This document shows, one piece after another, positions 1-35,652 of a DNA stretch of 35,652 nt. The translations under genes and the position numbers were made by a program. Origin of the DNA: a virus; IMG/VR virus record IMGVR_UViG_3300046787_000055, positions 1 through 35,652 of that record. One strand, 5' to 3'. Each line of letters begins with the position of its first letter. Within the stretch, counting starts at the first letter, position 1. Under the pieces are notes generated by a model. That model worked only from the letters and a program-made list of their open reading frames with translations, had not been told where the DNA came from and did not search any database.

Positions 1-72
1 TGATTTAGCAGGCATCTCACCCAACACATTCAAAATGAATTGCACTTCGTTTTGGTCAAGGTCTAAATTCAT
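1..72 (-). CDS. 5' fragment of small 46-aa tail-region protein (cut by window edge)
   Basis: Only the first 24 codons are present, starting at the ATG at 72-70 and reading MNLDLDQNEVQFILNVLGEM, AKS. The sequence is base-for-base identical to the start of the complete gene at 35207-35347. The ATG overlaps the TGA of the 101-aa gene as ATGA, so translation is probably coupled. It is cut off by the window edge, not broken by mutation. If the window closes into a circle, this is the same gene as the intact copy at the right end. Function unknown. Confidence 0.6.
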   Translation of the reverse strand, partial: MNLDLDQNEVQFILNVLGEMPAKS

Positions 73-374
73 GCTTGACTCCATGGCAAACCCTGTGCCG
101 TTACTGGTGCTTTCTGCAAAGCGATATTAGCCGCCAGAGCATCTTCTGTTGCTTGTTTATCAACACCATTAGCCCATACCCAACCCAAAACTGTTTCTTG
201 AGTTAGTTGGTCATAAGGTGTATTGACTGTGCCATCTGCCCATGAGCAAGTGGAATAGATGGATGCTGTGTGTTCACCATCTACTGCTGTGGCTTGCCAA
301 TGCGCACAAAAAACATAGCCATTTGCTACTTGATAGTTTGTTTCTGAAATTGTCCAGTTATACGAGATTGACAT
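69..374 (-). CDS. Small tail-region protein, DUF7936-like (copy A)
   Basis: A 101-residue protein with a conserved N-terminal two-thirds (YNWTISETNYQVANGYVF, WQATAVDGEHTASIY) and a C-terminal Ala/Gln-rich helix ending in PWSQA. It resembles the short DUF7936-type proteins found near tail genes in many phages; I recall that match by pattern and have not searched it. It is 91/101 identical to the copy at 35344-35649; nine of the ten differences lie in the last 28 residues. The gene follows the tail fibre and an HNH gene, and its first 17 bases overlap the HNH 3' end. A role in tail assembly or a minor virion protein is inferred only from position. Confidence 0.75.
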   Translation of the reverse strand: MSISYNWTISETNYQVANGYVFCAHWQATAVDGEHTASIYSTCSWADGTVNTPYDQLTQETVLGWVWANGVDKQATEDALAANIALQKAPVTAQGLPWSQA

Positions 375-1035
375 AATTTTCCTTTTTTAAATTCCAAGGT
401 AATGCAGATGTTGCAATAAGAATACCAGTCTGTTTTGGCAAATAAGCATCATCTGTTAATTTATTGTTTTTCTTTGAATTGTCAGACTTGGTTCGCAAAC
501 ACATATTCCAAGGAACATGAAGTCCACAAACTTGCTTACCTTTCAATGGAACAATATGGTCAACAGCTAACACCATCCCAAACATTTCTTTATGTTTTTG
601 CGCTTCTTGATAGTACGCATCAATCCAATCAAAATCATCTTTTGAAAGCCACTTAGGAGTTGCATTTAATTTTGTAGCAATTCTTTTCATTTCAGCAGCA
701 GCTTTCTGTGGCCTGCGCTTTCCATTCATTTTTTGATTAGATTCTTTGACACGTTCTGGAAATTTGTTTCTGTATTTTTCAGCCTGCAAACGATACTTTT
801 CTGGATTTGAAGCATATCTTTCTTTGTAATGATTTGGATTGTTTTCCAATTTTTTGGCAATTGTTCTTTTTTGTATTAACTTTGAACACTCCAAACAAAC
901 ACCATTTGCAGTACATCTATTTGCAATATGACCATTTTTGCATGGGCGACCAGTAAAATATTGAGCCAAGCCTTTACCCATAGCAGTAGCCCGTTCTTGT
1001 GGCTGAAACTGATTTGGATACCTGACTGTAGTCAT
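358..1035 (-). CDS. HNH homing-type endonuclease (225 aa)
   Basis: The N-terminus has a Cys-rich zinc-binding region (CKNGH, then CTANGVCLECSK). A long Lys/Arg-rich linker follows. The C-terminal HNH core reads VDHIVPLKGKQVCGLHVPWN with a trailing KKNNK. The protein shares the VDHI-PL-G--VCGLHVP-N block and overall plan with the endonuclease at 12132-12806, so the two are relatives. It sits between the tail fibre and the 101-aa gene and its stop codon lies inside the start of that gene. The coding sequence is AT-richer than its neighbours, which suits a mobile gene. It is a free-standing homing endonuclease; no intron is evident. Confidence 0.88.
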   Translation of the reverse strand: MTTVRYPNQFQPQERATAMGKGLAQYFTGRPCKNGHIANRCTANGVCLECSKLIQKRTIAKKLENNPNHYKERYASNPEKYRLQAEKYRNKFPERVKESNQKMNGKRRPQKAAAEMKRIATKLNATPKWLSKDDFDWIDAYYQEAQKHKEMFGMVLAVDHIVPLKGKQVCGLHVPWNMCLRTKSDNSKKNNKLTDDAYLPKQTGILIATSALPWNLKKENYVNLV

Positions 1036-1043
1036 ATTAGTCC

Positions 1044-3776
1044 TTAAAGGTTAGCGGCATCAAGTCGTGCCTTGAGTGATTGGATTAGGGCTTGTTGTTC
1101 TTGGATGGCTTTGACCAAAACAGGAATTAAATCCTGACGCACAGATTTGTATGGTTCTTCACCTTCAGGTGCTTCATCTTTCCATTCGTCAATTAGGTCA
1201 GGAAATACTTCTTCAAACTCTTGTGCAATAAAGCCACGAGCATTTTTAATGTTTGCGCCTTTGCCTTCTTTCCAATCATACAAGCGAGGTTTAAGAGCCA
1301 GTACTTCAGCAAGACCAGCATCTAAGTCGCGCACATTCTCTTTGAAACGAATATCAGAAATGGCACTAATTGTGGTGCTTGTGGCAAACACAGTTCCACC
1401 CATACCGACATAGAATCGGAAAGCACTAGCACCAGTTGAATAAACATCAAGAGTTGAGCTGGTATTAACTGTGGATGACCTTGTGCTTCTTACAGCGCCA
1501 TCAGCAAGAAACCTGCCGCCAGTTCCAGATGTTTCATTTGTACTCGTAGTCCCCACCAGCAAGTTACCGCTAGAGTCTATTCTGGCTCGTTCTGTGTCGT
1601 TAGTACCAAAACGCAAAGAGCCTGTGCTGTACTGTTGCATGACACTCATGTCATACGGACTATTATTATCAAAATAGATTTGTCCGTAAGTAGTGCCACC
1701 GCTTGCAAAGTTAATACCAGTTTTAATTGCTCCAGTACCATCAACAGTCAACTGCTTCATTGCAGTACCTGAGTAGGCATGAACTTTTGCAGTAGGGCTT
1801 GTAGTGCCTACACCAAGTTCACCATCGGCATCCAGAGTCATCGCAGTCGTAAAGGAGATAGCGTTTCCTGCTGTGCCTGATGCGGCTAAAAACCAAGCAT
1901 GAGTGCCACTACTCTGATAATAATAAGTAGCAGGGCCATTAGCCTTGTAAGTCCAATCACTACCATAGTAAGCGTTACCAATAATACCGACTTGGTTGGT
2001 ATATCCAAACACTCCACCATAAGAAGATATATCAAAGCCCTTTAAGGTTGCCCAAGCACTTGGAGTAACTCCCAAGCCTAGATTGCCTGATGTATTAAGC
2101 GTCAATTGAGTAGTGCCACCAGTAGTACCAATCAACATTCCGCTTGTAGGGTCAACTTCAATACGCCCAGCGTATGCAGAATCAGCCGCATTTCTAAACG
2201 ACACAGAAGATGCGCCATCACTTGTACGACCAATTAGCCACAAATGATTGCTAGATGCTGTATCTTTAACTACCAACTTTCCTGCCGCAGCAGAAGTAGC
2301 ACCAACAAATAAACTTGTCCCATCAAAGACTAGCGCAGAGCCACTTGTCAGAACCTTTGAACCATTGAGATAGGTTACTCCGTTGGCTGTTCCTCCAGAG
2401 AGGGTTACAGCACCAGAAGCAGAGATGTCTGTCAATCCAGAAATAGCACCTGTATCACTCAAAATACCAACAGAATTCTGAATAATCTTGCCAGTAGTAC
2501 TATCAAAACGAGCCAAAGCATTGTCTGTAGAAGATGCAGGGCCAGTAACATCACCCGATCCACCGCCACCAGAAGCAGCAATCGTGATTGAACCACCACC
2601 ATTGGTAATAGAAATACCAGTACCCGCTGTCAAAGTAGCTTTAGCAAGAGTATTACCTGTTGTGTTACCAATCAACAGTTGACCATCTGTGTAGCTAGTC
2701 TGACCTGTGCCACCATTGGCGACAGGAAGAGTTCCTGTTACGCCTGTAGACAAAGGCAAGCCTGTCAAGTTAGTCGCTGTACCACTTGAAGGAGTACCAA
2801 GCACACCACCATTGACAACAGGAGCACCAGAAGAGCCTGTATTGACCGCCAAAGCTGTAGCCACGCCAGTACCTAAACCAGATACACCTGTAGCAATTGG
2901 AAGACCTGTAGCATTCGTTAAGGTTGCGCTAGAAGGTGTACCCAAAGCAGGTGTCACCAATGTAGGAGAGTTAGCAAAGACTAAAGAGCCTGTGCCAGTT
3001 TCATCTGTTACAGCAGAGATAAGGTTTGCACTTGATGGAGTCGCTAGGAAGGTTGCTACGCCTGTTCCAAGACCTGAAACACCTGTGCTGATAGGCAAGC
3101 CAGTAGCATTGGTCAAAGTGCCGCTAGAGGGCGTTCCAAGGGCGGGAGTGACCAAGGTTGGGCTATTGGCAAACACCAAAGCACCTGAGCCTGTTTCATC
3201 ACTAACAGCAGATGCTAAGTTAGCAGATGAAGGAGTAGCCAAGAAAGAAGCAACACCAGTACCTAAACCACTTACACCAGTAGAGATCGGCAATCCTGTT
3301 GCGTTTGTCAAAGTCGCAGAAGCGGGAGTTCCCAATGCGGGAGTCACCAAAGTAGGACTGTTTGACAGAACAACAGAGCCTGTACCAGTAGATGAAGTTA
3401 CGCCAGTACCACCATTTGCAACAGGCAAAGTACCAGTAATATCAGAAGTAGATAGGCTAACAGCATCCCAAGAAGCGTTAGTGCCATCAGTCTGGAGATA
3501 CTTGTTTGCGTTACCTGTTTGGCTAGGCAAGAGGTTGTTCAAAGCAGCAGTAGCAGTAGAAGCTCCTGTACCGCCATCAGCAATAGCCAAATCTGCAATA
3601 CCAGTAATTGAGCCACCAGTAATATTGGCATTAGAGTTGTCAGTCTTAGTGGCAACAGCAGTCTGAATATTGTTGAACTCGGTGTCAATCTCAGCACCCT
3701 TGACAATCTTTAAAGGATTGCCAGGCGACAAATTGTCTTTACTGGCGAAATTGGTGGTCTTTGTGTAGTTACTCAA
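1044..3776 (-). CDS. Tail fibre / tailspike with C-terminal S74 intramolecular chaperone
   Basis: A 910-residue adhesin-type protein. It has a short virion-attachment N-terminus, then three Gly/Thr/Ser-rich 65-residue repeats (about residues 139-310), a long beta-rich shaft, and a C-terminal Peptidase_S74 domain. The S74 domain has the expected SDIRFKENV start (Ser 807, Lys 812 as the probable self-cleaving dyad), GFIAQEFEEVFPDL, and a terminal helix. In this family the chaperone domain directs trimer folding and is released by autocleavage, and the mature fibre binds the host surface. Translation starts at a TTG codon (3776-3774), with GGAG seven bases upstream; no nearby ATG fits. It lies directly after the tail nozzle gene. 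Confidence 0.92.
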   Translation of the reverse strand: MSNYTKTTNFASKDNLSPGNPLKIVKGAEIDTEFNNIQTAVATKTDNSNANITGGSITGIADLAIADGGTGASTATAALNNLLPSQTGNANKYLQTDGTNASWDAVSLSTSDITGTLPVANGGTGVTSSTGTGSVVLSNSPTLVTPALGTPASATLTNATGLPISTGVSGLGTGVASFLATPSSANLASAVSDETGSGALVFANSPTLVTPALGTPSSGTLTNATGLPISTGVSGLGTGVATFLATPSSANLISAVTDETGTGSLVFANSPTLVTPALGTPSSATLTNATGLPIATGVSGLGTGVATALAVNTGSSGAPVVNGGVLGTPSSGTATNLTGLPLSTGVTGTLPVANGGTGQTSYTDGQLLIGNTTGNTLAKATLTAGTGISITNGGGSITIAASGGGGSGDVTGPASSTDNALARFDSTTGKIIQNSVGILSDTGAISGLTDISASGAVTLSGGTANGVTYLNGSKVLTSGSALVFDGTSLFVGATSAAAGKLVVKDTASSNHLWLIGRTSDGASSVSFRNAADSAYAGRIEVDPTSGMLIGTTGGTTQLTLNTSGNLGLGVTPSAWATLKGFDISSYGGVFGYTNQVGIIGNAYYGSDWTYKANGPATYYYQSSGTHAWFLAASGTAGNAISFTTAMTLDADGELGVGTTSPTAKVHAYSGTAMKQLTVDGTGAIKTGINFASGGTTYGQIYFDNNSPYDMSVMQQYSTGSLRFGTNDTERARIDSSGNLLVGTTSTNETSGTGGRFLADGAVRSTRSSTVNTSSTLDVYSTGASAFRFYVGMGGTVFATSTTISAISDIRFKENVRDLDAGLAEVLALKPRLYDWKEGKGANIKNARGFIAQEFEEVFPDLIDEWKDEAPEGEEPYKSVRQDLIPVLVKAIQEQQALIQSLKARLDAANL
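2847..3362 (-). repeat. Tandem 65-residue repeats inside the tail fibre gene
   Basis: Units begin with NSPTLVTPALGTP at residues 139, 204 and 269, an exact spacing of 65 residues (195 bp); the third unit is partial. Amino-acid sequence is nearly constant between units, but many third codon positions differ. The block is therefore a protein-level repeat rather than a recent DNA duplication. It probably forms repeated segments of the fibre shaft. Confidence 0.85.
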
Positions 3777-3787
3777 GATAATTCTCC

Positions 3788-5332
3788 TTAGCCCATTTTG
3801 CCATCTTTGGCTTGAATTTCAATCTTTTGCAGAGAAAATGAAACATTGTTAATCGTTGTTTCATAACCAGTTTGGACAATCTTTCCCGCACCTGAAGCAT
3901 TGGCAGAAAGAGTCTTGATAGGAACACCACTTGTGTATTCAGCAATGTTGTACTCAGCAGTACCATACTCATAACTTGTCTGAGTAGGAATATAGATATT
4001 CTCGGCTTGATAAGCACCAGAATAGTCAAATCCCCACTTAATCGTTAAGTACTGATTTGAGCCACCAATCACAATGGCGGTCACATTCTTGAGAATCGAA
4101 ATCTGGTTAGGATTTCCCAAGTCAGCATTGTTTGTATAGTAAGCAAAGCGATAAGTGGCATCATCGTCAAGATAGCCGTTGTACTTACCAATGTAGCCAT
4201 TCTTACCAAGATACAAATCACCATTTCTAAGTGATTTCAAACAAGTTGGAGCAATAGAGTCCCACTTAGTGACCCTGAACGATCCATCTTGCAAAGTTTG
4301 CTTAGTATCAAAGCAATAAACTTGGAATGTTGCAGGCAAAACAAGCAGATAGAAGGCTTCTTTTTCTGAGTAAACAGACTTCAAATTAGCCAATGTTTCG
4401 CTTGCCAATGATGAATTCAGGTCAAAACGAACATTCTTAGAGATGTCTCGCAAAGGAGCAGACTTCTCTTGAATAGTCCTCATCAATGAACGAACACCTG
4501 AGTCTGACAAGAACACAACATCAGAGCCAATACTCTGAATGGTATCCCTAGCAATACAGCCAATAGAGCCTACTGTGTCGCTCAGAACAAGAGAAGCGGG
4601 TGTAGAAGCATTTGAGTAAACAAGAATCTGTCGTTTACCAAAGATAAACAAGAAGTCATTGTGAGCAGCCAAGCCCATCACTTCATCAGCACCATTAGGC
4701 CATACACGAGAAACATCCAATGTTCCTGAAGTACCACCACCCCATACATGACCTGCAATCAGATCAGAGAAGCTGATCGTTACCTTGTCACTAGAAGTGT
4801 TAGCAACCCATAAACGACCAAAAGCAGATAAACAGATATTTGCTTGTGGAACAGTAGCTACATAACCAGATTTCTCGGACACTCTACGATAAGTAGTTGT
4901 ACTTATAGCAGGGTCGTAAATCAAAGGGTCATGCCCTGTTTGGAAGAAGTATGCAATGCCATTCAAAGATGCACATTGCCAGTTATTTGCAGTAATGGTA
5001 GGAGCAGTACCGCCACCACCATAGCTCAACTCAGTCACAGCATTAGATGTACCAAGTTTGAATATCTTGCTATTACCAGCGAACAGGACTGTTAAAGTGC
5101 CATCATTCTGAACTAACTCATGGATAACGCCAACATCGTTAGCGCCAAGGTTTCCAGAAGAGGCATTGACTTTTGTCCAACCTTTTCTAGCACCAATACG
5201 ACCATATTGGTCAAGAATGCAGTTTGTAGCAACTAAAGCAAAGCCAGACCCTAAATCTAAGGGCGAATCTTCAGTATTCAGGCCATAGAAGCCTGGTGCT
5301 GAAAGACTGTAACTTTGTAGTGGAGCTGCCAT
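3788..5332 (-). CDS. Tail nozzle / tail tubular protein B-like
   Basis: A 514-residue beta-rich protein beginning MAAPLQSYSLSAPGFYGLNT. The early GLNTEDSPLDL and TNCILDQYGRIGARKGW segments are typical of podoviral tail nozzle (T7 gp12 / BPP-1-type tubular) proteins. Successive blocks such as FAGNSKIFKL, NGIAYFFQTGHDPLIY and FGRLWVAN look like propeller-blade repeats. In these phages the protein forms the hexameric distal nozzle below the adaptor ring. Its start codon shares one base with the stop of the upstream tail tube A gene (TAATG). The tail fibre gene follows directly. Order and length both support the assignment. Confidence 0.82.
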   Translation of the reverse strand: MAAPLQSYSLSAPGFYGLNTEDSPLDLGSGFALVATNCILDQYGRIGARKGWTKVNASSGNLGANDVGVIHELVQNDGTLTVLFAGNSKIFKLGTSNAVTELSYGGGGTAPTITANNWQCASLNGIAYFFQTGHDPLIYDPAISTTTYRRVSEKSGYVATVPQANICLSAFGRLWVANTSSDKVTISFSDLIAGHVWGGGTSGTLDVSRVWPNGADEVMGLAAHNDFLFIFGKRQILVYSNASTPASLVLSDTVGSIGCIARDTIQSIGSDVVFLSDSGVRSLMRTIQEKSAPLRDISKNVRFDLNSSLASETLANLKSVYSEKEAFYLLVLPATFQVYCFDTKQTLQDGSFRVTKWDSIAPTCLKSLRNGDLYLGKNGYIGKYNGYLDDDATYRFAYYTNNADLGNPNQISILKNVTAIVIGGSNQYLTIKWGFDYSGAYQAENIYIPTQTSYEYGTAEYNIAEYTSGVPIKTLSANASGAGKIVQTGYETTINNVSFSLQKIEIQAKDGKMG

Positions 5333-5976
5333 TAGACTGCCTCAAAATTGTCTTCAGGGTAACGAGTGCTTTCCATTGCAATAGCATCAGCAAGCATTCC
5401 TCTGAACAAAGCATAAGCCTCATTAGAGTTAGTTCCACCATCTTCACCACGCTCAATCAAAGCACGAGCATAGGCACTCTGAGTCACCAAATAGTCCAAG
5501 ACTTTGACTGTAGTGCTATCAGAAGAAAGATTAGCTTGAGGGACAATCACATCAAACAAGATTGTGTAAGCGCCATCAGGAATTGGGTACAAATCAATCT
5601 TTGTATCGCCACTAGAATCTACTCCGTTGTAGCAGTATTCAGATGGGATTCCTTGAACAGGAGTTACAAAGTTCAACTTACGATTCATGCTTGTGAAAGG
5701 AACATCACCCATGACAACATTGCTAGTTGTATTAAGAGCATCCATAACACGGAACTTTTGACCAACACCAGTCAAAGAATAAGAATGTGTGCCACCAGTA
5801 GTTGAGATTGTTACTGTTTGTGACAAGCAATTCCAAGTGTATGTGTCTTCGATCTGACGCTTTGCATCATTGACAAACTTGCCAATCAAAGAAGAATATG
5901 TTGTTTCGCCAACAGTAGATACTGTGCTTTCACGCAAGCGAATTAGCACATCGTTAACAAGTTCTAAGTAGGTCAT
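5332..5976 (-). CDS. Tail tubular protein A / head-tail adaptor-like (T7 gp11 type)
   Basis: A 214-residue protein that opens with MTYLELVNDVLIRLRES and then FVNDAKRQIEDTYTWNCL, a helical pattern characteristic of gp11-like adaptor proteins. A beta-rich middle (HSYSLTG, DGAYTILFDVIVPQ) and a C-terminal helix follow. In podoviruses this dodecameric ring joins the portal to the nozzle. It lies immediately before the nozzle gene and overlaps the upstream 111-aa gene by ATGA. The assignment rests on the N-terminal pattern, the length and the gene order. Confidence 0.82.
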   Translation of the reverse strand: MTYLELVNDVLIRLRESTVSTVGETTYSSLIGKFVNDAKRQIEDTYTWNCLSQTVTISTTGGTHSYSLTGVGQKFRVMDALNTTSNVVMGDVPFTSMNRKLNFVTPVQGIPSEYCYNGVDSSGDTKIDLYPIPDGAYTILFDVIVPQANLSSDSTTVKVLDYLVTQSAYARALIERGEDGGTNSNEAYALFRGMLADAIAMESTRYPEDNFEAV

Positions 5977-6308
5977 GTTCTTTGCGCTCCTTGTACTTCA
6001 AATGTACAAATGAAAGTATAAGTGCTTCCTGTTTCTGTTGTTACACGAACTTGATCGCCCTCTTCAAGCACGATATATGCACCACCATCAAACTTTAGAT
6101 ATTCTTTAGCAGTTAAGCTATATTCTTTAAGAATATCGTAAGAAGTTGATGAACTAGAGTCATACCATTGTGCTGTGAAGTGCTTGGTAGAGCCGCTAGC
6201 ATTATGTGCATAAAGAAGATTAAAGAGAGCGTAATATCCAGTCGGTACTGTATAAACAGTAGTCAATGTTGCCGCTGTTGGGCTAATTCCGACTGAAACT
6301 GGTCTCAC
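5973..6308 (-). CDS. Small beta-rich virion-type protein (111 aa)
   Basis: Residues 15-110 are almost entirely alternating hydrophobic/polar beta-strand sequence (TTVYTVPTGYYALFNLLYAHN, KYL-FDGGAYIVLEEGDQVRV). This is the style of phage head-decoration or tail-tip accessory proteins with an Ig- or jelly-roll-like fold. It is linked by ATGA overlaps to the basic 97-aa gene upstream and to tail tube A downstream, which places it in the virion-assembly operon. I do not recognise a named family. Confidence 0.75.
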   Translation of the reverse strand: MRPVSVGISPTAATLTTVYTVPTGYYALFNLLYAHNASGSTKHFTAQWYDSSSSTSYDILKEYSLTAKEYLKFDGGAYIVLEEGDQVRVTTETGSTYTFICTFEVQGAQRT

Positions 6309-6598
6309 TTCTTATTCCTCTTAGAGATCGCTGCGGCTTTTGCTTTAGCGTCTTCCTTGGACGATGCTCCCCAAGCTCTAAGAGAAAGTAAAAGTCGGGT
6401 AGGCTTTCCATCTTTCATCTCAGCGCCAGGCATATTGCCCATTCGTGCTAAAAAGGATGCCCTACGAGGGTTATCTCCCGACTTGACTGGTGCTTTTAAA
6501 TTACCACCTGTTTCTGCATTATACGATGCTCTTCCTTTGGCATTCAAGCCCCCAGAAGCAGATTTTCCTTCTTTTCTTTGCCAAACAGGAGAAGTCAT
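6305..6598 (-). CDS. Basic DUF6321-like phage protein (97 aa)
   Basis: The sequence contains WQRKEGKSASGGLNAKGR, then SGDNPRRASFLARMG and LLSLRAWGASSKEDAKAKA. This order is characteristic of the DUF6321 family of small Lys/Arg-rich phage proteins; I recall the family from pattern and have not searched it. The function is unknown. High positive charge and location among head/tail genes suggest a virion-associated or DNA-contacting role (inference). It is the last of four consecutive basic miniproteins joined by ATGA overlaps. Confidence 0.8.
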   Translation of the reverse strand: MTSPVWQRKEGKSASGGLNAKGRASYNAETGGNLKAPVKSGDNPRRASFLARMGNMPGAEMKDGKPTRLLLSLRAWGASSKEDAKAKAAAISKRNKK

Positions 6599-6741
6599 TT
6601 CTTCTTAGCAGTCTTAGCCGCAGCCTTGAAAGCGGCCTCTGTTGGAGCGCCTTTTGAGCCTACCTTACGCATCTTTTCCTTAGAACCCGCCTTGATGCGT
6701 TCTCGTTTGGCATTGATATTGGCGTAAAGACCCTGTTTCAT
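6595..6741 (-). CDS. Basic miniprotein (48 aa), GLYANINAKRERI type
   Basis: Starts MKQGLYANINAKRERIKAGS and ends in a Lys/Ala-rich tail (KAAAKTAKKK). About a third of the residues are Lys or Arg. The ATG overlaps the upstream stop and the TGA overlaps the downstream start, so it sits in an uninterrupted chain of coupled cistrons. Similar short proteins occur beside portal and head genes in many phages. Function unknown; nucleic-acid binding inside the capsid is a guess from charge. Confidence 0.75.
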   Translation of the reverse strand: MKQGLYANINAKRERIKAGSKEKMRKVGSKGAPTEAAFKAAAKTAKKK

Positions 6742-6902
6742 TTCTTCATCCTTGGCTTAGACATACCTGCTTGCGATAAAGCAATGGCAACCGCCTGTTT
6801 AGGCTTTTTAACCACAGGGCCACCCTTGCCAGAGTGCAGAGTACCTGCTTTGTACTCTCGCATAACCTTAGAGATTTTTGCCTCTGCTTTGGTCTTTTTC
6901 AT
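6738..6902 (-). CDS. Basic miniprotein (54 aa), DUF6496-like
   Basis: The motif VMREYKAGTLHSGKGGPVV followed by KQAVAIALSQAG is typical of DUF6496 (recognised by pattern, not searched). Similar sequences appear in phages and in bacterial genomes. The protein is strongly basic and ends KPRMKK. It is coupled by ATGA overlaps on both sides to other basic miniproteins. Function unknown. Confidence 0.8.
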   Translation of the reverse strand: MKKTKAEAKISKVMREYKAGTLHSGKGGPVVKKPKQAVAIALSQAGMSKPRMKK

Positions 6903-7060
6903 TTGCCACGACCTGATTTCTTCATCATGTTAGTTGCTGTACGACCACCACGAGTAGGCATAGCACGAGGCTTACCAACAGCAATCATAATAGCCAAAGG
7001 AGCAGTCTTCTCCTTCTTCTTAGGCATCTTAGAGCTAGTCATCTTGGTTTTTCCGTACAT
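6899..7060 (-). CDS. Basic miniprotein (53 aa)
   Basis: Starts MYGKTKMTSSKMPKKKEK, has a short hydrophobic stretch (APLAIMIAVGKPRAM), then a basic tail with TRGGRTATNMMKKSGRGK. AAGGAGA lies just upstream of the ATG. The stop overlaps the next start as ATGA. It is the first of four consecutive basic small proteins in the structural operon. No known family recognised; a minor virion or DNA-condensing role is only inferred. Confidence 0.72.
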   Translation of the reverse strand: MYGKTKMTSSKMPKKKEKTAPLAIMIAVGKPRAMPTRGGRTATNMMKKSGRGK

Positions 7061-7069
7061 GATTTCTCC

Positions 7070-7273
7070 TTAACGAATTATCTTGGTTGCAACAAAAGAA
7101 ACAATACCACCCAGTACAGATGCTATTGCCATACCAACAAACATACCGCCTTTAGAACGATTTGCCATCTCTAAAAGGGCTTTAATATCTTCTCGCATAG
7201 CATGAACTTCTGACTGTAGAGCTTCAACTTGGGCTTCTAGTTTGCCAAATTCTCTTGGATCAATCTCAGACAT
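7070..7273 (-). CDS. Coiled-coil plus membrane-anchor miniprotein (67 aa)
   Basis: Residues 8-38 form a heptad-like coiled coil (FGKLEAQVEALQSEVHAMREDIKALLE split by charged residues). Residues 43-65 form one transmembrane segment (GMFVGMAIASVLGGIVSFVA). This architecture resembles XhlA-type hemolysin/holin accessory proteins, but similar proteins also occur as phage structural or membrane factors. It lies between head genes, far from the lysis cassette at 27-28.7 kb, so the lysis label is uncertain. It overlaps the upstream 65-aa gene by 8 bases. Confidence 0.7.
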   Translation of the reverse strand: MSEIDPREFGKLEAQVEALQSEVHAMREDIKALLEMANRSKGGMFVGMAIASVLGGIVSFVATKIIR

Positions 7274-7463
7274 TTGCTACTTTCCTTGGACGCCCCATCT
7301 TCTTGATAGGCTGTGGTTGAGACAATATTAAAGGCTTTTCAAAAGACTCTTTTTGCTCTTCATCAATTCTGACATAACCTGCATGACCCTTCATGCTATC
7401 AATATCATGTTGAAGCGTGAAAGTTACTGTTTGCCCACTTTGTAAGCACTTAAAGGTAGCCAT
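7266..7463 (-). CDS. Hypothetical head-operon protein (65 aa)
   Basis: A short protein with an N-terminal beta-like segment (TFKCLQSGQTVTFTLQHDID) and a Pro/Lys-rich C-terminus ending KKMGRPRKVANV. The GRPRK end resembles an AT-hook-like DNA-contact motif, though it is short. A GGAG Shine-Dalgarno sits upstream of the ATG, just after the hairpin at 7479-7501. That is the first start after the decoration-type gene, so this gene probably depends on readthrough or its own signal. Function unknown. Confidence 0.68.
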   Translation of the reverse strand: MATFKCLQSGQTVTFTLQHDIDSMKGHAGYVRIDEEQKESFEKPLILSQPQPIKKMGRPRKVANV

Positions 7464-7478
7464 AAGAATCTCCGAAGA

Positions 7479-7501
7479 AAAGGGGGTTATTAGCCCCCTT
7501 T
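7479..7501 (-). terminator. Intrinsic terminator after the 107-aa head gene
   Basis: On the minus strand an 8-bp perfect stem (AAAGGGGG with CCCCCTTT) encloses a 7-base loop and is followed by TTTTCTTC. It begins 4 bases past the stop of the 107-aa gene. This is a classic rho-independent shape and should reduce transcription into the tail genes. Confidence 0.75.
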
Positions 7502-7504
7502 AGA

Positions 7505-7828
7505 TTAGACCATGCGAACAATAACAATGTCCATTGTTGCAGAAGCCAAGTCAACAGTAGAACCAGACTCATTCTGAACACGGAACTTGACTGTGTTTGC
7601 AGCAGAAACATAACCTGTAACTGTCAAACCAACCAAGTCTACTGCCAAAGATGAGCAAAGAACCATATCGCCAAGGGCTACGCCTGGTACTGTTACATCG
7701 TCTGTCTCGCCTGCACCATCAACCAATGAACCAGCGTTCAATGTGCAAGTTACTGCCCATGTATCGCTAAAAAGTCCACGAAATTGATCGTTTCCACGAC
7801 GAGTTACAACTGAAGATGCGGTTGCCAT
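7505..7828 (-). CDS. Probable capsid decoration / head-stabilising protein (107 aa)
   Basis: A compact beta-rich protein (WAVTCTLNAGSL, DVTVPGVALGDMVLCSS, VTGYVSAANTVKFRVQNES). The VPG-(V/A)-A-GD pattern and the -ANTVKFRVQN- strand are common in small phage proteins placed directly after the major capsid gene. It is the first gene after the coat gene and lies between two intrinsic terminators, so its expression level can be set separately. An AGGAGG-like Shine-Dalgarno precedes the ATG. Decoration or head-fibre function is inferred from position and fold style. Confidence 0.7.
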   Translation of the reverse strand: MATASSVVTRRGNDQFRGLFSDTWAVTCTLNAGSLVDGAGETDDVTVPGVALGDMVLCSSLAVDLVGLTVTGYVSAANTVKFRVQNESGSTVDLASATMDIVIVRMV

Positions 7829-7850
7829 AATGAATTCCTCCTAAATTAAG

Positions 7851-7881
7851 AAAAAATCCCCCCACCGATTAAGGCGAGGGG
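7851..7881 (-). terminator. Intrinsic terminator after the major capsid gene
   Basis: On the minus strand CCCCTCGCC pairs with GGTGGGGGG (9 bp including G-U pairs) around a 6-base loop, and a T6 run follows. It begins 13 bases after the capsid stop. Such strong hairpins after the coat gene are common in phages and limit downstream late transcription. Confidence 0.8.
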
Positions 7882-7893
7882 AAAGTGGCAACA

Positions 7894-8868
7894 TTAAGCA
7901 GGAACTGCCAAAGCGTAAGCGCCAGAAGCATTAGCTGCAGAGCTAGATGCGGCTGTACGCAAAGCCTTCACACCATACAGCGTGTCAGCAGTAAACAATG
8001 TACCGAGGTACTCTTGCTTGTACTGAGTCTGTGAACGGATACCCAATTGCTCAACCAAGACCATAGAGTCTTTGTGGCCCATCAAGCAGATGCGGTCTGT
8101 ACCAGAAGAACCAGCACCAGTATCAGCATTGGATGTGGCGAACACAGCCATGCCGTACAGTTGACCGATTTCACCATTGCGGATCGCATCGCCATTACCA
8201 ATGAAGGCTTGCTCGGTGTAACGAGCCAGACCCATCAAAGTGTTACGGCTTGAAGGAGGAATCAGGAAGAAACGACCATCCATAGGAATGTCGTTGTCGT
8301 CCAAGCGCTGAATAGTGCGACGGATAGCAGCATCAGTCAACGCGGCAGCGTTTGATGTTGTGCTGTTGTAAGCAGTAGTACCATCAGAGCCGATATAGGC
8401 TTTGGTAGTAGTGTTGCTTGTAGCATAGTCATCAGTGCCAACTGTAGCGCCATTGAAAGCACGACCCAATTGAACCAAGTCTGTGTCGATGCGTTTAGCC
8501 AAAGCATAACCTGCGTCTTCTGTGTAGAAAGAACGCAAAGATGTCAGGGCTTGAACTTCGACGATGTCTTCGATCAAACGTGAGTACTCATAGTGCTTGT
8601 TAATCAACACTTGAATGTTAGTGTCGCTTTCAGCAATCAGAGTAACTGCATCTGTAGCGGCTTTAGCAGAAGCATTGCCACGAGCAGGGCTAGGGATGTT
8701 AACTGTGTCACCCTTTTTGCCTTTGAAAGACATTTTCTTGACCAAGTTGGCCAATACGAGATTCTTTTTATAGGCGGCAACAATTTCATCACTCCAAATC
8801 TCTGGAATAAAGTTAGCTGCGGATGTGGTGGTTACACTATTTGTGGGGGAAAAGGCGGTATTTGCCAT
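7894..8868 (-). CDS. Major capsid protein
   Basis: A 324-residue HK97-fold-type coat protein. It has an N-arm (MANTAFSPTNSVTTT, FIPEIWSDEIVAAYKKNLVL), an E-loop-like region with GDTVNIPSP and an Ala-rich hinge, a spine-helix segment (SRLIEDIVEVQALTSLR, YALAKRIDTDLVQLG), a PMDGRFFLIPPSSRNTLM strand-helix block, and a C-terminal A-domain with GMAVFATSN and LFTADTLYGVKALR. This ordering and length match podoviral coat proteins. It lies directly after the scaffold gene and before a strong terminator. A GGAG Shine-Dalgarno precedes the ATG. Confidence 0.9.
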   Translation of the reverse strand: MANTAFSPTNSVTTTSAANFIPEIWSDEIVAAYKKNLVLANLVKKMSFKGKKGDTVNIPSPARGNASAKAATDAVTLIAESDTNIQVLINKHYEYSRLIEDIVEVQALTSLRSFYTEDAGYALAKRIDTDLVQLGRAFNGATVGTDDYATSNTTTKAYIGSDGTTAYNSTTSNAAALTDAAIRRTIQRLDDNDIPMDGRFFLIPPSSRNTLMGLARYTEQAFIGNGDAIRNGEIGQLYGMAVFATSNADTGAGSSGTDRICLMGHKDSMVLVEQLGIRSQTQYKQEYLGTLFTADTLYGVKALRTAASSSAANASGAYALAVPA

Positions 8869-8895
8869 AATTAAATCTCCAAAATTAAAAAAAAG

Positions 8896-9639
8896 TTACT
8901 TAACTCGGCCTTCAGAGTACGCTTGCATGATCTCGTCACTCAGCATCTCATAACGACCAGGGTCTTGCATTTTCAGCCGAATAAGGTCAGCCCTACGATA
9001 AACCTTCTTAGAAGATTCTCCAGAACCACCAACATCAACTCCAACAGCCTTTAGATTCTGCTTGCGAGTGGCTTCTCCAGCATCACTTGCTTGCTTAGTC
9101 TTCACGCTACGAAGTTGCTTGTAAGTAGACAGCAGTTCATTAGCTGAGTCGTAATCATATCCAGAGTCTGCTTGCTCGAACAACTTTAGACGCACAGGGC
9201 TAGACTTCACCCAGTTCGCAAAGTCCTGATCTTTAGCGATGTCGCCAAAATCGGGATGTTCTTGAGCCAACTTCTGCTGAATCTGTGCCTTTTTCATCTC
9301 TAACGTCACTTGTCGTGCAGCTAGGATGTCAGGGTGATTATCAACTGTCCGTTGAACTGCCTTCTGTGGATTCTCAAAGAAATCTACTTCAGGCTCTTCC
9401 GTTTTTGTCTGTTGCTGTCTAGAACTAAGGTTCTGTTTTAGGAGTTCATCTGCGAGCTTACGGACTTCACCCACTTCTTGTGCTTGCTTGCCAATGAGCT
9501 TTTCAGCCTCTTGGTGCATCTTCACAATCTCGTCTAAACTTTTGTCCCTGTATTTCTCAGGAAGTTCAGCCTTTTGAGCGATCTTCTGCTCTTCAATTTC
9601 TAACTCACCAAACACTTCTTTTTCGTCGTCAATCAACAT
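8896..9639 (-). CDS. Capsid scaffolding protein
   Basis: A 247-residue, highly charged, helical protein rich in Glu, Lys and Gln. PEKYRDKSLDEIVKMHQEAE followed by a coiled-coil segment is typical of T7/podovirus scaffolds. It ends with a basic C-terminal region (KKVYRRADLIRLKMQDPGRY) of the kind that docks coat subunits. Its place immediately upstream of the coat gene agrees. In this family it templates procapsid assembly and leaves before or during packaging. No protease motif was seen. Confidence 0.87.
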   Translation of the reverse strand: MLIDDEKEVFGELEIEEQKIAQKAELPEKYRDKSLDEIVKMHQEAEKLIGKQAQEVGEVRKLADELLKQNLSSRQQQTKTEEPEVDFFENPQKAVQRTVDNHPDILAARQVTLEMKKAQIQQKLAQEHPDFGDIAKDQDFANWVKSSPVRLKLFEQADSGYDYDSANELLSTYKQLRSVKTKQASDAGEATRKQNLKAVGVDVGGSGESSKKVYRRADLIRLKMQDPGRYEMLSDEIMQAYSEGRVK

Positions 9640-9696
9640 ACTAATTTCCTTTTCCTGCCGCTTTCGGTTGTAGGAGATTCAACTCGGCATAATTGC

Positions 9697-9924
9697 TTAT
9701 GAGTTGGCTTTGCGTTCAGCCTTCAACTTGTCAGTATGACTCTTGCCAAACTTGCTATAAGCAGTAGGGAAAGAGCCAGACCAACCTTCTAGTCGAAATG
9801 CTGGCGCTGATAGAACACGATGAGTTTCCTCACCGCACTCACATTTGAGAATTGTTGCCTCATAATCAACAAATCTCTCTGTTTTATGCCCATTTACACA
9901 GGCGAATTCATACATTCTTTTCAT
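9697..9924 (-). CDS. FmdB-like zinc-ribbon protein (75 aa)
   Basis: The N-terminus reads YEFACVNGHKTERFVDYEAT and then KCECGE, giving a CXXXH...CXC arrangement of a short zinc ribbon as in FmdB-family putative regulators. An Ala/Pro segment follows (RVLSAPAFRLEGWSGSFPTAY) and then a Lys-rich tail. The gene sits between portal and scaffold genes, where such zinc ribbons are often found in phages of this type. Function is unproven; metal binding is inferred from the motif. Confidence 0.72.
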   Translation of the reverse strand: MKRMYEFACVNGHKTERFVDYEATILKCECGEETHRVLSAPAFRLEGWSGSFPTAYSKFGKSHTDKLKAERKANS

Positions 9925-10147
9925 TTAAGTCCTCAAATGCTCGCTCGCTGACTTGTTTTAAGTTTTTCAGCCAAATAAGTATTGATAACTCACCTTTGCG
10001 AAATTGTAGAGTCTTTTCATCTGCAATTGTTGAAATATTATTCAAAGGTTCAATCATCTTGTCAACATCTTCCATTAAATCCACCCAACCTTGAGTGGAC
10101 ATAGTGGTGAATCGCTCTTCGTAATATTTCTGCAGTTCAGGTGTCAT
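9908..10147 (-). CDS. Hypothetical helical protein after portal (79 aa)
   Basis: An all-helical acidic protein (MTPELQKYYEERFTTMSTQGW, LMEDVDKMIEPLNNI, GELSILIWLKNLKQVSERAFED). Its ATG overlaps the portal stop (ATGA) and its 3' end overlaps the zinc-ribbon gene by 17 bases. Short helical proteins at this position could help portal or scaffold assembly, but I recognise no family. Confidence 0.7.
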   Translation of the reverse strand: MTPELQKYYEERFTTMSTQGWVDLMEDVDKMIEPLNNISTIADEKTLQFRKGELSILIWLKNLKQVSERAFEDLNEKNV

Positions 10148-12129
10148 TGTTTAGTCATCTGTTTTTCAACAATCTTAGCCTTGTTCTGAATATCTGCTTC
10201 TTTAAGCATCAATTCAGCAATCTTGACTCGCTTATCAAACTCTTTAGAAGCTAAAGCATCTTCGTTTGGCAGATTCTTAGTCGTAGCAGCCATGCTCTTA
10301 GCTTGCAACTCAATAGGCATCAATTGAGCCTCTGTTAACAACTTCTGAGCCTCAGCTTCATTCTGTTTTGCTTGAGTCGTTTGGACAGCAATCTGAGCCT
10401 GTGCCAACTGCATAGCCAACTGTTGTTGCATCTGTTGAGCTTGTTGGGCTTGTGGATCGCCTTGTGACATCTTGTCGAGCATCTCAATCAACTCAAAGCG
10501 GTTTGACAGAGAGGAATTCGCCATGATTCCCTTGAGAATGACTGGCAAAACAGGTGTATTTGGGCCAAGGGTCTGCAAAAGCGCAATAAACTGCTGTTGT
10601 TCATGCTCACGAGCAATGATTCCCAATGCGGCAGTCGGAATAAACTTCATGTCCACAGTAGGGTAACGCTCTGGGTCGAACTGCATATAGCGGTAAGTCG
10701 CTTTGGTGATGAAGGGGATCATGAAATCCTCTTGGAAGTTCACCAATGTACGCTTGTATTTCTTGATAATCGAGGCTACAGCCATCGAAATACCACCTTG
10801 ACCTGCATCACGAGAAACTGCAGACACCATTCCTTGAGAATCTAGCGTACCAGTAGCCTGTAAAAGCATACGCTCAAACTCTTTAGCAGTCGTCAGGTTA
10901 GAGCCATCAGTATTGCCAAACTTGAATGGGAACAGAATCTCATTAGGATTGCCGTTTGTTAGAATAGCTTTTCCTGGTTTTACTTCAAACTTAGCACCAC
11001 GAGGCAAACGAGTAGCATCCATAGCCATCATTGGGCTTGTAGTCAGCGCCAAAGAGTCTAAGTGGCTACGAACTTGGGCATCAATAGCCTTCTGTGAGTT
11101 GTAAGCCTTCTCAACAGTACCACGACCCAACAAGCGATTAGGAACTGTATCGTCCTGATACGCAAGGATTGGGCGGTCTTTCATCATGTATGGGTTCTTT
11201 TCTGCCTTGAGAAGAACACCATCATTGGCAATCACGACAATTGCTTCAACCAGATCGGAATACTCATCCTGAACAGAATCTTCAGGGAACAAGTCTTCTA
11301 CTTCGCCATCTTCGTTTTCCAGTTGCTCAAGATACTCACGAGGAACTAGACCATAGTAAGTAAGGAGCTTAACTTTATCGTCTTCGTACTGAGTAATCTC
11401 TTGGGTAGGCTCTAAGTCCGTATCCATCGAATCAGTACCAATTTGTACCTTGCGATAGATACCATCTTCCTGACCTTTAACGACCTTGTGGATAGAAACA
11501 TACTTCTCTACAGCCACACCCATACAGTCATCAATAGATGTGCCGTTAGGGTCAAACAAGAAGTTTCTAGGGTTAACAGGAACAATCTTTACTGCAATGC
11601 GGTCTTTTTCGACAACACCAATAGCCGCTTGTCCCACTTGACCAGGTATTGCTTGAGTAGCGGGAACAAAGATTTTCTCTGTTTTGACAACAATCTCACC
11701 GATACCAGTACCATAGAGTTCTGCCAATAACTCAATTTGGTCAATAGATTTACGAATCTTATCGACCTTGAAGTCTTCCATGAGTTGAGCCTTGATAGCA
11801 GCAACATCTAGAGGATTGTTGTTGACATCACGGATATCGTCTTGGATGTCAAAGAACTCACCTTGACCAAAGATAGCCTCCATGATCTCGGCATGGCGGG
11901 TTTCTACGGCTTGTTGGGTAGCGGGAGTAACGATTCTTGAACGCTCGGAATCACGAGTTTTATCCTCAACAGCCCACTCACCATTGAAGATACGCTCATA
12001 CTCAAGCCATTCTTCTAGATAGTTGGTGTCTCGGTACTGTCTCCAGCGATCACAATGATTTACAACAAAAGCTGTTAATTCCTTGTCGGAATCAGACGGC
12101 TCATCAAATTCATAGGTGTTTTCAGCCAT
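10144..12129 (-). CDS. Portal (head-tail connector) protein
   Basis: A 661-residue portal protein. Its N-terminus has helical WRQYRDTNYLEEWLEYERIFNG, and then SRIVTPATQQAVETRHAEIMEAIFG, a usual podoviral portal block. The clip/stem region includes DRPILAYQDDTVPNRLLGRG and SQKAIDAQVRSHLDSLALTT. The C-terminal 120 residues are Gln/Ala-rich helix (QAQQAQQMQQQLAMQLAQAQ), fitting a barrel. It forms the dodecameric ring at the packaging vertex. It lies downstream of terL, separated from it only by an HNH gene. The length suits P22- or BPP-1-like portals. Confidence 0.9.
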   Translation of the reverse strand: MAENTYEFDEPSDSDKELTAFVVNHCDRWRQYRDTNYLEEWLEYERIFNGEWAVEDKTRDSERSRIVTPATQQAVETRHAEIMEAIFGQGEFFDIQDDIRDVNNNPLDVAAIKAQLMEDFKVDKIRKSIDQIELLAELYGTGIGEIVVKTEKIFVPATQAIPGQVGQAAIGVVEKDRIAVKIVPVNPRNFLFDPNGTSIDDCMGVAVEKYVSIHKVVKGQEDGIYRKVQIGTDSMDTDLEPTQEITQYEDDKVKLLTYYGLVPREYLEQLENEDGEVEDLFPEDSVQDEYSDLVEAIVVIANDGVLLKAEKNPYMMKDRPILAYQDDTVPNRLLGRGTVEKAYNSQKAIDAQVRSHLDSLALTTSPMMAMDATRLPRGAKFEVKPGKAILTNGNPNEILFPFKFGNTDGSNLTTAKEFERMLLQATGTLDSQGMVSAVSRDAGQGGISMAVASIIKKYKRTLVNFQEDFMIPFITKATYRYMQFDPERYPTVDMKFIPTAALGIIAREHEQQQFIALLQTLGPNTPVLPVILKGIMANSSLSNRFELIEMLDKMSQGDPQAQQAQQMQQQLAMQLAQAQIAVQTTQAKQNEAEAQKLLTEAQLMPIELQAKSMAATTKNLPNEDALASKEFDKRVKIAELMLKEADIQNKAKIVEKQMTKQ

Positions 12130-12131
12130 TT

Positions 12132-12806
12132 TCAGACCTCATAGTGATTGTTCTTACGCATATTCTCAATTGCGGGAATAATTTGCAAGTTGTTTGGCAC
12201 ATGAAGTCCGCAAACATTTTCGCCCTGCAACGGGATTATATGATCAACATGCCAGTTTTGACCACTTTCTCGTGATCGCATAGATGCTACCTGATAGTAG
12301 CATTGTATTTTCAATTTATCAAATTCCGTCAACCAACTTGGTGTGCGCTGTAATTTTGCAGCTCTTCTTTTAGCACAGTAAGCCAATACAAGTCCAAGAT
12401 TATTTTTAATCCACAATTTTTTAACTTCTCTTCTTTTAGAAATAGTTTCTGCTTTTCTTAAAGCAATACGTTCTTTGTTTTCTTGGTCATATTTTTGTTG
12501 GTAAGCTTTTATTTTTTCTTTATTTTTTAAAACGTAATCTCTTAAAGTCGCTTTTCTACCTTTTGAATTTTTTTGTCTCTTTTCAGTATATTCAGCCATA
12601 GTCATAAAGCCTTCTCTTTCACGCAATCTAGCGTGTTCTGCTTTTCTTGACTCAGGATTAGCTAATCTATTAAGCTTAGTTTTTTCATAATGACAGACTT
12701 TGCAAAAATTCAAATGCCCATCTGCCATTTGTTTATGTTTATGAAACAATGAAATAGGCTTAACCTGAAAACAGCCTTTACAAGTTTTTGTCAGATTAAG
12801 CGTCAT
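12132..12806 (-). CDS. HNH homing-type endonuclease between terL and portal (224 aa)
   Basis: The N-terminus holds two CXXC zinc pairs (KTCKGC, FCKVC). A long Lys-rich helical linker follows, then the HNH core (HVDHIIPLQGENVCGLHVPNN) with ENMRKNNHY at the end. The core is closely similar to that of the endonuclease at 358-1035. It fills the junction between terminase and portal with only 7 and 2 bases to spare. It is markedly AT-rich compared with both neighbours, as expected of a mobile gene. Some terminase-adjacent HNH proteins aid packaging cleavage, but the homing-type architecture makes a selfish element likelier. Confidence 0.87.
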   Translation of the reverse strand: MTLNLTKTCKGCFQVKPISLFHKHKQMADGHLNFCKVCHYEKTKLNRLANPESRKAEHARLREREGFMTMAEYTEKRQKNSKGRKATLRDYVLKNKEKIKAYQQKYDQENKERIALRKAETISKRREVKKLWIKNNLGLVLAYCAKRRAAKLQRTPSWLTEFDKLKIQCYYQVASMRSRESGQNWHVDHIIPLQGENVCGLHVPNNLQIIPAIENMRKNNHYEV

Positions 12807-12813
12807 TTTTAAA

Positions 12814-14073
12814 TTAACAGCCCGAAATTATGTCCAGTGGCTCCCAATCCTCACTATCATCGTCTTCCATATACGATGTAACAGCTAGTTGGTCAATGTA
12901 ACTAAGGGAGTCAGGTAGGTCATCGTGGACACCTTGAGCAGGGAACAGGATTAACTGGTCTACAAACTCATCCCAATCTTCCTCAGAATTTAACACAATT
13001 CTGCCATGCTCGAACCTACCTTGTAAAGCCCAGATTATCCTGTCCGCTTTTTTTCTATTTCCATGCGTCAAATCCACAATATGCGCAAAGGTGTTGTTTT
13101 TTCGCATAAGGTCACTCAGATAGGGCAAAACAGCGTTTTTTAGCGCCCCCCTTTCGATGCCTACGCTTATTGGTCTATAGTCTCTAATTGCCAAAAGAAT
13201 CTTTGATGCGCACTCACGGATGTCCCATCTTCCGTGTTCAATCTTCTGAACAAACCACTTTCCATCGTCCGTCACCTTCACGATAGAGATAGCAGACTCG
13301 TCCAGACGCTTCTTAGAGTTAGCGGCTTGTTTGGCAACCTCTTCAAATCCTGCAAGGTCAACAGCGATGTAATAACTTCCATAGTTCGGCTCTACACCAT
13401 ACTTGATCCATTCTTCCTTGAAGATGTCTGAACCAGCATTGGTGAAACTCGCCATGTACTCTTGTTTAAAAGCAAAGGAACTTAAGGTCTTCTTGGCAGA
13501 TTCAATCTCTTTTTGGTCAATCAAAGGGTTATCTGCGGTGGTGAAGTGCCAACTCTTCCAGTCAGGATCATCTTCACTCTCGCCTAATTTAAAGGTATCG
13601 TAGAACCAATTACGACCTTTGGGAGTGCCGATGAATAATGCTCTTCCTCGTTTATCAGAAAGTGATGCTCGGATAACCTGTTCCCATGCTTCAGGCTTGA
13701 TGTCGGCTACCTCGTCTAATACAGCATAGGTCAAAGACACACCACGAAGGGTATCTGGTCTATCAGCACCACGAACATAGATTCTTGCTCCGTTTATCAG
13801 AGTAATGTCCAAGTTGTTCACATGACTGTTCTGGATAATGTCCCTACCAAGGTCTAACAGCAAATCCCAGATAATCTGTCTGGACTGTCCCATAGTAGGA
13901 CTTACATAGAGTACCGCAGAGCCTTGTGGGCACTTTAAACCCTCAATCAAGAGCGTTACTGCCGCCATACGACTCTTACCGCACCTACGACCAGCAGCCA
14001 CTACCTTAAAGCGTGTCGTATCCTTAAATACCTCTTGTTGCCAAGGAAGTAAGCTAAAGTTCAGGTCAGCCAT
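12814..14073 (-). CDS. terL: Terminase large subunit (packaging ATPase/nuclease)
   Basis: A 419-residue terminase. Walker A is AAGRRCGKS (residues 26-34), Walker B is YAVLDE (116-121), and the coupling motif region is FIGTPKG (147-153). The C-terminal RNase H-like nuclease begins at YYIAVDLAG with Asp 239 as a probable metal ligand; SVGIERG and HDDLPDSLSY supply further acidic positions. It translocates DNA into the prohead and cuts concatemers. The start overlaps terS by 8 bases. The length is typical of phages in this group. Confidence 0.95.
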   Translation of the reverse strand: MADLNFSLLPWQQEVFKDTTRFKVVAAGRRCGKSRMAAVTLLIEGLKCPQGSAVLYVSPTMGQSRQIIWDLLLDLGRDIIQNSHVNNLDITLINGARIYVRGADRPDTLRGVSLTYAVLDEVADIKPEAWEQVIRASLSDKRGRALFIGTPKGRNWFYDTFKLGESEDDPDWKSWHFTTADNPLIDQKEIESAKKTLSSFAFKQEYMASFTNAGSDIFKEEWIKYGVEPNYGSYYIAVDLAGFEEVAKQAANSKKRLDESAISIVKVTDDGKWFVQKIEHGRWDIRECASKILLAIRDYRPISVGIERGALKNAVLPYLSDLMRKNNTFAHIVDLTHGNRKKADRIIWALQGRFEHGRIVLNSEEDWDEFVDQLILFPAQGVHDDLPDSLSYIDQLAVTSYMEDDDSEDWEPLDIISGC

Positions 14074-14431
14074 ATTTAGCCTCTACATCGTCAACAGGGT
14101 TAGTGTCTACTACCATTGGTTCTTGTCCCAAGCCAGTTATATTGATTGTCACAGCACTCCTTTGGCTCTTATCCTTCTCAAACATGGAAACAGGTAATGT
14201 CCTGTCTAAACACATCTTGAGTGCAACCAATTGATGCGGATGGTCGTCATTCAAAGCTATCTCTATGACCTTCTGAGCAACATCCTTACCTCCACTCCTA
14301 ATCATCAACTCCTTAAGCTCCTTGAGCCTCTGGTGGTCTGTCTTAGGCAATACAGCAGGCGGGTTATCAGCAAACCTCTGTATCGTCATCTTTACAGACC
14401 CCTTAGGTCTTCCTCTTCCTCTTTTTTCCAT
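14066..14431 (-). CDS. terS: Terminase small subunit (probable)
   Basis: A 121-residue protein with a basic N-terminus (KRGRGRPKGSVK), then helices (TDHQRLKELKELMIRS, KVIEIALNDDHPHQLVALKMCLDRTLP) and a beta C-terminus (RSAVTINITGLG). The GRPKG start can contact DNA and the central helices can oligomerise, as expected for a DNA-recognition subunit. It directly precedes and overlaps terL. GGAGGAG precedes the ATG. The call relies mainly on position and size. Confidence 0.75.
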   Translation of the reverse strand: MEKRGRGRPKGSVKMTIQRFADNPPAVLPKTDHQRLKELKELMIRSGGKDVAQKVIEIALNDDHPHQLVALKMCLDRTLPVSMFEKDKSQRSAVTINITGLGQEPMVVDTNPVDDVEAKYG

Positions 14432-14566
14432 TTTCTCCTCCTTGGAATGGATTAGTTCATTTTAGCTTTTTCTGTGGGTGGGAAGCACCACAAATATCTA
14501 CTACTCCCACCTACCCCCTCCCCCCCTATCAACCCACACACCTAGGGTTTCTACCTACCTCCAATC

Positions 14567-14603
14567 GTTATGTGTCATAACTAAATTGGTTATGTTTTAT
14601 AAC
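14567..14603. promoter_or_regulatory. Two tandem palindromic operators upstream of the packaging genes
   Basis: GTTAT-GTGTC-ATAAC (14567-14581) and GTTAT-GTTTT-ATAAC (14589-14603) are both perfect 5-bp inverted repeats around a 5-base centre. Their centres are 22 bp apart, two helical turns, so both face the same side of the DNA. They lie in the 236-bp non-coding stretch 14434-14669 between terS and the 87-aa gene. The rest of this stretch holds a C-rich tract (14515-14527) and the terS ribosome site. I did not find a convincing promoter here. Confidence 0.7.
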
Positions 14604-14669
14604 TATCTGTGGGAGAGACAGAAGCACCATTTTCAGGGTACTTGAATTACTGTTTAGCATTGTGTTCCC

Positions 14670-14933
14670 TTATACGTTCCCTATTGATTCCCTTATGTTA
14701 TCCCTTACAGATTCCTCTTCATTGGGGCTGTTAGTTGTTCCGCGACCTATATTTAAAATACTCAATTCCATGCCTGGTCTGTATCCTTGATTGTGAGCTT
14801 CACTGTATAGGTCTAATACGTTCTCAAAGCCACGGCATAAATTACCCTTACCAGCCGCTAAAAGAATCATTCTTTGAGGGTCTGACAATGTTCTCTGAAA
14901 GTATCGGGTTTGAGGGTTTGAGGGTCTTCCCAT
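14670..14933 (-). CDS. Hypothetical protein upstream of the packaging genes (87 aa)
   Basis: Starts MGRPSNPQTRYFQRTLSDPQ and continues RMILLAAGKGNLCRGFENVLDLYSEA broken by charged residues. The GRPS N-terminus and the compact helical core suggest a small DNA-binding protein. GGGGA lies just upstream of the ATG. It stands alone between two regulatory stretches, the divergent region 14934-15059 and the operator pair at 14567-14603. That position would suit a regulator of late or early transcription (inference). I recall similar short phage proteins but no function. Confidence 0.65.
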   Translation of the reverse strand: MGRPSNPQTRYFQRTLSDPQRMILLAAGKGNLCRGFENVLDLYSEAHNQGYRPGMELSILNIGRGTTNSPNEEESVRDNIRESIGNV

Positions 14934-15059
14934 GATGTCCCCATAAATAATTTAAATAAATTCTATCATCTAAGGGTTTATCCCTATGTTTTTTTATTTT
15001 TTTGGTGCTATTCTTGTCCTACTTTCAATCGGAAAGTGCAATAAATAGGCGTTAATATC
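14934..15059. promoter_or_regulatory. Divergent control region with an AGGG-N5-CCCT palindrome
   Basis: This 126-bp AT-rich gap separates the minus 87-aa gene from the plus 65-aa gene. It contains AGGG-TTTAT-CCCT at 14973-14985, a possible repressor site also seen at 19098-19110. For the plus strand a weak sigma70-like pair, TTGTCC - 17 bp - TGCAAT, precedes an AATAAATAGGCGTTAAT leader and the ATG at 15060. No clear minus promoter was seen. Confidence 0.5.
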
Positions 15060-15257
15060 ATGCGAGAACTCTTACTCTACGGCTTAGAACAAGGCGAAAC
15101 CCGTGACTACATGGAAACCTTGCTTCTTAGTGGCGCTAGAACAATGGCGGAAATTGAAAAGGTAAAAGAGTTAGCCACTAATGCGGGCTTCCACTCTTTC
15201 CGCGTATCTTCCTACAATGGCGAAAAGCCTAATTTTGCTAAGGCGGTCAACGTATGA
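15060..15257 (+). CDS. Small conserved phage protein (65 aa)
   Basis: A helical protein beginning MRELLLYGLEQGETRDYMET, with TMAEIEKVKELATNAGFHSF and a C-terminal beta-like end. It is the first gene of a four-gene plus-strand operon that includes the clamp-like protein. Its leader (AATAAATAGGCGTTAAT) recurs before other plus-strand genes. Its stop overlaps the next start as ATGA. Function unknown. Confidence 0.75.
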   Translation: MRELLLYGLEQGETRDYMETLLLSGARTMAEIEKVKELATNAGFHSFRVSSYNGEKPNFAKAVNV

Positions 15258-15349
15258 AATCAATCATCCTAGAAACAATAGGCGGCATTGTGCTATTTTG
15301 CGTTGCCTTGTCTCTCATGTTGGCTTACTTTGACGTTTTGGTTAAGTAA
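15254..15349 (+). CDS. Single-pass membrane miniprotein (31 aa)
   Basis: Reads MKSIILETIGGIVLFCVALS followed by LMLAYFDVLVK. Nearly the whole length is one transmembrane helix. It begins with an ATGA overlap with the preceding gene, which strongly supports translation despite its size. Possible roles are a small membrane modulator of the host or superinfection exclusion, but the sequence does not decide. Confidence 0.6.
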   Translation: MKSIILETIGGIVLFCVALSLMLAYFDVLVK

Positions 15350-15424
15350 CATTCCAGCGGGTAGGCTCACGGGTTGGGCTTATTCGATGCAATGTCGCAT
15401 CATTTCAACTCAATAGGTGTTCAT

Positions 15425-16051
15425 ATGAAATTCTCAATTCAACGCAAGTCAATCCGTGCAATGCTTCACTTAGCAGCTAAAAAAGATATTCGCTACTATT
15501 TGCAAGGCGTTAACGTGGTGCGTGACAATCGCGGCACATACTTAGAAGCTACAGACGGGCATTTAATGGGCCGTTTATTGATTGACGGCATTAGATCAGA
15601 CACAAAACAAAATGTAATTTTGCCTACTGAAGCACTTTCCAAGCTCAAGGGTACAAAAAAACAAGGCGATGAATGGTTGCATTTTGAAGTAAACGGCTTG
15701 TCAGTTGAATGTATTGATTCGCAGTCTACAACCCGTTTTTCCGCCTCTGATGCACGTTTTCCTGACACCGATAGAGTCATTCCCCTAGTTTTCAAGCCTG
15801 AGGACAATTCACCAGGCACGTTTAATCCTGACTTGCTGGTGCGTTTTGTTGACGTTTCTGAGGAACTTTTTGGAAAACGTCAAATTCCAGGTGTTTTGCA
15901 ACGCGGCACTTCATCAGCTATTGTCAGTTTTCCATTAAATGATGAATTTATCGGTGTCATTATGCCAATGGGCAAAGATCACCCAGCCAAAGTGCCTGCA
16001 TGGTGCTACATCCCTTCTACAAAACCCGTAGAAACACCAGAAACTGTCTAA
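15425..16051 (+). CDS. DNA polymerase III beta-clamp-like protein (208 aa)
   Basis: Begins MKFSIQRKSIRAMLHLAAKK, and DIRYYLQGVNVVR followed by YLEATDGHLMGRLLID matches the DnaN domain-1 signature (a -L-GV- strand, then L-ATDGHR-like). It continues VILPTEAL, FEVNGLSVECID, FSASDARFPDTDRVIP, again typical of clamp architecture. At about 208 residues it is shorter than bacterial DnaN (about 366 residues, three domains), suggesting two domains. No phage polymerase gene is present, so it may tether or redirect host polymerase. I chose the ATG at 15425, after an AATAGGTGTT leader, over an upstream ATG at 15374. Confidence 0.72.
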   Translation: MKFSIQRKSIRAMLHLAAKKDIRYYLQGVNVVRDNRGTYLEATDGHLMGRLLIDGIRSDTKQNVILPTEALSKLKGTKKQGDEWLHFEVNGLSVECIDSQSTTRFSASDARFPDTDRVIPLVFKPEDNSPGTFNPDLLVRFVDVSEELFGKRQIPGVLQRGTSSAIVSFPLNDEFIGVIMPMGKDHPAKVPAWCYIPSTKPVETPETV

Positions 16052-16061
16052 TTTCAGACTG

Positions 16062-16085
16062 CAAAGCCTCTTTTTAGGGGTTTTG
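16062..16085 (+). terminator. Hairpin between clamp-like gene and 108-aa gene
   Basis: CAAAGCCTC and GGGGTTTTG can pair over 9 bp (with G-U pairs) around a 6-base TTTTTA loop just after the clamp-like stop. No clear U-run follows, so it may be a weak terminator or an mRNA-stabilising hairpin rather than a full stop. Confidence 0.4.
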
Positions 16086-16129
16086 TGGCCTGCAATTTGC
16101 GGGAATTTTCAACTTTATAGGCGTTTAAC

Positions 16130-16456
16130 ATGAAAACTACAGTTAATTTTTCAGAATTCCGTGATCTATTTCAAAAAATTCGCCCCGATAACTTTTCTTA
16201 TGAAGGGTTAAAACACCTTTTCTCATGGCTTGAACAATATGAAGAGGACACGGGCGAAGAGATGGAATTGGATGTAATCGCTATTTGCTGCGACTTTTCA
16301 GAAGATTACTTTCAGAATATCGCAGATCAATATGGGCTTGATCTAAGCAAGTATGAAACCGACGAAGAGAAGCAAGAGGCAGTAGCTGATTACTTGTCAG
16401 ATCAAGGCGTATACGTAGGCGAAGCTGGTGAGTGCATCATCTATCGGAACTTCTAA
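16130..16456 (+). CDS. Conserved acidic phage protein (108 aa)
   Basis: The core FRDLFQKIRPDNFSYEGLKH, LFSWLEQYEEDTGEEMELDV and IAICCDFSEDYF recurs in many phages and prophages of proteobacteria as a hypothetical protein. It is acidic and helical, with a C-terminal YLSDQGVYVGEAGECIIY segment. High negative charge could allow DNA mimicry, but there is no direct evidence. It ends the plus-strand operon, 57 bases before a terminator. An ATAGGCGTT leader precedes the ATG. Confidence 0.78.
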   Translation: MKTTVNFSEFRDLFQKIRPDNFSYEGLKHLFSWLEQYEEDTGEEMELDVIAICCDFSEDYFQNIADQYGLDLSKYETDEEKQEAVADYLSDQGVYVGEAGECIIYRNF

Positions 16457-16512
16457 TGATCTATGCAACTCTCGCCCTAATACTTCGAATACTCACCAAA
16501 CGATAACCCTTG

Positions 16513-16538
16513 ACCCGCCATTGTGCGGGTTTTCTTTT
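16513..16538 (+). terminator. Intrinsic terminator of the clamp-like operon
   Basis: ACCCGC (16513-16518) pairs perfectly with GCGGGT (16525-16530) around a 6-base loop, followed by TTTCTTTT. It ends the plus-strand operon 15060-16456 before the converging minus-strand genes. Confidence 0.78.
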
Positions 16539-16548
16539 GTCTAAAAAT

Positions 16549-16567
16549 AAGCTCTACAGGGCTTTTT
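16549..16567 (+). terminator. Second, weaker terminator hairpin
   Basis: AAGCTC pairs with GGGCTT (one G-U pair) around a TACA loop, and a further TTT follows. It stands 11 bases past the first terminator's U-tract and would act as a backup stop for plus-strand transcription. Confidence 0.5.
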
Positions 16568-16610
16568 CTACTTTGCACGTATGTTTTGTTGTCCAAGGAT
16601 AAAAAACGGC

Positions 16611-16901
16611 TTAAAATGGGCTTATATCGCGTTTAATCGGCATTTCCTCGCACAATTTTCGGATCGTTTCATTCAAGGCGTCAATTTCTAGCATTTTCCT
16701 AATCGACCAGGCGCGTTTTTGCCCGTGCCAGCCTAGAACTGGGTTTCGGTGGCAATCAACACATAGGGCAATGCAAGTGTACTGTAACCCTTGTTTGTAG
16801 TGGTGGGCTTCGCTTGGTGGTGGTGCTTCGCATACTGAGCATGACAAGCTCTTGACCCTTGCAAGGTGTAGCCGTTCCTTAGTGTTTAGTTTGTTATTCA
16901 A
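16611..16901 (-). CDS. Ref-like / HNH small nuclease (96 aa)
   Basis: Contains CSVCEAPPPSEAHHY, CIALCVDCHRNPVLGWHG and a C-terminal helix with DALNETIRKL. The CXXC...HH...CXXCH...H arrangement matches short Ref-family (phage P1 recombination enhancement) HNH nucleases common in betaproteobacterial phages. In P1, Ref cuts DNA in a RecA-dependent way. The start is TTG, overlapping the upstream TGA as TTGA; no ATG fits the conserved N-terminus. It is the last gene of the early minus operon, facing the plus-strand terminators. Confidence 0.65.
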   Translation of the reverse strand: MNNKLNTKERLHLARVKSLSCSVCEAPPPSEAHHYKQGLQYTCIALCVDCHRNPVLGWHGQKRAWSIRKMLEIDALNETIRKLCEEMPIKRDISPF

Positions 16902-17221
16902 GTGGTGGCCTTCATCTCAATACGGGCTGAGTATTGTTCCGTGCGCCAGCACTCAATGCGGGCTTGGGCTGCCGTCATTAGCCATCTGTACTTTTCCTCG
17001 GTTTCTACGGCCTGCCTTATGCCTTCTAAAATTTCTATGTAGTCCTGGTGAGCGTAGGCATAGGCTTCTTGTTTTCCAAGTGCTTCTAACCTTGAGTTGA
17101 CCATTAACTGAGCTTTCCTGCTTTTCCTAAATTCCTCCAAATACATTCGGTCGGCCTTGGCTTTGGCATAGAGTGGCGCTGTGTCTATGATGTACTGAAT
17201 AGCTTTAGTAGGTTCATTCAT
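16898..17221 (-). CDS. Conserved early phage protein (107 aa)
   Basis: A helical protein with ALQ-like start MNEPTKAIQYIIDTAPLYAK followed by AKADRMYLEEFRKSRKAQLM and a C-terminal coiled-coil region with Trp and Arg. The pattern recurs in phages of proteobacteria as a hypothetical protein beside recombination genes. It is coupled by ATGA to the upstream 40-aa gene and by TTGA to the downstream Ref-like nuclease. Possible partner of the nuclease, by position only. Confidence 0.72.
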   Translation of the reverse strand: MNEPTKAIQYIIDTAPLYAKAKADRMYLEEFRKSRKAQLMVNSRLEALGKQEAYAYAHQDYIEILEGIRQAVETEEKYRWLMTAAQARIECWRTEQYSARIEMKATT

Positions 17222-17340
17222 TTTTTTAGTCTAAATCTTATAAAAATCTTGATTCCAAATATTAAATAAAGAATTCCAACTGCGATTTCAGGCATCCATA
17301 ATTGAATAAATTTAATTACTTCTGCATTATGAATATTCAT
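17218..17340 (-). CDS. Membrane miniprotein (40 aa)
   Basis: Reads MNIHNAEVIKFIQLWMPEIA and then VGILYLIFGIKIFIRFRLKK, with one transmembrane helix and a basic cytoplasmic tail (RFRLKK). Both ends are ATGA overlaps with neighbours, which argues for real translation. Its region is AT-rich relative to neighbours. Function unknown. Confidence 0.6.
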   Translation of the reverse strand: MNIHNAEVIKFIQLWMPEIAVGILYLIFGIKIFIRFRLKK

Positions 17341-17795
17341 ATTATCTCCACCACATTATTATTATTTGACTTAATATAATCACGGGTTTTCTGAATATAT
17401 CTTTCAAATTCTGATCTGCTTATGCTTGATTGTTGTAAATCAGCATATTGGATTAACTCTCTAACCCAGTTAATCCCTTCACCTGTTAAACCTAGCTTTC
17501 CTGTTTTCTGGAATCGTAGGGCTGCTTCATGCAAGGCCTTCTGAGCGTTTTCACAGACTGGTAGCACCTCTGGCCCTACTCCAGCCCTTGCCATCGTTTC
17601 TGATAGGTTTAAGACCTCTGTAAGGGTATGCCAGTCCTGAATTGTTCCCATACCCTTAGTTATCGCATCTAGGGCTGAGTATTCCATCACCCTGAGCTTG
17701 TCTAGCTTTTCTCTTTGGGTGATTGACGCACCGATAACTGCGTGCTGGATTGGATCAATCAACGCCCATACCTTGCGTTTAACTTGCTTCCTCAA
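17337..17795 (-). CDS. Conserved early phage protein (152 aa)
   Basis: An alpha-helical protein starting MRKQVKRKVWALIDPIQHAV, with LDKLRVMEYSALDAI, WHTLTEVLNLSETMAR and LPVCENAQKALHEAALRF. Similar hypothetical proteins occur in early regions of many betaproteobacterial phages. No catalytic motif is visible. The C-terminal end is Asn-rich (SNNNN). It is coupled to genes on both sides by ATGA overlaps. Confidence 0.72.
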   Translation of the reverse strand: MRKQVKRKVWALIDPIQHAVIGASITQREKLDKLRVMEYSALDAITKGMGTIQDWHTLTEVLNLSETMARAGVGPEVLPVCENAQKALHEAALRFQKTGKLGLTGEGINWVRELIQYADLQQSSISRSEFERYIQKTRDYIKSNNNNVVEII

Positions 17796-18049
17796 GAGTT
17801 TTTCTCCTTAAGTTTGGCCATGGCTTTAAGTCCTCGCATGACTTTCCCTTCGTATTGAAACTTTTTACGGCTAGGCCAGTAGTCCAGTCGTTTGCCACTA
17901 ATCATGCGTGACCAATGCCACTGAGTGTGTTTTGTCCAACCGCCATCATCTTTGGCTATTGCCTCTTCCAAAAACCTTTGTCGGTCAGCATCAAACTTTT
18001 CCTTTTTGTGTTCGGCAAGTGCCGCCCAAAATCCATCGTCATCGCTCAT
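17792..18049 (-). CDS. Conserved early phage protein (85 aa)
   Basis: Starts MSDDDGFWAALAEHKKEKFD and contains TKHTQWHWSRMISGKRLDYW followed by PSRKKFQYEGKV. The Trp-rich HTQWHWSR...L-YWPS-KKFQY-G pattern is shared by a family of short phage proteins near replication and recombination genes. Function unknown. Flanked by ATGA overlaps. Confidence 0.72.
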   Translation of the reverse strand: MSDDDGFWAALAEHKKEKFDADRQRFLEEAIAKDDGGWTKHTQWHWSRMISGKRLDYWPSRKKFQYEGKVMRGLKAMAKLKEKNS

Positions 18050-18225
18050 GCTTCCCCTTTAATGCGTTTAAAAGCCATATTTAGTGCATTTCTAGCAATG
18101 GATTCTCTTTCGATATCTCTATCGTGAAAATAACCAAATGAATGACCATCGTAGTTTTCTCTAGCCTCATTCAATACTTCTCTTGCATAAAGCCAGTCTT
18201 CAAGTAAGTCTGTAAATTGCTTCAT
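18046..18225 (-). CDS. Hypothetical small protein (59 aa)
   Basis: Starts MKQFTDLLEDWLYAREVLNE and continues with a charged helical body (ARENYDGHSFGYFHDRDIER). It fits exactly between the 83-aa and 85-aa genes, overlapping each by ATGA. No family recognised; a small helical early protein. Confidence 0.65.
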   Translation of the reverse strand: MKQFTDLLEDWLYAREVLNEARENYDGHSFGYFHDRDIERESIARNALNMAFKRIKGEA

Positions 18226-18473
18226 GAGTTAGCCTGTTTTAATCTTGCTTCCATGATGTTCAACAAGTTCATAAGATGCTTTGTTTCATAGACCTCTGGC
18301 AAAGCGTCAATCCATTCTTTCTTTTCTTGCTCTGTCAAACCAACCCAAGGCTTAGTTGCATATCCATAAGCGTGAGCAACCATTCTGCTGTGTGGCATAC
18401 CCATAGCGGGATGAAGTGAGCCTTCAGGCGGGAATATTTCAGCGGCGACGCTATTTATCAATGAATCCATCAT
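18222..18473 (-). CDS. Hypothetical early protein (83 aa)
   Basis: Contains AAEIFPPEGSLHPAMGMPHS, GLTEQEKKEWIDALPEVYE and a C-terminal helix. The GLT-QEK-EW--ALPE segment is common in small phage early proteins, sometimes fused to other domains. GGAGG precedes ATGATG, and I kept the first ATG. It overlaps the downstream 59-aa gene by ATGA. Confidence 0.65.
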   Translation of the reverse strand: MMDSLINSVAAEIFPPEGSLHPAMGMPHSRMVAHAYGYATKPWVGLTEQEKKEWIDALPEVYETKHLMNLLNIMEARLKQANS

Positions 18474-18474
18474 T

Positions 18475-18813
18475 TCAACCTCCAGGCATACTTGGTTTGC
18501 AAGCTATTGGGTTTCTTGGCATCGAATCTAAATTTGTTGATCCATCGTACTGAGTTACCCAAATAACACGTTTATTTGTCCAAATATAGGTGGCATAACA
18601 ATCTGGTGAACCAAATCCACCATGAAAAGACCAACCATTCATCAATGGCTTGGCTTCATCAATCGTCATTAACTTGTTTTTTTGGTTTCTCTTAATGAAT
18701 TTGACGTCTTCTCCAAATCCACTCCATCCATAGTCTCCAAAAATAATGTTTTCCACAAACTCATCTTTTTCAAGAAACTTCATTAAGTCATCGTATGCGT
18801 TTAGAGTGGTCAT
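18475..18813 (-). CDS. Hypothetical early protein (112 aa)
   Basis: A mixed alpha/beta protein with FVENIIFGDYGWSGFGEDVK, EAKPLMNGWSFHGGFGSPDC and YATYIWTNKRVIWVTQYDGS. The Gly/Trp-rich core suggests a compact enzyme-like or binding fold, but no motif I can name. It overlaps the upstream 77-aa gene by ATGA. Confidence 0.65.
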   Translation of the reverse strand: MTTLNAYDDLMKFLEKDEFVENIIFGDYGWSGFGEDVKFIKRNQKNKLMTIDEAKPLMNGWSFHGGFGSPDCYATYIWTNKRVIWVTQYDGSTNLDSMPRNPIACKPSMPGG

Positions 18814-19043
18814 ACGTCCTCCATCTTGTAGTTCAGCTTGTGATGTTGAAAGCGCATGGCGGCTTCGATCTCTAACTCTTTGAACTGCTCATCAGCCAAT
18901 AAACCAATGACATCTCGCCCATTGAACCAAATCTCCTTAATGGACTCGTTATAGGTTGTTTCTCCATCGTTTTCATACTCATAAACGACAGTAACAATCT
19001 CGCTACCTGCACCTGTGATTGTGTCAAATTCCCATGTACTCAT
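18810..19043 (-). CDS. Hypothetical early protein (77 aa)
   Basis: An acidic, beta-rich start (MSTWEFDTITGAGSEIVTVV, YEYENDGETTYNES) and a C-terminal helix (EQFKELEIEAAMRFQHHKLN). AGGAG sits eight bases before the ATG. It is the first gene after the 66-bp gap 19044-19109, which contains an AGGG-N5-CCCT palindrome, so it may begin its own transcription unit. Function unknown. Confidence 0.65.
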   Translation of the reverse strand: MSTWEFDTITGAGSEIVTVVYEYENDGETTYNESIKEIWFNGRDVIGLLADEQFKELEIEAAMRFQHHKLNYKMEDV

Positions 19044-19097
19044 GTCATAACTCCTGTTAAAAATTAAACTTTACGCTTGTTTGATTGGCGATTGAAT

Positions 19098-19110
19098 AGG
19101 GATTTACCCT
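19098..19110. promoter_or_regulatory. AGGG-N5-CCCT palindrome upstream of the 77-aa gene
   Basis: AGGG-ATTTA-CCCT lies in the only sizeable gap of this operon (19044-19109), directly after the rusA-like stop. Its reverse complement closely matches the palindrome at 14973-14985. On the minus strand it stands just upstream of a possible weak promoter, TTCAAT - 17 bp - TAAAGT. A shared repressor site is plausible but unproven. Confidence 0.45.
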
Positions 19111-19538
19111 TAGATCAACTCTTCTTTCACCATGACTTCAACCATTCCAACTGTGCCGTAAACCTTTGTTGAATGAAGCGACACTACTTGGCTGTCATCT
19201 AGGAAAACAATTCCATTCATGCCGTCAAAAATTGCCTTGCAAAAGTTGTCAATGTCGCTTTTCTTTGTTGGTCGCTCTTCTCCTGATAAACAGGCTTGTA
19301 TGCGTTTTTTGCTGTAACTGGCGGGGATAGGCAAGGTTATGTAGATATAAGCTCCTACAGGCGTTTGTAGAGGCTCTGAGCTACCCATTGCAACCTTTGC
19401 GGCTTGTGAAACCTTGGTTTCGTAGTCAACAGTAGTCTTGGGGCTGTAAGTTGATACAAATTTACCCCTTCTAGCAAACCTTGGCCTACCCTTGGGTACT
19501 GGTGTTCCTTCAACCATAAAGTTAACCATAAAAGTCAT
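19110..19538 (-). CDS. rusA: RusA-family Holliday junction resolvase
   Basis: A 142-residue RusA-like endonuclease. It has VEGTPVPKGRPRFAR at the N-terminus, the conserved PTKKSDIDNFCKAIFDGMNG block with catalytic Asp residues, and VFLDDSQVVSLHSTK with the paired DD. RusA dimers cut four-way DNA junctions symmetrically, here likely resolving recombination or replication intermediates before packaging. The length is close to E. coli RusA (120 aa). The start overlaps the upstream 70-aa gene by ATGA. Confidence 0.9.
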   Translation of the reverse strand: MTFMVNFMVEGTPVPKGRPRFARRGKFVSTYSPKTTVDYETKVSQAAKVAMGSSEPLQTPVGAYIYITLPIPASYSKKRIQACLSGEERPTKKSDIDNFCKAIFDGMNGIVFLDDSQVVSLHSTKVYGTVGMVEVMVKEELI

Positions 19539-19747
19539 TCAAGTGTCCCATCTCTCATTTGTGCCATGTATGCTCGGATTCTGTCTCTAGCCCCAGAGCC
19601 ATAGATTCGTTCTGCTCTCTCAAGCCTAGCCCTAATCAAGTCAGGTTTACGGCTTGTTTCCCAATTGTGAAAAAGCTCCCTTGCTTCTGCTTGTTCAAGA
19701 ATCACTCTATCGCTTGGGCCTTGAATGTTGCGTCTACTGTAAGTCAC
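19535..19747 (-). CDS. Small basic/acidic helical protein next to rusA (70 aa)
   Basis: Reads TYSRRNIQGPSDRVILEQAE, then ARELFHNWETSRKPDLIRAR and a helix ending in RDRIRAYMAQMRDGTLE. Arg/Glu-rich helical content suggests a small nucleic-acid-associated protein. The start appears to be GTG at 19747, inside the end of the 35-aa gene, with only a weak upstream GGAAC. It couples to rusA by ATGA. I recall such short proteins beside rusA in other phages; function unknown. Confidence 0.6.
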   Translation of the reverse strand: MTYSRRNIQGPSDRVILEQAEARELFHNWETSRKPDLIRARLERAERIYGSGARDRIRAYMAQMRDGTLE

Positions 19748-19841
19748 CAGTAAGTTCCAATGCTTTGTTTATCAGATGTAATGGGTAAGGTACACCTTCA
19801 CGCACCTTGTCCAGTAGTCTCATTGCTTCAAAGTAGTTCAT
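19734..19841 (-). CDS. Miniprotein (35 aa)
   Basis: Reads MNYFEAMRLLDKVREGVPYP and then LHLINKALELTGDLQ, an amphipathic two-helix peptide. Its ATG overlaps the stop of the Mom-like gene (ATGA), and its end overlaps the next gene by 14 bases. It fills an otherwise empty stretch. No family recognised. Confidence 0.55.
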   Translation of the reverse strand: MNYFEAMRLLDKVREGVPYPLHLINKALELTGDLQ

Positions 19842-20494
19842 GCGAATAAAAGTTGTTGAGTTTTTACAGTAGTTCCAGAGTCATATCTCTGAGAATCACC
19901 CTTTGGATACGGCATAACTTCGTATTTTAGTTTTGACCGCATGACTTTTTTGTCAGTCTTTGATCCATGAAACATGATGTAACGATGTTTTCTAGATCGC
20001 TCGACATAGTAAAAATCATCACCATGAAGCTCTTTGATCTCAGCAAGAGTTAATCCATCACCAATGGTTTTGGCGTGTTTATGCTCTTGACCTTTTATAG
20101 TCCAATCAATTCTGTTAGCTGATAAGCCAGTGTAAAGAAAATTACTAGCTTGATATACATATCCGACATGACCTTTTCCTGTATCTGCAAATGAAACAAC
20201 AATCATTGGTTTTGGCAATAACTTGATTGAGTTCGCAACCAAGAATGATGCTTCGTTTTTATGGTTGTCCAACAAACAGACTCGGTTAAGTTCTAACACT
20301 TTGTCTGAGTATTCTTTTCCACAGATTCCCATGCAAAGTGGTGGCGAAGCGGGAATCCCATAAGTCACTACTCCAACAAGAATGTCATGTTTGTAAAGAC
20401 CAAACGCATACATGATTTGCGGCATACGCTTGGCATAGTGTTTTTCAAGCAACCAAGGCTCTACCTCAAAGTTGTTAATTGGAAGAACTTTCAT
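19838..20494 (-). CDS. Mom-family DNA adenine modification protein (probable)
   Basis: A 218-residue protein matching the Mom family pattern: WLLEKHYAKRMPQ near the N-terminus, GVVTYGIPASPPL, the core LELNRVCLLDNHKNEASFL with KLLPKP, and VVSFADTGKGHVGYVYQASN followed by FLYTGLS. In phage Mu, Mom (GNAT-like fold) converts adenine to an acetamido derivative that blocks many restriction enzymes. I chose the ATG at 20494, preceded by GGAGG, rather than the TTG at 20518. It overlaps the helicase-loader-like gene by 20 bases. No Com-like activator was recognised nearby. Family recognition is by pattern, not by search. Confidence 0.72.
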   Translation of the reverse strand: MKVLPINNFEVEPWLLEKHYAKRMPQIMYAFGLYKHDILVGVVTYGIPASPPLCMGICGKEYSDKVLELNRVCLLDNHKNEASFLVANSIKLLPKPMIVVSFADTGKGHVGYVYQASNFLYTGLSANRIDWTIKGQEHKHAKTIGDGLTLAEIKELHGDDFYYVERSRKHRYIMFHGSKTDKKVMRSKLKYEVMPYPKGDSQRYDSGTTVKTQQLLFA

Positions 20495-20876
20495 TTTTCC
20501 TCCATTTGTGTTGTTCAAGCCACTTTTTAGCCTTCTCTTTGGCTTCTAACGCTGCTCGTCTTTCTGCCTCGGTAGATTGCTTCTCGATCTGTAAAACTTG
20601 TTTAACAGGGATTTCAGGCCCTTGGTTGCATAAGTTTCTTAGTTTGATAGCACTCGGAATAAACTCTCCATCCAGTTTGGCAATGGCAAAGTCCATGCTT
20701 GGTCGGTATGTCAGGAATCGACCTAGTTGGGTCTTCCATTCTTGTCTAACAAACTCTGGGTCTATTCCATCAAAGTGTCGATTAAATGGTGTTCCAAATA
20801 TCGCCATCATTCGAGCAAAGATATAGTCAAGACCTTCGTCTTGTGTACAGAAATCAGTTTCCGAGTAATTTGACAT
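20475..20876 (-). CDS. Replication protein P-like / helicase loader candidate (133 aa)
   Basis: A helical protein with YIFARMMAIFGTPFNRHFDG, EFVRQEWKTQLGRFLTYRPS and AIAKLDGEFIPSAIKLRNLC, ending in a charged Lys/Glu/Trp coiled tail. Proteins with this W---LGRF-----L-AI--L----FPPSA--L-NLC pattern follow initiator genes in many phages and are treated as helicase-loading partners. The start at 20876 has GGAGG at correct spacing; the longer TTG start at 20888 overlaps that ribosome site. Loader function is inferred from pattern and position. Confidence 0.55.
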   Translation of the reverse strand: MSNYSETDFCTQDEGLDYIFARMMAIFGTPFNRHFDGIDPEFVRQEWKTQLGRFLTYRPSMDFAIAKLDGEFIPSAIKLRNLCNQGPEIPVKQVLQIEKQSTEAERRAALEAKEKAKKWLEQHKWRKNESSSN

Positions 20877-21573
20877 TGCCACCTCCAATTAAACCTCTTG
20901 TTAAACCAGAGATAACTCTTTGGTTCATTTGACCAGTCTTGCTTAGATTTTTCTCTTCAGGTTTTAGCCAATCAGCTTGCAAACCTTGAGAGCCTCTCGC
21001 ACACCAAACTGTTAGAAAGTCGCTAAAGCTCATCCCTGCTTTGCCAGCTTCTTTCCTTGCGCTGTTAACAACAGTTTCAGTCACAGGCGCTTTCTTGGCT
21101 TTCCTGAGTTGTTTCCAATCATCCCAAACTTGTTGTTCAACATCTGGTGGACAGGCAACGCTAGTTGCTTTCTTTATCTTATGTGTCTGTTCTGTATCTG
21201 TATCTGTATCTATAGCGTTACTGGAACGTTCTTGTAACGTTTCATCAGCGTTACCAACCTGTTTCTTTTTATTACGATGCTTGCGAACCCGCATGGTGCT
21301 TGAGTCTGAGATGAATTGGCGCTTATTCCAGTTAAGGATATTCCAATTCTTGTCGATGAAGTTTTTGCTGATAAACAACTTTTTTGTTTCCAACAACTCT
21401 GTTTCATCTAAACGCAATTGAAACGCAAGCTCTGTTTCATGTAACGTTTCAAGTGTGTCGCTACATTTTAGACAGAGCAACATGACATAACGTCTTTGCA
21501 TTGCCTCAGAAAGCATTTGAACTTTGGGGTCGTGAGCAAACTCAGAATAGAGCCTGAACCAAGGATTAGCCAT
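20854..21573 (-). CDS. Replication initiator-like protein (239 aa)
   Basis: N-terminal MANPWFRLYSEFAHDPKVQM, RYVMLLCLKC is the standard opening of phage replication proteins with a winged-helix domain. A basic linker follows (STMRVRKHRNKKKQ), then an acidic TDTDTEQTHK stretch, and a C-terminal domain with VWDDWKQLRKAKKAPVT and FLTVWCARGSQGLQADWLK. In lambda-like systems the initiator gene holds the origin. Here two perfect 12-bp repeats, TGTAACGTTTCA, occur inside the gene at 21233-21244 and 21440-21451. A good sigma70 promoter lies 100 bp upstream. Confidence 0.72.
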   Translation of the reverse strand: MANPWFRLYSEFAHDPKVQMLSEAMQRRYVMLLCLKCSDTLETLHETELAFQLRLDETELLETKKLFISKNFIDKNWNILNWNKRQFISDSSTMRVRKHRNKKKQVGNADETLQERSSNAIDTDTDTEQTHKIKKATSVACPPDVEQQVWDDWKQLRKAKKAPVTETVVNSARKEAGKAGMSFSDFLTVWCARGSQGLQADWLKPEEKNLSKTGQMNQRVISGLTRGLIGGGNVKLLGN

Positions 21574-21672
21574 GATAAGAACCGCTTTTTAAACCACCCT
21601 TAAAGGAATTGCCAGCAGGAGAAGGGTTAACTCTTTTCGGTTGGGAGATCAGGCCCGACCTAGCTGGATTCC

Positions 21673-21701
21673 ATAATATCAAAACTATTCTACTTTGTAA
21701 A
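21673..21701 (-). promoter_or_regulatory. Sigma70-type promoter for the replication operon
   Basis: On the minus strand TTTACA - 17 bp - TATTAT (five of six matches in each hexamer, ideal spacing) lies in the 130-bp gap between the winged-helix gene and the initiator gene. Transcription would start near 21665 and give a leader of about 90 bases before the initiator ATG at 21573. It is the clearest host-type promoter I found in the window. Confidence 0.72.
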
Positions 21702-21703
21702 CA

Positions 21704-22066
21704 TCAAAGATTTTTTGTGAAATTAGGGTTTCCCTTAAAAAGCCTACGAGCTTGTGCATTCATCACAGCATACTCAGCCTTAGTAAAGATGCCTTTAGCG
21801 TTCCTGATATCAAAAGGATTGAGTAAGCAGCGACCTGTTTCATCTACTGTAGTCTTAACTCTCCTTTCAATCATGTGATCTGCCAAGGTGTACTTAGCTA
21901 AGTTATGGCGTCCTACTTTGACAATCTCAGTAGTGAGTTCACCTTTGTAGCGTAACTTCTTTGCTGTTGACAAAACAGTAGCCTTTGTCATACCAGTTAA
22001 GTCTGCTATTTCAGAAGAGGTTAGAGGGCCATTCTGTAAAGCCTTAATGAGTCTTTCTTGGGTCAT
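21704..22066 (-). CDS. Winged-helix DNA-binding protein (120 aa)
   Basis: Residues 1-60 form a wHTH: MTQERLIKALQNGPLTSSEI, ADLTGMTKATVLSTAKKLRY, KGELTTEIVKVGRHNLAKYT. The helix-turn-helix and beta-wing are clear. The C-terminal half has a second small helical region with GIFTKAEYAVMNAQARRLF. It is transcribed just ahead of the initiator and probably regulates early transcription. It overlaps the 60-aa gene upstream by ATGA. Confidence 0.78.
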   Translation of the reverse strand: MTQERLIKALQNGPLTSSEIADLTGMTKATVLSTAKKLRYKGELTTEIVKVGRHNLAKYTLADHMIERRVKTTVDETGRCLLNPFDIRNAKGIFTKAEYAVMNAQARRLFKGNPNFTKNL

Positions 22067-22245
22067 AGTTTTTCTAGATCAATTGGTTTGTTCAGGTGAA
22101 TCTCGAGAGTCCTGGCAAGCAAAGCCGTTACAGCCGCTGTGAAGTCCTCTGGATGATCCACATAGACACTAGCCATGCGATTAGCGTAGCCCTGTAGGGT
22201 TTCCGCACAAGTTTGTTCCATTTGTTCGATGTTCATGCCAAACAT
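22063..22245 (-). CDS. Hypothetical early protein (60 aa)
   Basis: A small helical protein with ETLQGYANRMASVYVDHPED and FTAAVTALLARTLEIHLNKP. It is the first gene of the early minus-strand block beside the divergent region 22246-22422. No good ribosome site lies before the ATG at 22245; a second ATG at 22236 is possible. It couples to the winged-helix gene by ATGA. Function unknown. Confidence 0.62.
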   Translation of the reverse strand: MFGMNIEQMEQTCAETLQGYANRMASVYVDHPEDFTAAVTALLARTLEIHLNKPIDLEKL

Positions 22246-22324
22246 AATAATGTTGTTTTTTTGCTTGTCTATTAGGGTTTTCCATTACAATGTTTTCATC
22301 GCTTGGAGGCGATAATCTAGTAGA

Positions 22325-22408
22325 CCCAATAGAGCAGTCTGCATGGTACTAGCCATGTCCTCCAACTTCATTTAATCGTGAAGAGACTGTTCCATTGGGT
22401 TTTTTTTT
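22325..22408 (+). ncRNA. Structured three-way-junction RNA ending in T9 (attenuator or small RNA)
   Basis: The arms 22325-22340 and 22384-22399 pair over 16 positions with one A-C mismatch and one G-U. Inside lie two perfect hairpins: CATGG/CCATG (22342-22346 with 22353-22357) and CTTCA/TGAAG (22366-22370 with 22379-22383). Nine T residues follow directly (22400-22408). This gives a three-way junction with an intrinsic-terminator end. It stands in the gap 22246-22422 just before the HNH-AP2 gene. The next hairpin GGC-TTGGAG-GCC (22409-22420) holds the Shine-Dalgarno of that gene. It could terminate transcription, control it, or be a small RNA. Confidence 0.62.
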
Positions 22409-22422
22409 GGCTTGGAGGCCAT

Positions 22423-22914
22423 ATGCTGACACAAGAAATCTTAAGAGAAAACTTTAGATACGAACCAGAAACAGGGCATCTTTTCTGGATAAAAAGATCG
22501 CAAAGAAGAAATTTAAGCAAGCCAATTTCATCAAAAAACCCTAAAGGTTACATACAAGTTTGTACAAAACTAAGTGGAAAATCAAAAACATATGACATCC
22601 ACAGGTTAATTTGGATTTATGTTTATGGTTCAATACCTAACCAAATAGATCATATCAACGGCATTAGAGACGACAACAGACTTTGTAATTTGCGTGAAGT
22701 TACTCATCAACAAAACATGATGAACCAAGCAAAAAGAAGTTCAAACAAAACTTATAAAGGCATTTATCTTTCTTCAAACAAGAAAAAATGGGTTGCTGAA
22801 ATTTGTTTTAATTACAAAAGAAAGTACCTTGGAAGTTTTGATACTCCAGAGCAAGCAAGTGAAGTTTATAACAACGCTGCCAAAGAAATTTTCAAAGAAT
22901 TTGCAAGAACATAG
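22423..22914 (+). CDS. HNH endonuclease with C-terminal AP2-type DNA-binding domain (163 aa)
   Basis: The N-terminal part (RYEPETGHLFWIKRSQRRN) leads to the HNH core, HRLIWIYVYGSIPNQIDHIN followed by GIRDDNRLCNLREVT. The C-terminal 45 residues (TYKGIYLSSNKKKWVAEICF, RKYLGSFDTPEQASEVYNNA) form an AP2-like domain. This is the classic free-standing phage homing endonuclease plan and matches the gene at 24099. I chose the ATG at 22423, after GGAGG, not the ATG at 22375, which lies within the structured RNA. The gene is AT-rich relative to the flanking ones. Confidence 0.88.
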   Translation: MLTQEILRENFRYEPETGHLFWIKRSQRRNLSKPISSKNPKGYIQVCTKLSGKSKTYDIHRLIWIYVYGSIPNQIDHINGIRDDNRLCNLREVTHQQNMMNQAKRSSNKTYKGIYLSSNKKKWVAEICFNYKRKYLGSFDTPEQASEVYNNAAKEIFKEFART

Positions 22915-23105
22915 GGTTTCTCCTAATGTTCAAGTAAAAAACCTGTGGCACATTAGAGGTGTTGGGCAACTTTCCTCTCGAAGTCCATCGAGATAAACAG
23001 TTGCAATGCCATCGAAACTTGCGCTCAACATGGTTGATTGAATCAAGCGTAAAGCAGGGACGAATTGCAAAAACGGACATTTTTGATAAACAGATAGGAG
23101 TGAAT
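22915..23105. other. 191-bp gene-free stretch with alternative hairpins
   Basis: No convincing gene is present. Hairpin AGAGG/CCTCT (22955-22959 with 22974-22978), containing GTTG/CAAC (22961-22964 with 22967-22970), overlaps by two bases with CTCGA/TCGAG (22977-22981 with 22988-22992). The two are therefore mutually exclusive. The stretch ends in the leader ATAGGAGT and the ATG at 23106. A frame open from 22959 joins the next gene but lacks a ribosome site. Confidence 0.5.
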
Positions 23106-23306
23106 ATGCCGATACTTAATGGAAAGAATGTAGTAAACCTAGAGGTAGATGGAGTGGATAGTAAAGACTATCCTGATTTCGCAGACGCATACTTTAGCTA
23201 TGCTTGCTATGAAGATGGAACACCTCTGACAGAAGATGAGTTAAACAAACTCACCGATCTAGCAAATGATGTTCTTTGGGAACTAGCTTACGAAAGTCTC
23301 CACTAA
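23106..23306 (+). CDS. Conserved small phage protein, VNLEVDGVD type (66 aa)
   Basis: Contains NVVNLEVDGVDSKDYPDFAD followed by AYFSYACYEDGTPLTEDELN, and ends ELAYESLH. This sequence plan is widespread in early or recombination modules of phages infecting proteobacteria and is hypothetical there too. The ATG at 23106 has AGGAG five bases upstream, which decides it over the upstream in-frame ATG at 22959. The stop overlaps the next start as TAATG. Confidence 0.8.
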   Translation: MPILNGKNVVNLEVDGVDSKDYPDFADAYFSYACYEDGTPLTEDELNKLTDLANDVLWELAYESLH

Positions 23307-23497
23307 TGAAATCCTTGCTCGAAACTTACATAGAAGAATTCTCAGGGATTCACTACTGCCAATACTGTTTAACAGTAAAAACAAACCAGTCATGCTGTTC
23401 CGATGACTATATCGATTTCAAGTACTTTGGGCTTGAAACACAAAAACAAATCATTCAACAAGAGTTAGATAAGGGATTTAATCATGGGCGTACATAA
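23306..23497 (+). CDS. Small Cys-rich protein (63 aa)
   Basis: Contains HYCQYCLTVKTNQSCCSDDY, giving a CXXC...CC arrangement likely to bind zinc, then a helix (GLETQKQIIQQELDKGFNHG). The start overlaps the preceding stop by one base and the end overlaps the ERF gene by 14 bases. I chose this ATG over an upstream frame start at 23276. Function unknown; it may serve the recombination module. Confidence 0.68.
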   Translation: MKSLLETYIEEFSGIHYCQYCLTVKTNQSCCSDDYIDFKYFGLETQKQIIQQELDKGFNHGRT

Positions 23498-24098
23498 AAA
23501 ACTGATGGATGCACGAATTCAACTTCAGGCAGCACCACTCAAAAAGTCTGGTCACAACAAGTTTGCAGGCTACTCATACTTTGAGCTAGGCGACTTCTTG
23601 CCAACAATCAATCAAATCTTCGCTAGAGTCGGTCTGTGCGGTGTTGTGTCGTTCGATAAAGAACTGGCTACTCTGACTATCACAGATACAGATGATGGCT
23701 CACAGATCAATCTGACAAGCCCTATGGCAGATGCCAATTTAAAGGGATGTCATCCAATCCAGAATCTAGGGGCGGTGGAGACATACACCAGGCGCTATCT
23801 TTGGGTGTCGGCAATGGAGATTGTTGAGCATGATGCTCTAGACTCTTCTGCTCCTCTCAAAGAAGAGAAAGTCATTATCAGTCCTACTCAGGGTGCAACA
23901 GAGAACATCCCTATTGAGGAACTAAGGTATCTTGAAGAAGTGGCAGTCGATCTGATTGCCATGTGTGAGCAAGGTGATCCCAAGGCAGCTTGGGTTAGGT
24001 TGGAGTCAGAGAACTTAGATGCCGAGCAAAAGGTGGCCTTGTGGACGCTATTGCCTAGCAAGGTTCGTAGTGCTTTGAAGAAGGCTAAGGAGCTGTAA
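23484..24098 (+). CDS. erf: ERF-family single-strand annealing recombinase
   Basis: A 204-residue ERF protein. It has KLMDARIQLQAAPLKKSGHN, KFAGYSYFELGDFLPTINQI, FTSPMA-type loop (LTSPMADANLKGCHPIQNLG) and AVETYTRRYLWVSAMEIVEH. ERF rings bind single-stranded DNA and anneal complementary strands, aiding genome circularisation and recombination. The C-terminal 60 residues are helical and charged, as is usual. An HNH gene starts one base after its stop, and an SSB-like gene follows. Confidence 0.9.
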   Translation: MGVHKKLMDARIQLQAAPLKKSGHNKFAGYSYFELGDFLPTINQIFARVGLCGVVSFDKELATLTITDTDDGSQINLTSPMADANLKGCHPIQNLGAVETYTRRYLWVSAMEIVEHDALDSSAPLKEEKVIISPTQGATENIPIEELRYLEEVAVDLIAMCEQGDPKAAWVRLESENLDAEQKVALWTLLPSKVRSALKKAKEL

Positions 24099-24608
24099 AT
24101 GGAAACACTAGCAATTGACCATGATTATGTTTTGTCAGCATTTGACTATCAAGATGGAAATCTTATTAGAAAGATTGGAAGGGCAGGAGAGGTTGGTCAA
24201 GTTGCTGGTTGCGTCCATAAAGGAACAGGCTATATCCATGTGAAGATCAAAGGTAAAGCATACAAAGCACATCGCCTTATTTTCTTGTACCACTACGGAT
24301 ATTTGCCTGATTTCGTAGACCATATTGATGGCAATAAGGCTAACAACAAAATTGAGAATTTGAGAGCTGCAACCAAAGAGGAGAATTGTCGCAATCAAAA
24401 AATTAGATCAACAAACAAATCTGGGTGCAAAGGAGTGAAATGGGTTAAGTCTTACAAAAAATGGAAAGTCGAGGTTTGCAAAAACTACAAACAAATTAGT
24501 TTTGGTTTGTATGAAGATTTAGAGTTAGCAAGTCTTGTTGCAATAGAAGCAACTGAGTTAATACATGGCAGATTTTCTGCTTACAAAGGAGTTTTAAATG
24601 GAAAATAA
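24099..24608 (+). CDS. HNH endonuclease with AP2-type domain between ERF and SSB-like genes (169 aa)
   Basis: The HNH core is [20 protein letters not shown] with [15 protein letters not shown]. The C-terminal AP2-like domain reads [39 protein letters not shown]. It shares architecture with the gene at 22423. It starts directly after the ERF stop and its end overlaps the SSB-like start by 11 bases. It is inserted exactly between two recombination genes without disturbing either, as homing genes do. Confidence 0.88.
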
Positions 24609-24852
24609 ATCAAATCAGCGCGACAATAGTGGTGTACTTTTTCGCAACGACAAGAAAGAAACAGGAAACCACCCTGATTACAAAGGAAATATCACAGTAA
24701 ATGGTCAGGACTTCTGGCTATCTGCTTGGATCAAAGAAGGTAAGTCTGGCAAGTTCATGGGTTTGGCATTGTCTCCAAAGGAACAACAAGCACCACAGAA
24801 GACTAAGCCCAAAGGTTCTGGATTCGATGATTTTGATGACGCGCCTTTTTGA
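24598..24852 (+). CDS. Single-strand DNA-binding-like protein (84 aa)
   Basis: The core [40 protein letters not shown] and [12 protein letters not shown] is a short single beta-barrel of the type found in small phage OB-fold-like proteins. The C-terminal tail is [10 protein letters not shown], closely like the acidic (D)D-F tip by which bacterial SSB recruits DNA-repair proteins. It follows ERF, apart from the HNH insertion. It probably coats single strands for annealing or replication. Confidence 0.68.
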
Positions 24853-24932
24853 GTAAGTTTACGAGGGGAAAACGGACAGAAATGTCGGACGAACGCCAGT
24901 ACCCTCACCAGTTCAATAAATAGGAGTTAATA

Positions 24933-25247
24933 ATGGATATTAAAAGTGCTTTCGAGAAGATATTTCAGATGCCTGAGTTTCCTAGAGTAAGGAAAACAGA
25001 CCCTGTAACATCACATGAGGCAGCAGAAGCAATCAAGCCTGTTGTTTCCCACCACTTCCAAACAATCTTAGAGTGCCTACAGACTTATGGGCCACTCGGT
25101 AAAGATGGAATCTCAGCCATGACAAATCTAGACTCAAATCAGGTTGCCAGGCGCTTAAATGAAATGCAGAAGATTGGGCTTATCAAGTTAACTGGTAAGA
25201 CAGTCAAATCAGATTCAGGTCGTTCAGAAAGGGAGTGGACAGCATGA
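24933..25247 (+). CDS. Winged-helix regulator-like protein (104 aa)
   Basis: The core contains RKTDPVTSHEAAEAIKPVVS, HHFQTILECLQTYGPLGKDG, ISAMTNLDSNQVARRLNEMQ and IGLIKLTGKTV: a full winged helix with recognition helix and wing. The DPVTSHEAAE opening is common in phage early regulators. An AATAAATAGGAGTTAAT leader precedes the ATG. The stop overlaps the next start (ATGA). Probably a transcription or DNA-binding protein. Confidence 0.78.
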   Translation: MDIKSAFEKIFQMPEFPRVRKTDPVTSHEAAEAIKPVVSHHFQTILECLQTYGPLGKDGISAMTNLDSNQVARRLNEMQKIGLIKLTGKTVKSDSGRSEREWTA

Positions 25248-25420
25248 TTGAAAAACCACCATATTCAAAGATTAGCTATCCATCGGTAGCAAACAAAGAT
25301 TTCAAATGGTCATCAGGATCGGATGTTCAAGCTGTTTGGAGAAAGTATGGATGGACTCCTCCAAGTGAGAAGATGACACCTCCACCTCCTGAAAGACAAG
25401 AGTTTAGGAGAGTCAAATGA
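25244..25420 (+). CDS. Conserved small protein (58 aa)
   Basis: Contains YSKISYPSVANKDFKWSSGS and DVQAVWRKYGWTPPSEKMTP. The D-Q-VWR-YGWTPP segment is common in short phage proteins next to regulators. I chose ATG 25244 with its ATGA overlap over the in-frame GTG at 25235. Pro-rich C-terminus. Function unknown. Confidence 0.7.
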   Translation: MIEKPPYSKISYPSVANKDFKWSSGSDVQAVWRKYGWTPPSEKMTPPPPERQEFRRVK

Positions 25421-25731
25421 CACAGGATGACATCATTGAGATGGCTAAACAGGTCTGCGATATAGCTATAGACAATCGGGGTCGTCACACATTTGTGTGC
25501 GATGAATATGGACTTGAAGCCTTTGCCAAGCTAGTAGCACAGCATGAGCGTGAGCGAATTAAGGTTGCAAACGCACCAGAGATTGAACGTATCAATGCAC
25601 ACATTAAAGAACTAGAGGATGCAGTCTTAGCCGAGCGTGAGGCGTGTGCAAAGGTGTGTGAAGAATATGCAGATGATTCTCGTACAGGGATTACTTGTGC
25701 CGAAGTAATCAGAGCAAGGGGACAAGCATGA
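25417..25731 (+). CDS. Conserved helical phage protein (104 aa)
   Basis: Contains MTQDDIIEMAKQVCDIAIDN, EYGLEAFAKLVAQHERERIK and AEREACAKVCEEYADDSRTG, ending in EVIRARGQA. The EREACAKVCE---D repeat-like helix is a hallmark of short phage proteins of unknown role. Linked by ATGA overlaps to both neighbours, including the glutaredoxin. Confidence 0.75.
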   Translation: MTQDDIIEMAKQVCDIAIDNRGRHTFVCDEYGLEAFAKLVAQHERERIKVANAPEIERINAHIKELEDAVLAEREACAKVCEEYADDSRTGITCAEVIRARGQA

Positions 25732-25964
25732 ACATCACGATATATGTTAAATCTGGATGCCCTAATTGCGTGACAGCAAAGAATCTACTCCAGTCTTTGA
25801 ATATTGAATACAAAGAGATAGACATTGAGACTGGAGATAGGTTTGCTAACTTTGTTGCTAACTATCCAGATGCTAGACAGATGCCACAATGCTTTATTGG
25901 TGACCAAAGAGTAGGTGGTTTGGCAGGGTTACAGGCTGCTTTAAAGAAGTTAGGAATGACATGA
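25728..25964 (+). CDS. Glutaredoxin
   Basis: A 78-residue glutaredoxin. Active site CPNC is at residues 11-14, followed by AKNLLQSLNIEYKEIDIETG, then MPQCFIGDQRVGG with cis-Pro and the GG glutathione-binding turn. It reduces disulfides, possibly supporting host ribonucleotide reductase. Start ATG 25728 overlaps the previous stop (ATGA); the in-frame ATG at 25695 lies inside the upstream gene and lacks support. Confidence 0.9.
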   Translation: MNITIYVKSGCPNCVTAKNLLQSLNIEYKEIDIETGDRFANFVANYPDARQMPQCFIGDQRVGGLAGLQAALKKLGMT

Positions 25965-26410
25965 CACAGACTGAAGCACTCAAATTAGCATTGGTTGCTT
26001 TGGAGATGTATCGTGAATACACACCAGAAGGCAACGGCGTTGCTGAGCAGGCTATCATCGCCATTAAAGCCGCACTAGAAGCGAAGGATGAGCCTTACGC
26101 TTTTGAAGCATCAATATATTCCAATGCCAGAATGAAAGTTGACCCTGTAACTGGGAATGTAAGCATTGGAACTGTTACGAAGGCTTGTGGTCTTGAGTGT
26201 GACTGTACTGATGTTTGTGAACAAGATGACTACAAAGCATTGTGGCAACAGATGTGTGAGCGATGCGATGAGTTGGACAAGAAGTTGGCACAGCGCACAT
26301 GGGTAGGGTTAGATGTAGAAGATTACATAAAAGCTCTTGAGCTATGCGACTTTGACAAGGATGCGGCTTTTGATTTCTTTGAAGCCAAATTAAAGGAACT
26401 CAACACATGA
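25961..26410 (+). CDS. Conserved early phage protein (149 aa)
   Basis: Begins MTQTEALKLALVALEMYREY, and has AIIAIKAALEAKDEPYAFEA, then a Cys-rich middle (CGLECDCTDVCEQDD) that could bind metal, and a helical C-terminus (QQMCERCDELDKKLAQRTWV). The opening is found in many phage early proteins with variable C-termini. Role unknown. Confidence 0.75.
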   Translation: MTQTEALKLALVALEMYREYTPEGNGVAEQAIIAIKAALEAKDEPYAFEASIYSNARMKVDPVTGNVSIGTVTKACGLECDCTDVCEQDDYKALWQQMCERCDELDKKLAQRTWVGLDVEDYIKALELCDFDKDAAFDFFEAKLKELNT

Positions 26411-26598
26411 TGCCTCAAATTGACATGGGTTCAACTTTCTCAACCCATAAGTTCAAATTCTGTACCAAATGTGATACAGATAAACCCCCAGAAGGCGGTA
26501 TTGAGAATGGTCAAAAGTGGATATGCCAGTCCTGTTGGTTAAAGAAAATTACAGGTATTAACTTAAAACAAAACAGAATAGACGGAGGAAAACGATGA
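26407..26598 (+). CDS. Zinc-finger-like small protein (63 aa)
   Basis: Contains KFCTKCDTDKPPEGGIENGQ and KWICQSCWLKKIT, two CXXC pairs about 20 residues apart, forming a simple zinc ribbon. The C-terminus is basic (NLKQNRIDGGKR). Linked by ATGA overlaps to both neighbours. Likely a small nucleic-acid or protein-binding factor. Confidence 0.75.
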   Translation: MMPQIDMGSTFSTHKFKFCTKCDTDKPPEGGIENGQKWICQSCWLKKITGINLKQNRIDGGKR

Positions 26599-26897
26599 GT
26601 TACGCTAATACAGAAATGAAGGTCATCCAATGGGGTGAGGCTAGGCAGATTGTCCAAAACAGCACACCTTATGCCCAAGCAGTTAAAACTCGTGAAGAAC
26701 TACAAGAGTTGTTCACAGCCATTGCTAAAGGCGATAGAGCAGAAATGGCAGACGCATACGGAGATATTCTTGTAACCCTAGTAATGGGTGCTGCTTGCGC
26801 TGATTTAGACCTTGTAGAGTGCTTTAAAGGCGCTTACGAGGAGATTAAAGACCGAAAAGGATTCCTCAATAAAGAGGGCATCTTTGTTAAGCAGTAA
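26595..26897 (+). CDS. MazG-like nucleotide pyrophosphohydrolase (100 aa)
   Basis: Contains TREELQELFTAIAKGDRAEM, then ADAYGDILVTLVMGAACADL, with the EEXXE...EXXD metal-binding pattern typical of MazG/all-alpha NTP-PPases. The C-terminus DRKGFLNKEGIFVKQ also fits phage MazG-like proteins. It may hydrolyse nucleotides or ppGpp-type alarmones to keep the host productive. Last gene of the plus-strand operon; its end overlaps the converging endolysin gene by 11 bases. Confidence 0.82.
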   Translation: MSYANTEMKVIQWGEARQIVQNSTPYAQAVKTREELQELFTAIAKGDRAEMADAYGDILVTLVMGAACADLDLVECFKGAYEEIKDRKGFLNKEGIFVKQ

Positions 26898-27483
26898 GAA
26901 CTGCTAGTGCATGATTTATGTGCTTTTCTCGATCTGCAAGCCCGATAAAGCCTCCGTTAATTTTTTTGCACATAGTCTTGTAATCTCTGGAATCAGCGTA
27001 TTGGTTTAGCTTATGCGTATTCCAGAACCACCCTGCGGTTAGTGCGGCATACATTGGTGTAGCGACTAACTCAGGGTTCATAATGAAGTCCACACCAAGA
27101 GCTTGCCCTGCATGGTAATAATTGCTAGAGCCAGTTAGCTGGATACAGCCTCTGCCAATAAAACGCCAAGCGTCCCCAGAAGCCTCATCCCTGTTGCCCA
27201 TACGATTGCTATAAACGACTGTAGCGATCATCTTTGGGTTTCTTGCACACGCCTGAGCCTTGGCAGCATCAAAGCGTTTAGGCCACAGTTTTTGTAAAGC
27301 CTCAGCACGATAATTTAAGTTTTCGGTCAGCATCTTAAAGTTACCGCTTTCATGCCCACATTGACCAATAAACGCCGCCATACGCAATGGTGTTGAGATG
27401 TCAAACTTCTCAAAAGTAGCATTTAACCCATCTAGCCACTCAGGGCCAATATGTAGTTGCTTTAGTTGTTCAGCGTTTATCAT
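26887..27483 (-). CDS. GH19 chitinase-type endolysin (198 aa)
   Basis: The GH19 fold is evident: MRMAAFIGQCGHESGNFKML-like segment (residues about 34-52) with catalytic Glu in GHES, TENLNYRAEALQKLWPKRF, GDAWRFIGRGCIQLTGSSNY and the NGG motif KKINGGFIGLADR. GH19 endolysins hydrolyse peptidoglycan at lysis. No signal peptide is present, so release depends on the holin. The start overlaps the i-spanin end by 14 bases. It ends the lysis cassette. Confidence 0.9.
   Translation of the reverse strand: MINAEQLKQLHIGPEWLDGLNATFEKFDISTPLRMAAFIGQCGHESGNFKMLTENLNYRAEALQKLWPKRFDAAKAQACARNPKMIATVVYSNRMGNRDEASGDAWRFIGRGCIQLTGSSNYYHAGQALGVDFIMNPELVATPMYAALTAGWFWNTHKLNQYADSRDYKTMCKKINGGFIGLADREKHINHALAVLTA
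26890..26905. terminator. Hairpin at convergent MazG-like and endolysin gene ends
   Basis: AGCAGT-AAGA-ACTGCT is a perfect 6-bp hairpin lying across the overlapping 3' ends of two converging genes. It includes the TAA of the MazG-like gene and abuts that of the endolysin. No U-run follows on either strand, so termination strength is doubtful. Confidence 0.4.
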
Positions 27484-27967
27484 TCAACAGATTCCTTACA
27501 TTCTCGTATGCGTCTACGCAAGCATTCAATGCGGCAGTATTCTTATCTCCCTGTGCCACTATTTCTGCGATGGCGAGGAGGGTTGCTCGTTCGGCATCAG
27601 TAGCTTCGTTAACCTGTCTGTCAGGTTCACTTCTTGTTTCTTGATTTGCGGTGGCAATGGTGGAATTTGCGGGGGCTGATGGACAACTTGCGGTTGGGAT
27701 GCGCACCCTACCAGCACGAATGGCACGATCCAAAGCAGACTGTTTCTGATTGATAACATCTTGGGTCTCCTGAAGTTTTGAAGCATTTGCATTAAGTTGT
27801 TCAGTAAGTTTTTGTTCAGTTTTACGAGCTTCCTCATTCTTTTTGGCGATAGCGATCTTCATATCGTTATCACGCTCTAACCACCCATAGTGATGCCCTA
27901 CTCGGTATGTACCAAAAAGAGATACTAAAACACCAACAAGCAGCCAAGGGAGTGGGATAGGTAGCAT
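27470..27967 (-). CDS. i-spanin (Rz-like)
   Basis: A 165-residue type II membrane protein. N-terminal transmembrane segment IPLPWLLVGVLVSLFGTYRV, then a coiled coil (AKKNEEARKTEQKLTEQLNA, NASKLQETQDVINQKQSALD), and a periplasmic part with RVRIPTASCPSAP, typical of Rz proteins. With the o-spanin nested inside in another frame, it links inner and outer membrane for the final lysis step. It overlaps the holin stop (TAATG). Confidence 0.88.
   Translation of the reverse strand: MLPIPLPWLLVGVLVSLFGTYRVGHHYGWLERDNDMKIAIAKKNEEARKTEQKLTEQLNANASKLQETQDVINQKQSALDRAIRAGRVRIPTASCPSAPANSTIATANQETRSEPDRQVNEATDAERATLLAIAEIVAQGDKNTAALNACVDAYENVRNLLNDKR
27559..27759 (-). CDS. o-spanin lipoprotein (Rz1-like), nested in Rz gene
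   Basis: A 66-residue lipoprotein in another frame of the i-spanin gene. Signal peptide MLSIRNSLLWIVPFVLVGC ends in the lipobox (LVGC), followed by a Pro-rich mature part (QPQVVHQPPQIPPLPPQI) typical of Rz1. I chose the ATG at 27759, with AGGAG seven bases upstream, not the longer frame to 27837. Entirely embedded, as in lambda. Marks a Gram-negative host. Confidence 0.88.
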   Translation of the reverse strand: MLSIRNSLLWIVPFVLVGCASQPQVVHQPPQIPPLPPQIKKQEVNLTDRLTKLLMPNEQPSSPSQK

Positions 27968-28494
27968 TATTCTGCCTCCTCACGAGCTTTAGCCAACTCA
28001 ACACGCTCTTCATCGTCTTCCAAATGTTCAGGTGGAGTAGTTGGTGGAGGGCCAGGTGTCCAACTCTCATCCAACTCAGGATTCTTCCAAACAGGCATTG
28101 CACCAAAAGGTTGGCTTGGCAAACCATACGCAGATTGCGGAGGTGCGTAGGAAGCATTAAAACCGCCCTGAGAGCCGTTAAAACCCATTGGTTGACACAT
28201 TGGTTGCATTGGAGGCTGCGGGCTTCCAAAAGCCTTTGCCGCTGCTCCTGCCGCCCTCTTGGTCATCACACCACCAATACCACCAACAATGAGAAGAACA
28301 ATGTCGTTCAGCATCTTTGTGTAGGCTTGGTCAATCGGAGCCATACTTTTGATAGGTTGAGTAACAAAAGTGACAGAGTACAGAAGTGCAATAACAATGA
28401 AGCAAAGAATGCAGGTCACAACGACCACAACAAAGCCCCAAACTCGGACTTCGAACTCTTCAGTTGTTAGGTTTGGCTTCTGGTTGTTGGACAT
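27967..28494 (-). CDS. Holin candidate with Pro-rich tail (175 aa)
   Basis: Transmembrane helix 1 is about residues 19-45 (WGFVVVVVTCILCFIVIALL), helix 2 about 62-80 (MLNDIVLLIVGGIGGVMT). A Gly/Pro-rich then acidic cytoplasmic tail follows (PPQSAYGLPSQPFGAMP, EHLEDDEERVELAKAREEAE). Two-TM layout and adjacency to spanins and endolysin suggest a holin. The long disordered tail is unusual for holins, so a structural membrane protein is possible. Confidence 0.65.
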   Translation of the reverse strand: MSNNQKPNLTTEEFEVRVWGFVVVVVTCILCFIVIALLYSVTFVTQPIKSMAPIDQAYTKMLNDIVLLIVGGIGGVMTKRAAGAAAKAFGSPQPPMQPMCQPMGFNGSQGGFNASYAPPQSAYGLPSQPFGAMPVWKNPELDESWTPGPPPTTPPEHLEDDEERVELAKAREEAE

Positions 28495-28666
28495 CGTTTA
28501 CCTTTTTCTCAAGAATAGGGGCTACTAAGTACTCAGGACATTGTTGGGTGAACAAGCACTTAGGTTTCTGACATTGTTCGGCATGAAAATTATCAGGGTT
28601 CTGGCAAAAATAGCGATATCTGTCTTCACAACCAGTTAACAAAAGTAGTAAGAGTAAATATCTCAT
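28460..28666 (-). CDS. Small lipoprotein (68 aa)
   Basis: Starts MRYLLLLLLLTGCEDRYRYF, a very short signal sequence with lipobox LTGC. The mature part has several Cys (FCQNPDNFHAEQCQKPKC, FTQQC), suggesting disulfides in the periplasm. It is separate from the nested Rz1 and lies upstream of the holin gene, which it overlaps by 35 bases. It could be an additional outer-membrane factor or exclusion protein. Confidence 0.72.
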   Translation of the reverse strand: MRYLLLLLLLTGCEDRYRYFCQNPDNFHAEQCQKPKCLFTQQCPEYLVAPILEKKVNDVQQPEAKPNN

Positions 28667-28839
28667 GCCATTGTGTCCACAGAATTAGGTTTAACCCAAT
28701 TGGTTTTGATTTCGTAGGCTTTCTTTTGCAACTCAGCTTGTCTGTTTAGCTCGGCAAGACGATCCATATTCTGCTTGTGGATCACCCTGTGAGCCTCCCA
28801 AAGCATCCTTGCATTGGCTTGATAGGTAGTTATTTTCAT
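28663..28839 (-). CDS. Hypothetical helical protein (58 aa)
   Basis: Reads MKITTYQANARMLWEAHRVI and HKQNMDRLAELNRQAELQKK, then AYEIKTNWVKPNSVDTMA. A single amphipathic helical protein. ATGA overlaps link it to the 50-aa gene before and the lipoprotein gene after. No family recognised. It is placed between ejection-protein genes and the lysis cassette. Confidence 0.65.
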   Translation of the reverse strand: MKITTYQANARMLWEAHRVIHKQNMDRLAELNRQAELQKKAYEIKTNWVKPNSVDTMA

Positions 28840-28988
28840 CCTAGTCCTATGTAAGCTAAAAACTTGTTAACAATCTTGTTTGACAAATCGTCAGGTAGAA
28901 AGCGGAGAAAGCCAAGTACCCACCATGCAACACACATCCGCACGAATATCTTGAGAAACAGGTCAAATTGTTTCTGATAATCATTCAT
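28836..28988 (-). CDS. Small membrane-associated protein (50 aa)
   Basis: Reads MNDYQKQFDLFLKIFVRMCV, AWWVLGFLRFLPDDLSNKIV, then NKFLAYIGLG. Residues about 12-32 are hydrophobic enough for membrane association. It is joined by ATGA overlaps on both sides. No family recognised. Confidence 0.62.
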   Translation of the reverse strand: MNDYQKQFDLFLKIFVRMCVAWWVLGFLRFLPDDLSNKIVNKFLAYIGLG

Positions 28989-29488
28989 CGACCACAGCGT
29001 TTAGTTGTTTGGCAGAAATCAATCAACTCGTTTATGCCGATACCAACGAGAAGTAGAACGAATGCTATCCCGCCTATCAACATAGCCATCTCCAACTGCT
29101 CTTGCTCGGCTTGCTTGGCTTTTTTTTCCTCAGCTTTTAGTGCGCTAATCTCTTTAGCGTCTGCCAAATCCATCTCAGCCTGACGAGCCTTAATCTTGTT
29201 CCAGACATCAATCTTGCCAGTCTGCATGAAGAGCATCTTGAGTTCCTCTTCAAACGCTCTGGCTTGCTCAAGAGCCATCTCAATCTGAAGTGCAGTACCC
29301 ATGTTGCTACCCTTCTTGTCACGCTTGGCTTGAAGCATGGCTTTGGTAGCAGCACTCTTGGCATTGAACATCTGGCCTAGCATCGGAGCTAGACCGCCTA
29401 AATCATTGGCTACCTTACTAGCCTTCTTGACCATCCCAATAGCTTTTTGTAAGCCATCGAGAGCCGCCATCGGATCAATTGGAATCAT
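28985..29488 (-). CDS. Coiled-coil protein with C-terminal membrane helix (167 aa)
   Basis: Begins MIPIDPMAALDGLQKAIGMV. It has a Lys/Ala-rich helical middle, a coiled coil (EMALEQARAFEEELKMLFMQ, KARQAEMDLADAKEISALKA) and a C-terminal transmembrane segment (LEMAMLIGGIAFVLLLVGIG). I chose the ATG at 29488, which has AGAAGG upstream and an ATGA overlap, over the ATG at 29503. Position after the large ejection candidates suggests a virion or membrane-channel component, unproven. Confidence 0.7.
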   Translation of the reverse strand: MIPIDPMAALDGLQKAIGMVKKASKVANDLGGLAPMLGQMFNAKSAATKAMLQAKRDKKGSNMGTALQIEMALEQARAFEEELKMLFMQTGKIDVWNKIKARQAEMDLADAKEISALKAEEKKAKQAEQEQLEMAMLIGGIAFVLLLVGIGINELIDFCQTTKRCGR

Positions 29489-29670
29489 CGCCTTCTCTCC
29501 CATTTGAGACAGATAACCCTTCGGTTATACACATCTCCAACCCAAGTCCATTTAATACATCGGTACTCTATGGTTGCCGCCCACAGGCGATCACGGAAAA
29601 CACCAGATAACAATATAACTACAAAAAATGACAAAACAAGTGACAAGGACTGCCGCAATAATTGCTTCAA
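29485..29670 (-). CDS. Small membrane protein with conserved Trp/Cys tail (61 aa)
   Basis: Starts at TTG 29670: (M)KQLLRQSLSLVLSFFVVILL, then SGVFRDRLWAATIEYRC and IKWTWVGDVYNRRVICLKWE. The YRC-KWTW-GDVYNRRVICL-W tail looks conserved-type and is exposed after one hydrophobic helix. Its stop overlaps the next ATG. An internal start is possible, because the upstream 30-aa frame covers the same DNA. Function unknown. Confidence 0.55.
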   Translation of the reverse strand: MKQLLRQSLSLVLSFFVVILLSGVFRDRLWAATIEYRCIKWTWVGDVYNRRVICLKWERRR

Positions 29671-29683
29671 TCCAGTCGATCAT
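29591..29683 (-). CDS. Overlapping 30-aa transmembrane peptide
   Basis: Reads MIDWIEAIIAAVLVTCFVIF followed by CSYIVIWCFP. It is one transmembrane helix. Its ATG overlaps the stop of the 726-aa gene by ATGA, the coupling used throughout this operon. It lies in a different frame from the 61-aa protein and almost wholly overlaps its hydrophobic part. Either or both may be made. Confidence 0.5.
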   Translation of the reverse strand: MIDWIEAIIAAVLVTCFVIFCSYIVIWCFP

Positions 29684-31860
29684 TGCATTGACAAAGGAAT
29701 CTTATTCCTTGCCGCTTCCATCAACAAAGAATTCAAATCACGAGTAGTTCTGTTGACTCCAACTTCATCGCCAGAGGCTTGTTGAGCCATTGAACGACTT
29801 GTTAAATCACGCAACTCTTGATTAAAAATAGCCTGACGCTGTTGGTCAATAGTTGTTGTTGGTTCAGGAGGTTGTGGAGTTAACAACTGAGGAGGCATCT
29901 CAAACATAAGAGCTTCCTTTGTTTCACCCTGAAGTTCTGGAGGCATAGACCAACTTACAGGAGCTTCTGGAGGCTCTTGTTGGACAGTTTGTTCCATAGC
30001 ATTGGAAACTGTTGTGCCAGTCACTAAAGGACGCAGATCATCAAGCGACTTAGCTGACAACATTACTGATCGACCTACAGGTGTATCAAACACAGCCCTA
30101 GACAATGCCTCTACAGCCTTGTTAACAGGAACAGCCGCAATAGCCGCACCTGGCGCTCCACCAAGCATTGCACCAACACCAACCCTTGCACCTTGAGTAA
30201 TGGCTTCATCAAGACCAGAACCAGCCGATTGGCGAGTCATTGAGCTTGTTAAGAAACTATATTTGTTCAACAAAGTGTCTAGATTTTCATCAACAAAAGG
30301 TTGCAAGTTGGTTTTTCTAGATTGCAAGAATGTAGAGAACTTAATTGGATCAAATACTCCAGTACCTACATCTGTTGCTTCTTTACGAGCAGTTTCAAAA
30401 GTAGCCGCAGCCACATCTTGACGAATATCAGGTGGCAACACCTTGGAAATCATCATTGCGGCTCGTTTAGCACCTTCTTGCCCTGTTGATTCAGCAGAAA
30501 CAATGCGACCAACCAACTTGGAAATATCCGTCTTCAGTTCACCAGAATTTGGGTCTTTAATCATTGTGATTGCCAAATCAGCATCACGAAGTGGAATTAC
30601 ATTTCCTCTCCAGAATGATCGAGCTTTTGACCAAGCATCTGAAACAGATTGATTTTGAGCAAGGGATTGACCCCAGTTCTCAATATCTCTATCCATTGCA
30701 TCAATGACTTCATTCAAACGAGTTGTTTCTTTAGCACCAAACTTATTCTGTGCTTTAGCGGCTTGCAAAGCATCAACAAGACCTTCTCGTGCTGTACGAA
30801 TATCTGAGAAAGTGAAAGTTTTTGGGCCTTTGATCTCAGGAATAATTGGCACTCCCGCTTCACTAACAATCATTCCAGCAGGTTGTTTAACCTCTTCTTT
30901 GCCCAATTTTGTTCCAAAAGAACTTAATTTAGCCTCAAGAGAGGGTCTTTCAAGCGCTTTAAACAAGTCGCCATACTCAGAAATGACATTGCTAACTGCA
31001 TTCTCTGTTTCTGTTGGACGAATCTTTGATAGATCGTTTTGAGCAGCAAGAGTATCTAGCTTTTTATACAGCTTGTTACCTTCTTGGGTAGCGTTTACAT
31101 AGTTTGTTTCGACAGCTTTAGCAACATTTTCACCAGCTTTGCCTGAGTATTTAGCGCCACCAGTAATCTTTGCTTCAACAGTACCACCAGCTTTTTTCAA
31201 CTCTAGTACATTTTGCTTTAGTCTGTCAGAAACACCACCCGCCCTCAATCTGTTAACAGACTCAGCCGCACGAATAGCATCGTCACCAGTAAAGTCACCA
31301 AGTAACTTAGGACTGATTCCAAGCGAAGCAGAAGCATCTTTAACGGCTTGAATGTTACTCTTAAAGTCAAAGTTAGTGACCTTCTCAATAGGACGGCCTA
31401 CAGCACCTAGAACAGCAGTAGCACCACCACTTAACAAACCTCCTTGGAGAGCAACTTGTTCTCTACTTTCACCTTCTTTAACAGGCTTTGTAATGCCTTC
31501 CCAAAGACCACCAAACAATCCTTGTTTAAATATTTGTGCAACTTTTCCACCAGTACCAAACCAACCCATTGCAGAAACAGGAGAGGCAAGAATTAGTTCG
31601 CCAACAACTTCACCTGCCGCACCCATCACTTTATCGTCATAAGAAAGACGATCTGGTTGTTTTGCAAGTTGAGCGTTAAATCTATCTAAAGTTTCTTGCT
31701 TTGTTAAACCTGTTTTAGTTCCAAGTTCAAGAACAGACTGCATGATGCCTTCTGCAATTTCATTGGCTTTGTTGACCTTGCCCTTTTGAAAGTCATTTAG
31801 GTACTTCTGTTGCAGTTTGTCTGCATCAGTTTTGTTCTTCCACTCGTCAAATAATCCCAT
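29680..31860 (-). CDS. Large internal virion / DNA ejection protein candidate (726 aa)
   Basis: Mostly helical protein beginning MGLFDEWKNKTDADKLQQKY. A Gly/Ala-rich hydrophobic region at about residues 80-155 (AAGEVVGELILASPVSAMGW, LLSGGATAVLGAVGR) and another at about 565-600 (GARVGVGAMLGGAPGAAIAA) could insert in membranes. The long middle is helical and charged. Layout and length match podoviral inner-core or ejection proteins which form a channel through the envelope. Assigned by position and composition only. Confidence 0.6.
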   Translation of the reverse strand: MGLFDEWKNKTDADKLQQKYLNDFQKGKVNKANEIAEGIMQSVLELGTKTGLTKQETLDRFNAQLAKQPDRLSYDDKVMGAAGEVVGELILASPVSAMGWFGTGGKVAQIFKQGLFGGLWEGITKPVKEGESREQVALQGGLLSGGATAVLGAVGRPIEKVTNFDFKSNIQAVKDASASLGISPKLLGDFTGDDAIRAAESVNRLRAGGVSDRLKQNVLELKKAGGTVEAKITGGAKYSGKAGENVAKAVETNYVNATQEGNKLYKKLDTLAAQNDLSKIRPTETENAVSNVISEYGDLFKALERPSLEAKLSSFGTKLGKEEVKQPAGMIVSEAGVPIIPEIKGPKTFTFSDIRTAREGLVDALQAAKAQNKFGAKETTRLNEVIDAMDRDIENWGQSLAQNQSVSDAWSKARSFWRGNVIPLRDADLAITMIKDPNSGELKTDISKLVGRIVSAESTGQEGAKRAAMMISKVLPPDIRQDVAAATFETARKEATDVGTGVFDPIKFSTFLQSRKTNLQPFVDENLDTLLNKYSFLTSSMTRQSAGSGLDEAITQGARVGVGAMLGGAPGAAIAAVPVNKAVEALSRAVFDTPVGRSVMLSAKSLDDLRPLVTGTTVSNAMEQTVQQEPPEAPVSWSMPPELQGETKEALMFEMPPQLLTPQPPEPTTTIDQQRQAIFNQELRDLTSRSMAQQASGDEVGVNRTTRDLNSLLMEAARNKIPLSMQ

Positions 31861-31871
31861 GACTTAACTCC

Positions 31872-33188
31872 TTAAATCTGACCAGCTTTGGTCAAAGCAT
31901 CAATTGCTTGCTCTCGTGTAGGTTTACCACCATTATGGTCAATGAACAACTTAATCTTCTGCTCTCGTGACATTCCACTAGGTTTTGGAGTAGCTTTGGG
32001 AGTTGGAGTAGGTTCTTGTGGCTTTGTTTGAACCGCAGTTTTTTCAGTAGGAGTTTGTGATTTACCTTTTGACTGCAATGTTGATTTTTTAACTCCAAGT
32101 TCAGCATTTAGCTTATCTTCTGCCTTCATTAGACCTTCAATAGCACCAATCATTCGTGCTTGGCTTAAATAAGTAGTTGAACTTGCAATTTGATCTGCCG
32201 CACGAGATGCGTCACCCTCTGTCTGAGTTCCTTTAGCCATCAACAATAATGTGTTAACACGCTCTGTCAAAGCACGTTTAATCTCATCTTTTTTAACCTG
32301 ACCGCCTCGCTCTTCAAGACCTAATGCGGGAGGAATTATTGCTCCAAGCAAATCAAACGCATTGTCTGTTGCGTTGTACTTAACTTTGTTTGATTTCAAT
32401 ACGTTTAAAAATGACTGTAACTCAGGTTTAGAAAGTTTGAGTTTTTCAATATTTGCATCAATTTCAGCAATAGCTGTTTGAGAGCCAGATGGCAAAGTGC
32501 CTTCAGTTGCTTGTTGTGTAGTTGGTTTAGGAACTGCCACACCACCTTCTTCTTCAGGTTTCGCCATTGCTTTATATGTCAATGGGAATGCTTGTGAAGG
32601 GTCTGTTGCGGGAATAGTAACTGTCTGACCACTAGATTGGTCAAAGAAACTACGAGGCTTAGACAGCATTTGTCCTGAAATATTGGCGTTAGATAGTTCT
32701 GTTGAAGTAGGCTTCTCACCTTTTTGTAGCTTTGTTTCAACAACACGCAAAGCATCAATGTAACGCTCATCGCCAGTAAGTTTGGCAGGTTGCAATGCTT
32801 TAATTGTTTGTGCTTGTTTCAAAGCAATATTAGATTCAGACTCAGACATTGATCTGGCTCTGTCAATCAATCCTGTCGCAAATTCAGCATCACCCATTCT
32901 TGCGGCTTTTTTAGCAGCTTCAACCAATGAGTTTTGATCTGTTATATCAATCTCTTGCAATAATTGATTGCGCTGTGACATACGCACCAATGCGGGGTCT
33001 TGAACACCCATAGCGCCTGCAATAGCGTTACCAAGACCTTTAGCACCTGCATAGGTCATAGCCGCACCACGAGATGCGGGGTCTAATTGTGCAAGTTCAA
33101 CACCCTCACGCAAAGCACTTCTACGCTGTTGCTCACCATACATTTGTGGAGTCATGCCAAACAGACCCGCTACGATATTTTCTGCCAT
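31872..33188 (-). CDS. Internal virion protein candidate (438 aa)
   Basis: Helical protein beginning MAENIVAGLFGMTPQMYGEQ, with QRRSALREGVELAQLDPASR and GAAMTYAGAKGLGNAIAGAM. A Pro/Thr/Lys-rich flexible stretch (about 380-410) precedes a short C-terminal helix (FIDHNGGKPTREQAIDALTK). Similar N-terminal GLFGMTPQ...A-L---ASRGA patterns occur in podovirus injection proteins. It lies between two larger ejection candidates. Assigned by composition and neighbourhood. Confidence 0.6.
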   Translation of the reverse strand: MAENIVAGLFGMTPQMYGEQQRRSALREGVELAQLDPASRGAAMTYAGAKGLGNAIAGAMGVQDPALVRMSQRNQLLQEIDITDQNSLVEAAKKAARMGDAEFATGLIDRARSMSESESNIALKQAQTIKALQPAKLTGDERYIDALRVVETKLQKGEKPTSTELSNANISGQMLSKPRSFFDQSSGQTVTIPATDPSQAFPLTYKAMAKPEEEGGVAVPKPTTQQATEGTLPSGSQTAIAEIDANIEKLKLSKPELQSFLNVLKSNKVKYNATDNAFDLLGAIIPPALGLEERGGQVKKDEIKRALTERVNTLLLMAKGTQTEGDASRAADQIASSTTYLSQARMIGAIEGLMKAEDKLNAELGVKKSTLQSKGKSQTPTEKTAVQTKPQEPTPTPKATPKPSGMSREQKIKLFIDHNGGKPTREQAIDALTKAGQI

Positions 33189-33197
33189 GATGAATCC

Positions 33198-35201
33198 TTA
33201 CAAGAATAATCCGAGGTCTTGATTGCCGTAATAGCTACCAGTACCAAATGTTGTTGGTAATGCACTCATAGCAGTTGTTGCTGGAACACCACTAAACATT
33301 CCACCAACCACTTGACCAAGTGCATCAGAAGCGCCAACACCACCCAATAATGTGGCATAAGGGTTAGTAGTTGCGGCTCTACCAGTTGCCAAAGCAACAC
33401 TCTGTTCAGCACCACGAAGTCCTAATTGACCAACATTAGCGCCTGCTTGAGATACTTGTTGACCAAGAGCCGTACCCATTGTGAAAGGTTGTTGTCCCAA
33501 AGCCTCAAGCCCTGTAACCTGTCCCATTGCAGTCGTGTAAGGAGCATAAGCCGCTTGTTGACCAGCATAGTAGTTACCCATAGCGGTATTACCTTGACCC
33601 AATAAACCCGCACCAAACAAGACGTTTTGTTGACCCGCTTGTTGTGCTTGAGCCGCCAATTGAGCCTCTTGCATTGCACGAGCGTTATACAAAGCTTGCA
33701 ACTCAGGAGTAGTAGCCCCATAAGTGCCACCTTGAGCAACAGACAGACCGCCACGACCTTGTTGTTGCAGTTTGTTTTGCAAGTTAGCTAATTCCAACTC
33801 ACGACCAGGTTGCAGTAACTGTAATTGTTGAGCAAGATAGTTCTTAGCAACGTCTTCAGGTTTCTCAGCAAGATAACCTGCACCAAGTTTAAACAAGCTC
33901 TGAGCGCCTGTTTGGAGTGGTTCAAAGGCTTTCTGAGCGCCTTCTGCTTGTTGAATACCAGTCTCAGCCAACTTAACAAATCGGTCTTGAGCCGCTTTAG
34001 CTTCAGGACTTAATGTGTAGCCTGCGCTTGTCAATCGACCTGTTAATGGATCGATACCAAACTGAGATGAGCCAAACCTAGTGGTCATTCCAATAGGTCT
34101 AAACTGAGCAGATGCTTTAGCAGAAGCAGTCTCAGCATCAATCATTGCTTGAGCTTTTTGAGCCGCTTCTTTAGATGTCTGTTGTTGGAGAAGACCTGAC
34201 GCAGTTGTTGCTCCTGCTGAGAACAATTGAGCAATCTGTGCAGTTGTTAAACCTGTTTTAACTAAATCAGCTACTTGAGTTGTTGTAAGACCTGTAGCGG
34301 CAGCAGTAGCGGCAGTTGTAGCCGCAGTTGTAGCGCCTGTAGTAAGACCTGTTGTTGCTCCAGTAGTAGCACCAGTTGTTAGTCCAGTTGTAGCGCCTGT
34401 GGTAGCACCAGTTGTTGCTCCAGTTGTTGCACCTGTCGTTGCACCTGTGGTAAGTCCTGTAGTAGCCCCTGTCAACAAACCTGTTGAGCCACTAGCAGCC
34501 GCATCAGCCGCTAATTTAGCCGCCACAGACTCAGCAGTAATACCTGCATTAGCCCCAGTAATCAAACCGCTACCACCTGTTAAAGCGGTAGTGGCTACTG
34601 TAGGAGCGCCTGTTGCCAAAGCACTAGCAAGTTCAGTTGCACCTGCAGTTCCACCAACACCACCTAAAGCCATATTTGCTTGAGCTAGTTCAGCCGCTGT
34701 TGCACCAGTAGCCGCCCCTGTACCGCTAAATAATCCAGTAGCGCCAGCAGTTGTAGCCGCCAAAGCAGCCAAAACATATGGGTCTTTCAAAGCATCTGCT
34801 ATTCCACCAAAGAATGATAAATCTTTTTTGGTTTTACTTGTACCAAGAAGACTACCAGTTGGACTATAGCTATTAACATCTGTGCCAACAGGAATCTTAT
34901 CGTTTACGCCACCAGGCGTTTTATAAACATTGATGTTTTCAAGTGGGCCAAGTTGTTGATCTTCACCAGAACCAATAATTTGATAGTTTGGTTGAACAAA
35001 TGTATCGCCAAGCAATACTGCCTCATTTGGAGGAATAACAGCACCAAGTCTTGCAACAATATCGCCAATAGGCATATTGAATGTAGAAGCAATCTGTGAT
35101 GGGCTAACTGCGTTCTGCCTCATAAAAGCAAGAATTTGGGCATCACTCATGCCAGGTGTTTTTAGAAAATAATCAAAAACTTGCTGATTGCTTAAAGCCA
35201 T
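33198..35201 (-). CDS. Large virion protein with low-complexity repeat (667 aa)
   Basis: The N-terminus (ALSNQQVFDYFLKTPGMSDA, QILAFMRQNAVSPSQIASTF) has two short helix-turn repeats. A Gly/Ala/Thr region follows, with GATT-type repeats at residues 245-306. The C-terminal half is Ala/Gln-rich helix (LAQQLQLLQPGRELELANLQ) ending in a Gly-rich tail. It is the first of three large candidate ejection or internal proteins. Low-complexity Thr/Gly/Ala content suggests a flexible virion component. Confidence 0.6.
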   Translation of the reverse strand: MALSNQQVFDYFLKTPGMSDAQILAFMRQNAVSPSQIASTFNMPIGDIVARLGAVIPPNEAVLLGDTFVQPNYQIIGSGEDQQLGPLENINVYKTPGGVNDKIPVGTDVNSYSPTGSLLGTSKTKKDLSFFGGIADALKDPYVLAALAATTAGATGLFSGTGAATGATAAELAQANMALGGVGGTAGATELASALATGAPTVATTALTGGSGLITGANAGITAESVAAKLAADAAASGSTGLLTGATTGLTTGATTGATTGATTGATTGATTGLTTGATTGATTGLTTGATTAATTAATAAATGLTTTQVADLVKTGLTTAQIAQLFSAGATTASGLLQQQTSKEAAQKAQAMIDAETASAKASAQFRPIGMTTRFGSSQFGIDPLTGRLTSAGYTLSPEAKAAQDRFVKLAETGIQQAEGAQKAFEPLQTGAQSLFKLGAGYLAEKPEDVAKNYLAQQLQLLQPGRELELANLQNKLQQQGRGGLSVAQGGTYGATTPELQALYNARAMQEAQLAAQAQQAGQQNVLFGAGLLGQGNTAMGNYYAGQQAAYAPYTTAMGQVTGLEALGQQPFTMGTALGQQVSQAGANVGQLGLRGAEQSVALATGRAATTNPYATLLGGVGASDALGQVVGGMFSGVPATTAMSALPTTFGTGSYYGNQDLGLFL
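34284..34469 (-). repeat. 12-bp tandem repeats (GATT peptide) in the 667-aa gene
   Basis: About fifteen degenerate 12-bp units encode Gly-Ala-Thr-Thr with variants Gly-Leu-Thr-Thr and Ala-Ala-Thr-Thr (residues 245-306). The units differ mainly at third codon positions. Copy number could change by slippage or recombination without shifting frame, altering the length of a flexible linker. Confidence 0.85.
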
Positions 35202-35206
35202 GATGT

Positions 35207-35347
35207 TTACTCCGATTCTTTGGGCAGTTGTGCTTCTGCCTGTTCTTTAATTTTAACGATTAAAGGCCACACACCTGATTTAGCAGGCATCTCACCCAAC
35301 ACATTCAAAATGAATTGCACTTCGTTTTGGTCAAGGTCTAAATTCAT
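35207..35347 (-). CDS. Small 46-aa protein before the 667-aa gene
   Basis: Reads MNLDLDQNEVQFILNVLGEM, PAKSGVWPLIVKIKEQAEAQ, then LPKESE. The VQFILNVLGEMPAKSGVWPLI-type core suggests a small helical hairpin of the sort often seen next to tail genes. Its ATG overlaps the 101-aa stop (ATGA). A truncated identical start is at 1-72. Role unknown. Confidence 0.72.
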   Translation of the reverse strand: MNLDLDQNEVQFILNVLGEMPAKSGVWPLIVKIKEQAEAQLPKESE

Positions 35348-35652
35348 TCTTGACTCCAAGGTGTGCCAGTAGCAGTCACAGGATTCTTCTGCGCTTCAAT
35401 CTGAGCCGCCAAAGCCGCTTCAGTAGCAGTCTTGTCAACACCATTAGCCCACACCCAACCCAAGACTGTTTCTTGAGTCAGTTGGTCATAAGGTGTGTTA
35501 ACTGTGCCATCTTCCCATGAGCAAGTGCTGTAAATAGATGCTGTGTGTTCACCATCTACTGCTGTGGCTTGCCAATGGGCACAAAAAACATAGCCATTTG
35601 CTACTTGATAGTTTGTTTCTGAAATTGTCCAGTTATACGAGATTGACATAAT
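35276..35652. repeat. Right copy of imperfect 377-bp terminal direct repeat
   Basis: Pairs with 1-377 without gaps. It ends four bases past the 101-aa start codon region, where the left copy continues into the HNH gene. This suggests the window is a single closed genome with a variable segment at the join. The two versions differ most in the 3' part of the 101-aa gene. Confidence 0.95.
35344..35649 (-). CDS. Small tail-region protein, DUF7936-like (copy B)
   Basis: A 101-residue homologue of the gene at 69-374, identical at 91 positions. Differences are one in the middle (Glu instead of Ala 46) and nine in the C-terminal helix, which ends PVTATGTPWSQE. The upstream DNA is cut off by the window edge, so its own promoter or neighbour cannot be seen. 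It couples to the 46-aa gene by ATGA. Either a strain variant of copy A or a tandem paralogue. Confidence 0.75.
   Translation of the reverse strand: MSISYNWTISETNYQVANGYVFCAHWQATAVDGEHTASIYSTCSWEDGTVNTPYDQLTQETVLGWVWANGVDKTATEAALAAQIEAQKNPVTATGTPWSQE

Follow-up and report, generated by a model that had tools for sequence, protein, structure and literature searches.

What does a structured RNA directly upstream of an HNH endonuclease gene do in a virus genome, and does it serve that gene alone? The locus lies in the IMG/VR virus record IMGVR_UViG_3300046787_000055, the whole of which (35,652 nt) was analysed here and is referred to as the window. An initial annotation described a 96-nt block in which an outer helix of 16 positions, with one mismatch and one G-U pair, encloses two perfect 5-bp hairpins and runs directly into nine T residues. 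It noted no named RNA family of this form, and suggested an attenuator, a small RNA or part of a mobile element. The outer helix, both hairpins and the T-tract are present, as are the hairpin at the ribosome site of the HNH gene and a further hairpin with the same loop upstream. The three-way junction likewise stands; the conserved unit, however, is larger, starting at 22297 and including two pseudoknots, with a -10-like box in front, all of which had been missed.

Architecture and covariation of the RNA

The RNA occupies 22297–22408 (+) and is approximately 110 nt long, corresponding to model positions 1–105 plus the last T of the U-tract. It scores 106.3 bits (E = 1e-20, cmsearch; the window sequence belongs to the training alignment), and the model search identified only this one copy in the whole record. 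A 5' hairpin (P0) is followed by a three-way junction of helices P1 to P3, the outer of which, P1, runs into the U-tract. P0 (22298–22313, ATCGC-TTGGAG-GCGAT) carries the loop L0 (22303–22308). The 5' strand of P1 (22325–22340) pairs with 22384–22399 over 16 positions, including one A.C mismatch and one G.U, and an additional pair between A22324 and T22400 is possible. P1 encloses the hairpins P2 (22342–22357, CATGG-TACTAG-CCATG) and P3 (22366–22383), and its 3' strand together with the U-tract (22400–22408) forms a putative intrinsic terminator-like end (22384–22408). Directly thereafter, the hairpin P4 (22408–22421, GGC-TTGGAG-GCC) contains the Shine-Dalgarno (SD) sequence GGAGG (22414–22418) of the HNH gene, and its loop, UUGGAG, repeats that of L0. 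The fold of 22325–22408 is markedly stable (z = -6.85; none of 200 shuffles equally stable), and the initially annotated 96-nt block also exceeds its shuffles (z = -5.12). A simple terminator and promoter scan of the window did not flag the element because its loop is too long for such a scan.

Two further complementarities, which a nested fold cannot display, were found by inspection. The strand CUCCAA in the junction segment J2/3 (22360–22365) is complementary to both UUGGAG loops, those of L0 and P4, and CUAGUA (22317–22322) is complementary to the P2 loop UACUAG (22347–22352). The pairings of J2/3 with L0 (PK1) and of CUAGUA with the P2 loop (PK2) are two 6-bp pseudoknots which, as read from the covariation of both, dock P0 and its 3' flank onto the junction.

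Covariation was assessed in a 51-sequence alignment with both pseudoknots written in, of whose cells 97.3% form standard pairs. Double-sided changes occur in 32 of the 43 pairs (shuffled mean 18.6; none of 500 shuffles reached this level), with a covariation score of 0.477 versus 0.159 for shuffled and at most 0.086 for slid alignments. Among the helices, double-sided changes were observed in 3 of 5 pairs of P0 (97.6% of cells paired), 14 of 17 of P1, 4 of 5 of P2 (100% paired) and all four modelled pairs of P3. The pseudoknots are the less biased tests, since the alignment was fitted to the nested helices and not to them; 4 of 6 pairs are double-sided in PK1 (99.7% paired) and 3 of 6 in PK2 (98.0% paired). 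PK1 occurs as UUGGAG/CUCCAA, UGGGGA/UCCCCA, UUGGCG/CGCCAA, UUGACG/CGUCAA and UUGGCA/UGCCAA, and PK2 as CUAGUA/UACUAG, CUAGCA/UGCUAG, GAGUA/UACUC and others. Furthermore, two homologues not used for model R2 retain both pseudoknots by new changes: L368 with CUCAGUA/UACUGAG (PK2) and UUGGCG/CGCCAA (PK1), and L369 with UGUAGUA/UACUGCA (PK2, one G.U) and UUGGUC/GACCAA (PK1). Compensatory changes in homologues, which the initial annotation had named as a check, are therefore many, and the RNA withstands it.

The only invariant unpaired positions, G50, U67 and C68, lie at the junction, where they adjoin an invariant UCU:AGA. The last three pairs of the inner part of P1 show no changes in the family, and a mismatch, present in 28 of 51 members, divides this inner part from an outer part of 7 bp. 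L0 contains a YUNR sequence in 50 of 51 members. YUNR is a U-turn motif known from fast-pairing target loops of antisense RNAs.

Distribution and genomic context of the family

Homologues upstream of more distant HNH genes, with the same layout in different bases, were the starting point of the family search. Three pattern scans of IMG/VR followed by a covariance model (R1) yielded 51 distinct sequences scoring 53–127 bits on approximately 75 contigs, a count that depends on the three sequence patterns, so that more divergent members will be missing and the pattern-bound bases CUAGUA, UACUAG and CAGUCUGC are over-represented as conserved. Exact patterns of 16–17 bases mostly matched sequences lacking the structure, which among the pattern matches in genome contigs was absent in all but one. 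A protein scan of genome contigs gave no lead to the family, and blastn searches of phages and plasmids with the window RNA or the UGGGGA form returned nothing useful. Low-scoring reverse-strand model matches (22–36 bits) overlap true ones and reflect the near-symmetry of the fold.

In Rfam 15, the window gave no match at the gathering score, and neither 22270–22440 (E up to 10) nor 12 loci with divergent members (E up to 1) gave a relevant one. The sole upper-strand match in the scan of this region, the cis-regulatory RNA bglG-cis-reg (RF03530), was rejected at 19.2 bits against a gathering score of 80 (E = 0.2, chance level). No description of the family was found in the open-licence literature. 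As the initial annotation had supposed, the family is new to Rfam 15, and it represents a candidate new Rfam family from environmental phages. Collections of cultured phages are almost entirely devoid of it.

The two homologues outside the training set are L368, the circular genome of a Manatee Spring phage that was deposited under two accessions (MW202462 and MW202544), and L369, in a genome of the order Burkholderiales that was picked from the same order as a Burkholderiales metagenome-assembled genome. Only 2 of 399 genomes of this order contain the RNA, and no further copies were found in samples of the class (369 genomes) and the family (28 genomes); by its distribution it therefore looks like a phage RNA. 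These two bacterial genomes are the sole indication of a host. In L369 the RNA lies between a MazG-like gene (identified by inspection) and a DUF1376 primosomal gene. In L368 (MW202544), a hypothetical protein is annotated antisense over the RNA (5901–6143, -), and the replication-protein ORF behind the RNA (6111–6800, +) is without annotation in the deposited record.

The placement of the RNA is nearly constant at both ends. In the window, a -10-like box (TACAAT, 22286–22291) ends 5 nt before the RNA, and TANNNT sits at precisely this offset in 35 of 53 members (31 matching TATAAT at 5 or more of 6 positions), compared with 0–8 members at any other offset. Because of this fixed offset, the RNA should begin at P0. 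The -35 sequence of the window copy is weak, and several replication-gene members have a -35 hexamer at a distance of 17 nt, for example TTGACA-17-TATATT in L311. At the other end, at least five T residues are found within the first 7 nt after P1 in 51 of 51 members, and the U-tract ends approximately 11–19 nt before a start codon on the same strand (assigned by eye in L268 and L255).

The genes that follow are of different kinds, named by family models for representatives and by inspection for the rest. HNH-type genes follow in 33 of 51 members (by inspection), and the representatives were confirmed as HNH_3 with AP2, NUMOD4-HNH or other HNH PHROGs. Replication initiators follow in nine members, with representatives matching Lin1244_N, a DnaD-like helicase loader and replication-initiation PHROGs. 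One member precedes an SNF2-type helicase gene, and the remaining downstream genes are unknown, too short or DUF1376-like by eye only. In the window, the gene (22423–22914, +) encodes a 163-aa HNH_3 + AP2 endonuclease (HNH_3 E = 4.9e-17, phrog_99 E = 6.5e-65; AP2 match below the Pfam cut-off). A P4 loop that copies the exact L0 hexamer on a different stem was tallied in 24 of 53 members, and was confined to the UGGGGA and UUGGAG forms, whose L0 is itself usable as an SD.

The mobile unit at the window locus

The RNA block is located between a leftward gene (22063–22245) and rightward genes that include an ERF-type recombinase, through which the site was found and compared in eighty relatives. 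The site is filled in the window, L002, L015, L082, L102 and L110, and empty in L034, L014, L028 and others. Empty sites contain a spacer resembling TTGTCT-ATTAGGGTTTATCCCTA followed by an AT-rich, -10-like stretch, which is likely a promoter that has an operator-like palindrome. This palindrome is split in the window, L002, L015 and L082 by a unit of approximately 640 bp (22273–22919 in the window, both end repeats included) consisting of the -10 box, the RNA and the HNH gene, with an 8-bp TAGGGTTT at each end (22273–22280 and 22912–22919); the HNH stop codon lies inside the right copy. The comparison of filled with empty sites thus shows that the RNA is here part of a mobile unit and travels with the HNH gene, as had been suggested initially, although the family as a whole is not tied to homing endonucleases, many members preceding replication genes. 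The best reading of the sequences is that the leader was brought into the early promoter/operator of the phage by the TAGGGTTT-flanked HNH element. The palindrome targeted by the insertion (22270–22290 in the window) is conserved and operator-like, reads TTAGGGTTTATCCCTAA and lies between divergent genes; the spacer at this site exists in several unrelated variants among the relatives.

Between four element lineages (window, L002, L015 and L110) the RNA block differs at only 0–2 of 103 sites, whereas the HNH gene differs at 23–34% of sites (Fisher p 9e-9 to 7e-17). Conservation through recent common descent of the element in its entirety is rejected by this contrast. In addition, the 16-nt leader before the RNA is more variable than the RNA in 4 of 6 comparisons (p < 0.05). 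The RNA may have recombined between element lineages.

Several further elements and genes were observed. L264 contains two RNA-HNH elements head to head (2848–2957, -; 3623–3728, +), which have different L0 forms, UUGGAG and UUGGCG. In L259 (RNA at 858–964), the downstream HNH protein ends in GFMNKEGIFVKEQ, resembling the end, GFLNKEGIFVKQ, of a MazG-like gene in the window (26595–26897), a likeness suggesting that duplication of the target gene's end occurs in other RNA-HNH elements as well. The window encodes three further endonuclease-like genes (358–1035, 12132–12806 and 24099–24608) that have no copy of this RNA, and the family scan confirms an HNH domain for 24099–24608 only.

Predicted function and a neighbouring RNA

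Constant placement before unrelated genes is what cis-acting leaders show, and it argues against a role tied to any one gene product. Of the functions suggested initially, attenuation is best supported by this fixed position between a -10 box and the start codon, with termination itself being a prediction. We consider it likely that this new phage RNA family represents a cis-acting 5' leader and transcription attenuator, and that it is probably a switch controlling when the downstream genes are turned on. Transcription would begin at P0, and the nascent RNA would form the three-way junction, with P0 and the following strand docked by PK1 and PK2. P1 would double as the helix that closes the core and as an intrinsic-terminator stem, with the U-tract ending shortly ahead of the ribosome site. 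In the default state, P1 would zip fully and transcription would stop, giving a product of approximately 110 nt. If some factor, the trigger that we infer, stabilised the pseudoknotted core, the outer 7 bp of P1 would be unable to close because a single nucleotide separates PK2 from the base of P1, and transcription would read through into the gene. The partner loop of PK2 is at the far end of P1, and hand geometry suggests that a closed P1 together with PK2 would be strained unless the outer pairs opened. PK1, PK2 and outer P1 have estimated energies of similar magnitude and, with this layout, would fit a choice, made during transcription, between reading through in a pseudoknotted state and terminating, as published for the HMP-PP riboswitch (PMC6478431). 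The sign could also be opposite, with the folded core favouring termination. Counting against the attenuator is the weak -35 of the window copy, and against a switch the low number (three) of invariant unpaired positions on which a metabolite pocket could rely.

Translation may provide a second layer of control in most HNH-linked forms, in which P4 copies the L0 loop. J2/3 could pair either with P0 or with the SD, and the latter pairing in the read-through mRNA would lower translation. Ribosome-site sequestration is known from phage homing endonucleases such as I-TevI of T4. The hairpin hiding the SD of the window HNH gene resembles this arrangement, but its loop copies an upstream hairpin loop and is complementary to a junction strand, and the leader also precedes replication genes.

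A more specific and tentative version, which we regard as doubtful, is a phage-borne riboswitch or signal-sensing RNA that would read the state of the host (a metabolite, an ion or a host factor) during transcription and decide on the synthesis of the replication initiator, the HNH elements having taken over the switch. The HMP-PP (thiS motif) riboswitch has a possibly pseudoknotted aptamer embedded in a terminator stem, and an alternative structure disrupts the stem near the U-run (PMC6478431). Both RNAs appear to place a conserved core within an intrinsic-terminator stem directly before a gene, here a covarying core enclosed by P1 and the U-tract. They differ in that a three-way junction, a docked 5' hairpin and two pseudoknots are present here, and in that thiamin (HET-P) genes follow there, versus HNH endonucleases, replication initiators and a helicase here.

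A second parallel is the repZ leader of plasmid ColIb-P9 (IncI-alpha). There, a pseudoknot upstream of the ribosome site is reported to control synthesis of the initiator and to be blocked by the antisense Inc RNA. It involves a UUGGCG hairpin loop before a replication initiator gene, as in the replication-gene members here (L0 = UUGGCG, J2/3 = CGCCAA). The pseudoknot partner there is just upstream of the ribosome site, whereas here it is in J2/3, with P3, P1 and the U-tract coming after it, so that a putative terminator lies between it and the gene. Neither a leader peptide nor an antisense RNA was evident in the present sequences. The likeness is one of motif and is no evidence of descent, and by analogy the RNA may work partly like the repZ leader without belonging to it.

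Among the alternatives to the cis-acting attenuator, a trans-acting small RNA, in which the terminated RNA of approximately 110 nt is itself the product and J2/3 (CUCC-rich in many members) pairs with the SD of the downstream gene or of other mRNAs, fares best, though we think it unlikely. Stable small RNAs usually have a compact fold, a terminator and a 5' hairpin close to the start site; in the window, the HNH ribosome site is complementary to J2/3; and the mimicry of L0 by P4 would suit a trans-acting RNA as much as a cis-acting one. A free small RNA gene, however, would not need a constant 11–19 nt to the start codon of unrelated genes; moreover, J2/3 is engaged by L0 with covariation, and its CGCCAA form in replication-gene members is no anti-SD.

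Next comes a constitutive terminator or insulator without a switch, which would keep expression of the next gene low and protect the 5' end of the transcript. P1 with the U-tract is the strongest and simplest part of the RNA and few unpaired bases are invariant, yet a plain terminator needs neither two covarying pseudoknots with a docked 5' hairpin nor near-total conservation beside a gene diverging by 23–34%, and we hold this reading to be improbable.

It is very improbable that the RNA is part of the homing machinery, with the endonuclease or the mobility of the element depending on it as IscB depends on its omega-RNA. Such a role would agree with its almost unchanged transfer with the HNH gene between element lineages and with the 33 of 51 members before HNH-type genes (by inspection), but many members precede replication initiators, an SNF2 helicase or unknown genes instead of an endonuclease, the RNA is common to several different HNH types, and scans of the window protein report HNH and AP2 families only, without a RuvC domain.

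Other candidates were rejected: a group I intron (no Rfam intron match, an intergenic insertion and no interrupted gene), a HEARO RNA (no Rfam match in the window), an omega-RNA of IscB (a 163-aa HNH_3 + AP2 protein with no RuvC reported) and an element acting solely as a DNA cruciform or operator (in view of the frequent G.U pairs and the covarying pseudoknots). Control by CsrA/RsmA is weakened because members with UUGGCG, UUGACG, UUGGGG or UUGGCA lack the GGA that is found in L0 of the window. The put-type RNA of phage HK022 modifies the polymerase to pass downstream terminators; the RNA described here has a U-tract at its own 3' end.

Little is known of how phage replication genes are controlled at the RNA level, and in this family replication initiators and homing endonucleases are joined by a shared compact leader. 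The family suggests that the control RNA carried by selfish endonuclease elements is one which phages employ for replication genes of their own as well. The pseudoknots and the terminator stem are now defined base by base, and the putative switch is therefore directly testable with compensatory mutants.

A second candidate structured RNA was identified in the window at 22955–23095, just downstream of the HNH gene and before the gene at 23106–23306. It has no Rfam match and 13 distinct homologues, in which the helix GUUGGGC/GCUCAAC and a hairpin around GAAGUCCAUC both covary. A GUCC/GGAC pseudoknot and the pairing UUGCAAU/AUUGCAA are also common to the homologues, and other relatives have a short hairpin in its place.
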